This document shows, piece by piece, positions 1 through 64,000 of a stretch of 64,000 nucleotides of DNA (position 1 is its first letter; the number at the start of each line of letters is the position of its first letter). The position numbers and the translations under genes are program-made. The stretch is taken from assembly GCA_016213325.1 (NCBI GenBank), contig JACRAY010000018.1, positions 1-64,000 of the forward strand. The letters run 5' to 3'. The notes under the pieces are model-generated. The model did no database searches and was not told where the DNA came from. It saw only the letters and a list, made by a program, of their open reading frames with translations. The stretch comes from Burkholderiales bacterium (GTDB lineage: Bacteria; Pseudomonadota; Gammaproteobacteria; Burkholderiales; Burkholderiaceae_C).

Positions 1-3921
<3,921 letters not shown>

Positions 3922-3940
3922 GAGGAAGCAGGCCGCAGTC

Positions 3941-6010
3941 ATGACCAAACAGCCCATCCTGGACACCCAGGAGAAGGCCAACATCCTGGTGGTGGATGAC
4001 CTGCCGGAGAAGCACGTCGTCTTCCGCACGATACTGGACGAACTGGGCCAGAACATCGTGAGCGCGCGGTCCGGCCAGGAAGCGCTGAAGTACATCCTGG
4101 ACATGGAGTTCGCGGTCATCCTGCTGGACGTGAACATGCCCGACATCGACGGGCTGGAAACCGCAAGCCTCATCCGGCAGTACAAGAAGTCGGCGCAGAC
4201 GCCCATCGTGTTCATCACGGCCTACGTGGACGAGTTGCAGGCGCGCCGCGGCTACGCGCTGGGCGCGGTGGACTACATCCCGTCACCCGTGGTGCCCGAG
4301 GTGCTGCGCTCCAAGGTGCGGGTGTTCGTCGAGCTGTTCCGCGCCAACCGGCAACTGCAGAAGCAGGCGCAGCAGCGCGAGGAACTGGCGCGCTCCGAGG
4401 CGGCGCGCGAAGCCGCGGAAGAGGCGGTGCACCGCGCCGACTTCCTGGCCGAAGCGAGCCAGGCGCTGTCGCAGTCGCTGAACCTCGACGAAACGATCGC
4501 CGCCATCCTGGACATCTGCGTGCCCATGCTGGGCGATCGCGCCATCCTGGGCCTGCCCGACAAGGACGGGGGCGTGCGGCGGCTCGAGATGCATCCGGCG
4601 CCGCCGGCGGACGACCCCGAGGCGTTCGACCCGGACATGCGCAGTGCGACCGACGCCGCCATGCGCGAAAAGCAATTCCGCCTGTGGCGGCGCGACGGGC
4701 GTGCGGCGGCAATCTGCCCGCTGCTGGCCGGCGACACCGTGCGCGGTGCGCTGGTGCTGCTGGGCCCTGCCAGCCGTTTCGACTCGGCGCACGTGGCGCT
4801 GGTGCGCGAACTCGCCAGCCGTGCGTCGATTGCCATGGAAAACGCGCGGCTCTACTCGGCCGTGCAGGAAGCCGACCGGCGCAAGAACGAGTTCCTGGCG
4901 ATGCTGGCGCATGAACTGCGCAACCCGCTGGCCCCGATCCGCAATGCCGTGCACATCATGCAGGGCGCCAGCGGCCTGCCGCCCAAGCTGGACTGGGCGC
5001 GCGACGTGATCGGCCGGCAGGCCGACCACATGACGCGGCTGATCGACGACCTGCTGGATGTGTCGCGCATCGTGCAGGGCAAGGTGGCGGTGCATCCCGA
5101 GCGCATCACGCTGGCGAGCCTGGTGGAAAGGGCGGTAGAGGCGAGTTCGCCCAAGATCACCGGCAACCACCAGGTGCTGGAGGTGGAGCTGCCGCCGCAG
5201 AACGTGGTGCTCGAAGGCGACATGGTGCGCCTGTCGCAGGTGCTGTCCAACCTGGTCAACAACGCATCGAAGTTCTCGGGGCCGTCGACGCAGATCACGC
5301 TGGGCGCCACCTACGAAGACGGCGAAGTGCGGATCTACGTGCGCGACCAGGGTGCCGGCATCGAGCCCGAGTTCCTGCCCCACATCTTCGAGCTGTTCGC
5401 ACAGGCCGACCAGTCGCTCGACCGCTCGCAGGGCGGCCTGGGCATAGGCCTCACGCTGGTGAAGCACCTGGTTGAGCTGCATGGCGGGCGTGTGTGGGCA
5501 TCGAGCGACGGGCTCGGCAAGGGCTGCCAGGTGACGGTGGCGCTGCCGGCCCGGGTGGAAGCCGGCTCACCGCGGGCGCCTGCGCCCACGCCGGCGGCCA
5601 CGCGCGCACCGGCGGCCCAGCGCGGCTCGCGCATCCTGGTGGTCGACGACCTGGCCGCCTCCGCCGAGACGCTGATGATGCTGCTGGAGATGGAAGGCTT
5701 CGAGGTGAAGATCGCCCACGAGGGTCCCGCCGCCATCGAGATCGCGCGGGAGTTCCGGCCCGACGTGGTGCTGCTCGACATCGGCCTGCCCGGCATGAAC
5801 GGCTTCGAGGTGGCCAACCGCCTGCGCGGCCAGCCCGAATGCCGCGAGGCGCTGCTGATCGCGCTGACGGGCTACGGCGAAGCCGAAAGCCGCACCCGGT
5901 CCGCCGCCGCGGGCTTCGACTTCCACATGGTCAAGCCGGCCGACGTGAATTTGCTGCTGTCGATGATCGCGAATCCGCAGGAAGCTCGGCGGGTGCGGGC
6001 CGCGGCGTGA
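3941..6010 (+). CDS. Hybrid histidine kinase: receiver-GAF-HisKA-HATPase-receiver
   Basis: The 689-residue protein has no signal peptide or membrane span, so it is a soluble signalling protein. An N-terminal receiver (~14-130) carries the acceptor Asp in LLDVNMPDIDG. A coiled coil, a GAF domain (~165-305), HisKA (LAHELRNPLAPI, His ~323), HATPase_c and a C-terminal receiver (~565-680, Asp in LLDIGLPGMNG) follow. It starts 19 bases after the HAMP-array kinase, preceded by a purine-rich GAGAGGAAG. The likely reading is that the upstream kinase phosphorylates its N-terminal receiver, making a two-step phosphorelay; this is inference from position and domain order. No DNA-binding output is encoded next to it. 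Confidence 0.9.
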   Translation: MTKQPILDTQEKANILVVDDLPEKHVVFRTILDELGQNIVSARSGQEALKYILDMEFAVILLDVNMPDIDGLETASLIRQYKKSAQTPIVFITAYVDELQARRGYALGAVDYIPSPVVPEVLRSKVRVFVELFRANRQLQKQAQQREELARSEAAREAAEEAVHRADFLAEASQALSQSLNLDETIAAILDICVPMLGDRAILGLPDKDGGVRRLEMHPAPPADDPEAFDPDMRSATDAAMREKQFRLWRRDGRAAAICPLLAGDTVRGALVLLGPASRFDSAHVALVRELASRASIAMENARLYSAVQEADRRKNEFLAMLAHELRNPLAPIRNAVHIMQGASGLPPKLDWARDVIGRQADHMTRLIDDLLDVSRIVQGKVAVHPERITLASLVERAVEASSPKITGNHQVLEVELPPQNVVLEGDMVRLSQVLSNLVNNASKFSGPSTQITLGATYEDGEVRIYVRDQGAGIEPEFLPHIFELFAQADQSLDRSQGGLGIGLTLVKHLVELHGGRVWASSDGLGKGCQVTVALPARVEAGSPRAPAPTPAATRAPAAQRGSRILVVDDLAASAETLMMLLEMEGFEVKIAHEGPAAIEIAREFRPDVVLLDIGLPGMNGFEVANRLRGQPECREALLIALTGYGEAESRTRSAAAGFDFHMVKPADVNLLLSMIANPQEARRVRAAA

Positions 6011-6018
6011 TGTCTTTT

Positions 6019-6041
6019 GCCCTCCCCCTCCGGGGGAGGGC
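6019..6041. terminator. GC-rich hairpin after kinase operon
   Basis: A 10-bp perfect stem (6019-6028 with 6032-6041) has a 3-base TCC loop. No T-run follows, so it may be a dispersed intergenic palindrome or a factor-dependent terminator separating the kinase operon from the tRNA gene. Confidence 0.5.
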
Positions 6042-6067
6042 AGGGGTGGGGCACGGTAGCCCGCTGC

Positions 6068-6073
6068 TACAAT
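6068..6073 (+). promoter_or_regulatory. -10 element for tRNA-Ser
   Basis: TACAAT lies about 14 bases before the tRNA 5' end, which fits a start near 6080. No good -35 hexamer is visible upstream. Confidence 0.5.
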
Positions 6074-6087
6074 CACAGGCTTCGCGC

Positions 6088-6180
<93 letters not shown>

Positions 6181-6192
6181 GGTTAGTTCACC

Positions 6193-6552
6193 TCACCTCG
6201 GCCCCGCCGGCCCCCAGTAATCATCGAGCCAGCGCACCTGCCTTACCGGCAGCGCAAGCAGCTCCGGAAGTGCCCGGTCCCGCACCCACCGATCCTCGAT
6301 CACGCGAAGCCCGATCATCTCGGGCATCTTCCACCACGGCCGCGTGACCTTGTTGCCGTGCATCTCGCGGAAGCGCCGGGCCATCTCTTCGTCAGTCTCC
6401 GGAATCTCGCGCACCTCGCGCGTTGACGGCTCCGGCCGAAGCGCGCCCATCCGGGCGGCCGTCTCGGCGTCCATGTGCCAGCTCGAGAGGTGCGGCTTGG
6501 CTCCCTTGCGCCACGGCGGCATGTACCAGCGGAACTGCTCGACCTGCTTCAT
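6193..6552 (-). CDS. Conserved-type hypothetical protein, 119 aa
   Basis: I do not recognise a family. The protein is soluble, rich in Trp, Arg and Pro, and begins MKQVEQFRWYMPPW. Its middle (residues ~45-80) is charged (TDEEMARRFREMHGN) and the tail has WLDDYW near the C-terminus. Third-position G/C preference and a normal amino-acid mix suggest it is expressed. It is read toward the tRNA and divergently from the polyphosphate kinase, with about 90 bases between their starts. Confidence 0.65.
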   Translation of the reverse strand: MKQVEQFRWYMPPWRKGAKPHLSSWHMDAETAARMGALRPEPSTREVREIPETDEEMARRFREMHGNKVTRPWWKMPEMIGLRVIEDRWVRDRALPELLALPVRQVRWLDDYWGPAGPR

Positions 6553-6642
6553 CGAATCATCATGCCACTGCCGCGGCGTCTCGCCGGCGGTCGTCGGGCC
6601 GACGCCCGCCTTTGACTCCCGTCAACTGCGGCCGCGCCCACA

Positions 6643-7866
6643 GTGCCGATGATGCATCTTCCCCCCTCGACCGACACACGCATCGCCATGGCCAAGGACT
6701 CCCCCGCCAGCCCCTCCAACGGCACCGCCGCGCGCCGCAACACCAAGCCCAGCGCACCACAGCCCCGCCGCCGCGCCACCCCGCGCCGCGTACGCCAGGG
6801 CGACGTACCCACCGCGCTCGACGCGCACACCCTCGAAACCGACCGCGTATCCCGCGCCAGCACCCGCCGCACCACCGTGCAGGCGATGGCCGTTTCCGAC
6901 CTGCTGAACGCGCCGCCCGCCAACGACACCATCGCCCGGCTGCAGGCGCTGGTTGGCGGTGCATCGCCCGACGAACGCAGGGCGCTCCGGCGCGCGCTGG
7001 CCGCTGCGCGGCCCGCGCGCAGGGGCGGCAGCGACCCCGACCTGGAACTGGTGCCCAACTGGCGCGAAGGCGTCTACCCGTACGTCAACCTGATGTCGCG
7101 CAAGACCTACGAGCACCAGAAGTACCGCCTGCAGGTGGAGCTGCTCAAGTTGCAGGCCTGGGTCAAGGAGGCGGGGCAGCGCGTGGTGATCCTGTTCGAG
7201 GGCCGTGACGCGGCCGGCAAGGGTGGTGCCATCAAGCGCTTCATGGAGCACCTCAACCCGCGCGGTGCGCGCGTGGTGGCGCTCGAAAAGCCCAGCGACG
7301 TCGAGCGCGGCCAGTGGTACTTCCAGCGCTACATCGAGCACCTGCCCACCGCCGGCGAGATCGTGCTGTTCGACCGCAGCTGGTACAACCGCGCCGGCGT
7401 GGAACGCGTGATGGGTTTCTGCACCCAGGCCGAGTACGACGAGTTCATGCGCCAGGCACCCGAGTTCGAGCGCCACCTGGTGCGCAGCGGCGTGCACCTG
7501 TTCAAGTTCTGGTTCAGCGTGAGCCGCGCCGAGCAGCGCCGCCGCTTCAAGGAGCGTAAGGCGCACCCGCTCAAGCAGTGGAAGCTGTCGCCGGTGGACC
7601 TGGCCTCGCTGGACAAGTGGAACGACTACACGCGGGCCAAGGAGGCCATGTTCCTCAGTTGCGACACCTCCGACGCCCCCTGGACCGTGATCAAGTCGGA
7701 CTGCAAGAAGCGCGCGCGGCTGAACGCCATGCGCTACGTGCTGCACCGCCTGCCGTACTCGAACAAGGACGCCAAGGCCATCGGCAGCGTCGACACGCTG
7801 CTGGTGGGCCGCGCTTCGCTGGTGGCGGGGCGCGCGGAAGAGTTCATCCCTACGCAGGCGGGCTGA
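6643..7866 (+). CDS. ppk2: Polyphosphate kinase 2 family protein
   Basis: PPK2 enzymes transfer phosphate between polyphosphate and nucleoside mono- or diphosphates, so this gene links phosphate storage to nucleotide pools. The conserved domain begins near residue 130 (NWREGVYPYVNLMSRKTYE). It has Walker A GRDAAGKGGAI, Walker B EIVLFDRSWYNRAG, and the lid segment RRFKERKAHPLKQWKLSPVD. The N-terminal ~120 residues are Pro/Arg/Ala-rich and look disordered. In-frame ATG codons at 6643, 6649, 6652 and 6688 (MAKDSPAS) are all possible; the last may be the true start. Sequence alone does not fix whether ADP, GDP or AMP is the preferred acceptor. Confidence 0.93.
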   Translation: MPMMHLPPSTDTRIAMAKDSPASPSNGTAARRNTKPSAPQPRRRATPRRVRQGDVPTALDAHTLETDRVSRASTRRTTVQAMAVSDLLNAPPANDTIARLQALVGGASPDERRALRRALAAARPARRGGSDPDLELVPNWREGVYPYVNLMSRKTYEHQKYRLQVELLKLQAWVKEAGQRVVILFEGRDAAGKGGAIKRFMEHLNPRGARVVALEKPSDVERGQWYFQRYIEHLPTAGEIVLFDRSWYNRAGVERVMGFCTQAEYDEFMRQAPEFERHLVRSGVHLFKFWFSVSRAEQRRRFKERKAHPLKQWKLSPVDLASLDKWNDYTRAKEAMFLSCDTSDAPWTVIKSDCKKRARLNAMRYVLHRLPYSNKDAKAIGSVDTLLVGRASLVAGRAEEFIPTQAG

Positions 7867-7880
7867 CGCCGCTTGCTCCC

Positions 7881-7898
7881 ATCCCTCATTCGAGGGAT
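7881..7898. promoter_or_regulatory. 18-bp dyad upstream of small membrane protein
   Basis: ATCCCTC-ATTC-GAGGGAT is a perfect inverted repeat. It is centred 42.5 bases before the A of the ATG at 7932. The -10 hexamer TATGCT (7920-7925) lies seven bases before that ATG. The position is typical of an activator site overlapping -35, but the cognate factor is unknown. Confidence 0.45.
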
Positions 7899-7931
7899 AG
7901 TCATTTCGCGCCCCTTTCCTATGCTGGGGGC

Positions 7932-8207
7932 ATGCGTGCAAGCCGCCTGCTTGTCCTGTCCACCGCCCTGGTCGCGGGGTTCTCGTCGCCGCACCTGGCC
8001 GACCAGCTGGCGGGCCACGGGTGGGCGGCCGAGTTGTGGTTCTATGCCGTCGTGCCGGCCGTGCTCGATGTCGTGCCGCAAGGCATGGCGTGGCTGGCTG
8101 CAGGCGTGGTCTACACGCTGCAGTACCTGGCCGCGCTGTCCGTCATCGGCGCCGCCTGGTCGGCTTGGGTGCCGCAGCAGATGGATGCCGGGTCAAGCCC
8201 GGCATGA
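7932..8207 (+). CDS. Small membrane protein, hypothetical, 91 aa
   Basis: The product starts MRASRLLVLSTALVAG and has two or three hydrophobic stretches (residues ~5-17, ~33-60 and ~62-80), so it is probably an inner-membrane protein. It has no recognised domain. A TATGCT -10 element seven bases before the ATG and the lack of a Shine-Dalgarno suggest a leaderless transcript. Its last residues (MDAGSSPA) are encoded inside a dispersed palindromic repeat. It overlaps the 3' end of the convergent ATP-grasp gene by 65 bases, so the original C-terminus may have been altered. Confidence 0.5.
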   Translation: MRASRLLVLSTALVAGFSSPHLADQLAGHGWAAELWFYAVVPAVLDVVPQGMAWLAAGVVYTLQYLAALSVIGAAWSAWVPQQMDAGSSPA

Positions 8208-9855
8208 CAAAGTCCGACGACACAATGATGGCGTCGACGGCACCATCGAGCAGCAACGCGCGGACCCGTTGAGCCGTTCCAGCCGCTGTCATCGGCACAA
8301 GCTCGCCAGCCGGGTCACGCACGCCAACCGGCTCCACGCGCCAGCACCGCAGTCCTTCCTTGCACAGCGCCTTCCAGCGCCGCGTTGCCCTGGCTTCATC
8401 GGCAATCACTTCCACCGGGATGCGGCCCAGGCCCTCACCCAGCAGGCGCGACAGGAACTCGGGCAGGTAGCCGCGCGAAATGTCCCCACCGCCCAGCAGC
8501 GGCGCGGCATTCACTTCGTTGATGACAGCCCCCGATGCATGCCACGGCTGCGACAGGTCTTCGCCGATCATGTCGACGCCCGCCACCTCCAGGCCCATCA
8601 GGGCCGTGGCCCGCACGGCCGCCTGCACGTTGTCCGGGTGCAGGGTGGCCGTCACGTCTTCGTCGGTGCCGCCCCACTGCGTGGACTCGATGCGCCGCAA
8701 GGGCACGAAGGTGCCGGCCGGCGGCACCGAAGCCGGCGTCCATCCCATGCGTTGCAGCGACGCCAGCGCCAGGTCATCCAGGGTTACTGCCCCCACGCGC
8801 TGCCATGAAGGCTTGCGCTGGTCGGCGGCGCAGGCCGCAGCCGCCAGCTGGCCGATGCTGTGCTCGCCGTCGGCGTAAACGCCGGCGGGCAGGCGCTTCA
8901 CCGCGTACAGCAACTTGCCGTGCCAAACGAAGAGGCGGTGGCACCAGCCGGGCACCTGCCGCTCCACGAGCACGGCGCTGTCCGGCGCAACCTGCTTCGC
9001 GTGGCGGAAGGCCGCGTCCAGTGAAGCCGTGTCGGCCACGTCCATGCTCACGCCGGCGCCGCGGTCCTGGTTGGACGGCTTCACGACCACGGGCGTGCCC
9101 AACTCGCGGGCGACGGCGGCCGCTTGCTCGGTACTGCGAGCCAGTGCGTGGAGCGGCACGGGAAGCCCCGCGGCTGCCAGCAGGCGCGCCGTCGCCACCT
9201 TGTCCTGCGCCAGCCGCACGCCGATGGCGGAGTCGCGGTCGGTCATGCTGCGGTCGATGCGCCGCGCGCGGCTGCCCCATCCGAGCTGGAACACGCCGCT
9301 GCCCAGGTGCAGCGCCGGGATACCCAGGGCGTGCGCGGCGCGCAGCACCGGCAGCGTCGACTTGCCGGTGACGACGAAGGTGCCGAGCCGGGGCAGCACT
9401 TCCTTGTCCAGCATGTCGTGAAGGGCAGCCACCGCCGGCTCGTCCGGCGCGCGGGCACCCATCCAGTCGCACAGGCCCAGCGCCGACTGCAGGGCCAGCT
9501 GCACGCACTGCGGCGCCACGTATTCGATGGCTGGCATGCGTACCCGCGCGTGCCATTCGCCCGAAGGCTCGGAGCGCAGCGCCTCGATGCCGGGTACATC
9601 GAACACCGGCAGCCGCGTAGCCTGCAGCAGCGTGCGGGCGAGCAGCAGCGCACGCCATAGCCACGCCGCCACGCCCTCGGGCGCTTCGAGGTCCGGCGCG
9701 ATGTCCGGGTCTTCCCACTGCACGCCCAGCACGTCGCGCAGCCAGCGGTCCAGGGTGGTGAAGTCGGCCCGCGCGGGAAGCCCGAAGGCCAGCTCGAAGG
9801 GCTGGGCCGGCTGCAGGCGCGGGATTTTTTGGGGGGTACGGGCGGTGGCGGGCAT
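8143..9855 (-). CDS. Cyanophycin-synthetase-type ATP-grasp ligase 1, C-terminus altered by repeat
   Basis: The 570-residue protein aligns in outline with the ATP-grasp half of cyanophycin synthetase. An N-terminal region ends in GVFQLGWGSRARRIDRSMTD, followed by DKVATARLLAAAGLPVP, the nucleotide-binding strand PVVVKPSNQDRGAGVS, the RLFVWHGKLLYAVKR core, and the metal-binding end INEVNAAPLLGG. It lacks the Mur-ligase domain (about 400 residues) that completes cyanophycin synthetase. Such enzymes make amide bonds from a carboxylate, ATP and an amine; substrates here are unknown. Compared with its paralogue at 10733-12589, the tail stops early at DAIIVSSD and continues into repeat-encoded sequence. 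It is divergent from the methyltransferase, with 54 bases between starts. Confidence 0.85.
   Translation of the reverse strand: MPATARTPQKIPRLQPAQPFELAFGLPARADFTTLDRWLRDVLGVQWEDPDIAPDLEAPEGVAAWLWRALLLARTLLQATRLPVFDVPGIEALRSEPSGEWHARVRMPAIEYVAPQCVQLALQSALGLCDWMGARAPDEPAVAALHDMLDKEVLPRLGTFVVTGKSTLPVLRAAHALGIPALHLGSGVFQLGWGSRARRIDRSMTDRDSAIGVRLAQDKVATARLLAAAGLPVPLHALARSTEQAAAVARELGTPVVVKPSNQDRGAGVSMDVADTASLDAAFRHAKQVAPDSAVLVERQVPGWCHRLFVWHGKLLYAVKRLPAGVYADGEHSIGQLAAAACAADQRKPSWQRVGAVTLDDLALASLQRMGWTPASVPPAGTFVPLRRIESTQWGGTDEDVTATLHPDNVQAAVRATALMGLEVAGVDMIGEDLSQPWHASGAVINEVNAAPLLGGGDISRGYLPEFLSRLLGEGLGRIPVEVIADEARATRRWKALCKEGLRCWRVEPVGVRDPAGELVPMTAAGTAQRVRALLLDGAVDAIIVSSDFVMPGLTRHPSAAAPKPTRRRR
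8182..8214. repeat. Dispersed REP-like palindrome read into two genes
   Basis: The core is ATGCCGGG (8185-8192) / CCCGGCAT (8198-8205) with a 5-base loop. On the minus strand it encodes the peptide MPGLTRHP, which I recognise as the usual translation of a very common proteobacterial dispersed repeat. It forms the 3' end of both the plus-strand small gene and the minus-strand ATP-grasp gene. Confidence 0.75.
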
Positions 9856-9896
9856 GAAGGTGCCGATGTTAAGGCTGGGCTGCCGGGGCGGCCAGT

Positions 9897-9902
9897 TAGA
9901 CT
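9897..9902 (+). promoter_or_regulatory. -10 element, leaderless methyltransferase promoter
   Basis: TAGACT ends eight bases before the ATG at 9910, and no Shine-Dalgarno lies between. This predicts a leaderless or near-leaderless message within the 54-bp divergent spacer shared with ATP-grasp 1. Confidence 0.45.
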
Positions 9903-9909
9903 CGGCGCC

Positions 9910-10674
9910 ATGTCGCCAGCCATCGCGTCTTCACCCGGCTATGTGGAGCTGTTCACGCTGCGCGGCGGCCCTTATGACGCCGCCATGCGCACGTGGCCGC
10001 TCGCGCGCGAGCCGGAGTTTGCGCAGGCGATAGCGCGGGCCGCGCTGGCACCGGGCATGGTCGTCGCCGACGTGCCTGCCGGCGGCGGCTACCTGCAGTC
10101 CTTCCTGCCCCCGGGCGTGCGCTGGATCGGATTCGAGCCCTCGCGCGGCTTCACCAGCACGGCAGGCGGCCACGGCATTCCCGAAGGCAGCCCGCTGGTG
10201 CCGCTGCCCTGGCAGGCGGGCGAAGCCGACGCCGCCATCAGCCTGGCCGGCATCCACCACCTGGCCGACAAGGCGCCGCTGTTCCAGGACCTGCTGCGCG
10301 TGGTCAAGCCCGGCGGCCGCCTCGTGGTGTCCGACGTCGCCGAGGGTTCGGCCGTCGCCGGCTTCCTCGACGGCTATGTCGGCAGCCACAACAGCACCGG
10401 GCACGAGGGCGACTACCTGTCGGCGGACACCGTGGCCACGCTGCGCCATGCGGGCTGGCACATCGCCTCGTCCGAGCTCGTGCCGTTCCACTGGGTGTTC
10501 GCCAGCCGCGACGATATGGCCGCCTTCTGCCACCGCCTGTTCGACCTGCGCACGTCGACGCTGGCCGACACACGGCGCGCCATCGAGTCCGGGCTGGGCG
10601 TCGACGAGTTGCCTGGCGGCCGCATCGGCATGCGCTGGGAGCTGATGACCATCGCCTGCGAGCGGCCTGCATGA
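9910..10674 (+). CDS. Class I SAM-dependent methyltransferase
   Basis: The 254-residue protein carries motif I as VVADVPAGGGYLQSF, the acidic segment GFEPSRGF, a SLAGIHH motif and LLRVVKPGGRLVVSDV, typical of UbiE/Coq5-like or Methyltransf_11 enzymes. It lies between two ATP-grasp ligase genes, and its stop overlaps the start of a 21-codon frame that itself overlaps the second ligase. I infer that it methylates a precursor or product of the ligases. The target atom (N, O or C) cannot be told. ATG 9910 is chosen because upstream in-frame codons run through the promoter and the conserved sequence begins here. Confidence 0.85.
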   Translation: MSPAIASSPGYVELFTLRGGPYDAAMRTWPLAREPEFAQAIARAALAPGMVVADVPAGGGYLQSFLPPGVRWIGFEPSRGFTSTAGGHGIPEGSPLVPLPWQAGEADAAISLAGIHHLADKAPLFQDLLRVVKPGGRLVVSDVAEGSAVAGFLDGYVGSHNSTGHEGDYLSADTVATLRHAGWHIASSELVPFHWVFASRDDMAAFCHRLFDLRTSTLADTRRAIESGLGVDELPGGRIGMRWELMTIACERPA

Positions 10675-10736
10675 GCCGCACGGCCGCCCGAAGGCTCATG
10701 GCCCCGCAGCGCGCAGCGCGGAGGGCAGCCCAATGA
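10671..10736 (+). CDS. 21-codon Arg/Ala-rich coupled mini-ORF, uncertain
   Basis: MSRTAARRLMAPQRAARRAAQ starts inside the methyltransferase stop (ATGA) and ends inside the ATP-grasp 2 start (ATGA), so it would couple translation across the 58-base gap. The DNA contains the GGAGGG ribosome site of the downstream gene and resembles a linker that I recall from other Comamonadaceae. It may therefore be a spacer, not a functional peptide. Six Arg in 21 residues is notable beside enzymes related to an Asp-Arg polymer synthetase. Confidence 0.25.
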   Translation: MSRTAARRLMAPQRAARRAAQ

Positions 10737-12589
10737 CCGTGCCTGCGTTCGTCTTCAAGGGGGACATCACGTCGCCCCCGGGTTTCCTGCAAGGCATGCG
10801 CCACCCGGCGGTCATCGTGCCCATGGCCGTCAACCTGGCCGACGACCTGCCGGACCGCCTGGCCGAATGCGAGCAGCAGTTCGCCTCTCGCGTGCCCGCG
10901 CTCGAAATGCCCGCGCAGCGGCGCCACCGGTCGGAAGAGTCCGCCCAGGCGGCCCAGCGCATGCTGCACTGGGTGGCCCGGCTGCAGGCCGAAGCCGGCT
11001 GGGCGCTGGCCGACTCGCCGCACGCGCGCGTCTCTGACGCCCAGCCCGGCGTGCTGATGGTCATGGTGCCTTGCCTGCCGCTGGCCCAGCCCATCACCGC
11101 CAAGGCGCTGCGCTGGGTGGCCGGCATTTTCAATGCCGTCGCCGCGGGGCAGGCGCCCGACTGGGCACTGCTGGACCGGCTGAGGGTACACCTGGCCTCG
11201 CATGCCGGCGCCACGTCGAACATGCCGCGCTTCCTGCGGGCGGCCAACCGCATGTCGCTGCCGTGGGACCGGCTGACCTCGATGACCTATTCGTTCGGGC
11301 AGGGTGCGCGCACCCGCTGGCTCGACAGCTCGTTCACCGATGCCACTCCGCACCTGTCGACGCGCTTCGCGCGCGACAAGGTCGAATGTGCCCACCTGAT
11401 GCGCCGGGCGGGGCTACCCGCGCCGGTCCACCGGCTCGTGCCCGACGCCGAAGCCGCGGTGCGCACGGCAGCCACCTTCGGCTATCCCGTTGTCGTCAAG
11501 CCCGCCGACCTCGACGGCGGCGTGGCCGTCGCGGCCGACCTGCGCACCGAAGACGAAGTGCGCAGTGCCTATGCGGTGGCGCGCGACAAGTCCAAGCAGG
11601 TGCTGGTCGAAAGGCACTTCGAAGGCCGCGACTACCGCCTGACGGTGTTCCAGGGCAAGCTGCTGTGGGCCATCGAACGCCAGCCGGGCTCGGTAACGGG
11701 CGACGGCGTCAACACGGTCGAAGCGCTGGTGGCCATCGTCAACCAGGACCCCCGGCGCGGCGACGGCAAGCAGTCGGCGCTGAAGGCGCTGGCACTGGAC
11801 GCCGAAGCCGACGCCATGCTGGAGCAGCACGGCCTCACGCGCCACAGCGTGCCCGAGGCAGGCCGCTTCGTGAAGCTGCGGCGGGCGTCCAACGTGGCGC
11901 TGGGCGGCATGCCGGTCGCCGTGATGGACCAGGTACACCCCGACAACGCGGCGCTCGCGGAGCGCGCCGCCAACCTGCTGCGGCTGGACCTGGCCGGCGT
12001 GGACCTGCTCATCCCCGACATCGGCCGCTCGTGGCTGGAGAGCGGGGCGCTGATCTGCGAAGTGAACGCGCAACCCAGCCTGGGACAGGCGACGGCCGCG
12101 CACCTCTACGCGCCCTTGCTGCGCCGCCTGGTGCAAGGCGACGGCCGCATCCCGATAGCGGTGGTGGTCGGCGCGAGCGGCCCCGAGGCGCTGGGCCGGG
12201 CCGTGGTGGCGCGGCTGGCGCGCGAAGGCTGCGTGGCGGGCTGGGCCGGCCCGGCTGGCGCGGCCATCGGCGAAGGCCGCATCGTGCCATACGCACTGGG
12301 CTCGTTCGAAGCGGGGCAGGTGCTGCTGACGGATCGGCGCACCGAGGCGGCCATCGTCTTTGCGCAGGCGGGCGACATGTTCGCCAAGGGCCTCGCGTTC
12401 GACCGCTTCGACGCGCTGCTGGCGGCGGGCGCACCCGGCTCGTCGAGAAAGATCAACATGCTGGCCGCCTCGTGCGTGGGCGCCGTGGCCGAAGCGGACC
12501 AGGTGGCACCCGAGGCCATGGAAGACTGGCTGGTGCAGCAGCTGCTCGCCGCGCGCGACCGCCACGCGGCCGCGCCGGAACCCGGTTAG
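10733..12589 (+). CDS. Cyanophycin-synthetase-type ATP-grasp ligase 2
   Basis: The 618-residue protein is a paralogue of the ligase at 8143-9855. The N-terminal half (~1-205) ends in MTYSFGQGARTRWLDSSFTD. The ATP-grasp core follows: DKVECAHLMRRAGLPAPV, PVVVKPADLDGGVAVAA, RDYRLTVFQGKLLWAIER, HPDNAALAERAANLLRLD and ICEVNAQPSLG. A ~120-residue C-terminal domain (from RIPIAVVVGASG) has an alternating beta/alpha pattern, is absent from typical ATP-grasp enzymes and may be a remnant of the link to a Mur-type domain. No Mur ligase is present. It should form an amide or peptide bond using ATP; the substrate is unknown. Its stop overlaps the convergent stomatin stop. Confidence 0.87.
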   Translation: MTVPAFVFKGDITSPPGFLQGMRHPAVIVPMAVNLADDLPDRLAECEQQFASRVPALEMPAQRRHRSEESAQAAQRMLHWVARLQAEAGWALADSPHARVSDAQPGVLMVMVPCLPLAQPITAKALRWVAGIFNAVAAGQAPDWALLDRLRVHLASHAGATSNMPRFLRAANRMSLPWDRLTSMTYSFGQGARTRWLDSSFTDATPHLSTRFARDKVECAHLMRRAGLPAPVHRLVPDAEAAVRTAATFGYPVVVKPADLDGGVAVAADLRTEDEVRSAYAVARDKSKQVLVERHFEGRDYRLTVFQGKLLWAIERQPGSVTGDGVNTVEALVAIVNQDPRRGDGKQSALKALALDAEADAMLEQHGLTRHSVPEAGRFVKLRRASNVALGGMPVAVMDQVHPDNAALAERAANLLRLDLAGVDLLIPDIGRSWLESGALICEVNAQPSLGQATAAHLYAPLLRRLVQGDGRIPIAVVVGASGPEALGRAVVARLAREGCVAGWAGPAGAAIGEGRIVPYALGSFEAGQVLLTDRRTEAAIVFAQAGDMFAKGLAFDRFDALLAAGAPGSSRKINMLAASCVGAVAEADQVAPEAMEDWLVQQLLAARDRHAAAPEPG

Positions 12590-13518
12590 CGGATCTCGGG
12601 CGCCGGCGGTGTTCGCGTGCCTTGCACCATCTTCATGGCCGAAGCGATCAGCGCCGACACCTCGGTCATGTTGCTCGGCACGATCAGGGTGGTGGTCGCG
12701 TCCGAGGCGACCTTGCTGTAGGCGTCCACGGCACGCTCGGCCACCTTCAGTTGCACGGCCTGTTCGCCGCCCGGCTGTCGGATCGCCTCGGCGATCTTGC
12801 GTATCGCCTCGGCTGTCGCTTCGGCCACCGCCAGGATGGCGGCGGCTTCGCCCTGTGCGTTGTTGATCTCGGCCTGCTTCTCGCCTTCGGAGCGCGCGAT
12901 GAAGGCCTCGCGCTCGCCGGTGGCGATGTTGATCTGCTCCTGCCGGCGGCCTTCGGAGGCGGCGATCAGCGCGCGCTTCTCGCGCTCGGCGGTGATCTGC
13001 GCCTGCATGGCGTGCAGGATCTCCTTGGGCGGCGTCAGGTCCTTGATCTCGTAGCGCAGCACCTTCACGCCCCAGTTCAGCGCGGCCTCGTCGATGGCCT
13101 GCACCACCTGCGCGTTGATGATGTCGCGTTCCTCGAAGGTCTTGTCCAGCTCCAGCTTGCCGATCACGCTGCGCAGCGACGTCTGGGCGAGCTGCGTGAC
13201 GGCGACGATGTAGTTGGACGACCCGTAGCTCGCGCGCATCGGGTCGGTCACCTGGAAGTACAGGATGCCGTCCACCTGCAGCTGCGTGTTGTCGCGCGTG
13301 ATGCAGACCTGGCTGGGCACGTCCAGCGGGATCTCCTTCAGGCTGTGCTTGTAGGCGACCTTGTCGACGAAGGGCACCAGGAAGCTCAGGCCGGGTTGCA
13401 GCGCCGTGTGGTACTTGCCCAGGCGCTCGACCACCCACGCGTTCTGCTGCGGCACGATGCGGATCGCGCGGAAGCCGAAGATGATGGCGACGATCAGCAG
13501 GATGATGAAGATGTCCAT
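12586..13518 (-). CDS. SPFH/stomatin-like (slipin) membrane protein
   Basis: The 310-residue protein has one N-terminal hydrophobic segment (MDIFIILLIVAIIFGFRAI) followed by a Band 7/SPFH domain with the stomatin signature (RVVPQ-type RIVPQQNAWVVERLGKY, ITRDNTQLQVDGILYFQV). A long Glu/Ala-rich coiled coil (~200-260) drives oligomerisation in this family. Such proteins scaffold membrane microdomains and often act with the NfeD protein encoded next to them. It lies 24 bases downstream of nfeD on the same strand, which is the usual operon. Its stop overlaps the stop of the convergent ATP-grasp gene by three bases. Confidence 0.92.
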   Translation of the reverse strand: MDIFIILLIVAIIFGFRAIRIVPQQNAWVVERLGKYHTALQPGLSFLVPFVDKVAYKHSLKEIPLDVPSQVCITRDNTQLQVDGILYFQVTDPMRASYGSSNYIVAVTQLAQTSLRSVIGKLELDKTFEERDIINAQVVQAIDEAALNWGVKVLRYEIKDLTPPKEILHAMQAQITAEREKRALIAASEGRRQEQINIATGEREAFIARSEGEKQAEINNAQGEAAAILAVAEATAEAIRKIAEAIRQPGGEQAVQLKVAERAVDAYSKVASDATTTLIVPSNMTEVSALIASAMKMVQGTRTPPAPEIR

Positions 13519-13542
13519 GGTTCCCTTTTCCTGTCGGGTGAT

Positions 13543-13971
13543 TCAGATTTTCTCGACGACCAGCCGGTTGCCCACGACCTCGCGCACGCGATGGGCGCCG
13601 GTCGCAAGCGGCTCACCGGGCACGGCAGTCGCCGTCCAGTTGGCACCGCGGTACTTCACCTGCGCAGTCCCGTCGGCGTTCCACACGTCGACCTGCAGGG
13701 TTTCGCCCACGTCCATGTTGACGTCCTTGTTGGCGCCTGCCTGCAGCGCCGTGCCGGCGTTGCGGGCGCGCCAGCGGTGCAGGCCGCCGATGGCGCCCAC
13801 GCTGACCAGGGCCACGACGACGAGCTGGACGTTGAACGACGCGCCCGTGTGCGCCGCGACGGCGCCGGCAGCGAGGCCCAGCGCGAGCATCAGCAGGTAA
13901 AAGGTGCCGGTGAGCAGCTCGGCCCCCACGGCAATACCCGCCGCCAGCCACCACAATGTGGATTCCGCCAT
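13543..13971 (-). CDS. NfeD family membrane protein
   Basis: The 142-residue short-form NfeD has two or three hydrophobic helices (residues ~5-50) and a C-terminal OB-fold beta domain (VGETLQVDVWNADGTAQVKYRG). NfeD proteins partner with SPFH/stomatin proteins, and the stomatin gene lies directly downstream. The start at 13971 is preferred over ATG 13977 because AGGAGG (13983-13978 on the minus strand) sits six bases from it but abuts 13977. It is transcribed divergently from the decarboxylase gene, with about 40 bases between starts. Confidence 0.88.
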   Translation of the reverse strand: MAESTLWWLAAGIAVGAELLTGTFYLLMLALGLAAGAVAAHTGASFNVQLVVVALVSVGAIGGLHRWRARNAGTALQAGANKDVNMDVGETLQVDVWNADGTAQVKYRGANWTATAVPGEPLATGAHRVREVVGNRLVVEKI

Positions 13972-13998
13972 CGTCATCCTCCTCTCAGCGCCAGAGCA

Positions 13999-14004
13999 TA
14001 CACT
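13999..14004 (+). promoter_or_regulatory. -10 element of decarboxylase gene
   Basis: TACACT lies eight bases before the ATG at 14013, and the intervening TCGCCCCC has no ribosome site. A very short or absent leader is predicted. Confidence 0.4.
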
Positions 14005-14012
14005 TCGCCCCC

Positions 14013-16283
14013 ATGAAATTCCGCTTTCCCCTCGTCATCATCGACGAAGACTACCGCTCGGAGAACACCTCCGGCCTGGGCATCCGCGCGCTGGCGCAGG
14101 CGATCGAGGCCGAAGGCATGGAAGTGCTGGGCGTCACGAGCTACGGCGACCTGTCGCAGTTCGCGCAGCAGCAGAGCCGGGCGAGCGCCTTCATCCTGTC
14201 GATCGACGACGAGGAGTTCACGCCCGGGCCCGACCTGGACCCCGCGGTGCTGAACCTGCGCACCTTCATCGAGCAGGTGCGCCGCAAGAACGCCGACGTG
14301 CCGATCTACCTGCACGGCGAGACCAAGACGGCGCGCCACCTGCCCAACGAGATCCTGCGCGAGCTGCACGGCTTCATCCACATGTACGAGGACACGCCGG
14401 AGTTCATGGCGCGCCACATCATCCGCGAGGCCAAGTCTTACATGGAGGGCATACAGCCGCCGTTCTTCAAGGCGCTGCTCGACTACGCGGAAGACGGCTC
14501 GTATTCGTGGCACTGCCCTGGCCACTCGGGCGGCGTCGCCTTCCTGAAGACGCCCATCGGCCAGATGTTCCACCAGTTCTTCGGCGAGAACATGCTGCGC
14601 GCCGATGTCTGCAACGCGGTCGACGAACTGGGCCAGCTGCTGGACCACACCGGGCCGGTGGCGGCCAGCGAGCGCAACGCCGCGCGCATCTTCAACGCCG
14701 ACCACTGCTTCTTCGTGACGAACGGCACGTCCACGTCGAACAAGATGGTGTGGCACCACGAGGTGGCGCCCGGCGACGTGGTGGTGGTGGACCGCAACTG
14801 CCACAAGTCGATCCTGCACTCCATCATCATGACGGGGTCCATCCCCGTCTTCCTGAAGCCCACGCGCAACCACTTCGGCATCATCGGGCCCATCCCGTAC
14901 AGCGAGTTCTCGCCCGAGGCGATCAAGGCCAAGATGCGCGCCAACCCGCTGCTGGCGGGCGTGGACGCCGAGACGGTGAAGCCGCGCATCCTGACCATCA
15001 CGCAGTCCACCTACGACGGCGTGCTGTACAACACCGAGACCATCAAGAACCAGCTCGACGGCTACGTGGAGGCGCTGCACTTCGACGAAGCGTGGCTGCC
15101 GCACGCGGCCTTCCACCCGTTCTACGGCAGCTTCCACGCCATGGGCAAGAAGCGCGCGCGGCCGAAGAAATCGCTGGTCTACTCGACCCAGTCGATCCAC
15201 AAGCTGCTGGCCGGCATCAGCCAGGCGAGCCACGTGCTGGTGCAGGACGCGGTAGAGAACAAGCTGGACCGCCACCTGTTCAACGAGGCGTTCCTGATGC
15301 ACACCTCGACCAGCCCGCAGTACGCCATCATCGCCAGCTGCGACGTGGCGGCCGCCATGATGGAGCCGCCCGGCGGCACCGCGCTGGTGGAAGAGTCGAT
15401 CATGGAAGCGCTGGACTTCCGCCGCGCCATGCGCAAGGTGGACCAGGAGTACGGCAAGGACTGGTGGTTCAAGGTCTGGGGGCCCGACAAGCTGGTGGAA
15501 GAGGGCATAGGCCGCGCGGACGACTGGATCATCAAGGGCGAGGCGCGCACGGCCAAGTGGCACGGCTTCGGCAACCTGGCCGAGGGCTTCAACATGCTGG
15601 ACCCGATCAAGTCCACCGTGGTCACGCCCGGCCTGGACCTGAACGGCAAGTTCGCCAAGACCGGCATCCCGGCGTCGATCGTCACCAAGTTCCTGGCGGA
15701 GCACGGCGTGATCGTGGAGAAGACCGGCCTGTACAGCTTCTTCATCATGTTCACCATCGGCATCACCAAGGGCCGCTGGAACACGCTGCTGACGGCGCTG
15801 CAGCAGTTCAAGGACGACTACGCCAAGAACCAGCCGATGTGGCGCATCCTGCCCGAGTTCTGCCAGCAGTACCCGCGCTACGAGCGCATGGGGCTGGCCG
15901 ACCTGTGCCAGCACGTGCACGAGCTGTACGCCAAGTACGACATCGCGCGCCTGTCGACCGATATCTACCTGTCGGACCTGCAGCCGGCCATGAAGCCGAG
16001 CGACGCGTTTTCGTACATCGCGCACCGCAAGACCGAGCGGGTCGAGATCGACCACCTGGAAGGCCGCGTCACCACCAGCCTGGTCACGCCGTACCCGCCG
16101 GGCATCCCGCTGCTGATCCCGGGCGAGGTGTTCAACAAGAAGATCGTCGACTACCTGAAGTTCTCGCGCGCCTTCAACAGCGAGTGCCCGGGCTTCGAGA
16201 CCGACATCCACGGGCTGGTGGAAGAAGAGGGGCCGGCGGGCACGAGGCGGTATTTCGCCGACTGTGTCCGAAATGGTGACTAG
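14013..16283 (+). CDS. Orn/Lys/Arg decarboxylase, PLP-dependent
   Basis: This 756-residue fold-type I PLP enzyme removes the carboxyl group from arginine, lysine or ornithine, giving a polyamine and consuming a proton. It has an N-terminal response-regulator-like wing domain (~1-130), HCPGHSGGVAFLKTPIG, the catalytic lysine in STQSIHKLLAG, and a C-terminal domain with HLEGRVTTSLVTPYPPGIPLLIPGE. The length matches biodegradative decarboxylases of the AdiA/LdcC/SpeF group. Substrate choice among the three amino acids cannot be assigned by eye. It appears monocistronic. An acid-stress or polyamine role is likely from the family. Confidence 0.93.
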   Translation: MKFRFPLVIIDEDYRSENTSGLGIRALAQAIEAEGMEVLGVTSYGDLSQFAQQQSRASAFILSIDDEEFTPGPDLDPAVLNLRTFIEQVRRKNADVPIYLHGETKTARHLPNEILRELHGFIHMYEDTPEFMARHIIREAKSYMEGIQPPFFKALLDYAEDGSYSWHCPGHSGGVAFLKTPIGQMFHQFFGENMLRADVCNAVDELGQLLDHTGPVAASERNAARIFNADHCFFVTNGTSTSNKMVWHHEVAPGDVVVVDRNCHKSILHSIIMTGSIPVFLKPTRNHFGIIGPIPYSEFSPEAIKAKMRANPLLAGVDAETVKPRILTITQSTYDGVLYNTETIKNQLDGYVEALHFDEAWLPHAAFHPFYGSFHAMGKKRARPKKSLVYSTQSIHKLLAGISQASHVLVQDAVENKLDRHLFNEAFLMHTSTSPQYAIIASCDVAAAMMEPPGGTALVEESIMEALDFRRAMRKVDQEYGKDWWFKVWGPDKLVEEGIGRADDWIIKGEARTAKWHGFGNLAEGFNMLDPIKSTVVTPGLDLNGKFAKTGIPASIVTKFLAEHGVIVEKTGLYSFFIMFTIGITKGRWNTLLTALQQFKDDYAKNQPMWRILPEFCQQYPRYERMGLADLCQHVHELYAKYDIARLSTDIYLSDLQPAMKPSDAFSYIAHRKTERVEIDHLEGRVTTSLVTPYPPGIPLLIPGEVFNKKIVDYLKFSRAFNSECPGFETDIHGLVEEEGPAGTRRYFADCVRNGD

Positions 16284-16374
16284 GGGCTCCTGACGCCCGT
16301 TCCGGGATTTCCGCGGTTCGTCGCGCATTCCCGCAGCCTGTCGCATGGCGGGTGCGGCGCCGCCGCCGGCTGCC

Positions 16375-16405
16375 TACATTTGCTTCCAACGGGGCCGCCG
16401 GCCCC
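16375..16405 (+). promoter_or_regulatory. TACATT -10 and leader hairpin
   Basis: TACATT (16375-16380) is a plausible -10. It is followed by the short hairpin GGGGCC-GCC-GGCCCC (16391-16405), ending just before the GGAGGA ribosome site of the small gene at 16419. Confidence 0.35.
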
Positions 16406-16418
16406 TTCGGAGGAATGA

Positions 16419-16688
16419 ATGAAGCGCTACCTGGCTCCCTATGACATGAATCGCTACCCGGCCGTGGCCATGGCCGTCCGTGCAGCCGCCACCCTGGTGG
16501 TGACTGTCACAGGTGCCGTGGTGCTGGCCACCGCCGGCCCGGGCAACGGCTACCAGCCGCCCGGGCAGTGGGCCGCCGTGCACCGCCCCGGCGTCGAGCG
16601 CGTGAGCCTGCCCGCGGTCCAGGTGACCGCCAAGGCCGCCGGCGTGCAGTCGGTGGCCTCCTCGGTGTCCTGCGCCAAGGGCGCCTGA
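16419..16688 (+). CDS. Small single-span protein, hypothetical, 89 aa
   Basis: The product has one hydrophobic stretch (residues ~16-42, AVAMAVRAAATLVVTVTGAVV) preceded by Arg and Lys, so it is either a signal-anchored or an exported small protein. The rest is Val/Ala/Gln-rich with one Cys near the end (SCAKGA). No family is recognised. It has a good ribosome site (GGAGGA) five bases upstream of the ATG. It precedes the LytS-type kinase by 23 bases in the same direction, so it may be co-transcribed with that signalling pair. Confidence 0.6.
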   Translation: MKRYLAPYDMNRYPAVAMAVRAAATLVVTVTGAVVLATAGPGNGYQPPGQWAAVHRPGVERVSLPAVQVTAKAAGVQSVASSVSCAKGA

Positions 16689-16711
16689 AATTCGCGTTAA
16701 CCTTGCAGCCG

Positions 16712-17941
16712 ATGTCTGCCAGTGCCCCGTCCAGCCCCGGTTCCACCCGCCCGGCCATCGTCGAATGGGTGCTGCGCCTGAACACGCAGGTTTCGGGCTG
16801 GGCCGCCTCCATGACCTGGTGGCGGCTGCTCATCCTGGGCATCGTGATCCTGGTGGCTGCGTCCATCGTCAGCGAACAGCTCAACCTGCGACACGACCGC
16901 GTCAAGGTGCCGGTGTCCGCGTCGAAAGAGCCGGTGGTGGTGACCTTCGGCGGCAAGGACGGCATCCGCATCACGCGCCCGCGCAAGGGCGCCAGCGACC
17001 CGGCCGATGCCACCCCGACCCCTGCGCAGCCGCCATCGGCCGACCCGGCGGAGGCGGGCAAGCGGCGCATCGAGATCCGCGCGGAAGACGACGACGAGGA
17101 CGCCTTCACCTACCAGAGCGTGTTTACCTTCCGCGGCCTGCTCGGCGACCTGGGTGCCACGCTGCTCACGCTGCTGTTCGCCTACCTGATCGCCGCCAAG
17201 GTGATCGTGCGCAAGGTGGCGCTGGCCGACGAGAAGGTGCGCAGCGCGGTGAGCCACGCCGAGCGCGAGGCCATGGAGCGCCAGGTGGCGCAGGCCCGGC
17301 TGCAGGTGCTGCAGGCGCAGGTGGAGCCGCACTTCCTGTTCAATACACTGGCGGCGGTGGACTACCTGATCGAGACCGACCCGGCGCGTGCCAGCCAGAT
17401 GCAGAAGAAGCTGATCACCTACCTGCGCGGCGCCTTGCCCCAGATGCGCGAGGAAACGTCGACGCTGGGCCGTGAAGTGCGGCTGGTGAGCTCGTACCTC
17501 GACCTGATCAAGATGCGGGTGGAAGAACGGCTGGAGGTGGAAATCGCCGTGCCGCAGCCGCTGGAGTCGGCCCAGTTCCCGCCGCTCATGCTGCAGTCGC
17601 TGGTGGAGAACGCCATCAAGCACGGCATCGAGCCCAAGCCAGAAGGCGGCAAGGTGACGGTGGCCGCCAAGGTCATAGGCTCGCAGCTCTGGGTGGAAGT
17701 GCGCGACACGGGCGTGGGCATCGTCGACCCCGAGCAGCTCGAGGCGCCCACCTCGGGCACCGGCATCGGGCTGCAGAACATCCGCGAACGGCTGGCCATG
17801 CTGTTCCCGGGCAAGGGCCGCCTGACGCTGATGTCCGACGACCGGCTGGGCACCGTGGTGCGCATCGGCGTGCCTTACCAGGTGGGCGACACGTCGAAGG
17901 TGGCGCCGCAACAGCAGCCCCAGCGGGAACAGGCGGCATGA
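16712..17941 (+). CDS. LytS-type sensor histidine kinase
   Basis: The 409-residue protein has two membrane spans (~35-53 and ~140-165) that enclose a ~85-residue periplasmic loop rich in Asp, Glu and Pro. A His_kinase (PF06580) domain follows with the phospho-His in LQAQVEPHFLFNTLAAVDYLI, then HATPase_c (LVENAIKHGIEP, DTGVGI, GIGLQNIRERL). The start at 16712 is chosen because upstream sequence in the same frame overlaps the small gene and lacks family similarity. Its stop overlaps the LytTR regulator start (ATGA), so the two form a two-component system. The ligand is unknown. Confidence 0.9.
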   Translation: MSASAPSSPGSTRPAIVEWVLRLNTQVSGWAASMTWWRLLILGIVILVAASIVSEQLNLRHDRVKVPVSASKEPVVVTFGGKDGIRITRPRKGASDPADATPTPAQPPSADPAEAGKRRIEIRAEDDDEDAFTYQSVFTFRGLLGDLGATLLTLLFAYLIAAKVIVRKVALADEKVRSAVSHAEREAMERQVAQARLQVLQAQVEPHFLFNTLAAVDYLIETDPARASQMQKKLITYLRGALPQMREETSTLGREVRLVSSYLDLIKMRVEERLEVEIAVPQPLESAQFPPLMLQSLVENAIKHGIEPKPEGGKVTVAAKVIGSQLWVEVRDTGVGIVDPEQLEAPTSGTGIGLQNIRERLAMLFPGKGRLTLMSDDRLGTVVRIGVPYQVGDTSKVAPQQQPQREQAA

Positions 17942-18738
17942 CCGACAAGCTGCGCGCGCTCATCGCCGACGACGAACGCCTGCTGCGCGAGCAGTTGAAG
18001 ACGCGGCTGGCTCAGGTGTGGCCCGGGCTGGAGGTGGTGGCCGAAGCCCAGAACGGCGCCGAGGCCGTGGACCGCGCCGATGCCCTGAGGCCCGACGTCG
18101 TCTTCCTCGACATCCGCATGCCGGGGCTGGGCGGCATCGAAGCCGCCAGCGAGATCCTGGCGCTGCCCGGCTGGGCGGGCGAGATCGTTTTCGTGACGGC
18201 GTACGACGAGTACGCGATAGCGGCTTTCGAGCGCGGTGCGCTCGACTACCTGCTCAAGCCCGTGGAGCCGCAGCGCCTGGCGCAGACGGCGCAGCGCGTG
18301 AAGGCGCGCTTTGCCAGCTCGCGCGCGCCCAAGGACGACGCCGACCTGGACGCGGTGCTCGAAAAGCTGATGCAGTTGCAGCGCGGCATAGAGCCGGCGG
18401 CGGCGCGGGCCCAGCCGATGCGCTGGATCCAGTGCACGTCGGGCTCGACCACAAAGCTGATCGACGTGCAGGACGTGTTGTTCTTCCGCTCCGACGAGAA
18501 GTACACGCGGGTGCAGGCGAAGGACCAGGAGGCTTTCATCCGCACGCCGATCCGCGAGCTGCTGCCGCAGCTGGACCCCCAGCAGTTCTGGCAGATCCAC
18601 CGCTCGGCCATCGTCAACCTGAGCGCCATTGCGGCCGTCACGCGCGACGACACCGGCAAGCAGCGCGTGCACATCAACGGCCACCCCGAGGTGCTCGAGG
18701 TGAGCCGCAGCTTTGCGCACCTGTTCAGGGGGGCTTGA
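17938..18738 (+). CDS. LytR/AlgR-family response regulator
   Basis: The 266-residue regulator has a receiver (~6-120, Asp in VVFLDIRMPGLGG, Lys in LLKPVEP) and a C-terminal LytTR DNA-binding domain (~165-262) with LFFRSDEKYTRV, IHRSAIVNL and the closing LEVSRSFAHLF. LytTR regulators bind direct repeats upstream of target genes, often for surface or virulence functions. The overlap with the kinase stop makes this its partner. No obvious target gene lies next to it. A large inverted repeat follows its stop. Confidence 0.93.
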   Translation: MTDKLRALIADDERLLREQLKTRLAQVWPGLEVVAEAQNGAEAVDRADALRPDVVFLDIRMPGLGGIEAASEILALPGWAGEIVFVTAYDEYAIAAFERGALDYLLKPVEPQRLAQTAQRVKARFASSRAPKDDADLDAVLEKLMQLQRGIEPAAARAQPMRWIQCTSGSTTKLIDVQDVLFFRSDEKYTRVQAKDQEAFIRTPIRELLPQLDPQQFWQIHRSAIVNLSAIAAVTRDDTGKQRVHINGHPEVLEVSRSFAHLFRGA

Positions 18739-18760
18739 ACTGCTTTCCTCTGGGGCTTTG

Positions 18761-18850
18761 AACGCAGAAGACGCAAAAATTCGCAGAAACCGCAGAAGGA
18801 TTCAAGTAAGAACTTCTGCGTCTTCTGCGCAATTTCTGCGTCTTCTGCGC
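18761..18850. repeat. Imperfect inverted repeat of CGCAGAAG units
   Basis: The left arm (18761-18798) repeats the unit CGCAGAA/ACGCAAAA. The right arm (18813-18850) repeats TTCTGCGTCTTCTGCG. The two arms can fold into a long stem across TTCAAGTAAG. It lies between the LytTR regulator and convergent fabI, where it could act as a terminator. The same motif type occurs intergenically in other Burkholderiales from my recollection. Confidence 0.75.
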
Positions 18851-18888
18851 TCAGGACCGTAGAGGACGGCCCCGGTCTCTCGGAAGGA

Positions 18889-19671
18889 CTACTCCTCGAC
18901 GGCGATGGCGGTGTGGCTGAAGCCGCCGTCGACGTAGGTGATCTCGGCCGTCATGCCCGAGGCCAGGTCGCTCATCAGGAAGGCGGCCACGTTGCCGACG
19001 TCGGCAATGGTCACGTTGCGGCGCAGCGGCGCGGCCGCGGCGACGATCGAGAGCAACTTGCCGAAGTCCTTGATGCCGCTGGCGGCGAGCGTCTTGATCG
19101 GCCCCGCACTGATGCCGTTGACGCGGATGCCCCGGGGCCCGAGTGAGCCGGCCAGGTAGCGCACCGACGCTTCCAGCGAAGCCTTGGCCAGGCCCATGGT
19201 GTTGTAGTGCGGCACGATGCGCATGGCGCCCAGGTAGCTGAGCGTGAGCAGCGCCGACTTCTCGTTCAGGTAGGGCAGGGAGGCCTTGGCCATCGCGGGG
19301 AAGCTGTAGGCGCTGATGTCCTGGGCGATGCGGAAACTTTCGCGCGAGAGCCCGTCGAGGAAGTCGCCGGCGATGGCTTCACGCGGGGCGAACCCTATGC
19401 TGTGGACGAAGCCGTCGAACTTGCCCCAGTGGGCCCCGAGGTCGGCGAACAGCTTGTCGATCTGCGCATCGTCGCCCACGTCGCAGTCGAAGACCAGCGT
19501 CGAGTCGAACTCCGAGGCGAATTCGGTGATGCGCTCCTTGAATCTTTCGCCCACGTAGCTGAAGGCCAGCTCGGCGCCCTGGTCCCGGCACGCCCGGGCG
19601 ATGCCGTAGGCGATGGAGCGGTTGGACAGCACCCCCGTGATCAACAATTTCTTGCCGGTAAGGAAACCCAT
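18889..19671 (-). CDS. fabI: Enoyl-ACP reductase (NADH)
   Basis: FabI reduces trans-2-enoyl-ACP in the last step of each fatty-acid elongation cycle. The 260-residue protein has the FabI-type start [24 protein letters not shown], the active-site Tyr and Lys in the [24 protein letters not shown] region (Tyr-x6-Lys), and [10 protein letters not shown] as in the substrate-loop region. The start MGFLTGKK at 19671 is chosen over an upstream in-frame ATG because this is where family members begin. It diverges from the yejA-like gene with 37 bases between starts. Housekeeping gene and likely triclosan target by family. Confidence 0.96.
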
Positions 19672-19696
19672 AGCATTGGCCCGATTAAAAAGTCGG

Positions 19697-19702
19697 CAGA
19701 AT
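19697..19702 (+). promoter_or_regulatory. -10 element, leaderless yejA promoter
   Basis: CAGAAT lies exactly seven bases before the ATG at 19709, with no ribosome site between. The predicted transcript starts at the A of the start codon. Confidence 0.4.
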
Positions 19703-19708
19703 TGTCGC

Positions 19709-21541
19709 ATGCGAGCAGTACTGATCCTTGGCGCCGCGTGCGTCGGCGCCTCCTGCTGGGCTGCGCCCGGCTATGCGGTGTGGGGCGAGTTCAAATACAA
19801 GCCGGGCTTCACCCACTTCGAATACGTCAACCCGAACGCGCCCAAGGGCGGCGAACTGCGCATGGTGGCAGGCTCGCGGATATCCACTTTCGACAAGTAC
19901 AACCCGTTCACGCTGCGCGGCAATGCGCCGTCGTTCCTGGGCAACCTGCTGTTCGACAGCCTGCTGATGGGCACGATGGACGAGAACGGCGTGGGCTACG
20001 GCCTGCTGGCCGAAGACGTCGATGTGCCGCCCGACCTGACGTCTGCCACGTTCCGCCTGCGGCCCGAAGCCCGCTTCCACAACGGCGACCCGGTGAAGGC
20101 CAGCGACGTCAAGTACAGCTTCGACTCGCTGAACTCGAAGTTCGCCCACCCGTCCTACGCTTCGCTCTATGCCGACGTTGCCGGCGCGGAAGTCGTGGAC
20201 GAGCGCACCATCCGCTTCAAGTTCAAGAAGAAAGACCGGCAGTTGCCCCTGGTGGTGGGCGGCATCCCGGTGTTCTCGCCCAAGTGGGGCATGGCCAACG
20301 GCAAGGCCAGGCAGTTCGACGAGATCGTCTCCGACGTGCCCATCGGCAGCGGACCCTACAAGATCGGGCCGGTGGAGTTCGGCCGCGACATCACCTACGC
20401 GCGCGACCCCAGCTACTGGGCGCGCAACCTGCCGGTGACGCGCGGCATGTTCAACTTCGACCGCATCACGGTGAAGATCTACCGCGACAACACGGCCCAG
20501 CTCGAAGCGCTGAAGGCCGGCGAGTTCGACCTGATGCAGTTCTTCTCGGCCGGCGACTGGACCCGCCGCCTCACGGGCAAGCGCATCGCCCGCGGCGAAC
20601 TGAAGAAAGAGGTGTTCCAGCACAAGCTGCCCGACGGCTTCTACAGCATGGTGCTGAACAACCGGCTGCCCAAGTTCTCGGACCGCCGCGTGCGCCAGGC
20701 CATCGTGCTGGCGATGGACTACGAGTGGATGAACGTGCACCTGTTCCGCGGCAGCTACACGCGGGTGAAGGGCGTGTTCGGCAACACCGACTGCGAAGCC
20801 AACGGCGTGACGCCGCCCGAAGAAGCGGCGCTGCTCGAGCCGTTCCGCGCCAGCCTGCCGCCCGAGGTGTTCGGGCCGATGGCGGTGCCGCCGCGCACCG
20901 ACGGCGCCAACTCGCTCAACGACAACCTGCTGAAAGCCCGCAAGCTGCTGGCCGAGGCCGGCTGGACCTTCCGCGACGGCGCCTTGCGCAACGCCAAGGG
21001 CGAGGCTTTCACGATGGAGTTCCTCGACAGCTCCGAGGCCCGCGGCGTGACCACCACCGCCGCGTGGAAACGGGCGCTCGCCAAGCTGGGCATCGAGTTC
21101 TCGGTGCGCGAGGTCGACTTCGCGCTGTGGCAGCAACGGCTGGAGTCGAACAACTTCGAGGTGCTGGGCATCTCCTTCCCGGGCACGCACTTCCCCGGCG
21201 CCGACTATGCCGACCTGTTCGGCAGCAAGGCCGCCGACAACCCCGGGTCGGGCAACTACGCGGGCGTCAAGAACCCCGCCATCGATGCGCTGGTGGCCAG
21301 GCTGACCGTGGCGGACAACCAGAAGGAGTACCTCGCCGCCTGCCGCGCGCTGGACCGCGTGATCGCGCACGGCTACTACATGGTGCCGGCGTGGACCGCA
21401 CGCGGGCGCCGCATCGCGTACAGTGACTGGGCGCTCGAGAAGCCCGGGGTCGTGCCGGCCTACCCGCCCGAGGGCGTGCCCTACATGACGTGGTTCATGT
21501 ACACGTGGTGGGCCCGCAATCCCCCCAAGACTGCGAAGTAG
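19709..21541 (+). CDS. Extracellular peptide-binding protein, YejA-like
   Basis: The 610-residue family 5 solute-binding protein has a signal peptide ([23 protein letters not shown]). Typical YejA features follow: [30 protein letters not shown], the SGPYKIG motif, and YAWR-type late segments ([13 protein letters not shown]). It is the periplasmic component of a peptide ABC importer; homologues take up oligopeptides including microcin C. Membrane and ATPase subunits follow in order, making a complete yejABEF operon. ATG 19709 is favoured by the signal peptide and the -10 element directly upstream. Confidence 0.92.
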
Positions 21542-21552
21542 AAGAACAACCC

Positions 21553-22572
21553 ATGGCTGCCTACATCCTCAAGCGCATCCTGCTGATGATCCCCACGCTG
21601 CTCGGCGTGCTGCTCATCACCTTCGTCGTCATCCAGTTCGTGCCGGGCGGGCCGGTGGAGCAGTACATCGCCGAGTCGCGCCGCACGCAGGGCGCGGGCG
21701 ACACGTCGGCCTATCGCGGCGGGCAGGGCGTGCACCCGAAACGCATCGAGGAGATCAAGAAGCTCTACGGCTTCGACAAGCCGGCCCACGAGCGCTTCTT
21801 CCAGATGCTCGGCCAGTACGCGCGCTTCGACCTGGGCAAGAGCTTCTTCCAGAACAAGCCCGTGAGCCAGCTGATCGTGGAGAAGCTGCCGGTTTCGATC
21901 AGCCTGGGCCTGTGGACCTTCTTCATCAGCTACCTGATAGCAGTGCCGCTCGGCGTGGCGAAGGCGGTGCGCGCCGGCACGCGCTTCGACATCGTGACCA
22001 CCGTGGCCGTGCTGGTCGGCTACGCCATCCCGGGCTTCGTGCTCGGCCTCTTGCTGCTGGTGCTGTTCGGCGGCGGGCTCGAGCTGTTCCCGCTGCGCGG
22101 CCTCACCTCGCCGGGCTGGGAGCAGATGGGCTGGGGCGCGCGCATCGCCGACTACCTGTGGCACATCACGCTGCCGGTCACCGCAATGGTGCTGGGCAGC
22201 TTCGCCGTGACCACGATGCTCACCAAGAACTCGTTCCTGGAGGAGATCCGCAAGCAATACGTGCTGACCGCCCGCGCCAAGGGCCTGGCCGACCGGCGTG
22301 TGCTGTGGAAGCACGTGTTCCGCAACGCGCTGATCCCTATCCTCACCGGCTTTCCGGCGGCCTTCATCGGCGCCTTCTTCACCGGGGCGCTGCTGATCGA
22401 GACGCTGTTCTCGCTGGACGGCCTGGGCCTGCTCAGCTACGAAAGCATCATCCGGCGGGACTACCCCGTGGTCCTGGGCTCGCTCTACGTTTTCACGCTG
22501 ATCGGCCTGTTCACCAAACTCATCACCGATTTGAGCTATGTCTGGGTCGACCCCCGTGTCAAATTTGACTAG
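21553..22572 (+). CDS. yejB: Peptide ABC transporter permease YejB
   Basis: The 339-residue integral membrane protein begins MAAYILKRILLMIPTLLGVLLITF, the usual first helix of DppB/YejB permeases. It has about six membrane spans and the EAA loop (RAKGLADRRVLWKHVFRNALIPI) that docks on the ATPase. The segment with RRTQGAGD and YRGGQGVHPKRIEEIKKLYGFDKP is characteristic of YejB. It follows yejA by 11 bases. Its 3' end overlaps the start region of yejE by 35 bases. Confidence 0.94.
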   Translation: MAAYILKRILLMIPTLLGVLLITFVVIQFVPGGPVEQYIAESRRTQGAGDTSAYRGGQGVHPKRIEEIKKLYGFDKPAHERFFQMLGQYARFDLGKSFFQNKPVSQLIVEKLPVSISLGLWTFFISYLIAVPLGVAKAVRAGTRFDIVTTVAVLVGYAIPGFVLGLLLLVLFGGGLELFPLRGLTSPGWEQMGWGARIADYLWHITLPVTAMVLGSFAVTTMLTKNSFLEEIRKQYVLTARAKGLADRRVLWKHVFRNALIPILTGFPAAFIGAFFTGALLIETLFSLDGLGLLSYESIIRRDYPVVLGSLYVFTLIGLFTKLITDLSYVWVDPRVKFD

Positions 22573-23689
22573 CCCCCCCGAAGCGGCCTACGGCCGCCTC
22601 CCCCCCAGGGGGGCGCCACCAGCGGCCGGGCAAAGCCCGATCCGCGGTGGCCCGCGTGAAGAGGCTTCGCAAAGTCCCGCGGCACGGGCCTGGCGGCGCT
22701 TTCGCCGTAACCGGCTGGGCTTCACCAGCCTCGCCATCTTCCTGGTGCTGGTGACTGCCAGCCTGTTCGCGGAGCTGCTGTCCAACGACAAGCCCTTCGT
22801 CGTGCGCTACAACGGCGAGTTCTACTTCCCGATGGTCAATACCTACCCGGAGAAGACCTTCGGCGGCGACTTCGAGTCGCCCACCGACTACAACGACCCG
22901 CGCATCCGCAAGAACCTGTCCTCGGGCAGCAACTGGGCACTGTTCCCGGTCAACCGCTACGGCTCGGGCACCATCGCGTACCACAACCCCTTGCCCTTCC
23001 CCAGCCCGCCTTCGGCCGACAACTGGCTGGGCACCGACGAACGCGGGCGCGACCTGCTGGCGCAACTGCTCTACGGCTTTCGCCTGAGCGTGCTGTTCGG
23101 GCTGGCGCTGATGGCGATTGGCGTGCTCCTCGGCGTCGTCACCGGCGCCATCCAGGGCTACTTCGTGGGCAAGACCGACCTGGCTTTCCAGCGCTTCATC
23201 GAAATCTGGGAGTCCATGCCCGAGCTGTACCTGCTGATCATCTTCAGCGCCATCTTCGCGCCCAGCGTGGCACTGCTGCTTCTGCTGCTGAGCCTGTTCG
23301 GATGGACCGGGCTGTCGGGCTACGTGCGTGCGGAGTTCCTGCGGAACCGGCAGATGGAATACGTGAAGTCGGCCCGGGCCCTGGGCGTGGGCAACGGCCG
23401 CATCATGTGGCGGCACATCATGCCCAACAGCATGACGCCGGTGGTGACCTTCCTGCCGTTTCGCATGAGCGCCGCCATCCTGGCGCTGACCTCGCTGGAC
23501 TTCCTCGGGCTGGGCGTGCCGCCGGGTACGCCGTCGCTGGGCGAGCTGCTGGCTCAGGGCAAGACCAACCTGGACGCATGGTGGATTTCGGTGTTCACCT
23601 TCATCGTGCTGGTGCTCACGCTGCTCCTGCTGACCTTCATGGGTGACGCGCTGCGCGACGCCCTCGACCCGCGAAAGGCCGACCAATGA
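22538..23689 (+). CDS. yejE: Peptide ABC transporter permease YejE with repeat-encoded N-terminus
   Basis: The 383-residue permease has conserved sequence from RAWRRFRRNRLGFTSLAIF (~residue 49) onward, the YejE-type periplasmic insert (NTYPEKTFGGDFESPTDY), WLGTDERGRDLLAQLLYGFR, and an EAA loop (KSARALGVGNGRIMWRHIMPN). The first ~48 residues include about 33 encoded by a GC-rich dispersed repeat. No in-frame ATG, GTG or TTG exists between that repeat and the conserved core. Initiation must therefore be at ATG 22538, GTG 22556 or TTG 22565, with the repeat translated. Its stop overlaps yejF (ATGA). Confidence 0.92.
   Translation: MSGSTPVSNLTSPPEAAYGRLPPRGAPPAAGQSPIRGGPREEASQSPAARAWRRFRRNRLGFTSLAIFLVLVTASLFAELLSNDKPFVVRYNGEFYFPMVNTYPEKTFGGDFESPTDYNDPRIRKNLSSGSNWALFPVNRYGSGTIAYHNPLPFPSPPSADNWLGTDERGRDLLAQLLYGFRLSVLFGLALMAIGVLLGVVTGAIQGYFVGKTDLAFQRFIEIWESMPELYLLIIFSAIFAPSVALLLLLLSLFGWTGLSGYVRAEFLRNRQMEYVKSARALGVGNGRIMWRHIMPNSMTPVVTFLPFRMSAAILALTSLDFLGLGVPPGTPSLGELLAQGKTNLDAWWISVFTFIVLVLTLLLLTFMGDALRDALDPRKADQ
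22573..22672. repeat. Multi-hairpin GC-rich dispersed repeat inside yejE
   Basis: Nested short hairpins are visible: GCGGCC-TAC-GGCCGC, CCCCCC-A-GGGGGG, GGGC-AAA-GCCC flanked by CCACC/GGTGG, and GAAGAG-GCTTC. I recall highly similar intergenic elements in Variovorax and Ramlibacter. Here it begins right after the yejB stop codon and is in frame with yejE. Confidence 0.65.
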
Positions 23690-25293
23690 CGGCGCAATTG
23701 CTGGAAGTGAAAGACCTGCGCGTCGCCTTCGGCGGCAAGGAGGTCGTGCACGGCGTGCAGTTCCACATCGCGCCGGGCGAGAAGCTGGCGCTGGTGGGCG
23801 AGTCAGGTTCGGGCAAGACCGTCACCGCGCTCGCCATGCTGGGGCTGGTCCCCAATGCAACAGTCACGGGCTCGGCGGTCTTCGCCGGCCTCGAAGGGCA
23901 GCCGCCGCGCGACCTGATCTCGATGCCCGAACGCGACCTGCTGTCCGTGCGCGGGCGTGAGATCGCGATGATCTTCCAGGAGCCGATGACGGCCCTGAAC
24001 CCACTGTTCCCGGTGGGTGACCAGATCGCCGAGGTGCTGCAGCTGAAAGAGGGCCTGAGCAAGCGCGAGGCCTGGGACGGCGCCGTCAAGGCGCTGCACG
24101 CGACCGGCATCCCCGACCCCGAGCGCCGTGCCATGTCGTTTCCGCACCAGCTGTCGGGCGGGCAACGCCAGCGCGCCATGATCGCCATGGCGCTCGCCGG
24201 GCGCCCGCGCCTGCTACTGGCCGACGAGCCCACCACCGCGCTGGACGTGACGCTGCGCGTGCAGATCCTCGACCTGCTGGGCGAGATCCAGGCGCACAAC
24301 GGCATGGCGATGCTGCTGATCACGCACGACCTGAACCTGGTGCGCAAGTTCGCCGACCGGGTGGCCGTCATGGAAAACGGCTACCTGGTGGAGACGGGGG
24401 CGGTGGATGAGATCTTCTCCAACCCGCAGCATGCCTACACCCGCAAGCTGATCGACAGCCGGCCCGAGCGCGACGTCGACGAGACCCCGGCGGGCGGCGG
24501 CGCGCCGGTGATGGAGGCCAAGGACATGCGGGTGACCTACCCGGTCCACCTGCCCGGCATCAAGGGCTGGTTCCGCAAGGGCCAGTTCATTGCCGTGAAG
24601 AACGCAGCCTTCCGCATCGAGCCCGGCCGCACGCTGGGCGTGGTGGGGGAGTCGGGCTCGGGCAAGTCCACGCTGGCCATGGCGGCGCTGGGCCTGATCC
24701 CGCACCAGGGCGAGCTCGACGTGGTGCAGCGCCGCTGGGGCCCCGACGCCGCCGGCAACAAGGCGATCCGCCGCATGGTGCAGGTGGTCTTCCAGGACCC
24801 GTTCTCGTCGCTGTCGCCCCGCATGACGGTGGAAGAGATCGTGGGCGAGGGCCTGCTGGTGCACCATCCCGAATACGACGTGCCGCAGCGCCGCGCCCGA
24901 GTGGTGCAGGCCTTGTCGGACGTCGGCCTGACCGAAGCGCAGTTTCCCGGCCTCCTGAACCGTTACCCGCATGAATTTTCAGGCGGCCAGCGCCAGCGCC
25001 TGGCGATTGCCCGGGCGCTGATCGTGGAGCCGTCGGTGCTGATCCTGGACGAGCCGACCAGCGCGCTGGACGTCACGATCCAGAAGCAGGTGCTGAAGCT
25101 GCTGCAGGGCCTGCAGCGCGACAAAGGGCTGAGCTACCTGCTGATCACCCACGACGTGGACGTGATCTGGGCGATGGCCCACGACGTGCTGGTCATGAAG
25201 GACGGCGAAGTGGTGGAGGCGGGGACCGTCGAAGAGGTCCTGAAGGCGCCCCGCAACCCCTATACCCAGACCCTCGTGGCCGCCGCCGCTTGA
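23686..25293 (+). CDS. yejF: Peptide ABC transporter double ATPase YejF
   Basis: The 535-residue protein fuses two ABC ATPase domains. The first has Walker A GESGSGKT and signature LSGGQRQRAMIA. The second has Walker A GESGSGKST and signature FSGGQRQRLAIARAL, with Walker B LILDEPTSALD. The oligopeptide C-terminal motif (NPYTQTL) is present. It powers the YejBE permease pair. It overlaps the yejE stop by four bases and ends the operon; the next promoter is 26 bases downstream. Confidence 0.95.
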   Translation: MTAQLLEVKDLRVAFGGKEVVHGVQFHIAPGEKLALVGESGSGKTVTALAMLGLVPNATVTGSAVFAGLEGQPPRDLISMPERDLLSVRGREIAMIFQEPMTALNPLFPVGDQIAEVLQLKEGLSKREAWDGAVKALHATGIPDPERRAMSFPHQLSGGQRQRAMIAMALAGRPRLLLADEPTTALDVTLRVQILDLLGEIQAHNGMAMLLITHDLNLVRKFADRVAVMENGYLVETGAVDEIFSNPQHAYTRKLIDSRPERDVDETPAGGGAPVMEAKDMRVTYPVHLPGIKGWFRKGQFIAVKNAAFRIEPGRTLGVVGESGSGKSTLAMAALGLIPHQGELDVVQRRWGPDAAGNKAIRRMVQVVFQDPFSSLSPRMTVEEIVGEGLLVHHPEYDVPQRRARVVQALSDVGLTEAQFPGLLNRYPHEFSGGQRQRLAIARALIVEPSVLILDEPTSALDVTIQKQVLKLLQGLQRDKGLSYLLITHDVDVIWAMAHDVLVMKDGEVVEAGTVEEVLKAPRNPYTQTLVAAAA

Positions 25294-25318
25294 CGCAGCG
25301 CACAAAGACCCCAGCTCG

Positions 25319-25347
25319 TTGCAAATCAACGGCTTAGGCGTTACAAT
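25319..25347 (+). promoter_or_regulatory. Sigma-70 promoter of the rimP-nusA-infB operon
   Basis: TTGCAA (25319-25324) and TACAAT (25342-25347) are separated by exactly 17 bases. Transcription should start near 25354, only about ten bases before a strong terminator hairpin. Confidence 0.75.
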
Positions 25348-25362
25348 ACCGGCCTCTCGACC

Positions 25363-25396
25363 AAACGGGCGGATACCAACCGCCCGTTTCTTTTTT
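25363..25396 (+). terminator. Intrinsic terminator/attenuator in the rimP leader
   Basis: A 10-bp perfect stem AAACGGGCGG / CCGCCCGTTT with a 7-base loop (25373-25379) is followed by C and six T. It sits between the promoter and the rimP start. It could therefore attenuate the operon, or end yejF readthrough. Confidence 0.8.
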
Positions 25397-25417
25397 CAGG
25401 CAGGATTTGCGCATCAG

Positions 25418-25987
25418 GTGGCATTGCAGGACATCGTGGACCAAACGGTAACCGGCCTGGGTTACGAACTGGTGGAGCTCGAACGCTCCGCCGGCGGCAC
25501 GCTGCGCGTGACGATCGACTTCCCGTGGCAGCCCGGGGTCGAGCGCTACGTGAATGTCGAGGACTGCGAACGTGTCACCCGCCAGCTGCAGTATGCGCTG
25601 GAGGTCGACGAAGTGGACTACAAGCGGCTCGAGGTGTCTTCGCCCGGCATCGACCGGCCGCTGCGCACCGAGAAGGACTTCGAGCGTTTCGTCGGCGAGG
25701 TGGTCGACATCACGCTGAAGGCGCCCATGGGTTCCGCGGGAGCCGGCCAGGTGGCCGCCAACCGCAAGAAGTTCCGCGGCACGCTGGAGCGTGGCGAGGG
25801 CGGCTGGCAGCTGGTGTGGAGCGATGAGCCCGCCAGGCCGCCGGGCGTGAGAGTGTCGAAGAAGAAGGCGCCGGCCCCCGTGCAGGTGCTCGGTTTCGCG
25901 CTGGACGAGCTGAAGGATGCCCGTCTCGCGCCGGTTGTGGATTTCAAGGGACGCAAACGTCCCGGGGTTCAGGAGCAAGGGAAATGA
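25418..25987 (+). CDS. rimP: Ribosome maturation factor RimP
   Basis: RimP helps assemble the 30S subunit. The 189-residue protein starts with a GTG codon, giving [24 protein letters not shown], the canonical beginning. The N-terminal domain holds the [20 protein letters not shown] signature, followed by the SH3-like C-terminal domain. An insert ([14 protein letters not shown], then [19 protein letters not shown]) makes it longer than the E. coli protein and looks like the usual betaproteobacterial form. Its stop overlaps the nusA start (ATGA). It is the first gene of the operon behind the attenuated promoter. Confidence 0.94.
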
Positions 25988-27483
25988 ATCGCGAACTGTT
26001 GATGCTGGTGGACGCCATCTCGCGCGAGAAGAACGTCGAGCGTGACGTCGTCTTCGGTGCGGTCGAGGCGGCGCTGGCGCAGGCCACCAAGAAGCTCTAC
26101 CAGGGGGAAGTCGACATCCGCGTGGCGGTGGACCGCGACAGCGGCGACTACGAGACCTTCCGCCGTTGGCTGGTGGTCCCCGACGAGGCCGGCCTGCAGA
26201 ACCCGGACGCCGAAGAACTGCTGATGGACGCGAAGGAACGCGTGGGCGACGTCGAGGAAGGCGAGCACATCGAGGAGCAGATCGAGTCCGTGCCGATCGG
26301 GCGCATCGGCGCCATGGCCGCCAAGCAGGTGATCCTGCAGAAGATCCGCGACGCCGAGCGCGAGATGCTGCTGAACGACTTCATGTCGCGCGGCGACAAG
26401 ATCTTCGTGGGCACCGTCAAGCGCATGGACAAGGGCGACATCATCGTCGAGAGCGGCCGCGTCGAAGGGCGCCTGCGCCGCAGCGAGATGATCCCCAAGG
26501 AAAACCTGCGCAACGGCGACCGCGTGCGCGCCATGATCATGGAAGTCGACCTGCAGCTGCGCGGCGCGCCGATCATCCTGTCGCGCGCGGCCCCCGAGTT
26601 CATGATCGAGCTGTTCCGCCAGGAAGTGCCCGAGATCGAGCAGGGCCTGCTGGAAATCAAGACCTGCGCCCGCGACCCCGGCTCGCGCGCCAAGATCGCC
26701 GTGGTGTCGCACGACAAGCGCGTCGACCCCATCGGCACCTGCGTGGGCGTGCGCGGTTCGCGCGTGAACGCCGTGACCAACGAGCTGGCCGGCGAACGCG
26801 TCGACATCGTGCTGTGGTCGGAAGACCCGGCGCAGTTCGTGATCGGCGCGCTGGCGCCCGCCAACGTCTCGTCGATCGTGGTGGACGAGGAAAAGCATGC
26901 CATGGACGTGGTGGTGGACGAGGAGAACCTCGCCATCGCGATCGGCCGCGGCGGCCAGAACGTGCGGCTCGCCTCCGAACTCACGGGCTGGAAGATCAAC
27001 ATCATGGACGCGAACGAGTCGGCCCAGAAGACGGCCGAAGAGCAGCAGAAGCTGCGTTCGCTGTTCATGGAGAAGCTCGACGTCGACGAGGAAATCGCCG
27101 ACATCCTGATCGTCGAGGGCTTCACCAGCCTGGAAGAAGTGGCCTACGTGCCGCTGCAGGAGATGCTGGAAATCGAGTCCTTCGACGAGGACACGGTCAA
27201 CGAGCTGCGCGCCCGCGCCAAGGACGCGCTGCTCACCATGGAGATCGCCCGCGAGGAGAGCGTCGAGGAGGTGTCGCAGGACCTGCGCGACCTCGAAGGC
27301 CTGAACCCGCAGCTGATCGCCCAGCTGGCCGAGGCGGGCGTGCACACGCGCGACGACCTGGCCGACCTGGCGGTCGACGAGCTCACCGAGATCACGGGCC
27401 AGGCTTCGGACGAAGCCAAGGCCCTGATCATGAAAGCGCGCGAGCACTGGTTCACAGCCAGCGCGACGGCAGCGCATGAATAA
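25984..27483 (+). CDS. nusA: Transcription termination/antitermination factor NusA
   Basis: NusA binds RNA polymerase and modulates pausing, termination and antitermination. The 499-residue protein shows the N-terminal RNAP-binding domain ([19 protein letters not shown]), an S1 domain ([25 protein letters not shown]), KH1/KH2 ([37 protein letters not shown]) and two C-terminal acidic helix-hairpin-helix repeats (~370-490). Together with the terminator in the leader it may feed back on its own operon, as is known for E. coli nusA. Confidence 0.97.
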
Positions 27484-27504
27484 CGAGGGAGGGCCTGGGA
27501 ACAC

Positions 27505-30372
<2,868 letters not shown>

Positions 30373-30375
30373 GCC

Positions 30376-30741
30376 ATGCACAAGCGCGCGACCAAGCCCA
30401 ACCGAGCCTTCCAGATCGCCGACCAGGTCCAGCGCGACCTGGCCGAGCTGATCCGCGAGGTGAAGGACCCGCGGCTGGGCATGGTCACGATCAATTCGGT
30501 GGAAGTCACGCCCGACTATGCGCACGCCAAGGTCTACTTCAGCGTGCTCGTAGGTGACCCGCAGGAATGCGAGGAGGCGTTGAACCACGCCGCCGGGTTC
30601 CTCCGCAACGGCCTGTTCAAGCGCCTGCACATCCACACGGTGCCGACGCTGCATTTCCATTTCGACCGCACCACCGAGCGCGCGGCCGACATGAACGCCT
30701 TGATTGCCAAGGCGGTCTCCTCCCGTTCCAAGGAAGAGTAG
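30376..30741 (+). CDS. rbfA: Ribosome-binding factor A
   Basis: RbfA is a cold-adaptation and 16S rRNA processing factor acting on the 30S subunit. The 121-residue protein has the KH-like fold signature: [30 protein letters not shown], then [16 protein letters not shown], then [21 protein letters not shown]. It is separated from infB by three bases and from truB by three bases, so it is a middle gene of the operon. Confidence 0.96.
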
Positions 30742-30744
30742 TCC

Positions 30745-31677
30745 GTGAACGCGCCACGCACCAGGGTGCAGCGGCGCCCTGTGCATGGGGTGTTGCTGCT
30801 GGACAAGCCATTCGGCCTTTCGAGCAACGATGCGTTGCAGAAGGCCAAGTGGCTGCTGCGCGCCGAGAAAGCGGGCCACACCGGCACGCTGGACCCGATG
30901 GCTACCGGCGTGCTGCCGCTTTGCTTCGGTGCAGCCACCAAGTTCAGCCAGCTGCACCTGGATGCGGACAAGACCTACGAAGCGATGGCCAGGCTGGGTG
31001 TGCAGACGGCCACCGGCGATGCCGAAGGCGATGTGCTGCGCGAGCGGCCCGTCCCGGCCCATATCGACCTGGCGGCGCTGCAAGCGCGCTTTACGGGTGC
31101 GCAGCGGCAAGTGCCGCCCATGCACAGCGCGCTGAAGAAGGACGGCAAGGCACTGTACGAATACGCGCGGGCCGGCGAAGTGGTGGAGCGCGCAGCGCGC
31201 GACATCACGGTGCGTGCACTCCAGCTCGAGCTGCTGTCACCCGATACGCTGCGCTTCGTCGCCGCGGTCAGCAAGGGCACCTACATCCGCACGCTGGCCG
31301 AAGACATCGGCGAAGCCATCGGCTGCGGCGCCCACCTCACGGCGCTGCGCCGCACGCAGACCGGCGGCTTCGGCCTGGCTCAGTGCGTGACGCTGGAGGC
31401 GCTGGCCGCGATGGACGAGGCCGCGCGCCTCGCCGCACTGCTGCCGGTGGAGGCGCTGCTGCAAGGCCACGCGCGAGTCACGCTGCCGGCCGACGATGCG
31501 GGGCGCTTCCTGAGCGGCCTGCGCCGGCGCGGCAACTGGCCCGACGCGCCGCAAGTCGCGGTGTTCGGCCCCGACACCATCCTCGGCACGGCCCATGTGA
31601 AGGCCGGCGAACTGATCCCGGGGCGGCTGCTCGCCCCCAACGAAATCCAACAGATCCTGCAAGAGATCCCATCATGA
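30745..31677 (+). CDS. truB: tRNA pseudouridine-55 synthase
   Basis: TruB converts U55 to pseudouridine in the T loop of tRNAs. The 310-residue protein uses a GTG start. It shows [24 protein letters not shown], the catalytic Asp in [17 protein letters not shown], the RVR-type [17 protein letters not shown] motif and a short C-terminal PUA-like end. GTG 30745 lies three bases after the rbfA stop. The stop overlaps the typA start (ATGA). Confidence 0.95.
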
Positions 31678-33515
31678 GCCACCAACCTATCCGCAACATC
31701 GCGATCATCGCGCACGTCGACCACGGCAAGACCACGCTGGTGGACCAGCTGCTGCGCCAGAGCGGCACCTTCCGCGAGAACGAGAAGGTGGCCGAGCGCG
31801 TGATGGACAGCAACGACCTGGAGCGCGAGCGCGGCATCACGATCCTGGCCAAGAACTGCGCCGTGACCTGGAAGGGCACGCACATCAACATCGTCGACAC
31901 GCCCGGCCACGCCGACTTCGGCGGTGAGGTGGAGCGCGCGCTGTCGATGGTGGACGGCGTGGTGCTGCTGATCGACGCGGTGGAAGGCCCGATGCCGCAG
32001 ACGCGCTTCGTGACCAAGAAGGCGCTGGCGCTGGGCCTGAAGCCGATCGTGGTGGTGAACAAGGTGGACCGCCCGGGTTCGCGCCCCGACTACGTGATCA
32101 ACGCGGCGTTCGACCTGTTCGACAAGCTGCACGCCACCGAAGACCAGCTCGACTTCCCGGTGGTGTACGCGTCGGGCCTGAACGGCTGGGCGTCGCTGGA
32201 AGAGGGCGCCACGGGCGAGCAGTGGGGCAAGGACCTGGCGCCGCTGTTCGACACCATCCTGGAACACGTGCCGGCGCACGAGGGCGACCCTGCCGCGCCA
32301 CTGCAGCTGCAGATTTCCAGCATGGACTATTCCAGCTACCTGGGCCGCATCGGCGTGGGCCGCATCAACCAGGGCACGCTGAAGAGCCCGCAGGACGTGG
32401 TGATGATGGCCGGCCCCGAGGGCGCGCTGATCAGGTGCCGCATCAACAACGTGATGACCTTCGAAGGCCTGGAGCGCGTGCCGCTGCAGCCCGGCGACGC
32501 GGCCTATGCAGGCCACATCGTGCTGATCAGCGGCATCGAGGACATCGGGCTGGGCGTGACGATCACCGACCCGCTCGACCCCAAGCCGCTGCCGATGCTG
32601 AAAGTGGACGAGCCGACGCTGACCATGAATTTCCAGGTCAACACCTCGCCGCTGGCGGGCCGCGAAGGCAAGTTCGTCACCAGCCGGCAGCTGCGCGACC
32701 GGCTCGAGCGCGAGCTGCAGTCCAACATGGCGCTGCGCGTGAAGGACACCGACGAGGAGGGCGTGTACGAGGTCTCCGGCCGCGGCGAACTGCACCTGAC
32801 CATCCTGCTGGAGAACATGCGCCGCGAGGGCTACGAGCTGGCTGTGGGCAAGCCGCGCGTCGTCTTCAAGGAAGAAGACGGCGTGCGCAAGGAGCCGATC
32901 GAGCTGCTGACCGTGGACATCGAGGAGGGCCACCAGGGCGGCGTGATGCAGGCACTGGGCGAGCGCAAGGGCGACCTGGTGAACATGGAGCCCGACGGGC
33001 GCGGCCGCGTGCGGCTCGAGTACCGCATCCCGGCGCGCGGCCTCATCGGCTTCCAGAACGAGTTCCTCAACCTCACGCGCGGCACCGGCCTGGCGTCGAA
33101 CATCTTCGACGGCTACGAAGCCTTCAAGGGCGACATCGCCAGCCGCAAGAACGGCGTGCTGATCTCCATGGACGATGGCGAGATCGTCACCTATGCGCTG
33201 GGCAAGCTGGACGACCGCGGCCGCATGTTCGTGAAGGCGGGCGACCCGGTGTACGAAGGCATGATCGTGGGCATCCACAGCCGCGACAACGACCTGGTGG
33301 TGAACGCGGTGCGCATGAAGCAGCTGACCAACTTCCGCGTGTCGGGCAAGGAAGACGCGATCAAGGTCACGCCCCCTATCCAGCTGACGCTGGAGTACGC
33401 AGTGGAATTCATCGAGGACGACGAGCTGGTGGAAATCACGCCCAAGTCGATCCGCCTGCGCAAGCGCTACCTGAAGGAGCACGAGCGCAAGCGCGCCCTT
33501 CGCGAAGCAGCGTGA
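31674..33515 (+). CDS. typA: Ribosome-associated GTPase TypA/BipA
   Basis: BipA is a translational GTPase of the EF-G family linked to 50S assembly at low temperature and to stress. The 613-residue protein has [48 protein letters not shown], the EF-G-like domain III/V segments, and the BipA-specific C-terminal domain ([21 protein letters not shown] through [19 protein letters not shown]). The ATG at 31674 overlaps the truB stop. The reading frame is open far upstream within truB, but family similarity begins here. Confidence 0.96.
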
Positions 33516-34384
33516 GGCTCACCCACACCCGCGCCGTCTTCCTGATGGTGGCGGTGACCCTCATGTGGTCCATTGCCGGTGTCGTCACGCGCCACCTGGA
33601 GCACGCGCGCAGCTTCGAGATCACCTTCTGGCGCAGCTTCTTCACGATGGCGTCGCTGCTCGTGATCCTGCCTTTGGTGCAAGGCCGCGAGGTGTTCTCG
33701 AAGATCCGCCGCGGCCCTGCGGCGCTGTGGGTTTCGGGCGCCTGCTGGAGCGTGATGTTCACCGCGTTCATGCTGGCGCTCACGCTCACCAGCGTCGCCA
33801 ACGTGCTGGTGACCATGTCGCTCGGGCCGTTCCTCACGGCGCTGATTGCACGCGTGTTCATCGGCCATCGCATCCCTGCGCGCACCTGGGCTGCCATCGT
33901 CGTGGCGGGCGCCGGCATCGCTTACATGTATGCGGCGCAGCTGGAAGCGGGCGGCATCGCCGGCACACTGGTCGCGTTGTGCGTCCCGGTTGCGGGCGCC
34001 ATCAACTGGACCGTGACGCAACGCTCGCATGCGGCCGGGCAGGACGTCGACCTGGTTCCCGCGGTGCTGGTGGGCGCCACGATTTCGTCGCTGGCTACGC
34101 TGCCGCTGGCACTGCCGTTCGCAGCCACGCCGCACGACCTGTGGCTGCTGGCGCTGCTGGGGCTGGTGCAACTCGCCATCCCCTGCACGCTCGCCGTGGT
34201 GTGCGCGCGGGTGTTGAAGGCGCCCGAGGTCGCCTTGCTCGCGCTGCTCGAGGTGATCTTCGGCATCGCGCTGGCCTGGGTCGGTGCGGGGGAAGCGCCG
34301 GGCAGCACCGTGCTGGCCGGCGGCGCGCTGGTGATCGGGGCGCTCGTCGCGAACGAGCTGGTGGGCTGGCGCGAACGCGCCTAA
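33512..34384 (+). CDS. EamA/DMT-family transporter
   Basis: The 290-residue protein has ten hydrophobic segments in two five-helix halves, the EamA pattern. It opens with VFLMVAVTLMWSIAGVVTRHLEHARSFEITFWR, including the W-SIAG motif of the first repeat. The second half has EVALLALLEVIFGIALAWVGAGEAP. EamA transporters export amino acids or other small metabolites; the substrate is not assignable. A GTG start at 33512 overlapping the typA stop (GTGA) is chosen for coupling; ATG 33545 is an alternative. Confidence 0.85.
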   Translation: MRLTHTRAVFLMVAVTLMWSIAGVVTRHLEHARSFEITFWRSFFTMASLLVILPLVQGREVFSKIRRGPAALWVSGACWSVMFTAFMLALTLTSVANVLVTMSLGPFLTALIARVFIGHRIPARTWAAIVVAGAGIAYMYAAQLEAGGIAGTLVALCVPVAGAINWTVTQRSHAAGQDVDLVPAVLVGATISSLATLPLALPFAATPHDLWLLALLGLVQLAIPCTLAVVCARVLKAPEVALLALLEVIFGIALAWVGAGEAPGSTVLAGGALVIGALVANELVGWRERA

Positions 34385-34390
34385 CGGGCG

Positions 34391-34867
34391 TCAGCGGTTG
34401 CGCGTCTTCAGCGCCCGCTCCACCTCGCGCTTGCCCTCGCGATCCTTGATGGTGTCGCGCTTGTCGTGCGTGGCCTTGCCCTTGGCCAGCGCGATCTCCA
34501 ACTTGACCCTGCCGTTCTTCCAGTGCAGGTTGAGCGGCACCAGCGTGTAGCCCTTCTGCTCGACCTTGCCGACCAGCCGCTTGATCTCTTCCTTGTGCAT
34601 CAGGAGCTTCTTGGTACGCGCCTGCTCCGGCTTGACGTGCGTGGACGCGGTCCTGAGCGGGCTGATCTGGCAGCCGATCACGTACAGCTCGCCGTCGCGG
34701 ATCACCACGTAGCCGTCGGTGAGCTGCGCCTTGCCTTCACGCAGGGCCTTCACTTCCCAGCCTTGCAGCACCATGCCGGCCTCGTACCTCTCCTCGAAGA
34801 AGTAATTGAACGAAGCCTTCTTGTTCTCGGCGATGCGGGCCGAGCCCGCGTCCTTCTTTTGCGTCAT
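34391..34867 (-). CDS. smpB: SsrA-binding protein SmpB
   Basis: SmpB binds tmRNA and is essential for trans-translation on stalled ribosomes. The 158-residue protein shows [77 protein letters not shown] and a basic C-terminal tail that enters the mRNA channel. MTQKKDAG at 34867 is the usual family start. It is divergent from ratA and convergent with the EamA gene. No tmRNA gene is seen in the window. Confidence 0.96.
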
Positions 34868-34897
34868 GTGCCGACAGGTGGGGCCGCGCGGCTTCTC

Positions 34898-34903
34898 TAC
34901 AAT
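34898..34903 (+). promoter_or_regulatory. -10 element of ratA-rnfH
   Basis: TACAAT lies 26 bases before the ratA ATG, between the divergent smpB and ratA genes. Confidence 0.5.
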
Positions 34904-34929
34904 GCCGCGGGAGAGCGCCATTGTCGCCC

Positions 34930-35379
34930 ATGAAGACCGTCCACAAGTCCGTGCTCATCTGGTACAGCGCCGAAGAAATGTACGCGCTGGTCACCGACGT
35001 CCCCAAGTACAGCGAATTCCTGCCTTGGTGCGACCACGCGTCCCTGCTCGCCCAGGGCGACAACCGAGTGAAGGCCGAGATCGGCATGGCCTTCAGCGGC
35101 ATCCACCAGACCTTCACCACGCACAACGAGAACGTGCCGGGGCGGCAGGTGGTCATGAAGCTCGTCGACGGCCCGTTCTCGCACCTGGACGGCATCTGGA
35201 AGTTCATTCCCCTCGGCCAGCCCGGCCAACGCGCGTGCAAGGTGGAGCTCGAACTGGCCTACGCCTTCAAGAACTCGGCCCTCGACGCCCTGGTGGGCCC
35301 GGTGTTCGACAAGATCGCGGGCAGCCTGGTGGATGCGTTCGTGAAGCGCGCCGAGCACATCTATGGTGAAACCGCCTGA
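34930..35379 (+). CDS. ratA: RatA/COQ10-like START-domain protein
   Basis: The 149-residue protein is of the polyketide cyclase/COQ10 START type ([35 protein letters not shown], then [30 protein letters not shown]). In E. coli RatA was described as a 50S-binding inhibitor of subunit joining, while eukaryotic homologues bind coenzyme Q; both are family knowledge and neither is proven here. The smpB-ratA divergent arrangement is widely conserved. It overlaps rnfH by 17 bases. Confidence 0.92.
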
Positions 35380-35719
35380 GACAGCGCTGTTGCAGGTGGT
35401 CGTTGCGTGGTCACCCGGCCCCCGCGAGGTGCTCGAATGGCCCGTCACGCTGCCGGCCGGCGCCACCTTGCGCCAGGCCGTGCTGGCGAGCGGGCTGCCC
35501 GATGCATGGCCCGGAGCAGACCTGGAGGCCGCAACCGCCGGTATCTGGGGACACAAGGCAGCCTGGGATGCGCCGCTGCGTGACCGTGATCGCGTGGAAA
35601 TCTACCGCGCCCTGAGGGTCGACCCGAAGGTCGCACGGCGCGAGCGCTTCACAAAACAGGGGACAAGAGCCGCGGGGCTCTTTGCCAAGCGGCGCCCGGG
35701 CGCCAAGCCGGGCTACTAG
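35363..35719 (+). CDS. rnfH: RnfH-family ubiquitin-like protein
   Basis: The 118-residue protein has a beta-grasp core (LQVVVAWSPGPREVLEWPVTLPAGATLRQAVLASGLP, then VEIYRALRVDPKVARRERF), characteristic of RnfH/RatB. Its exact role is not established. The basic C-terminal extension (RFTKQGTRAAGLFAKRRPGAKPGY) is common in Burkholderiales members. It overlaps the ratA 3' end and converges on the DUF4124 gene with overlapping stops. Confidence 0.9.
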   Translation: MVKPPETALLQVVVAWSPGPREVLEWPVTLPAGATLRQAVLASGLPDAWPGADLEAATAGIWGHKAAWDAPLRDRDRVEIYRALRVDPKVARRERFTKQGTRAAGLFAKRRPGAKPGY

Positions 35720-36243
35720 GCCGGCTTGCAGTCCTTGGCGATGATGCCTTCGAGGCGCTTCACCTCGGCGGCGCGCTGGGGCTCTTCCATGATCTCGCGC
35801 TCGCCCTTCTCGTTGGTGCGCGCCACGCGCACGCCCGAGTCGAACATCGCCTTGGAGGCCTTGGCGCGCTTGCAGTTGTCGGCACGCATGGCCTGCAATT
35901 CTTCTTCCTGCTTCTTCTTCTTCTCGGCCTCGGCGGCCTCGGCCTGCTTCTTCTTTTCTTCCAGCGCCGAGTCCTTGGTGGGCAGCTTGGGCGCGGCCGG
36001 CTGGGCCGCGGCCACGGGGGTCGTGGCGGCCGGTGCGGGCGCAGCAGGGGCAGCACCCATGGCGGGTGCGCCGCCCTTGGGCATGCCCGGCCCCTTGATG
36101 ATGTTGGCAGCAGGGATGTCGGCGGGCGGCGGCTGGTCGCTGAAGACCTTGCGGCCGCTCTTGTCCACCCACTGCCACTGGGCGAATGCCGCAGCGGGCA
36201 CAGCCAGTGCAGCAGCAAGGAGGAGCAGGCGGATCGGTTTCAT
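35716..36243 (-). CDS. DUF4124-domain exported protein
   Basis: The 175-residue protein has a signal peptide (MKPIRLLLLAAALAVPAAAFA) followed directly by the DUF4124 motif QWQWVDKSGRKVFSDQPPP. A Pro/Ala linker (~50-90), a Lys/Glu-rich coiled coil (~92-118) and a C-terminal region with two Cys (NCKRAKAS, KDCKPA) follow. DUF4124 proteins are periplasmic and common in Burkholderiales upstream of guaB; the function is unknown. It is divergent from guaB. Confidence 0.85.
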   Translation of the reverse strand: MKPIRLLLLAAALAVPAAAFAQWQWVDKSGRKVFSDQPPPADIPAANIIKGPGMPKGGAPAMGAAPAAPAPAATTPVAAAQPAAPKLPTKDSALEEKKKQAEAAEAEKKKKQEEELQAMRADNCKRAKASKAMFDSGVRVARTNEKGEREIMEEPQRAAEVKRLEGIIAKDCKPA

Positions 36244-36350
36244 CCCGCGAAGTTTAGCCCCGGGTACCGCTTGTGCCCTAGTGCTTAGCCCGGGGGTTGC
36301 GCGAATTTAGTCACGATTCCCCCTGCCGGGCTGGGCGAAAACACCACGAG

Positions 36351-36356
36351 TACAAT
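36351..36356 (+). promoter_or_regulatory. -10 element of guaB
   Basis: TACAAT sits 20 bases before the guaB start and is followed by CG and seven T. A GGAG ribosome site lies between it and the ATG. Confidence 0.5.
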
Positions 36357-36376
36357 CGTTTTTTTGGAGCTTTGAC

Positions 36377-37846
<1,470 letters not shown>

Positions 37847-37851
37847 AAATC

Positions 37852-37928
37852 TGGCCAGACTTGCAAAGGTTGGCCCGATTTGCTAAGATCGGGCCAACTT
37901 TTTCCATTTATGGCCAGATTTATGCAAA
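37852..37928. promoter_or_regulatory. Repeated operator-like sites and promoter of the TA pair
   Basis: Three direct copies of TGGCC(A/C)GA(C/T)TT occur at 37852, 37871 and 37911. The middle copy also forms an 11-bp inverted repeat GTTGGCCCGAT / ATCGGGCCAAC (37870-37880 and 37888-37898), whose loop runs into TAAGAT, a possible -10. It is followed by TTTTT. The layout suits autoregulation by the antitoxin, and the inverted repeat could also terminate guaB transcription. Confidence 0.6.
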
Positions 37929-38191
37929 CCGTTCCTGTGCACCAAGCCAAGGACCGCTTCTCTGCATTGCTGCAGGCAGTGGAAGACGGGGAAGAGATCG
38001 TCATCACGCGCCACGGCAAGAAGATCGCGCGGATCGTGAAAGAGACGGAGGCGACGCCCTCCCCGGAAGAACTCGAGCGGCGCCGGCAGGAAGCGATTGC
38101 CGAGCTCGAGAAGTTCCAGGCAGGCGTCAAGCCTGCGGTTGAAGGCTATTCCGACTGGAAGTCGCTGCGCGACGCAGGGCGCAAGTATTGA
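37910..38191 (+). CDS. Type II antitoxin, Phd/YefM family
   Basis: The 93-residue protein has the Phd/YefM DNA-binding N-terminus (VPVHQAKDRFSALLQAVEDGEEIVITRHGKKIARIV) and a charged C-terminal toxin-binding tail ending [13 protein letters not shown]. Phd antitoxins repress their own operon and neutralise the cognate toxin by wrapping the active site. ATG 37910 and ATG 37922 (MQTVPVHQ) are both possible; the latter matches family starts best. Its stop overlaps a TTG start of the PIN-domain toxin (TTGA), the usual coupling. Confidence 0.88.
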   Translation: MARFMQTVPVHQAKDRFSALLQAVEDGEEIVITRHGKKIARIVKETEATPSPEELERRRQEAIAELEKFQAGVKPAVEGYSDWKSLRDAGRKY

Positions 38192-38610
38192 AGCCCATCG
38201 TCATCGATCCTTCTGCGGCGGCCGCGTGGGTGATGCCGGACGAGCGCCTGGCCGCAGCCAACGACCTGTACGCACAGGCCAGGACGATGCCTGACCTGTT
38301 CCATGCACCGCTGCTCTGGCTGTGGGAGATGGGCAACGTCCTGGTCATGGGGCACCGTCGCAAGCGGCTGACGGCGGCTGAGGTGGAACAGGGGCTCGAG
38401 TTGCTCGCATCGGCCCTGATTGTTTTCGATCCTGCCCCCAACCCGCACCGGCGTTCGCAGATCGCTCGCCTGTCGCTCACGCACGACCTCACCTTCTACG
38501 ACGCGAGCTACCTCGAACTCGTGCTTCGCCTCAATGGCCGGCTGGCGTCGCGCGACCGCAAGCTGCTCGACGCCGCGGCGGCCTGCGGCATCGCCTGCCT
38601 CAGTTTCTGA
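38188..38610 (+). CDS. vapC: VapC-type PIN-domain toxin
   Basis: The 140-residue protein is a PIN ribonuclease. Acidic residues are seen in [30 protein letters not shown] and [11 protein letters not shown], consistent with the metal-binding cluster that cuts RNA (tRNA or rRNA in studied VapCs). The start is TTG 38188, overlapping the antitoxin stop. It ends eight bases before guaA, so this cassette is embedded between two GMP-synthesis genes and may be co-transcribed with guaA. Confidence 0.9.
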
Positions 38611-38618
38611 AAACAGCC

Positions 38619-40232
38619 ATGCAACACGACAAGATCCTCATCCTCGACTTCGGCTCCCAGGTCACGCAGCTGATCGCGCGGCGCGTGCGCGAAGCGCACG
38701 TGTTTTCCGAGGTGCATCCTTGCGACGTCACCGACGACTGGCTCCGGCAGTACGCCGCCGATGGGCGGCTGAAGGGCGTGATCCTCTCGGGCAGCCACGC
38801 CAGCATCTACGAAGAGACCACCGACAAGGCGCCGCCGGCTGTGTTCGAACTCGGCGTGCCGGTGCTGGGCATCTGCTACGGCATGCAGGCCATGGCGCAC
38901 CAGCTGGGCGGCAAGGTCGAAAGCGGGCACAAGCGCGAGTTCGGCTTCGCCTCGGTGCGCGCACGGGGGCATACGGAGCTGCTGCGCGAGATCCAGGACT
39001 ACGCCACGCCGGAAGGCCACGGCATGCTCGACGTGTGGATGTCGCACGGCGACAAGGTGGTCCAGATGCCGCCCGGCTTCAGGCTGATGGCCTCCACCGA
39101 CAGCTGCCCCATTGCGGGGATGGCCGACGAGCATCGCCGGTTCTACGCGGTGCAGTTCCATCCCGAAGTCACGCACACGCGGCAGGGCAGCGCCATCCTG
39201 GAGCGCTTCGTGCGCGGCATCTGCGGGGCCAGGCCCGACTGGGTGATGCGCGACCACATCGCCGAAGCGGTGGCGGCCATCCGCCAGCAAGTCGGCGACG
39301 AGGAAGTGATCCTGGGCCTCTCGGGCGGCGTCGATTCGTCGGTGGCCGCGGCGCTGATCCATCGCGCCATCGGCGACCAGCTGACCTGCGTGTTCGTCGA
39401 CCATGGCCTGCTGCGCCTGCACGAAGGCGACATGGTGATGGACATGTTCGCCGGGCAGCTGCACGCCAAGGTGATCCGCGTCGATGCCGCCGACCTGTTC
39501 CTCGGCAAGCTCGCCGGCGTGAGCGACCCCGAGGCCAAGCGCAAGATCATCGGCGGCCTGTTCGTCGACGTGTTCAAGGCCGAGGCCGAAAAGATCAAGC
39601 AGACGCATTCACGGCATGTGGCATGGCTGGCGCAGGGCACGATCTACCCCGACGTCATCGAGTCGGGCGGCGCCAGGAGCAAGAAGGCCGTCACCATCAA
39701 GAGCCACCACAACGTGGGTGGCCTGCCCGGGCAGCTGGGGCTGAAGCTGCTGGAGCCGCTGCGCGACCTGTTCAAGGACGAAGTGCGCGAGCTGGGTGTC
39801 GCCCTCGGGCTGCCGCCCGACATGGTCTACCGCCATCCCTTCCCCGGCCCGGGCCTGGGCGTGCGCATACTGGGCGAAGTGAAGCGCGAATACGCCGACC
39901 TGCTGCGCGCGGCCGACGCCATCTTCATCGAGGAACTGCACAACCACTGCGACGAGGCGACCGGCAAGAGCTGGTACGACCTGACCAGCCAGGCCTTTAC
40001 CGTGTTCCTGCCGGTGAAGAGCGTGGGCGTCATGGGCGACGGCCGCACTTACGACTACGTCGTGGCTCTCCGCGCAGTGCAGACCAGCGACTTCATGACG
40101 GCTGACTGGGCGGAGCTGCCCTATGCGCTGCTGAAGAAGGTGTCCGGCCGCATCATCAACGAGGTGCGCGGCATCAACCGCGTCACCTACGACGTCAGCA
40201 GCAAGCCGCCGGCTACGATCGAATGGGAGTAG
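38619..40232 (+). CDS. guaA: GMP synthase (glutamine-hydrolysing)
   Basis: GuaA aminates XMP to GMP using ATP and glutamine. The 537-residue enzyme has a class I amidotransferase domain (nucleophile in [16 protein letters not shown]; His/Glu in [10 protein letters not shown]), an ATP pyrophosphatase domain ([16 protein letters not shown]) and the dimerisation domain ending [14 protein letters not shown], the invariant C-terminus. It follows the toxin gene by eight bases and ends at a hairpin shared with the convergent RTX-like gene. Confidence 0.97.
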
Positions 40233-40257
40233 GGCGGCTACCGCACGGCAGCCGCCC
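40232..40257. terminator. Convergent hairpin between guaA and RTX-like gene
   Basis: GGGCGGCT (40232-40239) pairs with AGCCGCCC (40250-40257) across a 10-base loop. There is no T-run; it may serve both converging genes. Confidence 0.45.
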
Positions 40258-40263
40258 GGCCCG

Positions 40264-40926
40264 TCAGGTGAAAGCTACCGAGATGCCCGCCAGGTCGTCG
40301 AGCGTCAGGCCCACCAGCATGATGGAAGCCACGTCGCCGAAGTGCACCACCACGCCTTCCGCGGCCTGCTCGATGCCGCTGATGCACTGCACGAGTTCGG
40401 TGAGGTCGTCGATGCCGGTGGCCTGCGAATCGAAGCAGATCGTGTCTTCGGTGCAGTCGAAGTCGTTCACCACGAAGTCGCCCGCCGCGTAGAAGCAGAA
40501 GTCGTCGCTGCCCGAGCCGCCAGTGAGCTTGTCCTGGCCGAAGCCGGCCTTTATGAGGTCGTCACCCGTGCCGCCGTCGAGGTCGTCGTTGCCCTGCCCG
40601 CCATCGATGTCGTCGTTGCCGTCGCCGCCCGCGATCGAGTCGTCGCCGTCGGTGCCCGTGAGGGAATCGTCCCCGAGATCGTGGTCCGGGCCGTCGTCGT
40701 CCCCGCCGCCCAGGGAGTCGTCGCCGTCATCCGCTTCGTCGTCGTCGCCGCCCGAGAGCGAATCATCGCCGTCATCCGGGCCGTCGTCGTCGCCACCCGA
40801 GAGCGAATCATCGCCGTCATCCGGGCCGTCGTCGTCGCCACCCGAGAGGGAATCATCGCCCTCTTCGAGGCCATCATCGCCGCCGGGCAGGGTGTCGTCG
40901 TTGTCGTCTTCGGGTTTGTCGTCCAT
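40264..40926 (-). CDS. Asp-rich RTX-like calcium-binding repeat protein
   Basis: The 220-residue protein is extremely acidic. Residues ~10-85 consist of a 15-residue unit [15 protein letters not shown] in near-perfect tandem. Three canonical RTX nonapeptides follow ([27 protein letters not shown]), then a beta-rich C-terminal ~75 residues with four Cys ([27 protein letters not shown]). There is no signal peptide, and the hydrophobic tail ends [12 protein letters not shown], in keeping with type I secretion; no type I exporter is in the window. MDDKPEDD at 40926 is taken as the start. Cys in an RTX protein is unusual. Function unknown; calcium binding is inferred from the nonapeptides. Confidence 0.75.
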
Positions 40927-41024
40927 TTCAGTCCTTGACGGCAAGACCAATGTTGCCGCAGGAGGTAAGGTGACCGCCGAACCTTAAACGAACATGAACG
41001 CAGCGCAGGAAAACGCGCCCGGTG

Positions 41025-41030
41025 CAAAAT
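41025..41030 (+). promoter_or_regulatory. -10-like element before PaiB gene
   Basis: CAAAAT ends eight bases before the ATG at 41038, with no ribosome site between; a near-leaderless transcript is predicted. Confidence 0.35.
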
Positions 41031-41037
41031 CCTTCAC

Positions 41038-41658
41038 ATGTACCAGCCGCCCCACTTCAAGTCGGAAGACCCAGCCATCGCCGCCGACCTGATGCGCGCG
41101 TATCCGTTTGCAAGTCTCATCTCCAATGATGATGCCGGATTTCCATTCGTTACGCACCTGCCGCTGCACCTGCAGGAGCGGGACGGGCGCTTCGTCCTGC
41201 TGGGACATTGCGCCAGGCCCAACCCTCATTGGCGCTACCTGCAATCGAGGCCGCAGGCGCTGGTGACCTTTCTCGGCCCGCACGCCTACCAGTCGCCGCA
41301 GATCTACGCCGACCGGCAGCGCGTGCCGAGCTGGAACTATCTGGCCGTGCACTGCGCCGTCGAGGCGAAGCTGGTGGAAGACGCCCCCTCCAAGGACCGC
41401 CTGCTGAAGAAGCTGATCGGCGACCATGAGCCGCCGTACGCCGAGCAATGGCGCAGCCTGGGCGAGGAGTTCGCGCACAAGATGCTGGCGGGCATCATGG
41501 CCTTCGAGCTCGACGTGGTCCGCTGGGAGTGCAAGCTCAAGCTGAACCAGCACCGCCCCGAGTCGCACGCGAAGATGCGCGAGGGCTATGCGGCGGGCAG
41601 CGCGGATGAACGGGCGCTCGCCGCCTGGATGGACCGGCTGGGCATGAAAGGAAACTGA
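41038..41658 (+). CDS. PaiB-type FMN-binding protein
   Basis: The 206-residue protein matches the FMN-binding split-barrel PaiB family: MYQPPHFKSEDPAIAADLMRAYPFASLIS, then THLPLH, GHCARPNPHWRYL, the YQSPQIYADRQRVPSWNYLAVH core, and a C-terminal KLKLNQHRPESHAKMREGY helix. B. subtilis PaiB is a transcriptional regulator of sporulation and degradative enzymes; the biochemical role here is unproven. It starts a compact four-gene run to the LD-carboxypeptidase. Confidence 0.9.
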   Translation: MYQPPHFKSEDPAIAADLMRAYPFASLISNDDAGFPFVTHLPLHLQERDGRFVLLGHCARPNPHWRYLQSRPQALVTFLGPHAYQSPQIYADRQRVPSWNYLAVHCAVEAKLVEDAPSKDRLLKKLIGDHEPPYAEQWRSLGEEFAHKMLAGIMAFELDVVRWECKLKLNQHRPESHAKMREGYAAGSADERALAAWMDRLGMKGN

Positions 41659-41659
41659 C

Positions 41660-41887
41660 GTGAAGGCAATCTTCGGAGTGCTGGGACTCGTGATCGTGGC
41701 CGTCGTCATCGGCATGCTGGCGAAGAAGCAGGTGTCGTCAGTCGCCATCCCGCAAGTGCCGGTGGCGCCCGGCCAACCTGCTGCCGCGGCGCCCGGCACC
41801 ACGCCCAAGCAGCAGATGGACCAGCTCAAGCAGGGGCTCGAGTCGACGCTGCAGCAGCCCCGCCCGGGCGAAGAGCAGGGCAAGTAG
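41660..41887 (+). CDS. Small single-span membrane protein, hypothetical, 75 aa
   Basis: A GTG start one base after the preceding stop gives MKAIFGVLGLVIVAVVIGMLAKK, a clear N-terminal membrane anchor. A Pro/Ala linker and a Gln-rich helix (TPKQQMDQLKQGLESTLQQ) follow. No family is recognised. The tight spacing (1 base before, 3 after) shows that it belongs to this operon. Confidence 0.7.
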   Translation: MKAIFGVLGLVIVAVVIGMLAKKQVSSVAIPQVPVAPGQPAAAAPGTTPKQQMDQLKQGLESTLQQPRPGEEQGK

Positions 41888-44178
<2,291 letters not shown>

Positions 44179-44193
44179 GGGCGGCGCGGGACA

Positions 44194-44538
44194 TCAGCCC
44201 ATGAGGGGGCTGGGACGCGAGCTGAGGCTGCCGGGCAGCAGGCCGTCGAACATTTCCGTGATGGCCCTGACCTGTTGCCGGGCCGCGGTTTCGCCGTGGA
44301 TCGTGGCCAGGGTAGCCATCAGGTCGCCGCGCAGGTACCACAGGGCCTGGATATCGGCGGCGTAGCGCAGGCGCCGGGTCAGCTGCGGGAAGCGCTTGGG
44401 GCTGTTCTCACCCAGCAGGGCCAGCATGGCTTCGCGGATGTCCTCGGTCCCGTTCTCGAGGGTCGACTCGGTCGGGTTCGAGGCGTGGCCCAACAGGCCG
44501 TAGAGGCTGTTCTTCAGGTTCGGCTTCAGCCAACGCAT
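44194..44538 (-). CDS. Conserved-type hypothetical protein, 114 aa
   Basis: A soluble, mainly helical protein (MRWLKPNLKNSLYGLLGHASNP, then IREAMLALLGE, RRLRYAADIQALWYLRGDLMATLATIHGE, AITEMFDGLLP). I recognise no domain, although it looks like a conserved small Burkholderiales protein. It is convergent with ldcA. Upstream lies a relatively AT-rich stretch that probably holds its promoter. Confidence 0.65.
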   Translation of the reverse strand: MRWLKPNLKNSLYGLLGHASNPTESTLENGTEDIREAMLALLGENSPKRFPQLTRRLRYAADIQALWYLRGDLMATLATIHGETAARQQVRAITEMFDGLLPGSLSSRPSPLMG

Positions 44539-44749
44539 GATGGTCCTGCTCGATCTTCCGCTGCGTGAGGATTCAAAGGTAGGCCCAGCTTAAACAAAGA
44601 GCAAGTCACTTGCGTGAACAAGTTGGCAGGACACAACTAACAAAATCAATGAGTTGGTAACGAATGGTGAAGTTGTTTCTGATTGTTGGGCAACCTGCGG
44701 TCCTCCGACCTAATGTTTGACGTCGTCAAGCAGCTCCACGGCGAGAGGT

Positions 44750-44795
44750 TTCCCGGAACCGGGAACCGGCCGCATCCCATTCCCTGAACCGGGAC
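44750..44795. promoter_or_regulatory. Two dyads 30 bp apart, candidate enhancer sites
   Basis: TTCCCGG-AA-CCGGGAA (44750-44765, perfect 7-bp arms) and TTCCCTG-AA-CCGGGAC (44780-44795) have centres exactly 30 bp apart, about three helical turns. They lie about 78 and 108 bases upstream of the start predicted from the sigma-54 site, the usual place for enhancer-binding proteins. Confidence 0.6.
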
Positions 44796-44838
44796 CGCGC
44801 TCTTGCATTCGCAAGGGGCGCCGGTGCCTTTGAGCGCG

Positions 44839-44855
44839 CGGCACGGGGATTGCTT
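44839..44855 (+). promoter_or_regulatory. Sigma-54 (-24/-12) promoter
   Basis: CGGCACGGGGATTGCTT matches TGGCAC-N5-TTGCW at all but the first base, with the required ten bases between GG (44840-44841) and GC (44852-44853). The predicted start is near 44865, 39 bases before the kinase ATG. Confidence 0.7.
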
Positions 44856-44903
44856 GGGCCCTCGGGGGGGAGGCCACTTTATTCCTATAACGAGGGGACA
44901 CGC

Positions 44904-46697
44904 ATGCGATTTCGTCTGGTGCGCTATTTCACGCTGGCCAGCGTCGGCATTTTTGCGGGCGTGGCTGCGGCCATGGCCTACTTCGCCAACGAGCAGGCGA
45001 CGTTCGTCGAAGGCATCCAGCGGCAGGAGATCGACTTCGTCAAGAAGGTCCAGGCCGGCTTTGCCAAGCAGCAGGAGGCCGAGGCACTCAAGGACCTGGT
45101 GGCTACGCACGAAGCGGGCAACGTCACGCTGACCCGCCTGTTCGCCAACACGCTCTGGGAAAAGGACTTCGCGCCCTTCGTTGCCAAGGTGGCGGCCATG
45201 CCCATCGATGGCTGCCGCGCGATGGAAGACGTGGTTGCCCCGGACGGCAAGAAGTCGGCGCCCAAGGAGAAGAAAGCCTGCTTTGCCGAGGTGGGCGCAC
45301 AGATCAGGGCGCTGCCCGAGTTCAAGGCGCTGGACGCCAAGGTCTTCGACATGATGAAGAAGACCAACGTGCTCAAGATCAAGGTGTTCGACCTGCGCGG
45401 CATCACCGCGTACTCGTCGGAACACGCCCAGGTGGGCGAGGACAAGAGCACCAACGGCGGCTGGCAGGGCGCCCTGCAGGGCACGCCCAAGTCCGAGCTG
45501 TCGTATCGCGACAAGTTCAGCGCCTTCGAAGGCGTGATCGAGAAGCGCGACCTGATTTCCAGCTACCTGCCGGTGTATGGCGCCGGCGACGCCATCGTCG
45601 GTGTGTTCGAGGTGTACTCCGACATGACGCCGCTCCTCGCCAAGACGAAGGCCACGTCGGCGAAGATCGCAGCGACCGCGAAGTCGAACGAAGCGACGAT
45701 GGAGCGGGTGTCGGCCGAGAACCTGGACGTCGTCGGGTCGATGTCCCTGAAGGGGCTGATGATCGTGGGCGGGCTGCTGCTGCTGCTGTTCTCGGCCCTC
45801 TACGTGATCGTGCGCCGCGCCGAATCCATCATCGTCCAGCAGGACAAGGACCGCGAGCACGACCAGCAGCAGATGGCGCAGAACGAGAAGATGGCGTCCC
45901 TCGGCCAGATGGTCGCGGGCGTCGCCCACCAGCTGAACACCCCGCTTGCCTTCTCGCGCAGCAACATCAGCATGGTGATGGACGCCCTGAAGGAGTTCGA
46001 GGCGCCGCTGAAGGTGGCGCACGCGTTTGCCCGCGCCGCCAATGCGTCGAGCGAGAACGTCATCAGCATCAACATCGCTTCGTCGCGCAAGCACCTGGCC
46101 AGCATGGAGGACGGCGGCGGCGACGTGCCGATGCTCACGCAGATGCTGTCCGACACGCTGCAGGGCATCGACCAGATGCACGAACTGGTGGAGAACCTGC
46201 GCGACTTCACGCGGCTGGACCGCGCCAAGATCGCCCAGTTCGACATCAACAAGGGCCTGCGCACCGTGACCTACATCGCGCGCAGCGCCATCCCGAACCG
46301 GGTGGAGGTGGTGGAGGACTACGGCGACCTGCCGCTGGTGGAGTGCAACCCCTCGCAGTTGAACCAGGTGTTCCTGAACCTCATCAACAACGCGGCGCAG
46401 GCGATTCCCGGCGAAGGCAAGGTGACGGTGCGCAGCCGCCTGGAAGACGGGCTGGTGCGCGTCGACATCGCGGATACCGGCAGCGGGATCCCGCCCGAAG
46501 TCCAGCCGCACATCTTCGAGACCTACTACACCACCAAGCCGGTGGGTGAGGGCACGGGCCTCGGCCTGCCCATCGTGAAGAGCATCGTCACGGAACATGG
46601 CGGGGACGTGACCTTCCGCACCCAGCCGGGCGTGGGCACCGTGTTCAGCGTCTTCCTGCCGGTGGCGCAGGAGGCCGTGCTGAAGAAGGCGGCGTGA
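44904..46697 (+). CDS. Membrane sensor histidine kinase
   Basis: The 597-residue kinase has an N-terminal membrane helix (~6-26), a ~260-residue periplasmic sensing region with two Cys (DGCRAMED, KACFAEVG), and a second membrane helix (~287-308). A short coiled coil is followed by HisKA (MASLGQMVAGVAHQLNTPLAFSRSN, His ~352) and HATPase_c (NLINNAAQAIP, DTGSGI, GEGTGLGLPIVKSI). The periplasmic domain resembles single cache-like sensors, ligand unknown. A GAGGGG ribosome site precedes ATG 44904. It is transcribed from a sigma-54-type promoter and its stop overlaps the response-regulator start. Confidence 0.9.
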   Translation: MRFRLVRYFTLASVGIFAGVAAAMAYFANEQATFVEGIQRQEIDFVKKVQAGFAKQQEAEALKDLVATHEAGNVTLTRLFANTLWEKDFAPFVAKVAAMPIDGCRAMEDVVAPDGKKSAPKEKKACFAEVGAQIRALPEFKALDAKVFDMMKKTNVLKIKVFDLRGITAYSSEHAQVGEDKSTNGGWQGALQGTPKSELSYRDKFSAFEGVIEKRDLISSYLPVYGAGDAIVGVFEVYSDMTPLLAKTKATSAKIAATAKSNEATMERVSAENLDVVGSMSLKGLMIVGGLLLLLFSALYVIVRRAESIIVQQDKDREHDQQQMAQNEKMASLGQMVAGVAHQLNTPLAFSRSNISMVMDALKEFEAPLKVAHAFARAANASSENVISINIASSRKHLASMEDGGGDVPMLTQMLSDTLQGIDQMHELVENLRDFTRLDRAKIAQFDINKGLRTVTYIARSAIPNRVEVVEDYGDLPLVECNPSQLNQVFLNLINNAAQAIPGEGKVTVRSRLEDGLVRVDIADTGSGIPPEVQPHIFETYYTTKPVGEGTGLGLPIVKSIVTEHGGDVTFRTQPGVGTVFSVFLPVAQEAVLKKAA

Positions 46698-47677
46698 TGC
46701 GCGAGAAAAAGGGTTCCGTGCTGTGCGTGGACGACGAGCCCAACATCCTGCGCTCGCTGCACTGGATGCTGCACAAGGAATACGACGTCCGTACCGCCCC
46801 CGACGGGGCTACCGCGCTGCAGATGCTGCGCGCCAACGACTTCGACGTGATCGTCTCCGACCAGCGCATGCCGGGCATGATCGGCTCGGACCTGCTGCGG
46901 CAGGCCTGCGAGGTGGCGCCGCGTGCCATGCGCATCCTGCTGACGGGCTACTCCGACATGCAGGCCATCCTGAAGTCGATCAATGAAGGCGAGGTGTTCC
47001 GCTTCGTCAACAAGCCCTGGTCCAATGAAGAACTGTGCCGCACGGTGGCGGAGGCCTGCGAGATCGCGCGCACGCAGCCTGCGCCGCAGCCGGCGACGGC
47101 CGCGGCGGTGCCGCCCCCCGATGCCGGCGGCGACAGCGTGCTCCTGCTGGACGACGACCTCGAAACGGCCCGCCTGGTCGGGGAGGTGCTGGGCGGCACC
47201 CCACGGCTGCTTCACGCCAGCTCGATGGCGGAGGCCGTCGCCATGCTGGGCTCGGAGAAGGTGGGCGTGATCGTCGCCGAGTTGAAAGTGGCGCGCGCCG
47301 ACGCGACGCCGCTGCTGAAACTGCTGAAGCAGTCGCATCCTGAAATCGTTTCGGTGGTGCTGACCTCCGACACCGACGTCGACTCGGTCATCAAGTTGAT
47401 CAACCAGGGGCAGGTCTATCGCTTCGTGCCCAAGCCGGTGAAGCCCGTCTTCCTGAAGATCCTGCTGGCCTCGGCCATGCAGAAGCACCGCGCGCTGAAG
47501 AACGCGCCCGACTCGGCGCGCCGCCATGCGGTCCAGCAGGCGCCGCAAGGACTGAAGGAAGCGCTGCTGCGCGACGTGCAGCAGGAAGCCGCCCGGCTCG
47601 CCCCGCGGCAGCAGGCGGGGACGTCCTGGGTCGATCGCATCGGCGGCGGCCTGCGCCGGCTGTTCAAGACGGCCTGA
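46697..47677 (+). CDS. Double-receiver response regulator, second acceptor Asp replaced
   Basis: The 326-residue protein carries two receivers. The first (~5-120) is intact: VLCVDDEPNILRSLHWML, acceptor Asp in VIVSDQRMPGMIG, Lys in FVNKPWSNEEL. The second (~147-260) has LLLDDDLETARLV, but the acceptor position reads VIVAELKVARAD, with Glu in place of Asp. The C-terminal ~60 residues have no recognised output domain. It may act by protein contacts. ATG 46697 shares bases with the kinase stop; GTG 46694 is an alternative. Confidence 0.87.
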   Translation: MREKKGSVLCVDDEPNILRSLHWMLHKEYDVRTAPDGATALQMLRANDFDVIVSDQRMPGMIGSDLLRQACEVAPRAMRILLTGYSDMQAILKSINEGEVFRFVNKPWSNEELCRTVAEACEIARTQPAPQPATAAAVPPPDAGGDSVLLLDDDLETARLVGEVLGGTPRLLHASSMAEAVAMLGSEKVGVIVAELKVARADATPLLKLLKQSHPEIVSVVLTSDTDVDSVIKLINQGQVYRFVPKPVKPVFLKILLASAMQKHRALKNAPDSARRHAVQQAPQGLKEALLRDVQQEAARLAPRQQAGTSWVDRIGGGLRRLFKTA

Positions 47678-47703
47678 GGGCGAAGCCGGACCTCGCCCGG
47701 TTC

Positions 47704-47717
47704 TTGCGGGCGCGCAA
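47704..47717. promoter_or_regulatory. FNR/FixK-type box 1 with TATATT -10
   Basis: TTGCG-GGCG-CGCAA is a perfect dyad fitting TTG(A/C)-N6-(T/G)CAA. TATATT at 47739-47744 predicts a start near 47751, putting the box centre at -40.5. Confidence 0.6.
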
Positions 47718-47763
47718 GTTCCAGGCGACGGCGTTCCCTATATTGGGTTGCGGGAGTTCCCCC

Positions 47764-48696
47764 ATGCCCGCTTGCCCCCAATCCCTGCTGGCGACCCTCG
47801 CCCTGGCTGCCTGGCACTTGACCCTGGCCACGCTGCTCGCGTTGCCGGCCTGCCTTGTGCCTTCGGGGCCGGTGCTGGCCGGATCGCTCATGGGGTCGTC
47901 AGCATTGCGCTCGACCCAGGCGGCGCTGGCGAGCGAACTGGCGCGCAATGCGTTCGGCGAGCCACTCGTCGTGCGCTCGCAGGAACTGGCGCGCCAGGCC
48001 GAGGGGCACGCCTATGCGGTCCTCGAGCTACCCTTCCCGCAAGTGTCGGCGATCCTGGCGGACCGGGCGCAATGGTGCGAACTGCTGATGCTGCACCTGA
48101 ACAACAAGTACTGCCGCACGACGGACGAAGAGGGTACGCCGCGCATCGAACTCTATGTCGGCAAGAAGCAGGAGCAGCCGGTGCGTTCCGCGACGCGCCT
48201 GCGCTTCGTGTGGATGCCGGCGCCCGCCCGGCCGGACTACGTGGCGGTGCAAATGGAAGCGCCGGACGGCCCCTACGACACCCGCGACTACACGCTGGTT
48301 GCCGAAGCGGTGCCGCTCGACTCGCAGCGGACCTTCCTGCACTTCGGCTATGCCTTCGCTTATGGGCGGACCAGCCACTTCGCCATCCACCTCTACCTGG
48401 CGACCATCGGGCGCGACAAGGTGGGGTTCAGCCCGCAACCGGGCGGCCCGGAAGGCGAGCCCGGATACGTGGGCGGCATGCGCGGCGTTGTCGAGCGCAA
48501 CGTGATGCGCTATGTGCTCGCCATCCGCTCCCACGCCACCGCGGCGACGCTGCCCCCGGGCCATCGCCTGGAAGCGCGGCTGCAGGCGTGGTTCGACGCC
48601 ACTGAAAGGTACGCTCGCCAGCTCCACGAAACGGACCGTGACGCGTACCTGAAGATGAAGAGAAACGAGTTCCGCCGGCTCTCGTCGCCGCCTTGA
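47764..48696 (+). CDS. Hypothetical exported protein, 310 aa
   Basis: The start MPACPQSLLATLALAAWHLTLATLLALPACLV gives a signal peptide or N-terminal anchor. The mature part is mixed alpha/beta with conserved-looking segments (AQWCELLMLHLNNKYCRTT, TRLRFVWMPAPARPDYVAVQMEAPDGPYDTRDYTL, TFLHFGYAFAYGRTSHFAIHLYLATIGRDKVGF), somewhat like a START/SRPBCC-type fold, but I cannot name the family. ATG 47764 is chosen because the sequence upstream carries the promoter and an FNR-type box. A GGGAG ribosome site precedes it. Confidence 0.7.
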   Translation: MPACPQSLLATLALAAWHLTLATLLALPACLVPSGPVLAGSLMGSSALRSTQAALASELARNAFGEPLVVRSQELARQAEGHAYAVLELPFPQVSAILADRAQWCELLMLHLNNKYCRTTDEEGTPRIELYVGKKQEQPVRSATRLRFVWMPAPARPDYVAVQMEAPDGPYDTRDYTLVAEAVPLDSQRTFLHFGYAFAYGRTSHFAIHLYLATIGRDKVGFSPQPGGPEGEPGYVGGMRGVVERNVMRYVLAIRSHATAATLPPGHRLEARLQAWFDATERYARQLHETDRDAYLKMKRNEFRRLSSPP

Positions 48697-48713
48697 GACC
48701 CTCGGGACGTCCC

Positions 48714-48727
48714 TTGACAGCCATCAA
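48714..48727. promoter_or_regulatory. FNR/FixK-type box 2, class II position
   Basis: TTGAC-AGCC-ATCAA differs from the FNR consensus by one base. AATACT (48750-48755) is a suitable -10; the resulting start at 48762 places the box centre exactly at -41.5. Confidence 0.7.
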
Positions 48728-48815
48728 ATTTGGGGACGACGCCCGCTTCAATACTCAACACAGGGGCCCGGAGTGGCCGGGTTCCCGCCCCTTGCAAACC
48801 CTGGAGTCATCCATC

Positions 48816-49142
48816 ATGAAGAAACTCATCGCCCCCCTCGCAATCGTGATCGCAGCGGCGCTTGCTGGTGGCGCATTCGCCCAGACCAAGGGCGAGGCCG
48901 AGCCGCCGGAGAAGGCGGCGAAGACCAAGCCCGCGACCGCCCAGGAAAAGGCTGCCGCCAAGCAGTCGCGCCAGGTGGAAGGCAAGTCCGTGGCGAAGGC
49001 GGCCAAGCCCGACGATTCGCGCATGACGACGGCGGCCGCCAAGAGCAACACCCCGGAAGACCGGAAGGCTGCTGCAGCTGCGCGCAAGGCCGCAGCCACT
49101 GACGCGGTGAAGAAGGGCCAGACGACTTCCGGCGAGAAGTAA
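48816..49142 (+). CDS. Small exported Lys/Ala-rich protein, hypothetical
   Basis: The 108-residue protein has a clear signal peptide (MKKLIAPLAIVIAAALAGGAFA). The mature chain is low-complexity, rich in Ala, Lys, Thr and Glu (PPEKAAKTKPATAQEKAAAK, TPEDRKAAAAARKAAATDAVKK) and probably disordered or helical in the periplasm. No family is recognised. It has its own FNR/FixK-type promoter, and the leader ends with CTGGAG before ATG 48816. Confidence 0.7.
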   Translation: MKKLIAPLAIVIAAALAGGAFAQTKGEAEPPEKAAKTKPATAQEKAAAKQSRQVEGKSVAKAAKPDDSRMTTAAAKSNTPEDRKAAAAARKAAATDAVKKGQTTSGEK

Positions 49143-49169
49143 CAGCCTCGCCGCGCGGCGGATGGCGAC

Positions 49170-49189
49170 GGGCGGCCCCCGGGCCGCCC
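49170..49189. terminator. Convergent hairpin
   Basis: GGGCGGCC / GGCCGCCC is an 8-bp stem with loop CCCG, between the small exported protein gene and the convergent PRPP-synthase gene. No T-run follows. Confidence 0.5.
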
Positions 49190-49191
49190 AC

Positions 49192-50076
49192 TCAGGCCAC
49201 GCCCGCGCCTGCGAGCGTTGCGAGGATGGCAGGCGTGACGTCGACCGCGTTGCTCGGGTGCCGCACGGTGTTGCAGCTCACCACGCGTAGCCCCGCCTCG
49301 GCAAACCGCGCTGCCACGTCGCCGTCGAACAGCGCGTGCACGCACACGCAGTCATGCACCGCCCAGCCGGCCGACCTGAGCACCGACGCCGCCGCGAGCA
49401 GCGTGCGGCCGGTGGAGATGAGGTCGTCGAGGAGCACGGCCGGGCGCTCCGGCGCACCGCGCAGGCCCGCGCCGTCGATGCTCACGTCGAAGTCGCCGCG
49501 GCGCGTCTTGCGCAGCACCGCGTGCGGTGCGCCGAGTGCCGTTGCGACCCCCGCCACCCATTGCTCGCTTTCCTCGTCCGGCCCCACCAGCAGCGGCAGT
49601 GCCGGCGCCTGGCCCAGCCAGCCGGCAATGGCCGTTGCGGCGCCCACCGCGTGCGCGGGGATGCTGTAGATGTCCGAAAGGCTGCTCCAGCGATGCAGGT
49701 GCGGCTCGACGGTCAACAGGAAGTCCAGGCGCTCGCACAACAGGCCGGCAAAACTGGCCGAGGTGACCGCCTCGCCGGGCTGGAAGCGCGCGTCCTGCCG
49801 CATGTAGGGTAGGTAGGGCGTGACCAGCCCGATGCGCGCTGCGCCGAGTTCGCGCAGCAAACCGGCGGCAAAGAGCAGCGGCAGGAGTTTCGCATCCGGC
49901 CGGTCGAGGCTGCCCGCGAGGACCACCGTGCGCCCGGCCACGGCTTCGTCCACGCGCACGAGCTGCTCGCCGTCTGGAAAGTGGTGCACATGCAGCACGC
50001 CCAGCGTGCGGCCGGGATGCGCCGCGATGCGCGCGGCAAGTTCCTCGCCACCGGGCAGCGCCAGCACGAGGGTCAT
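49192..50076 (-). CDS. Ribose-phosphate pyrophosphokinase-like protein
   Basis: The 294-residue protein belongs to the PRPP synthetase family: HHFPDGEQLVRVDEAVAGRTVVL, LVTPYLPYMRQDARFQPGEAVTS (ATP loop), the LVGPDEESEQWV segment and the PRPP-binding loop VLLDDLISTGRTLL. It is shorter than the classical enzyme (about 315 residues) and resembles class III/archaeal-type forms. Its start overlaps the stop of the thymidine-phosphorylase-like gene (ATGA). The pair could interconvert nucleoside monophosphates, ribose-1,5-bisphosphate and PRPP, as in the archaeal AMP phosphorylase pathway; this is inference. Confidence 0.88.
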   Translation of the reverse strand: MTLVLALPGGEELAARIAAHPGRTLGVLHVHHFPDGEQLVRVDEAVAGRTVVLAGSLDRPDAKLLPLLFAAGLLRELGAARIGLVTPYLPYMRQDARFQPGEAVTSASFAGLLCERLDFLLTVEPHLHRWSSLSDIYSIPAHAVGAATAIAGWLGQAPALPLLVGPDEESEQWVAGVATALGAPHAVLRKTRRGDFDVSIDGAGLRGAPERPAVLLDDLISTGRTLLAAASVLRSAGWAVHDCVCVHALFDGDVAARFAEAGLRVVSCNTVRHPSNAVDVTPAILATLAGAGVA

Positions 50077-51572
50077 GGGTCCTCCGTGACCTGCACCGCA
50101 TCCGCCTGCGCCGTGGCGTACTCCAGCGCATAGGCCAGCTCGCCCGGCGAAGCAGCATGCACCGTGAAGAGGGGCTCGCCGCGTTCCACGAACTCGCCGT
50201 TGCGGATGTGCAGGTCAACGCCCGCGCAAGGCGACTGCGGGGCGCCGCCGAGCTTGGCGATGCGCGCCAGCCGCCGGTTGTCGATGGAGATCACGGTGCC
50301 GCTGCGCAGCGCGGTGACGTCATGCTGGTGCGGCGCGTGCGGCGGCTCGCGCATGCCGCCCTGGGCCTCGCAGATCTCGCGGAACTTGGCCCAGGCCCGC
50401 CCGTCCGCCAGCACCGTGCCGGCCATCGACAACCCCGCACCCATGGCCGCCGCGCCGCCGGTCTCCAGCACCTGCGCGGCCAGCAGCAGCGCGCGGTCGC
50501 GCAGGTCGGGCGGTGCGGACGGCAGGCCCTGCAGCACGGCCAGCACGTCGCGCGCTTCCAGCGCGGGCCCGATGCCACGGCCCACGGGTGCGAGGCCGTC
50601 GGTCTGGACGCCGCGTACCTGCAGCCCGAGTGCCGACCCGACAAGTTCGAGCTGGCCCTGCAACGCGTTCGCCGCCGCGGTGCTTCGCACCTTGGCCGTG
50701 GGCCCGACGGGGATGTCGATCAGCACGTGGGTGGCGCCAGCGGCCACTTTCTTCGACAGGATGGAGGCCACGAGCTGGCCCTGGCTGTCGAGGTCGAGCG
50801 GCCTCTCGACGCGGATCAGCACGTCGTCGGCCGGGCTCAGGCGCACGGCGCCGCCCCATGCGATGCAGCCGCCGGTGGCGTCCACCACGCGCCGGATCGT
50901 TGGCACGTCGAGGTCCACCGGCGCCAGCACTTCCATCGTGTCGGCCGTACCTGCCGGCGAGGTGATCGCGCGCGACGACGTCTTGGGCATGCGCAGGCCG
51001 CAGGCCGCCACGATGGGCACGATCACCATCGAGGTGCGATTGCCCGGCAGCCCGCCCACGCAGTGCTTGTCCATCACCTGGCCGCCGCCCCAGTCGATGC
51101 GCTCGCCCGCCTCCACCATGGCGCGGGTGAGTGCGATCGTCTCCTCCAGGTCGAGGCGGTCCCCTGCACAGGCTGTCACGAAGGCGGCCAGCTGCAGGTC
51201 CGAGTAACGGCCGGCGACCACGTCGGCGACCACCGCCTGCATCGCCTCGGCGGTGAGCCGCCTGCCGTACACCTTCGCGCGCACATAGCCCAGCGACTCC
51301 AGGGGCTGCGGATGGCGCAGTTTCGCTTCGGCGCCTTCGCGGGCGCCCAGCAGGCGCCAGGCGGCCTCGGACAGCCCCGCTTCGTGCAGCGGGAGGAACT
51401 CGCCGTCCACTACGTTCAGCGTGGCGACGATGGTGCGGCCCTCGAAGGAAATCTCGACCCGAGAGTGGGCCTCGAAGCCCTCGGAGCGGCACACCCGGCA
51501 GTCGCGCCGCATGTAGACGACAGGCTCCTGGTAGGTGTCAATGCCCAGGCGCCGCAGGCGTAGCTCGTTCAA
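50073..51572 (-). CDS. Thymidine/AMP phosphorylase family protein
   Basis: The 499-residue pyrimidine-nucleoside-phosphorylase-fold enzyme has the long N-terminal extension typical of AMP phosphorylase-like members. Core motifs are VMDKHCVGGLPGNRTSM (phosphate site), KTSSRAITSPAGTADTMEVL, the Ala/Asp loop GAVRLSPADDVLIRVERPLDLD and a C-terminal biotinyl-like beta domain (GTVISIDNRRLARIAKLGGA). The start is TTG 51572 (LNELRLRRLGIDTYQEPV), preceded by GGAG; the first in-frame ATG would remove 20 residues that look conserved. It leads a two-gene operon with the PRPP-synthase-like gene. Confidence 0.85.
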   Translation of the reverse strand: MNELRLRRLGIDTYQEPVVYMRRDCRVCRSEGFEAHSRVEISFEGRTIVATLNVVDGEFLPLHEAGLSEAAWRLLGAREGAEAKLRHPQPLESLGYVRAKVYGRRLTAEAMQAVVADVVAGRYSDLQLAAFVTACAGDRLDLEETIALTRAMVEAGERIDWGGGQVMDKHCVGGLPGNRTSMVIVPIVAACGLRMPKTSSRAITSPAGTADTMEVLAPVDLDVPTIRRVVDATGGCIAWGGAVRLSPADDVLIRVERPLDLDSQGQLVASILSKKVAAGATHVLIDIPVGPTAKVRSTAAANALQGQLELVGSALGLQVRGVQTDGLAPVGRGIGPALEARDVLAVLQGLPSAPPDLRDRALLLAAQVLETGGAAAMGAGLSMAGTVLADGRAWAKFREICEAQGGMREPPHAPHQHDVTALRSGTVISIDNRRLARIAKLGGAPQSPCAGVDLHIRNGEFVERGEPLFTVHAASPGELAYALEYATAQADAVQVTEDP

Positions 51573-51626
51573 GGGGCAGGCTCCGGTAACTGGATCGAAC
51601 GGTGCAGCCCGTCGCACCCGCGGCGT

Positions 51627-51640
51627 TTGATGGGGGTCAA
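51627..51640. promoter_or_regulatory. FNR/FixK-type box 3 between divergent genes
   Basis: TTGAT-GGGG-GTCAA differs from the FNR consensus by one base. For the ATPase, CAGACT (51663-51668) as -10 gives a start at 51675 and a box centre at exactly -41.5. It may also serve the divergent phosphorylase operon. Confidence 0.65.
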
Positions 51641-51695
51641 ATGGGGCGCTATATGCCGCGGCCAGACTCGCTGCAACCATGAGAACCGGAGCCCT

Positions 51696-54185
51696 GTGCC
51701 GCTGCCTGACCTTGCCCCGCGCGGCCTGAGCGCCGCGCAGGCGGGCGAGCGCCTGGCTCGCGACGGGCCCAACGACATCGAGGCCACGCGCCGCAGCGGC
51801 CTCGCGGCCGTGCTGGCGGGCGTGGTCCGCGAGCCGATGTTCCTGCTGCTGCTGGCGGCGGCGGGCCTCTACCTCGTGATCGGTGACCTGGCCGAGGGCC
51901 TGTTGCTGGGCGGCTTTGCCGTCGTCACGGTCGGGCTCGTGATATTCCAGCAGCGGCGCGGCGACCGCGCGCTCGACGCGCTGCGCGCGATGGCGGCGCC
52001 GCATGTGCGGGTGGTGCGCGAAGGTGACACAGTCCGCGTGCCCGCCACCGAGGTGGTCGTGGGCGACTGGCTGCTGGTGGGCGAGGGCGAGCGCGTGGCG
52101 GCGGACGCCGTGCTGCGCGAATCCAGCGCGCTCGAATGCGACGAGTCGCTGCTCACGGGCGAGTCCGTCAGCGTGGCCAAGCACCCGGGTGATCCCGTGT
52201 TTGCGGGCACGCTGGTCGTGGCGGGACACGGCATCGCCGAGGTCAGCGCCACCGGCGTGCGCACCCGCATGGGCGAGATCGGCGCCTCGCTCGACCGCAT
52301 CGACCTGGCACCGACGCCGCTGCAGCAAATGCTGGCGCGCGTGACCAGGCGGCTGGCGCTGGCGGCGTTCGCGCTGAGCGGGCTGCTTGCGCTGTGGCTG
52401 GGCCTGCGCGGCGGCGACTGGCTGCAGGGCATCCTGGCGGGCATCGCGTTCGGCATGGCGATGCTGCCCGAAGAGATCCCGATGGTGCTGGCCGTGTTCT
52501 TCGCACTGGGCGCCTGGCGGCTGGCAACGGCACAGGTGCTGGCCCGCCGGCCCGCCGTGGTCGAGGCGCTGGGCGCAGCGACCGTGCTGTGCGTCGACAA
52601 GACCGGCACGTTGACGGAGAACCGCATGCGCCTGCGCGCCATCGTGCTGCCGGGAAGCGATGCGCAACGCGATCCCGGCGACGAGGATGCAGGCGTGCGC
52701 ACCGTGCTCGAGCACGCAATGCTGGCGTCGCGGCGCGGCGCGCTCGACCCGATGGACCGTGCGGTCGTCGCGGCGGGCGACGGCGCACAGGCCGGCGACG
52801 GGCAGCAGGACTGGCTGCTGGCGCGCGAGTACCCGGTGACGCCGCAGCTGCTCGCGATGGCGCAAGCCTGGACACGGCCCGACGGGATGGTCGAAATCGC
52901 CGCCAAGGGGGCGCCGGAAGCGATCGCTTCGTTGTGCCACTTGCCGCCGCAGGAACGCGAAGCGTTGCACCGCCAGGTGGCCGCGCTCGCAGTGCTCGGG
53001 CTTCGTGTCCTGGCAGTGGCGCGCGGCACCGTGGCGGCCGAAGCCGCGCCGGTCGCGGCGCACGACCACCGCTTCTCGCTGCTGGGCCTGCTCGGGTTCG
53101 AGGACCCGCTGCGCGCCGGTGTGCCGGCCGCAGTGGCCGTCGCCCGCGAGGCCGGCATCGCCGTGATGATGATCACCGGCGACCATGCCGCCACCGCCCT
53201 CGAAATCGCGCGGCAGGCGGGCATCGACACCTCGAGCGGCGTCCTCACCGGCGACGGGCTGGCCGCGCTCGACGACCCGGCACTCGCGCGGGCCGTGCGC
53301 ACGGTGCGCGTCTTCGCCCGCATTGCGCCCCTGCAGAAGCTGAGGCTGGTACAGGCCCTGCAGGCCAATGGCGAGACGGTGGCCATGACGGGTGACGGCG
53401 TGAACGATGCGCCGGCGCTGAAGGCGGCGCACATCGGCATCGCCATGGGCGTGCGCGGGACCGACGTGGCCCGCGAGGCGGCGGGGCTGGTGCTGCTGGA
53501 CGAGGACTTCGCCCGCATCGTGGGCGGCGTGCGGCTCGGGCGGCGCATCGACGACAACCTGCGCAAGGCGATCTTCTACATCGTGGCCATCCACGTCCCG
53601 ATCGCCGGCCTGGCCTTCGTGCCGGTCATGCTGGGCACGCCCGTGCTGATGCTTCCGGTGCACGTGGTGCTCACCGAGATGGTGATCGACCCGCTGTGCT
53701 CCTTTGCGTTCGAGGGAGTGCCGGAGGCGGCGGGGGTCATGCAGCGCCACCCGCGGCCGCGCGAGGCCCACGCGTTCCGCTGGGCCTCGATGCGCGGTGC
53801 CCTTGGCGCGGGGCTCATGCTGCTGGGCGCGGTGCTCTGCGTCTGGCTCACCGCATTGGCGGCAGGAAGTGCGACCGACCAGGCCCGCACCTTCGCCGTC
53901 AGCGCGCTCACGGCTGGCAACCTGGCGCTGGTCTGGATGCTGGCACGGCCGGACGGTGCGCGCGGCCTGTTGGCGAGCCGTGCCCTGGTGGCCGTCACCG
54001 CCTTCTCGACGTTGGCAGTGGCCAGCGGTGTCGCATGGGCGCCGGCGCGCGAACTGCTGAGGTTCGCCGCCGTGCCGATGCCGGCCCTGCTGGCTGCGTG
54101 CGCCGCGGGGGTCGCCGCAGCAGCTGCCGGCGGCCTGGTCGCGGCGCGCGCCCGGCGCCGGGAACTCGTGCCGGTACCGGCCTGA
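51696..54185 (+). CDS. P2-type cation-transporting ATPase
   Basis: The 829-residue protein has an N-terminal cation-ATPase domain (LSAAQAGERLARDGPNDIE) and membrane helices grouped 2+2+6. Motifs are LLTGESV (actuator), MLPEEIPMVLAVFFALGAWRLA (ion-binding helix 4), phosphorylation Asp in VLCVDKTGTLTENRM and MTGDGVNDAPALKAAHIGIAMG. It is closest in pattern to Ca2+/Mg2+-type P2 ATPases; the ion is not assignable by eye. GTG 51696 with GGAG upstream is preferred: the earlier in-frame ATG 51627 would lie within the FNR-type box. Confidence 0.9.
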   Translation: MPLPDLAPRGLSAAQAGERLARDGPNDIEATRRSGLAAVLAGVVREPMFLLLLAAAGLYLVIGDLAEGLLLGGFAVVTVGLVIFQQRRGDRALDALRAMAAPHVRVVREGDTVRVPATEVVVGDWLLVGEGERVAADAVLRESSALECDESLLTGESVSVAKHPGDPVFAGTLVVAGHGIAEVSATGVRTRMGEIGASLDRIDLAPTPLQQMLARVTRRLALAAFALSGLLALWLGLRGGDWLQGILAGIAFGMAMLPEEIPMVLAVFFALGAWRLATAQVLARRPAVVEALGAATVLCVDKTGTLTENRMRLRAIVLPGSDAQRDPGDEDAGVRTVLEHAMLASRRGALDPMDRAVVAAGDGAQAGDGQQDWLLAREYPVTPQLLAMAQAWTRPDGMVEIAAKGAPEAIASLCHLPPQEREALHRQVAALAVLGLRVLAVARGTVAAEAAPVAAHDHRFSLLGLLGFEDPLRAGVPAAVAVAREAGIAVMMITGDHAATALEIARQAGIDTSSGVLTGDGLAALDDPALARAVRTVRVFARIAPLQKLRLVQALQANGETVAMTGDGVNDAPALKAAHIGIAMGVRGTDVAREAAGLVLLDEDFARIVGGVRLGRRIDDNLRKAIFYIVAIHVPIAGLAFVPVMLGTPVLMLPVHVVLTEMVIDPLCSFAFEGVPEAAGVMQRHPRPREAHAFRWASMRGALGAGLMLLGAVLCVWLTALAAGSATDQARTFAVSALTAGNLALVWMLARPDGARGLLASRALVAVTAFSTLAVASGVAWAPARELLRFAAVPMPALLAACAAGVAAAAAGGLVAARARRRELVPVPA

Positions 54186-54199
54186 ACCTGCACCGGCCC

Positions 54200-55399
54200 T
54201 CAGCCGCCGCCAGGCTGCACCCGCGCCCGGTCTGTCACTGCAGGAGGCGGATAGATGATGACGCGATCGCCCGGCTTCAGTCCGGCGCGCACCCAGCCCA
54301 TGGCGCCGTTGCGCCCGGCCAGTTCCAGCGGCCGCAGCACGGCACGCCCGCCCTCCACGGCGTACGCGGCCACCGTCCCGTCCTCCGACGGGACCAGCGC
54401 GCCGACCGGCACCTGTACGGCGTCGCCGGCGCTGGCCGTGATCACGCGCACCGTGACGCGGAAGCCATCCCCCATGCTGGCCCACGCCTCGGGCAAGCGC
54501 ACGAGGTCGATGACCACATTGACGCGCTGCTCCTCCACGCCGAGCGCCGAGACCTTGGTGAATGCCGCCGGCTCGACATGCCGCACGCGCCCTTCGGCCG
54601 GCGCTCCGCCCCAGCGCTCTATCGTCACGCGGGTACCGGGGACTGACAGCACCGCATCGGTCGTCAGGAGTTCCGCCACCACTTCCATGTGGGCCGGGTC
54701 GGCCACCTCCAGCAGGGCCGTTCCCGGCGCCACGGTCGCTTCGCTGCGCAGCGGCACGCGCAGCACCACGCCCGACACGGGCGCACGCAACTGCAGCGGC
54801 GCGCCTGCGGCTGCGTGGCCTGCCGGCTGCAGCATGGCGGCGGCCTGGGTGCGTTCATGGCCGGCGACGTCGCGGGCCGCCTGCGCGGCTTCGAGCTCGC
54901 GCCGTGCGCCGTCGAGCGCCAGCCGTGCGCTGTCCAGGCGCGCGGCCGCCAGGAAGCCTTCACGGGCCAGCTTCTCGGTGCGCTGCAGTTCGAGCCGTGC
55001 CTGTTCCTGTGCGATGCGTGCACGCGAAACCTGGGCGGTCGCACCCGCAATGGCCGCTTCGGCGGCCTTCAGCCGGGCCGTTGCCTCACGCAGGGTGCGT
55101 TCGTCCACCATGGAAGGCATCACCGGCGTCAGGATGGCGACGACGTCACCGGCATGCACCCGATCGCCTTCGCGCAACAGGATGCGCGCGAGCCGTGCAG
55201 CCACCGGCGCCGACACCGTGTAGCGGTCGCGCACGCGCGTGCGGCCGTCCTCTTCGATCGCCTGCTCGAACCGTCCGCGCTCCACCACCGCGGTCTCCAC
55301 CTCGAGCGGCCGCGGCGCGAACGCCCATGCAATGGCCGCGGCGGCCGTGACCGCAGCGGCTGCGAGCACCAGGGTTCTACGGTTGATCTTCATCATCAT
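54200..55399 (-). CDS. HlyD-family periplasmic adaptor protein
   Basis: The 399-residue protein has an N-terminal membrane anchor (~8-27). A beta-barrel/lipoyl half (EEDGRTRVRDRYTVSAPVAARLARILLREGDRVHAGDVVAIL) and a long alpha-hairpin coiled coil (~100-190) follow, then the second lipoyl half (LQLRAPVSGVVLRVPLRSEATVAPGTALLEV). Such adaptors link an inner-membrane ABC transporter to the outer membrane or periplasm. It is the last gene of an ATPase-permease-adaptor operon and overlaps the permease stop. Start choice among three consecutive ATG codons is open. Confidence 0.9.
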   Translation of the reverse strand: MMMKINRRTLVLAAAAVTAAAAIAWAFAPRPLEVETAVVERGRFEQAIEEDGRTRVRDRYTVSAPVAARLARILLREGDRVHAGDVVAILTPVMPSMVDERTLREATARLKAAEAAIAGATAQVSRARIAQEQARLELQRTEKLAREGFLAAARLDSARLALDGARRELEAAQAARDVAGHERTQAAAMLQPAGHAAAGAPLQLRAPVSGVVLRVPLRSEATVAPGTALLEVADPAHMEVVAELLTTDAVLSVPGTRVTIERWGGAPAEGRVRHVEPAAFTKVSALGVEEQRVNVVIDLVRLPEAWASMGDGFRVTVRVITASAGDAVQVPVGALVPSEDGTVAAYAVEGGRAVLRPLELAGRNGAMGWVRAGLKPGDRVIIYPPPAVTDRARVQPGGG

Positions 55400-57762
55400 T
55401 CCCTCGTTTTCAGGGCCGCCACCATGTCGAGGCGGTCGATGCGCTGCCTGACCACGAGCGCGCTCGCCACACCTGCCGCCACGACCGCTATGGCCGCCCA
55501 GGCATAGGTGCGTGGCTGGATCACGACCGGGAACAGGAACTGGTCCGAGCGCATCGCCTGCACGATCCCGTGCGTCAGGCCCCAGCCCAGCAGCATCCCG
55601 AGCGGCAGCGCGACGGCGATGCCCAGTGCCAGTTCGCCCAGCAGCAGCATCGACACTTCGGCGCGGGTGAAACCCAGCACGCGCAGGCTCGCGAGTTCCC
55701 AGGTGCGTTCGGCCAGCGCGATGCGCGCGTTGTTGTAGATCACCCCCACCGCGATCACCACCGCGAAAGCGGTGAGGATGGAACTCATGATGAGGATGTT
55801 GCGCGCGCTTACCTCGTTCATGTTGCGCAGCATGGTCGCCTTGCTGAAGGCGCCCGCCACGCGCGGCAGCGCCTGCGTGGCCTCCAGCACGCGCGGCAGC
55901 ATGCCGCGCTCGACCCTGAGCGCAAAGTTGTTGGCAACGTCGCCTTCGCCCAGCAGGCGGTTCAGCTCGTCGCGCCGCATGAAGGCGTTCAGGCCCATCA
56001 TGTCGCGCACGGTGCGCTCCACCACGGCATGCACCACCGCGCGCCGGCCTTCGCGCACTTCGATCTCCACCGTGTCGCCCGGGCGCAGCCCCAGCTTGTC
56101 GGCCAGGCGGTCGGTCATCAGCAAGCCGTGCGTGCCGGCCAGTGCGTGCCGGCCGTCCACGTCAATCACCCGCTGCAGCTGCGGCGACGGCGCGTGGCCG
56201 TCCACCAGCCCCTCCTCGGTCCGCGTCCCGTGCCGGAAGCGCACGGCCACGCGCCGGCCGGTCTCCACCTGCAGCACGCCGGGCAGGCGCGCCAGCTCGC
56301 GATGCGCAGCCGCATCCACCGTTTCCACGTTCCACACGACGATGTCGCCGCGCAGCGCCAGGTCGAACTGCGTGTGGACGATGGCTTCGATGGCATCGCG
56401 GAAGAAGTTGCCCATGATCACGATCGCCACCGCCGCGGCGATGCCCCCCGTCGTGACCGCCGCGCGCAGGGGCCTGCGCTCGATGTTGCGCGCGATCATG
56501 CGCAGTGCGGGCCCGAACGTGAGGTGCGGGATGCGCTCCAGCAGGGCGCGCCGGTAGCGGCCCGGGGCAGGGGGGCGCATCGCCTCGGCCGGCGACAGCC
56601 GCACCGTGGCGGCAATTGCGGTCAGCGTGCCCAACGCCGCAGTGACCGACACGATCGCCAGTGCGATGAGCGCCAGGCGAGCGGGCATCCTGTGCTCGAA
56701 TACCGGGAAGCGGAAGAAGTCGGCGTACAGCTGCATGATGCCCGCACCCATCAGGCTGCCCAGCGCCACACCCAGCAGGTAGCCCCCGGCCACCATGGGC
56801 GCCACCAGTTTCAGGTAATGCAGGGCGATCGACCGGTTGGTGTAGCCCAGCGCCTTCAGCGTCGCCACCTGCTCGCGCTGCGTGGCCGCCAGCCGCGCCG
56901 TGACGACGTGCAGCAGGAAGCCGGCGACGGCGAGGAAGATGGCAGGCACCACCGTACCCAGCACGTGCTGCTCGCGGATCTCGTTGTCCAGCATCGCATG
57001 GGAAGGCTGCGAGTCGCGGCCGTGCGCCGGCGCGCCGCCCAGGCGCGCGAGCTGGCGCGTGACGGCGGCCACGACAGCCGGCTCGGAAGCGCCTGGCGCC
57101 AGCTTGAGGGATGCATGGTTGAACGCGCCCGCCATGTCCATCGCGGCGGCCAGCTCGTCCTCGTCGAGCCAGAACACGCCGAAGGCACGCAGGTCGGGCA
57201 CGCCCATCAGGCCGCCGAAGATGTATTCCGGCGACAGCGCCGTGCCGGAGATGCGCAGCGTGCGTTTCTTGCCGTTGACCAGCGCCGAGACCGCATCGCC
57301 CGGGCGCAGCGAATGCGCGTGCGCGAAACTTTCCGATGCCAGCACCTGCAGTTCGCTGCCGGCATGCGTGCCGGGCTGCGGCCAGTGGCCGCTGCGCAGC
57401 ACCACGCGGTTCAGCCGGCGCGGCTCGCGGGCGTTCACGCCGATGAGATGCCCGATCACCGGGTCGGTGCTGCCGGGCACGGTCACGCGCGCCGGCGCTT
57501 CCACCGTGGCCTGCACGTCCAGCACGCCGGGAACCTCGCGCAGCCGCCGGGCGGCCGCAAGGGGCGCGCGCTTGGCCGTGACGAAGACGTCGGCGAATCG
57601 CCCTGACGCATAGAACCGGTCGCGCGCAAAGGCGAGCGATTCCACGGCGGAAAGGGTAGCGAGGAAGCCGCCTACGCCCGACGCGACCACCAGCGCGATC
57701 GTCAGCGCCTGGCTCCACAGCAGCCGCAGGTCGCGCAGCACCTTGCGGTCGATGGCGTTCAT
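55396..57762 (-). CDS. MacB/FtsX-type ABC transporter permease
   Basis: The 788-residue protein has two FtsX halves: an N-terminal helix ([26 protein letters not shown]), a large periplasmic domain (~55-265), three helices (~275-400), a second periplasmic domain, and three C-terminal helices ([45 protein letters not shown]). This duplicated layout matches LolCE/MacB-like export or mechanotransmission systems. It lies between its ATPase (4 bases upstream) and adaptor (overlap). The substrate is unknown. Confidence 0.9.
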
Positions 57763-57766
57763 GCCG

Positions 57767-58489
57767 TCACCACGACAGTTCCGCCGGGGTCAGGCGGCGT
57801 GCGGGCCGCTCGACGCCGGCGATGCGCCCGTCGGCCAGCCGGATCACCCGGTCGGCCATGCCGGCGATGGCGGCGTTGTGGGTGATGACCACCGCGGTGG
57901 TCCCGAGCTCGCGGTTGATCCGCGCGATCACGTCCAGCACCAGCTTGCCGGTGGGATAGTCGAGCGCGCCGGTGGGCTCGTCGCACAGCAGCAGGTCAGG
58001 GCGCTTGGCGATGGCGCGCGCGATCGCCACGCGCTGCTGCTCGCCTCCCGAGAGTTGCGACGGAAAGTGGTCGCGCCGCGGAGCCAGCCCGACCAGCCCG
58101 ACCGCCTCGTCCACCTCCATCGGGTCGGGGACGATGTCGGTCACGAGGGCCACGTTCTCGGCTACCGTGAGGCTGGGGATCAGGTTGTAGAACTGGAACA
58201 CGAAGCCCACGTGCTCGCGCCGGTAGCGCGTGAGTTCGTCGTCGCCGGCGCCGGTGAGGCGCTGGCCGCGAAATTCGACTTCTCCCGACGACGGCACGTC
58301 CAGCCCGCCCAGGATGTTGAGCAGCGTGGACTTGCCGCTGCCGGACGCCCCCAGCAGCACGATGAACTCGCCGCGCGCGACGTCGATGTCCACGTCACGC
58401 AGCGCATGGACGGCCGCGACGCCGCTGCCATAGGTCTTGCAGAGCGCCCGGCCCCGAAGGACCGGCCCTTCCGGTACGGGTTGCTGCAT
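57767..58489 (-). CDS. MacB/LolD-type ABC transporter ATPase
   Basis: The 240-residue ATPase has Walker [17 protein letters not shown], the Q-loop segment [20 protein letters not shown], signature [17 protein letters not shown], Walker [13 protein letters not shown] and H-loop VITHN, typical of the MacB/LolD subgroup. The start MQQPVPEG at 58489 has TACATT exactly seven bases upstream and no ribosome site, so the operon mRNA is predicted to be leaderless. An FNR/FixK-type box is centred at -41.5. Confidence 0.92.
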
Positions 58490-58495
58490 GAACCC

Positions 58496-58501
58496 AATGT
58501 A
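58496..58501 (-). promoter_or_regulatory. -10 element of the ABC exporter operon
   Basis: TACATT on the minus strand occupies -12 to -7 relative to the A of the ATG at 58489. Confidence 0.55.
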
Positions 58502-58523
58502 GGCAGCAGGGCCGCCGTGGTGC

Positions 58524-58537
58524 TTGACGTGGCGCAA
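58524..58537. promoter_or_regulatory. FNR/FixK-type box 4 upstream of the ABC operon
   Basis: Read on the minus strand it is TTGCG-CCAC-GTCAA, fitting TTG(A/C)-N6-(T/G)CAA. Its centre is exactly 41.5 bases from the predicted start at 58489. Confidence 0.6.
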
Positions 58538-58554
58538 CGTGGCGCGCGAGCCTG

Positions 58555-59559
58555 CTACGGGATGAGCACCGCTGCGCCGTCGAGCGCACCGTCGCGCACC
58601 GCCTGCACGGCTTCGTTCGCCTGCGCCAGGGCAAATGTGCGCACATGGGTCTGGATGTGCACGCGCTCCAGCAGCGCGAAGAACGCCTCACCGTCTTCGC
58701 GGGCCAGGTTGGCCACGGACTTCAGCTCCCGCTCGCCCCACAGCAGCGAGTACTCGAAGGCCGGGATCGGGCTCATGTGGATGCCGCCGCAGACCACCGT
58801 GCCCCCTTTGCGCACGCTTGCCAGCGCAAGCGGCACCAGCGGGCCGCTGGGCGCGAAGATGAGCTGCGCGTCGAGCAGGGCGGGCGGCGCCGAGTCGCTG
58901 CCGCCGGCCCAGGACGCGCCCAGGCTGCGCGCGAACGACTGGCCGCGAGTGTCCCCCGGACGGGTGAACGCGAAGACTTCCTGGCCCTGCGCCACGGCAA
59001 GCTCGCACACGATGTGGGCGGCGGCGCCGAAGCCCCAGATGCCGATGCGGCGCGGCGCTGTCCTGCCCGCGATTCGCCATGTGCGAAACCCGATGAGTCC
59101 CGCACACAGCAGGGGGGCCGCATGTGCATCGTCATAGCCCGCGGGGAGGGCGAAACAGTAACGCTCGTCGGCGGCCGCGTACTGCGCATAGCCGCCATCG
59201 CGGTCGTAGCCGGTGAAAGCCGGAAGATCGCACAGGTTCTCGCGCCCCATCCGGCAATAGTCGCAATGACCGCAGGTTCCACCCAGCCAGGGAACGCCCA
59301 CGCGCTGGCCGATCCGGAACCGGCCGGCTGCCGCCCCGGGCGCCACAACCTCGCCCACCACCTCATGGCCCGGCACGACGCCGTCGCGATGCGGTGGCAG
59401 TTCCCCGTCGAGCACGTGGAGGTCGGTGCGGCACACGCCGCACGCGAGCACGCGCAACAGCACGTCGCGTGCGGCCGGCTCCGGCAGCGGTCGGCGCACC
59501 GGCACCAGCCTGCGCGCAGCCGTGTCGGCCTGCATGGCGAGCATCGTCGCAGGCAGCAT
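58555..59559 (-). CDS. Zinc-dependent alcohol dehydrogenase
   Basis: The 334-residue medium-chain dehydrogenase has the catalytic zinc ligands in [14 protein letters not shown] and [10 protein letters not shown], the four-Cys structural zinc loop [15 protein letters not shown], and a Rossmann segment [16 protein letters not shown]. It is close in pattern to AdhA/AdhP-type enzymes that oxidise alcohols or reduce aldehydes with NAD(P). ATG 59559 has TACCAT seven bases upstream, a leaderless arrangement; ATG 59544 is an alternative. It is divergent from the PHA-synthase-like gene and shares an FNR-type box with it. Confidence 0.9.
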
Positions 59560-59592
59560 GAAGGCATGGTAGGACGTGTGGGACTCCTGTGC

Positions 59593-59606
59593 TTGATGCT
59601 CCGCAA
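59593..59606. promoter_or_regulatory. FNR/FixK-type box 5 at the midpoint of divergent genes
   Basis: TTGAT-GCTC-CGCAA is centred at 59599.5, exactly midway between the two divergent start codons (59559 and 59640), 40.5 bases from each. One half-site is canonical; the other is the variant seen in boxes 1 and 4. Confidence 0.55.
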
Positions 59607-59639
59607 ACTGTGGCCTGTGGCCCGGCGCGAGCATGGGCC

Positions 59640-61346
59640 ATGGACCCCTCCCGTGACTGCGCCACCGCCCATGGTCCCGCTGCCATGGACCTGCCCCTGA
59701 AGCTGTGGATCGCCCGGCTGGCCAACGGCATGTCGCCCGCTTCGCTCGCCCAGGCCCTGGCCGACTGGCAGGTGCACTTGATGGTGTCGCCCGCCAGGCA
59801 GGCGGAGCTGGGCGCGCTCGCCTGGCGGCTGTCCTTCGCCTGGTGGCTCTCGACAGCGGCCAGGGACAAGCGGTTCGCGCGCGACGAGTGGCGCCAGCCC
59901 CCTTTCGATGCGCTGGCCCGCTCGTTCCTCGCGGTCCAGCAATGGTGGGACGAGGCCACGCATGGCGTGCGCGGCGTGTCCAGGCACCACGAGGACCAGG
60001 TGGCGTTCCTCGCGCGGCAGTGGCTCGACATGCTGTCGCCTTCGAACTTCGTGCTCACCAATCCGCAAGTGCTCAGGCTCACGCTGCAGACAGGTGGGGC
60101 CAACCTGGCCACCGGTTACCTCAACTGGGCCCGCGACGCGCTCGCAGTGGCGGGCGATGGCCGGCCACGCGGCGTGGAAGGCTTCGTGCCCGGCAAGCAC
60201 GTGGCGCTCACGCAGGGCCGCGTCGTCATGCGCAACGAGCTCGCCGAGCTGATCCAGTACGAACCCACGACCGCGAAAGTGCTGCGCGAGCCGGTGTTCA
60301 TCGTGCCGTCCTGGATCATGAAGTTCTACATCCTCGACCTCACCCCGCAGGACTCGCTCGTCAAGTACCTGGTCGACCACGGCCACACGGTGTTCATCGT
60401 CTCCTGGCGCAACCCGCGCGGCGACCAGGCCGGGCTGGGCATGGGCGACTACGTGCGCCGCGGCGTGTTCGACTCACTCGAGGCGATCCGCTCGCTTCGG
60501 CCGGGCGCGGGCATCCACGCGGCAGGCTATTGCCTGGGAGGCACGCTGCTCGCCATCGCGGCGGCGCAGGCCGGGTGCCCGGGCGGCATCCGGACGCTGA
60601 CACTCCTCGCGGCACAGACGGACTTCTCGGAGCCCGGCGAACTCGGGCTCTTCATGGACGAGAGCCAGGTGGCGTTCCTCGAGGACCTCATGGCCGAGAC
60701 GGGCTACCTCGACGGCCGCCGCATGGCCGGCGCCTTCCAGCTGATCAATTCGCGCGACCTCGTCTGGTCCAAGCTCGTGCACGAGTACCTCATGGGCGCC
60801 TCCACGCCGATGACCGCGCTGCGCGCCTGGAACGCCGATTCGACCCGCATGCCGGCGCGCATGCACGCGGAGTACCTGCGGCACCTGTACCTGGACAACG
60901 ACCTGGCCGAGGGCCGCTTCTGCTGCACGTCGGGCAAGCCGATCGACCTGGCGCGCATCGGCGTGCCGATGTTCGCGGTGGCGACCGAGGCCGACCATGT
61001 GTCGCCCTGGAAGTCCGTGTACCGGGTCCACCGCCTGGTGCACTCGCCCGTGGACTTCGTCCTGACGTCGGGCGGGCACAACGTCGGCATCGTGAACCCG
61101 CCCGACGGACCGTCGGCGCACCCGGCGGCATCGTACCGGCGCGCGCGCAACGAGCCGCACGCGGCGCCTGCCGACCCCGGCGATTGGCTGGCAGGGACGC
61201 GGCGCTTCCAGGGCTCGTGGTGGACGGCGTGGGCCAAGTGGCTGCGCCGGCACTCGAGCGGCGAAGTCGCGGCGAAACCCGTGCCGCGCATCGAGATCGA
61301 CGGGCAGCTGGTGCCTGCGCCGGGCCGCCATGTGATGGAGCCATGA
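59640..61346 (+). CDS. PHA synthase (PhaC)-like protein
   Basis: The 568-residue protein matches poly(3-hydroxyalkanoate) polymerase. It has an N-terminal PhaC_N region (QVHLMVSPARQAELGALAWRL, FLARQWLDMLSPSNFVLTNPQVLRLT), then an alpha/beta hydrolase core with the lipase-like box GYCLGGT (catalytic Cys), Asp in ATEADHVSPWKSV and His in SGGHNVGIVNPP. PhaC polymerises hydroxyacyl-CoA into storage polyester. No phaA, phaB or phasin gene is adjacent, so it may be a secondary synthase. ATG 59640 is favoured by the box position; GTG 59589 lies within the promoter. Confidence 0.88.
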   Translation: MDPSRDCATAHGPAAMDLPLKLWIARLANGMSPASLAQALADWQVHLMVSPARQAELGALAWRLSFAWWLSTAARDKRFARDEWRQPPFDALARSFLAVQQWWDEATHGVRGVSRHHEDQVAFLARQWLDMLSPSNFVLTNPQVLRLTLQTGGANLATGYLNWARDALAVAGDGRPRGVEGFVPGKHVALTQGRVVMRNELAELIQYEPTTAKVLREPVFIVPSWIMKFYILDLTPQDSLVKYLVDHGHTVFIVSWRNPRGDQAGLGMGDYVRRGVFDSLEAIRSLRPGAGIHAAGYCLGGTLLAIAAAQAGCPGGIRTLTLLAAQTDFSEPGELGLFMDESQVAFLEDLMAETGYLDGRRMAGAFQLINSRDLVWSKLVHEYLMGASTPMTALRAWNADSTRMPARMHAEYLRHLYLDNDLAEGRFCCTSGKPIDLARIGVPMFAVATEADHVSPWKSVYRVHRLVHSPVDFVLTSGGHNVGIVNPPDGPSAHPAASYRRARNEPHAAPADPGDWLAGTRRFQGSWWTAWAKWLRRHSSGEVAAKPVPRIEIDGQLVPAPGRHVMEP

Positions 61347-61371
61347 CCGGCTGGACAAAGGCAGAACGACG

Positions 61372-64000
61372 ATGAGCGTGCGCAACCTCGAATCCCTGTT
61401 CCGCCCCGCATCGATCGCGGTGATAGGCGCATCCGGCCGGGCCGCCAGCGTGGGGGCGGTCGTCTGGCGCAACCTGCGCAATGGCGGCTTTGCCGGCCCG
61501 CTATGGGCCGTGAACCGCAGGCAGCAGGAGCTGGACGGGGCACCCGTATTCGCCGACGTGGGCGCATTGCCGCACGCGCCCGAACTGGCGGTGATCTGCA
61601 CGCCCGCCGCAACCGTTCCCGGGCTGGTAGCCCATCTGGGACAGCGCGGCACCAAGGCGGCCATCGTGATCAGTGCAGGACTGCGCGAAGGCACCGCCGC
61701 ACCCGGCCCCACGCTGGAACAGGCCATGCTCGACGCAGCCCGGCCGCACCTGCTGCGCATCCTCGGGCCCAATTGCGTGGGGGCGCTGGTGCCGGGCTCG
61801 GGGCTGAACGCGAGCTTCGCGCCCGCGCAGGCGCAACCGGGCAAGCTGGCCTTCCTCACGCAATCGGGTGCGCTGGCAACCGCCATGCTCGACTGGGCGG
61901 CAAGCAGGGGCATCGGCTTCTCCCACTTCGTCTCCATCGGCGACAGCGCCGACGTGGACTTCGGCGACCTGCTCGATTACCTCGGCAGCGACGCGGGAAC
62001 TCGCGCGATCCTGATGTACATCGAGTCGGTGAAGCACGCGCGCAAGTTCATGTCGGCCGCGCGGGCGGCCGCGCGCAACAAGCCGGTCATCCTCGTGAAG
62101 GCCGGCCGTGCGCCCGATGGCGCGCGGGCCGCGGCATCGCACACCGGCGCGCTCGCCGGCTCGGACAGCGTGTTCGACGCGGCCGTGGGTCGTGCCGGCC
62201 TGCTGCGCGTCGCGACGCTCGAGGACCTGTTCGACGCAGCCGAGACGCTGGCGCGACCGCAGCCGTGGCGCGGCGAGCGGCTGGCGATGCTCACCAACGG
62301 CGGCGGCGCAGGCGTGCTGGCGGCCGACGCCCTGGCGCTGCAGGGAGGCAAGCTGGCCCACCTCCAGGAGGCGACGCGTGCGGCGCTCGATGGGGTGCTG
62401 CCTGCGAACTGGTCGCATGCGAACCCGGTGGACATCATCGGGGACGCGCCCACCGAGCGCTATGGCCGCGCACTCGCGATCCTGCTGGCGGCCCCCGAGG
62501 TGGACGGCGTGCTTTTCATGCATGCGCCGACGGCGATCGTGCCCGCAGCCGACATCGCACGGGCATGCCTGCCTGCCATGCAGCAGGCGCACAAGCCGGT
62601 GCTCGCCTGCTGGCTCGGCGGTGTGGCCGTGCAGGGCGCGCGCGACCTCAGCCAGGAAGCTGGCGTGCCGTGCTATGCCACGCCCGAGCGCGGGGTCGAC
62701 GCGTGGCTGCAACTGGCCCGCTACCACGCGGCGCAGGACGCCTTGCTGCAGCTGCCAGATGCCCAGCCGCCCGAGCTGCATCCTGACCGTGTGGCTGCCC
62801 GTGACATCCTGCAGGCGGCCCTGCAGGAGCACCGCGAATGGGTGGAGGAAGCCGCCGCGAAGGAGTTGCTGGCTGCCTACGGCATACCGGTCGTGCCGAG
62901 TGTTTTCGCGCGTGATGCCGAAGAGGCGCTGGAGGCGGCGCGCAGCATCGGCTACCCGGTCGCGCTGAAGGTTTCATCCCTCCAGGTCGTGCACAAGTCC
63001 GACGTGGGCGGCGTGGTGCTCGGCATCGAGACACCCGACGCCTTGCGCCAGGCGATGGTCGACATGCGGCTGCGGGTCGCAGTGCATGCGCCGCAGGCGC
63101 GCATCCACGGCTTCACCGTGCAGCAGATGGCACGGCGCGACCACCCGCACGAGCTGATCCTCGGCATCGCGACCGACCCCGTGTTCGGGCCTGTCGTGAT
63201 GTTCGGTGAGGGCGGCACGTCCGTCGAGCTGCGCAGGGACAGCGCCATCGCGCTGCCGCCGCTCAACGCGCAACTGGCGCGCGAGCTCGTGTCGCGCACG
63301 CAGGCCGGGCGGCTGCTGGCCGGTTATCGCGGCGCTCGGGCTGCCGACCAGGCCGCAGTGATCGACGCGCTGCAGAAAGTCTCGCAGATCGCCTGCGACC
63401 TGCCGGAGCTTGCGGAGCTGGACATCAACCCGCTGCTGGCCGACGCCGCCGGCGTAGTGGCACTCGACGCGCGCATCCGGGTGCGCCGCGACACGCAACA
63501 CGACGAGCCGAGGCTCGCCCTGCGCCCTTATCCGGCCGAGCTGGAAGGCGTCCTCGCCATCGGCACGGCGCGGCTCGAGGTGCGGCCCATCCGTCCCGAG
63601 GATGGCCAGCGCCTGGCAGCCTTCTACGCGGCGGCGAGCCCGGCTGACTTGCGCCTGAGGTTCTTCCTGGCACGGCGCGAAGTGCCGCATTCCGAGCTCG
63701 CGCGCTACTGCCAGATCGACTACGACCGCGAGATGACCTTCGTCGCTATTTCGGGCGATGCGATCGCGGGTGAAGTGCGCGCGGTGTGCGACCCCGACAA
63801 CCGGCAGGCCGAGTTCGCCGTCCAGGTGGCGAGCCAATGGCAGGGGCAGGGGTTGGGACGGCAACTCATGGAACGCATGATCGCGTACCTGCGCGCGCAC
63901 GGCACGGCCGAGATGGTGGGCACCTGCCTGCAGGAGAACAGCTGCATGATGTCGCTCGCCAGGCACCTGGGCTTTGCCGTCGCGCCGGGCGACGAGAGCA
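61372..64000 (+). CDS. ADP-forming acyl-CoA synthetase fused to GNAT acetyltransferase, 3' truncated
   Basis: 876 residues are visible and the frame stays open to the window end. It has a CoA-binding domain (LFRPASIAVIGASGRAASVGAVV), succinyl-CoA-ligase-like domains with the catalytic His in AAASHTGALAGSD, an ATP-grasp domain (ALKVSSLQVVHKSDVGGV), and from ~720 a GNAT domain (LEVRPIRPEDGQRLAAFYAA, WQGQGLGRQLMERM). This is the bacterial Pat/AcCoAS-like architecture, whose members acetylate metabolic enzymes or make acyl-CoA. It starts 25 bases after the PHA-synthase-like gene and is probably co-transcribed with it. Confidence 0.92.
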   Translation, partial: MSVRNLESLFRPASIAVIGASGRAASVGAVVWRNLRNGGFAGPLWAVNRRQQELDGAPVFADVGALPHAPELAVICTPAATVPGLVAHLGQRGTKAAIVISAGLREGTAAPGPTLEQAMLDAARPHLLRILGPNCVGALVPGSGLNASFAPAQAQPGKLAFLTQSGALATAMLDWAASRGIGFSHFVSIGDSADVDFGDLLDYLGSDAGTRAILMYIESVKHARKFMSAARAAARNKPVILVKAGRAPDGARAAASHTGALAGSDSVFDAAVGRAGLLRVATLEDLFDAAETLARPQPWRGERLAMLTNGGGAGVLAADALALQGGKLAHLQEATRAALDGVLPANWSHANPVDIIGDAPTERYGRALAILLAAPEVDGVLFMHAPTAIVPAADIARACLPAMQQAHKPVLACWLGGVAVQGARDLSQEAGVPCYATPERGVDAWLQLARYHAAQDALLQLPDAQPPELHPDRVAARDILQAALQEHREWVEEAAAKELLAAYGIPVVPSVFARDAEEALEAARSIGYPVALKVSSLQVVHKSDVGGVVLGIETPDALRQAMVDMRLRVAVHAPQARIHGFTVQQMARRDHPHELILGIATDPVFGPVVMFGEGGTSVELRRDSAIALPPLNAQLARELVSRTQAGRLLAGYRGARAADQAAVIDALQKVSQIACDLPELAELDINPLLADAAGVVALDARIRVRRDTQHDEPRLALRPYPAELEGVLAIGTARLEVRPIRPEDGQRLAAFYAAASPADLRLRFFLARREVPHSELARYCQIDYDREMTFVAISGDAIAGEVRAVCDPDNRQAEFAVQVASQWQGQGLGRQLMERMIAYLRAHGTAEMVGTCLQENSCMMSLARHLGFAVAPGDES

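Follow-up and report, generated by a model that had tools for sequence, protein, structure and literature searches.

The locus raises the question of whether two ligases resembling cyanophycin synthetase (CphA), encoded on either side of a methyltransferase gene, belong to cyanophycin metabolism or to another peptide or amide pathway. The window, by which we mean the whole stretch of DNA analyzed, covers 64 kb of contig C14 in a 5.4-Mb genome that is 99.95% complete. All three genes of the original prediction were present. LigA (570 aa; 8143..9855, reverse strand), identified as an open reading frame and by sequence comparison, was assigned to an ANL-associated subfamily of CphA-derived ATP-grasp ligases. 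The methyltransferase (254 aa; 9910..10674, forward strand) is predicted to be SAM-dependent and scored 30.7 bits against the Pfam model Methyltransf_11 (cut-off 21.2). LigB, the second CphA-derived ATP-grasp ligase (618 aa; 10733..12589, forward strand), is preceded by GGAGGG just upstream. The ATP-grasp (G) domain of LigA, at approximately residues 161-475 (8431..9375, reverse strand), was delimited by residue mapping with the TeCphA1 numbering given in PMC9427784, and is followed by a vestigial Mur (M) domain without a P-loop at approximately residues 476-552 (8200..8430, reverse strand). The corresponding regions of LigB are a G domain at approximately residues 158-470 (11204..12142, forward strand) and a vestigial M domain, likewise without a P-loop, at approximately residues 471-566 (12143..12430, forward strand).

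Part of the C-terminal tail of LigA is encoded by a palindrome that occurs once in the window (8183..8208, reverse strand). The last ~18 residues (553-570) were modeled with pLDDT under 50, and this low-confidence, palindrome-coded tail could represent early decay. Two flanking genes served as synteny markers: a 91-aa ORF that appears membrane-like by eye, is convergent with LigA (7932..8207, forward strand), and is not thought to be part of the pathway, and an SPFH/band-7 gene (12586..13518, reverse strand) that overlaps LigB tail to tail. The starts of LigA and the methyltransferase gene diverge across a 54-nt gap (9856..9909). No sigma-70-like consensus match was found between positions 7800 and 12800 (mean of 0.2 in shuffled sequence), so the divergent promoter proposed earlier stands as a position only. 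LigA lies on the opposite strand from the methyltransferase and LigB and forms a separate transcription unit. The ATGA overlaps described between the methyltransferase gene and its downstream neighbor do exist, but the coupling is indirect. It runs through a 21-codon ORF (10671..10736, forward strand) whose ATG overlaps the methyltransferase stop and whose TGA overlaps the ATG of LigB, making it a possible translational relay between the two genes.

The two ligases are paralogues, as proposed. They shared 36% identity over 441 aa in a single comparison (E 1e-54), and the best solved relatives of both by sequence were cyanophycin synthetases, with CphA1 first and CphA2 at lower rank. Among NCBIfam models, those for cyanophycin synthetase scored best for both ligases, far under their cut-offs. 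Scores against TIGR02068 were 225.6 bits for LigA and 277.9 bits for LigB (curated cut-off 850), and those against TIGR03103, N-acetylglutaminylglutamine synthetase, were 140 and 132.7 bits (cut-off 569). Structural comparison gave a near full-length match to CphA2, with the same layout and length, while the Z-scores to CphA1 (30.1 and 30.4) were equal to or above those to CphA2. The claim that the Mur-ligase half is missing holds for its catalytic part: the Mur P-loop was found in none of 42 short ligases and none of six local CphA' proteins, and in 24 of 25 local CphA proteins. It does not hold for the whole domain: both ligases retain a stretch of ~100 residues with homology to the first part of Mur (hhalign probability 98.2, E 4.2e-14). 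The N-domain motif Cx19HxxEH was present in all six CphA' proteins and absent from the 42 short ligases and the 25 local CphA alike, and therefore does not separate the latter two. These comparisons indicate that LigA and LigB are stand-alone ligases, consisting of an N domain, a G domain, and a Mur stub, which descended from CphA by losing the Mur catalytic half.

Active-site residues were mapped on 47 ligase rows, 25 local CphA, and six CphA', with numbering and roles taken from TeCphA1 as described in PMC9427784. One row, L031, is among the 47 but outside the 42 short ligases, and the loci of genomes G590, G715, and G647 lie outside both the residue table and the tree. LigA retained equivalents of K220, K261, E300, R309, R323, D431, E450, and N452. 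Across the 47 rows, K220, K261, E300, R309, D431, and E450 were invariant, N452 was present in 46, and position 323 was R in 44 and K in three. By this measure both LigA and LigB look like CphA-type amide ligases whose catalytic machinery is intact. The substrate contacts differed. According to PMC9427784, N394, S396, and R458 form the aspartate pocket, with R458 holding the substrate aspartate, and E215 contacts the arginine of cyanophycin. Positions 215, 394, 396, and 458 are R, S, Q, and G in LigA and R, N, A, and G in LigB; all 25 local CphA carried N, S, and R at the three pocket positions. Arginine at 458, a region with an alignment gap nearby, was found in none of the 42 short ligases, in all four three-domain ones (L092, L102, L107, L147), and in 25/25 local CphA. 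Among the short ligases, N was kept at 394 in 27 and S at 396 in 16.

At position 215, R or K occurred in 25 of the 42 short ligases, among them LigA and LigB; a basic residue here would be more compatible with an acidic donor than with one carrying Arg. Local CphA also lacked Glu here (S in 20, A in four, G in one), so position 215 does not define the CphA family. All 25 had E at 214, which was absent from the short ligases and may do the work of E215. H267 of the CphA1 P-loop was considered as a diagnostic residue and rejected, since Q occupies this position in 25/25 local CphA. The six CphA' rows lacked R458, R323, and the Mur P-loop, though CphA' is the usual companion of CphA; consequently, the losses taken by themselves are compatible with a role in cyanophycin metabolism. 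Our reading of the residues as a whole is that ATP use and acyl-phosphate formation would have been kept while substrate recognition changed.

The expectation that cyanophycin itself is an unlikely product was supported. The genome contained no CphA over the TIGR02068 cut-off and no match to an S51 cyanophycinase (PF03575, E 0.001), a search whose control was positive in 10 of 14 well-known genomes. Together with the loss of R458, these results disfavor cyanophycin synthesis. The possibility that LigA and LigB are decayed copies of a full-length CphA elsewhere is disfavored as well, given that the genome has no CphA over this cut-off and that both ligases keep their catalytic residues.

The ligases are not a pair on their own, as the original prediction had treated them, but two of 12 such places in the genome. 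At 1e-20, LigB had 12 matches there including itself, 11 of them in proteins of 570-965 aa and one in a protein of 337 aa; the 965-aa paralogue is fused to a glycosyltransferase domain. In a family sample of one genome per genus, LigB matched at 1e-20 in 38 of 60 genomes. The source genome apart, none had more than three matches, and these were mostly CphA-sized frames close together. LigA matched at 1e-95 or better in six of 60 genus genomes (G000, G062, G070, G078, G094, G103) and at 1e-65 in at least nine of 399 family genomes, its own included. LigB matched at 1e-68 in at least five of 399 order genomes, again including its own; in these family and order samples three candidates were scored per genome. 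One LigA relative, at 40% identity, comes from a MAG labeled Rhodoferax. Searched against plasmids, the DNA of the locus gave two short matches, each covering 2% of the query. LigA gave nine plasmid records by tblastn (34.7-39.7% identity), all annotated as cyanophycin synthetase. LigB gave no plasmid match by tblastn, although it outscores LigA against CphA. No description of a stand-alone ligase family of this kind was found in the open-access literature, searched by titles and the starts of abstracts, and the family looks undescribed. Iyer and others reportedly published an older survey of amidoligases in 2009.

A tree was built from the G domain with 77 of 78 rows, these being what remained of 82 after removal of duplicates; the first L030 ligase was left out as too short in that region. 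LigA formed a clade with 13 relatives (support 100/100), and these 14 rows were exactly those with S at position 394. LigB paired with L143, a ligase of G103 and its closest relative in the tree (100/96). Other clades mostly tracked their neighborhoods: a Tct-type cluster clade (L028, L104, L144), a TupA-like clade (L026, L101, L106, and L146, the last without TupA within 4 kb), and a PDE/GT1 or pil/ispB clade (L027, L098, L105, L109, L145; pil and ispB named by eye). Neighbors were counted in loci chosen for holding a ligase, where ORFs were called by a length and GC3 script that misses or mis-starts some genes. L194 and L196 fall outside the counts, as the script called no ORF in L196 and missed the L194 ligase though it is on the contig. 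Genome-wide searches covered two methyltransferase families in the genus and ANL in the source genome.

LigA-type ligases were associated with ANL enzymes. Among 15 LigA-type loci, of which 14 come from the tree and one, of G590, was assigned by BLAST, an ANL domain or gene was fused to the ligase or directly before it in nine. The two were fused in seven (L140, L141, L161-L165), and in L108 and L148 the ligase directly follows an ANL gene on the same strand. ANL assignments were confirmed by Pfam in L108, L148, L161, and L142 and made by tblastn elsewhere. The closest PDB sequences to the L161 ANL domain were o-succinylbenzoate and other acyl-CoA ligases. An ANL-like gene also lay ~2 kb away in L166 and ~6 kb away in L142. 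In three of the 15 loci (L103, L142, L167) the ligase has a TIGR04267-type neighbor (αKG-HExxH peptide β-hydroxylase); two of the three genes scored 106 and 101 bits against a cut-off of 40, and the third is a homologue at 41-43%. Neither partner was found near the window LigA or the G590 LigA-type ligase in the stretches examined. A search of the source genome for the ANL partner gave 22 matches and no close orthologue: the top match by E-value was 29% identical, and the highest identity was 36% over ~200 aa.

The window locus is syntenic with one in G070 (L108). The order there is small ORF, LigA, ANL, SPFH, NfeD, and Orn/Lys/Arg decarboxylase. In the window LigA has the same place and orientation, and the methyltransferase and LigB occupy the other strand instead of ANL. 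The flanking SPFH and decarboxylase genes are 90-91% identical between the two genomes, SPFH at 90%, NfeD is 60% identical, and the small ORF at 7932..8207 shares 42% over 71 aa with its counterpart adjoining the G070 LigA.

The trio as a conserved unit did not survive the neighborhood survey. No orthologue of the window methyltransferase was found among 59 genus genomes including its own; the other 58 held four weak matches (36-61 bits, the best 2.9e-16 at 30%), and no other locus examined had this methyltransferase within 4 kb of a ligase. A second methyltransferase family occurred at four places in three of the 59 genus genomes (G000 twice, G070, G103), at each within 3.1 kb of a short ligase on the same strand. 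It overlaps the ligase in L029. In L028, L104, and L144 two genes lie between them, TctA and one with weak BLAST similarity to TctC, the L144 methyltransferase having been found by tblastn under a spurious ORF. Homology between the two methyltransferase families was rejected as weak only, with no BLAST match and an hhalign alignment of just 41 columns. In G590, which belongs to another family, a methyltransferase of the second type and a LigB-type ligase share a 16-nt overlap. Within 11 kb, this cluster also contains a LigA-type ligase, a third ligase, GT1, and a PDE-like gene. The LigB-type ligase found there is 45.8% identical to LigB but is matched best by G078 members of the LigB clade. 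Ligase with methyltransferase is thus a recurring theme, and the window trio is unique so far. The proposal of a modified-peptide or amide pathway retains some ground in this recurrence and in the peptide-chemistry partners of the relatives, and loses some in that the exact trio is not conserved.

Our best explanation, which we put at just short of an even chance, is that LigA and LigB act in NRPS-independent amide or peptide assembly and that LigA, the methyltransferase, and LigB form one pathway. Descent from CphA, domain layout, catalytic residues, the partners of relatives, and synteny were observed directly; activity, substrates, and the joint pathway are inferred. The changed substrate contacts suggest substrates other than Asp and cyanophycin. 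Each ligase would most likely convert a carboxylate and ATP to an acyl phosphate and pass this to an amine; the residues needed are conserved. The LigA subfamily appears to work mostly with an ANL enzyme, and its ancestral product was probably a small amide, either N-acyl or acyl-peptidyl, that no NRPS was needed to make; it is because the partners of the relatives are ANL enzymes that we infer a LigA product probably of the acyl-amino-acid type. At the window locus, where the methyltransferase and LigB stand in place of the missing ANL gene, LigB would form a second amide and the methyltransferase may methylate the product or a precursor. Several observations count against this explanation: the trio is not conserved and the genome has no close ANL orthologue; the window and recurrent methyltransferases belong to different families, with Tct-type genes between methyltransferase and ligase at three of four places; CphA' shares the loss of R458 and the P-loop, and local CphA likewise lacks E215; the low-confidence tail of LigA could signal early decay; and other members adjoin glycosyltransferase-like genes.

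The last of these points leads to the main rival, which is serious though on balance unlikely: decoration of surface glycans or glycoproteins, in which each ligase, encoded beside its own glycosyltransferase, would join an amino acid or amino sugar through an amide to the carboxyl of a uronic acid or peptide. Counting families for which one homologue or more has Pfam support, a GT2_4 domain is fused to the ligase in L024, a TupA-like ATP-grasp gene lies within 4 kb of it in L026, L101, and L106, and GT41 lies within 4 kb in L092 and L143. The last is the locus of the closest LigB relative, which sits between the GT41-like gene and a gene for a 1704-aa protein. GT1 and/or a PDE-like gene, the PDE-like match being below its Pfam cut-off (21.7 vs. 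23), is within 4 kb in L027, L098, L100, L109, L142, L193, and L195, and glycosyltransferases were recognized by eye, with no Pfam match for their family, in L099, L105, and L146. However, the glycosyltransferase-type seeds had no match near the window trio, and 12 of the 15 LigA-type loci adjoin an ANL or peptide-hydroxylase-like gene rather than a glycosyltransferase.

A broader and more speculative reading, to which we give a low probability, is that CphA was split up and duplicated into a modular set of parts for amide assembly. Around a dozen N+G ligases with differing substrates and partners, plus an enzyme with N and Mur domains only, would then provide separate, mixable backbone and side-chain ligation for building new branched peptides. 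Such a reciprocal enzyme is encoded in the source genome at G000:C7:157071-158741, a 557-aa protein with N and Mur domains and an intact P-loop from which the G domain is missing. Its N domain (residues 2-124) and Mur domain (residues 161-537) match those of three-domain relatives of 875-878 aa in G078, G070, and G103. Across the 59 genus genomes, matches at 51-55% were confined to those three, and 11 others reached 30-35%. The TIGR02068 search of the source genome gave one strong place with the Mur half only. Partners across the N+G ligases, with the loci of relatives included, comprise ANL, methyltransferase, peptide hydroxylase, glycosyltransferases, and carboxylate transporters.

It is less probable still that the three genes are unrelated neighbors, the methyltransferase and LigB having arrived next to a LigA of long standing, itself without its former ANL partner and perhaps in decay. 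The ANL gene at the corresponding position in G070, the orphan status of the methyltransferase in the genus sample, the separate transcription of LigA, and its low-confidence, partly palindrome-coded tail are consistent with such a history. Against it, LigA has kept its open frame (GC3 0.86) and all its catalytic residues, and LigA-type and LigB-type ligases occur within 11 kb of each other in G590. The weakest rival, repolymerization of β-aspartyl dipeptides to cyanophycin or a close analogue in the manner of CphA2, draws on the CphA2-like layout, length, and structural match and on the parallel losses in CphA', and is very unlikely given the lack of an S51 cyanophycinase match to supply the dipeptide, the loss of R458, the basic residue at 215 in both ligases, the N and S that CphA2 chain 7ta5 keeps at 394 and 396 (vs. 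S and Q in LigA, N and A in LigB), and the description of CphA2s as specialized cyanobacterial enzymes in PMC9262961.

Under the preferred reading of NRPS-independent amide assembly, the ligases differ from each of the known systems they resemble. Like CphA2 (PDB 7ta5, 8fxh, 8fxi), they combine N, G, and a reduced M domain without a P-loop. They differ from 7ta5 at positions 215 (D in that chain, by eye) and 396, and in LigA also at 394; their source is not cyanobacterial, they have many paralogues in a genome with no S51 cyanophycinase match, and their relatives adjoin ANL, methyltransferase, peptide-hydroxylase-like, and glycosyltransferase-like genes. With CphA1 (TIGR02068) they share homologous N and G domains and the same ATP-grasp catalytic residues, but not the Mur ligase half or R458, and they score far below its cut-off. 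N-acetylglutaminylglutamine synthetase (TIGR03103) also joins a CphA-type ATP-grasp to an acyl-transfer partner domain, with an N-acyl dipeptide as product by its family name; its partner is GNAT rather than ANL, LigA and LigB fall far under its cut-off, and no Pfam match to a GNAT domain was found in either. The dapdiamide enzymes DdaG and DdaF are NRPS-independent and pair an ATP-grasp ligase with a second, amide-forming synthetase to make a pseudo-peptide. In the E-64 pathway (PMC12568646), a pseudo-peptide is produced without NRPS by an ATP-grasp enzyme acting with an amide bond synthetase and an αKG oxygenase. The likeness, an ATP-grasp ligase with a separate amide-forming synthetase, is drawn as an analogy, and the abstract and outline of the E-64 work describe no ANL-LigA-like fusion. 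Similarly, the cystargolide methyltransferase masks a carboxyl as a methyl ester en route to a β-lactone peptide (PMC11427300), which offers an analogy for the window methyltransferase.

If this explanation is correct, a storage-polymer enzyme would have radiated into a family of small-molecule ligases whose clade-specific neighborhoods predict their chemistry and could be tested module by module. Each fusion of ANL and ligase would make acyl amides within one protein and would be useful as a biocatalyst. The finding would also caution against reading the gene name "cyanophycin synthetase" in such genomes as a sure sign of cyanophycin.

The window's own genome encodes a second kind of reduced protein derived from cyanophycin synthetase (CphA). 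Its gene (L032:5069-6742, minus strand of locus L032; positions 157071-158741 of contig C7 of genome G000) keeps the N and Mur domains and has no ATP-grasp domain, and its product is the domain-wise reciprocal of the short ligases. All three domains are present in the relatives from G070, G078 and G103.

Within the window, the methyltransferase and LigB genes are bridged by a 21-codon ORF (10671-10736, plus strand) with an ATGA overlap at each end, which may act as a translational relay. A palindromic sequence at 8183-8208 codes for part of the LigA C-terminus; the prediction for this tail has low confidence, and the tail is unlike that of relatives. At 7 kb from LigB lie genes of the peptide ABC importer type (SBP_bac_5, BPD_transp_1, ABC_tran; 19613-25293, plus strand).

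Outside the window, three ligases stand in tandem at L030:4488-9858 (plus strand), the first lacking the residue-394 loop and carrying D in place of N452. Another tandem set of three (L094:5871-15785) adjoins a 1411-aa DUF4214 protein, with ABC-transporter-like genes, named by eye, nearby. At L031:4530-6244 (minus strand), two short ORFs, one of 234 aa and one of 337 aa, overlap by 4 nt; the 337-aa member has ATP-grasp matches, and the pair adjoins an ORF judged aminotransferase-like by eye. Fusions included a CphA-type ligase joined to a glycosyltransferase family 2 domain in one 965-aa protein (L024:4988-7885, plus strand) and an ANL (acyl-adenylating enzyme)-LigA fusion in four genomes of one genus (L161-L164), flanked by a diaminopimelate decarboxylase-like gene on one side and pilin-like genes on the other (names assigned by eye). 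In three further loci from three genomes (L028, L104 and L144), a co-directional cluster comprises a porin (Pfam support in L028), a ligase, a gene with weak BLAST likeness to TctC (which in L028 matched nothing in Pfam), TctA and a second methyltransferase family.

Position 215 (TeCphA1 numbering) is Glu in TeCphA1, where it contacts the Arg of cyanophycin, and is R or K in 25 of the 42 short ligases. This replacement is a possible charge reversal, which may favour an acidic donor.
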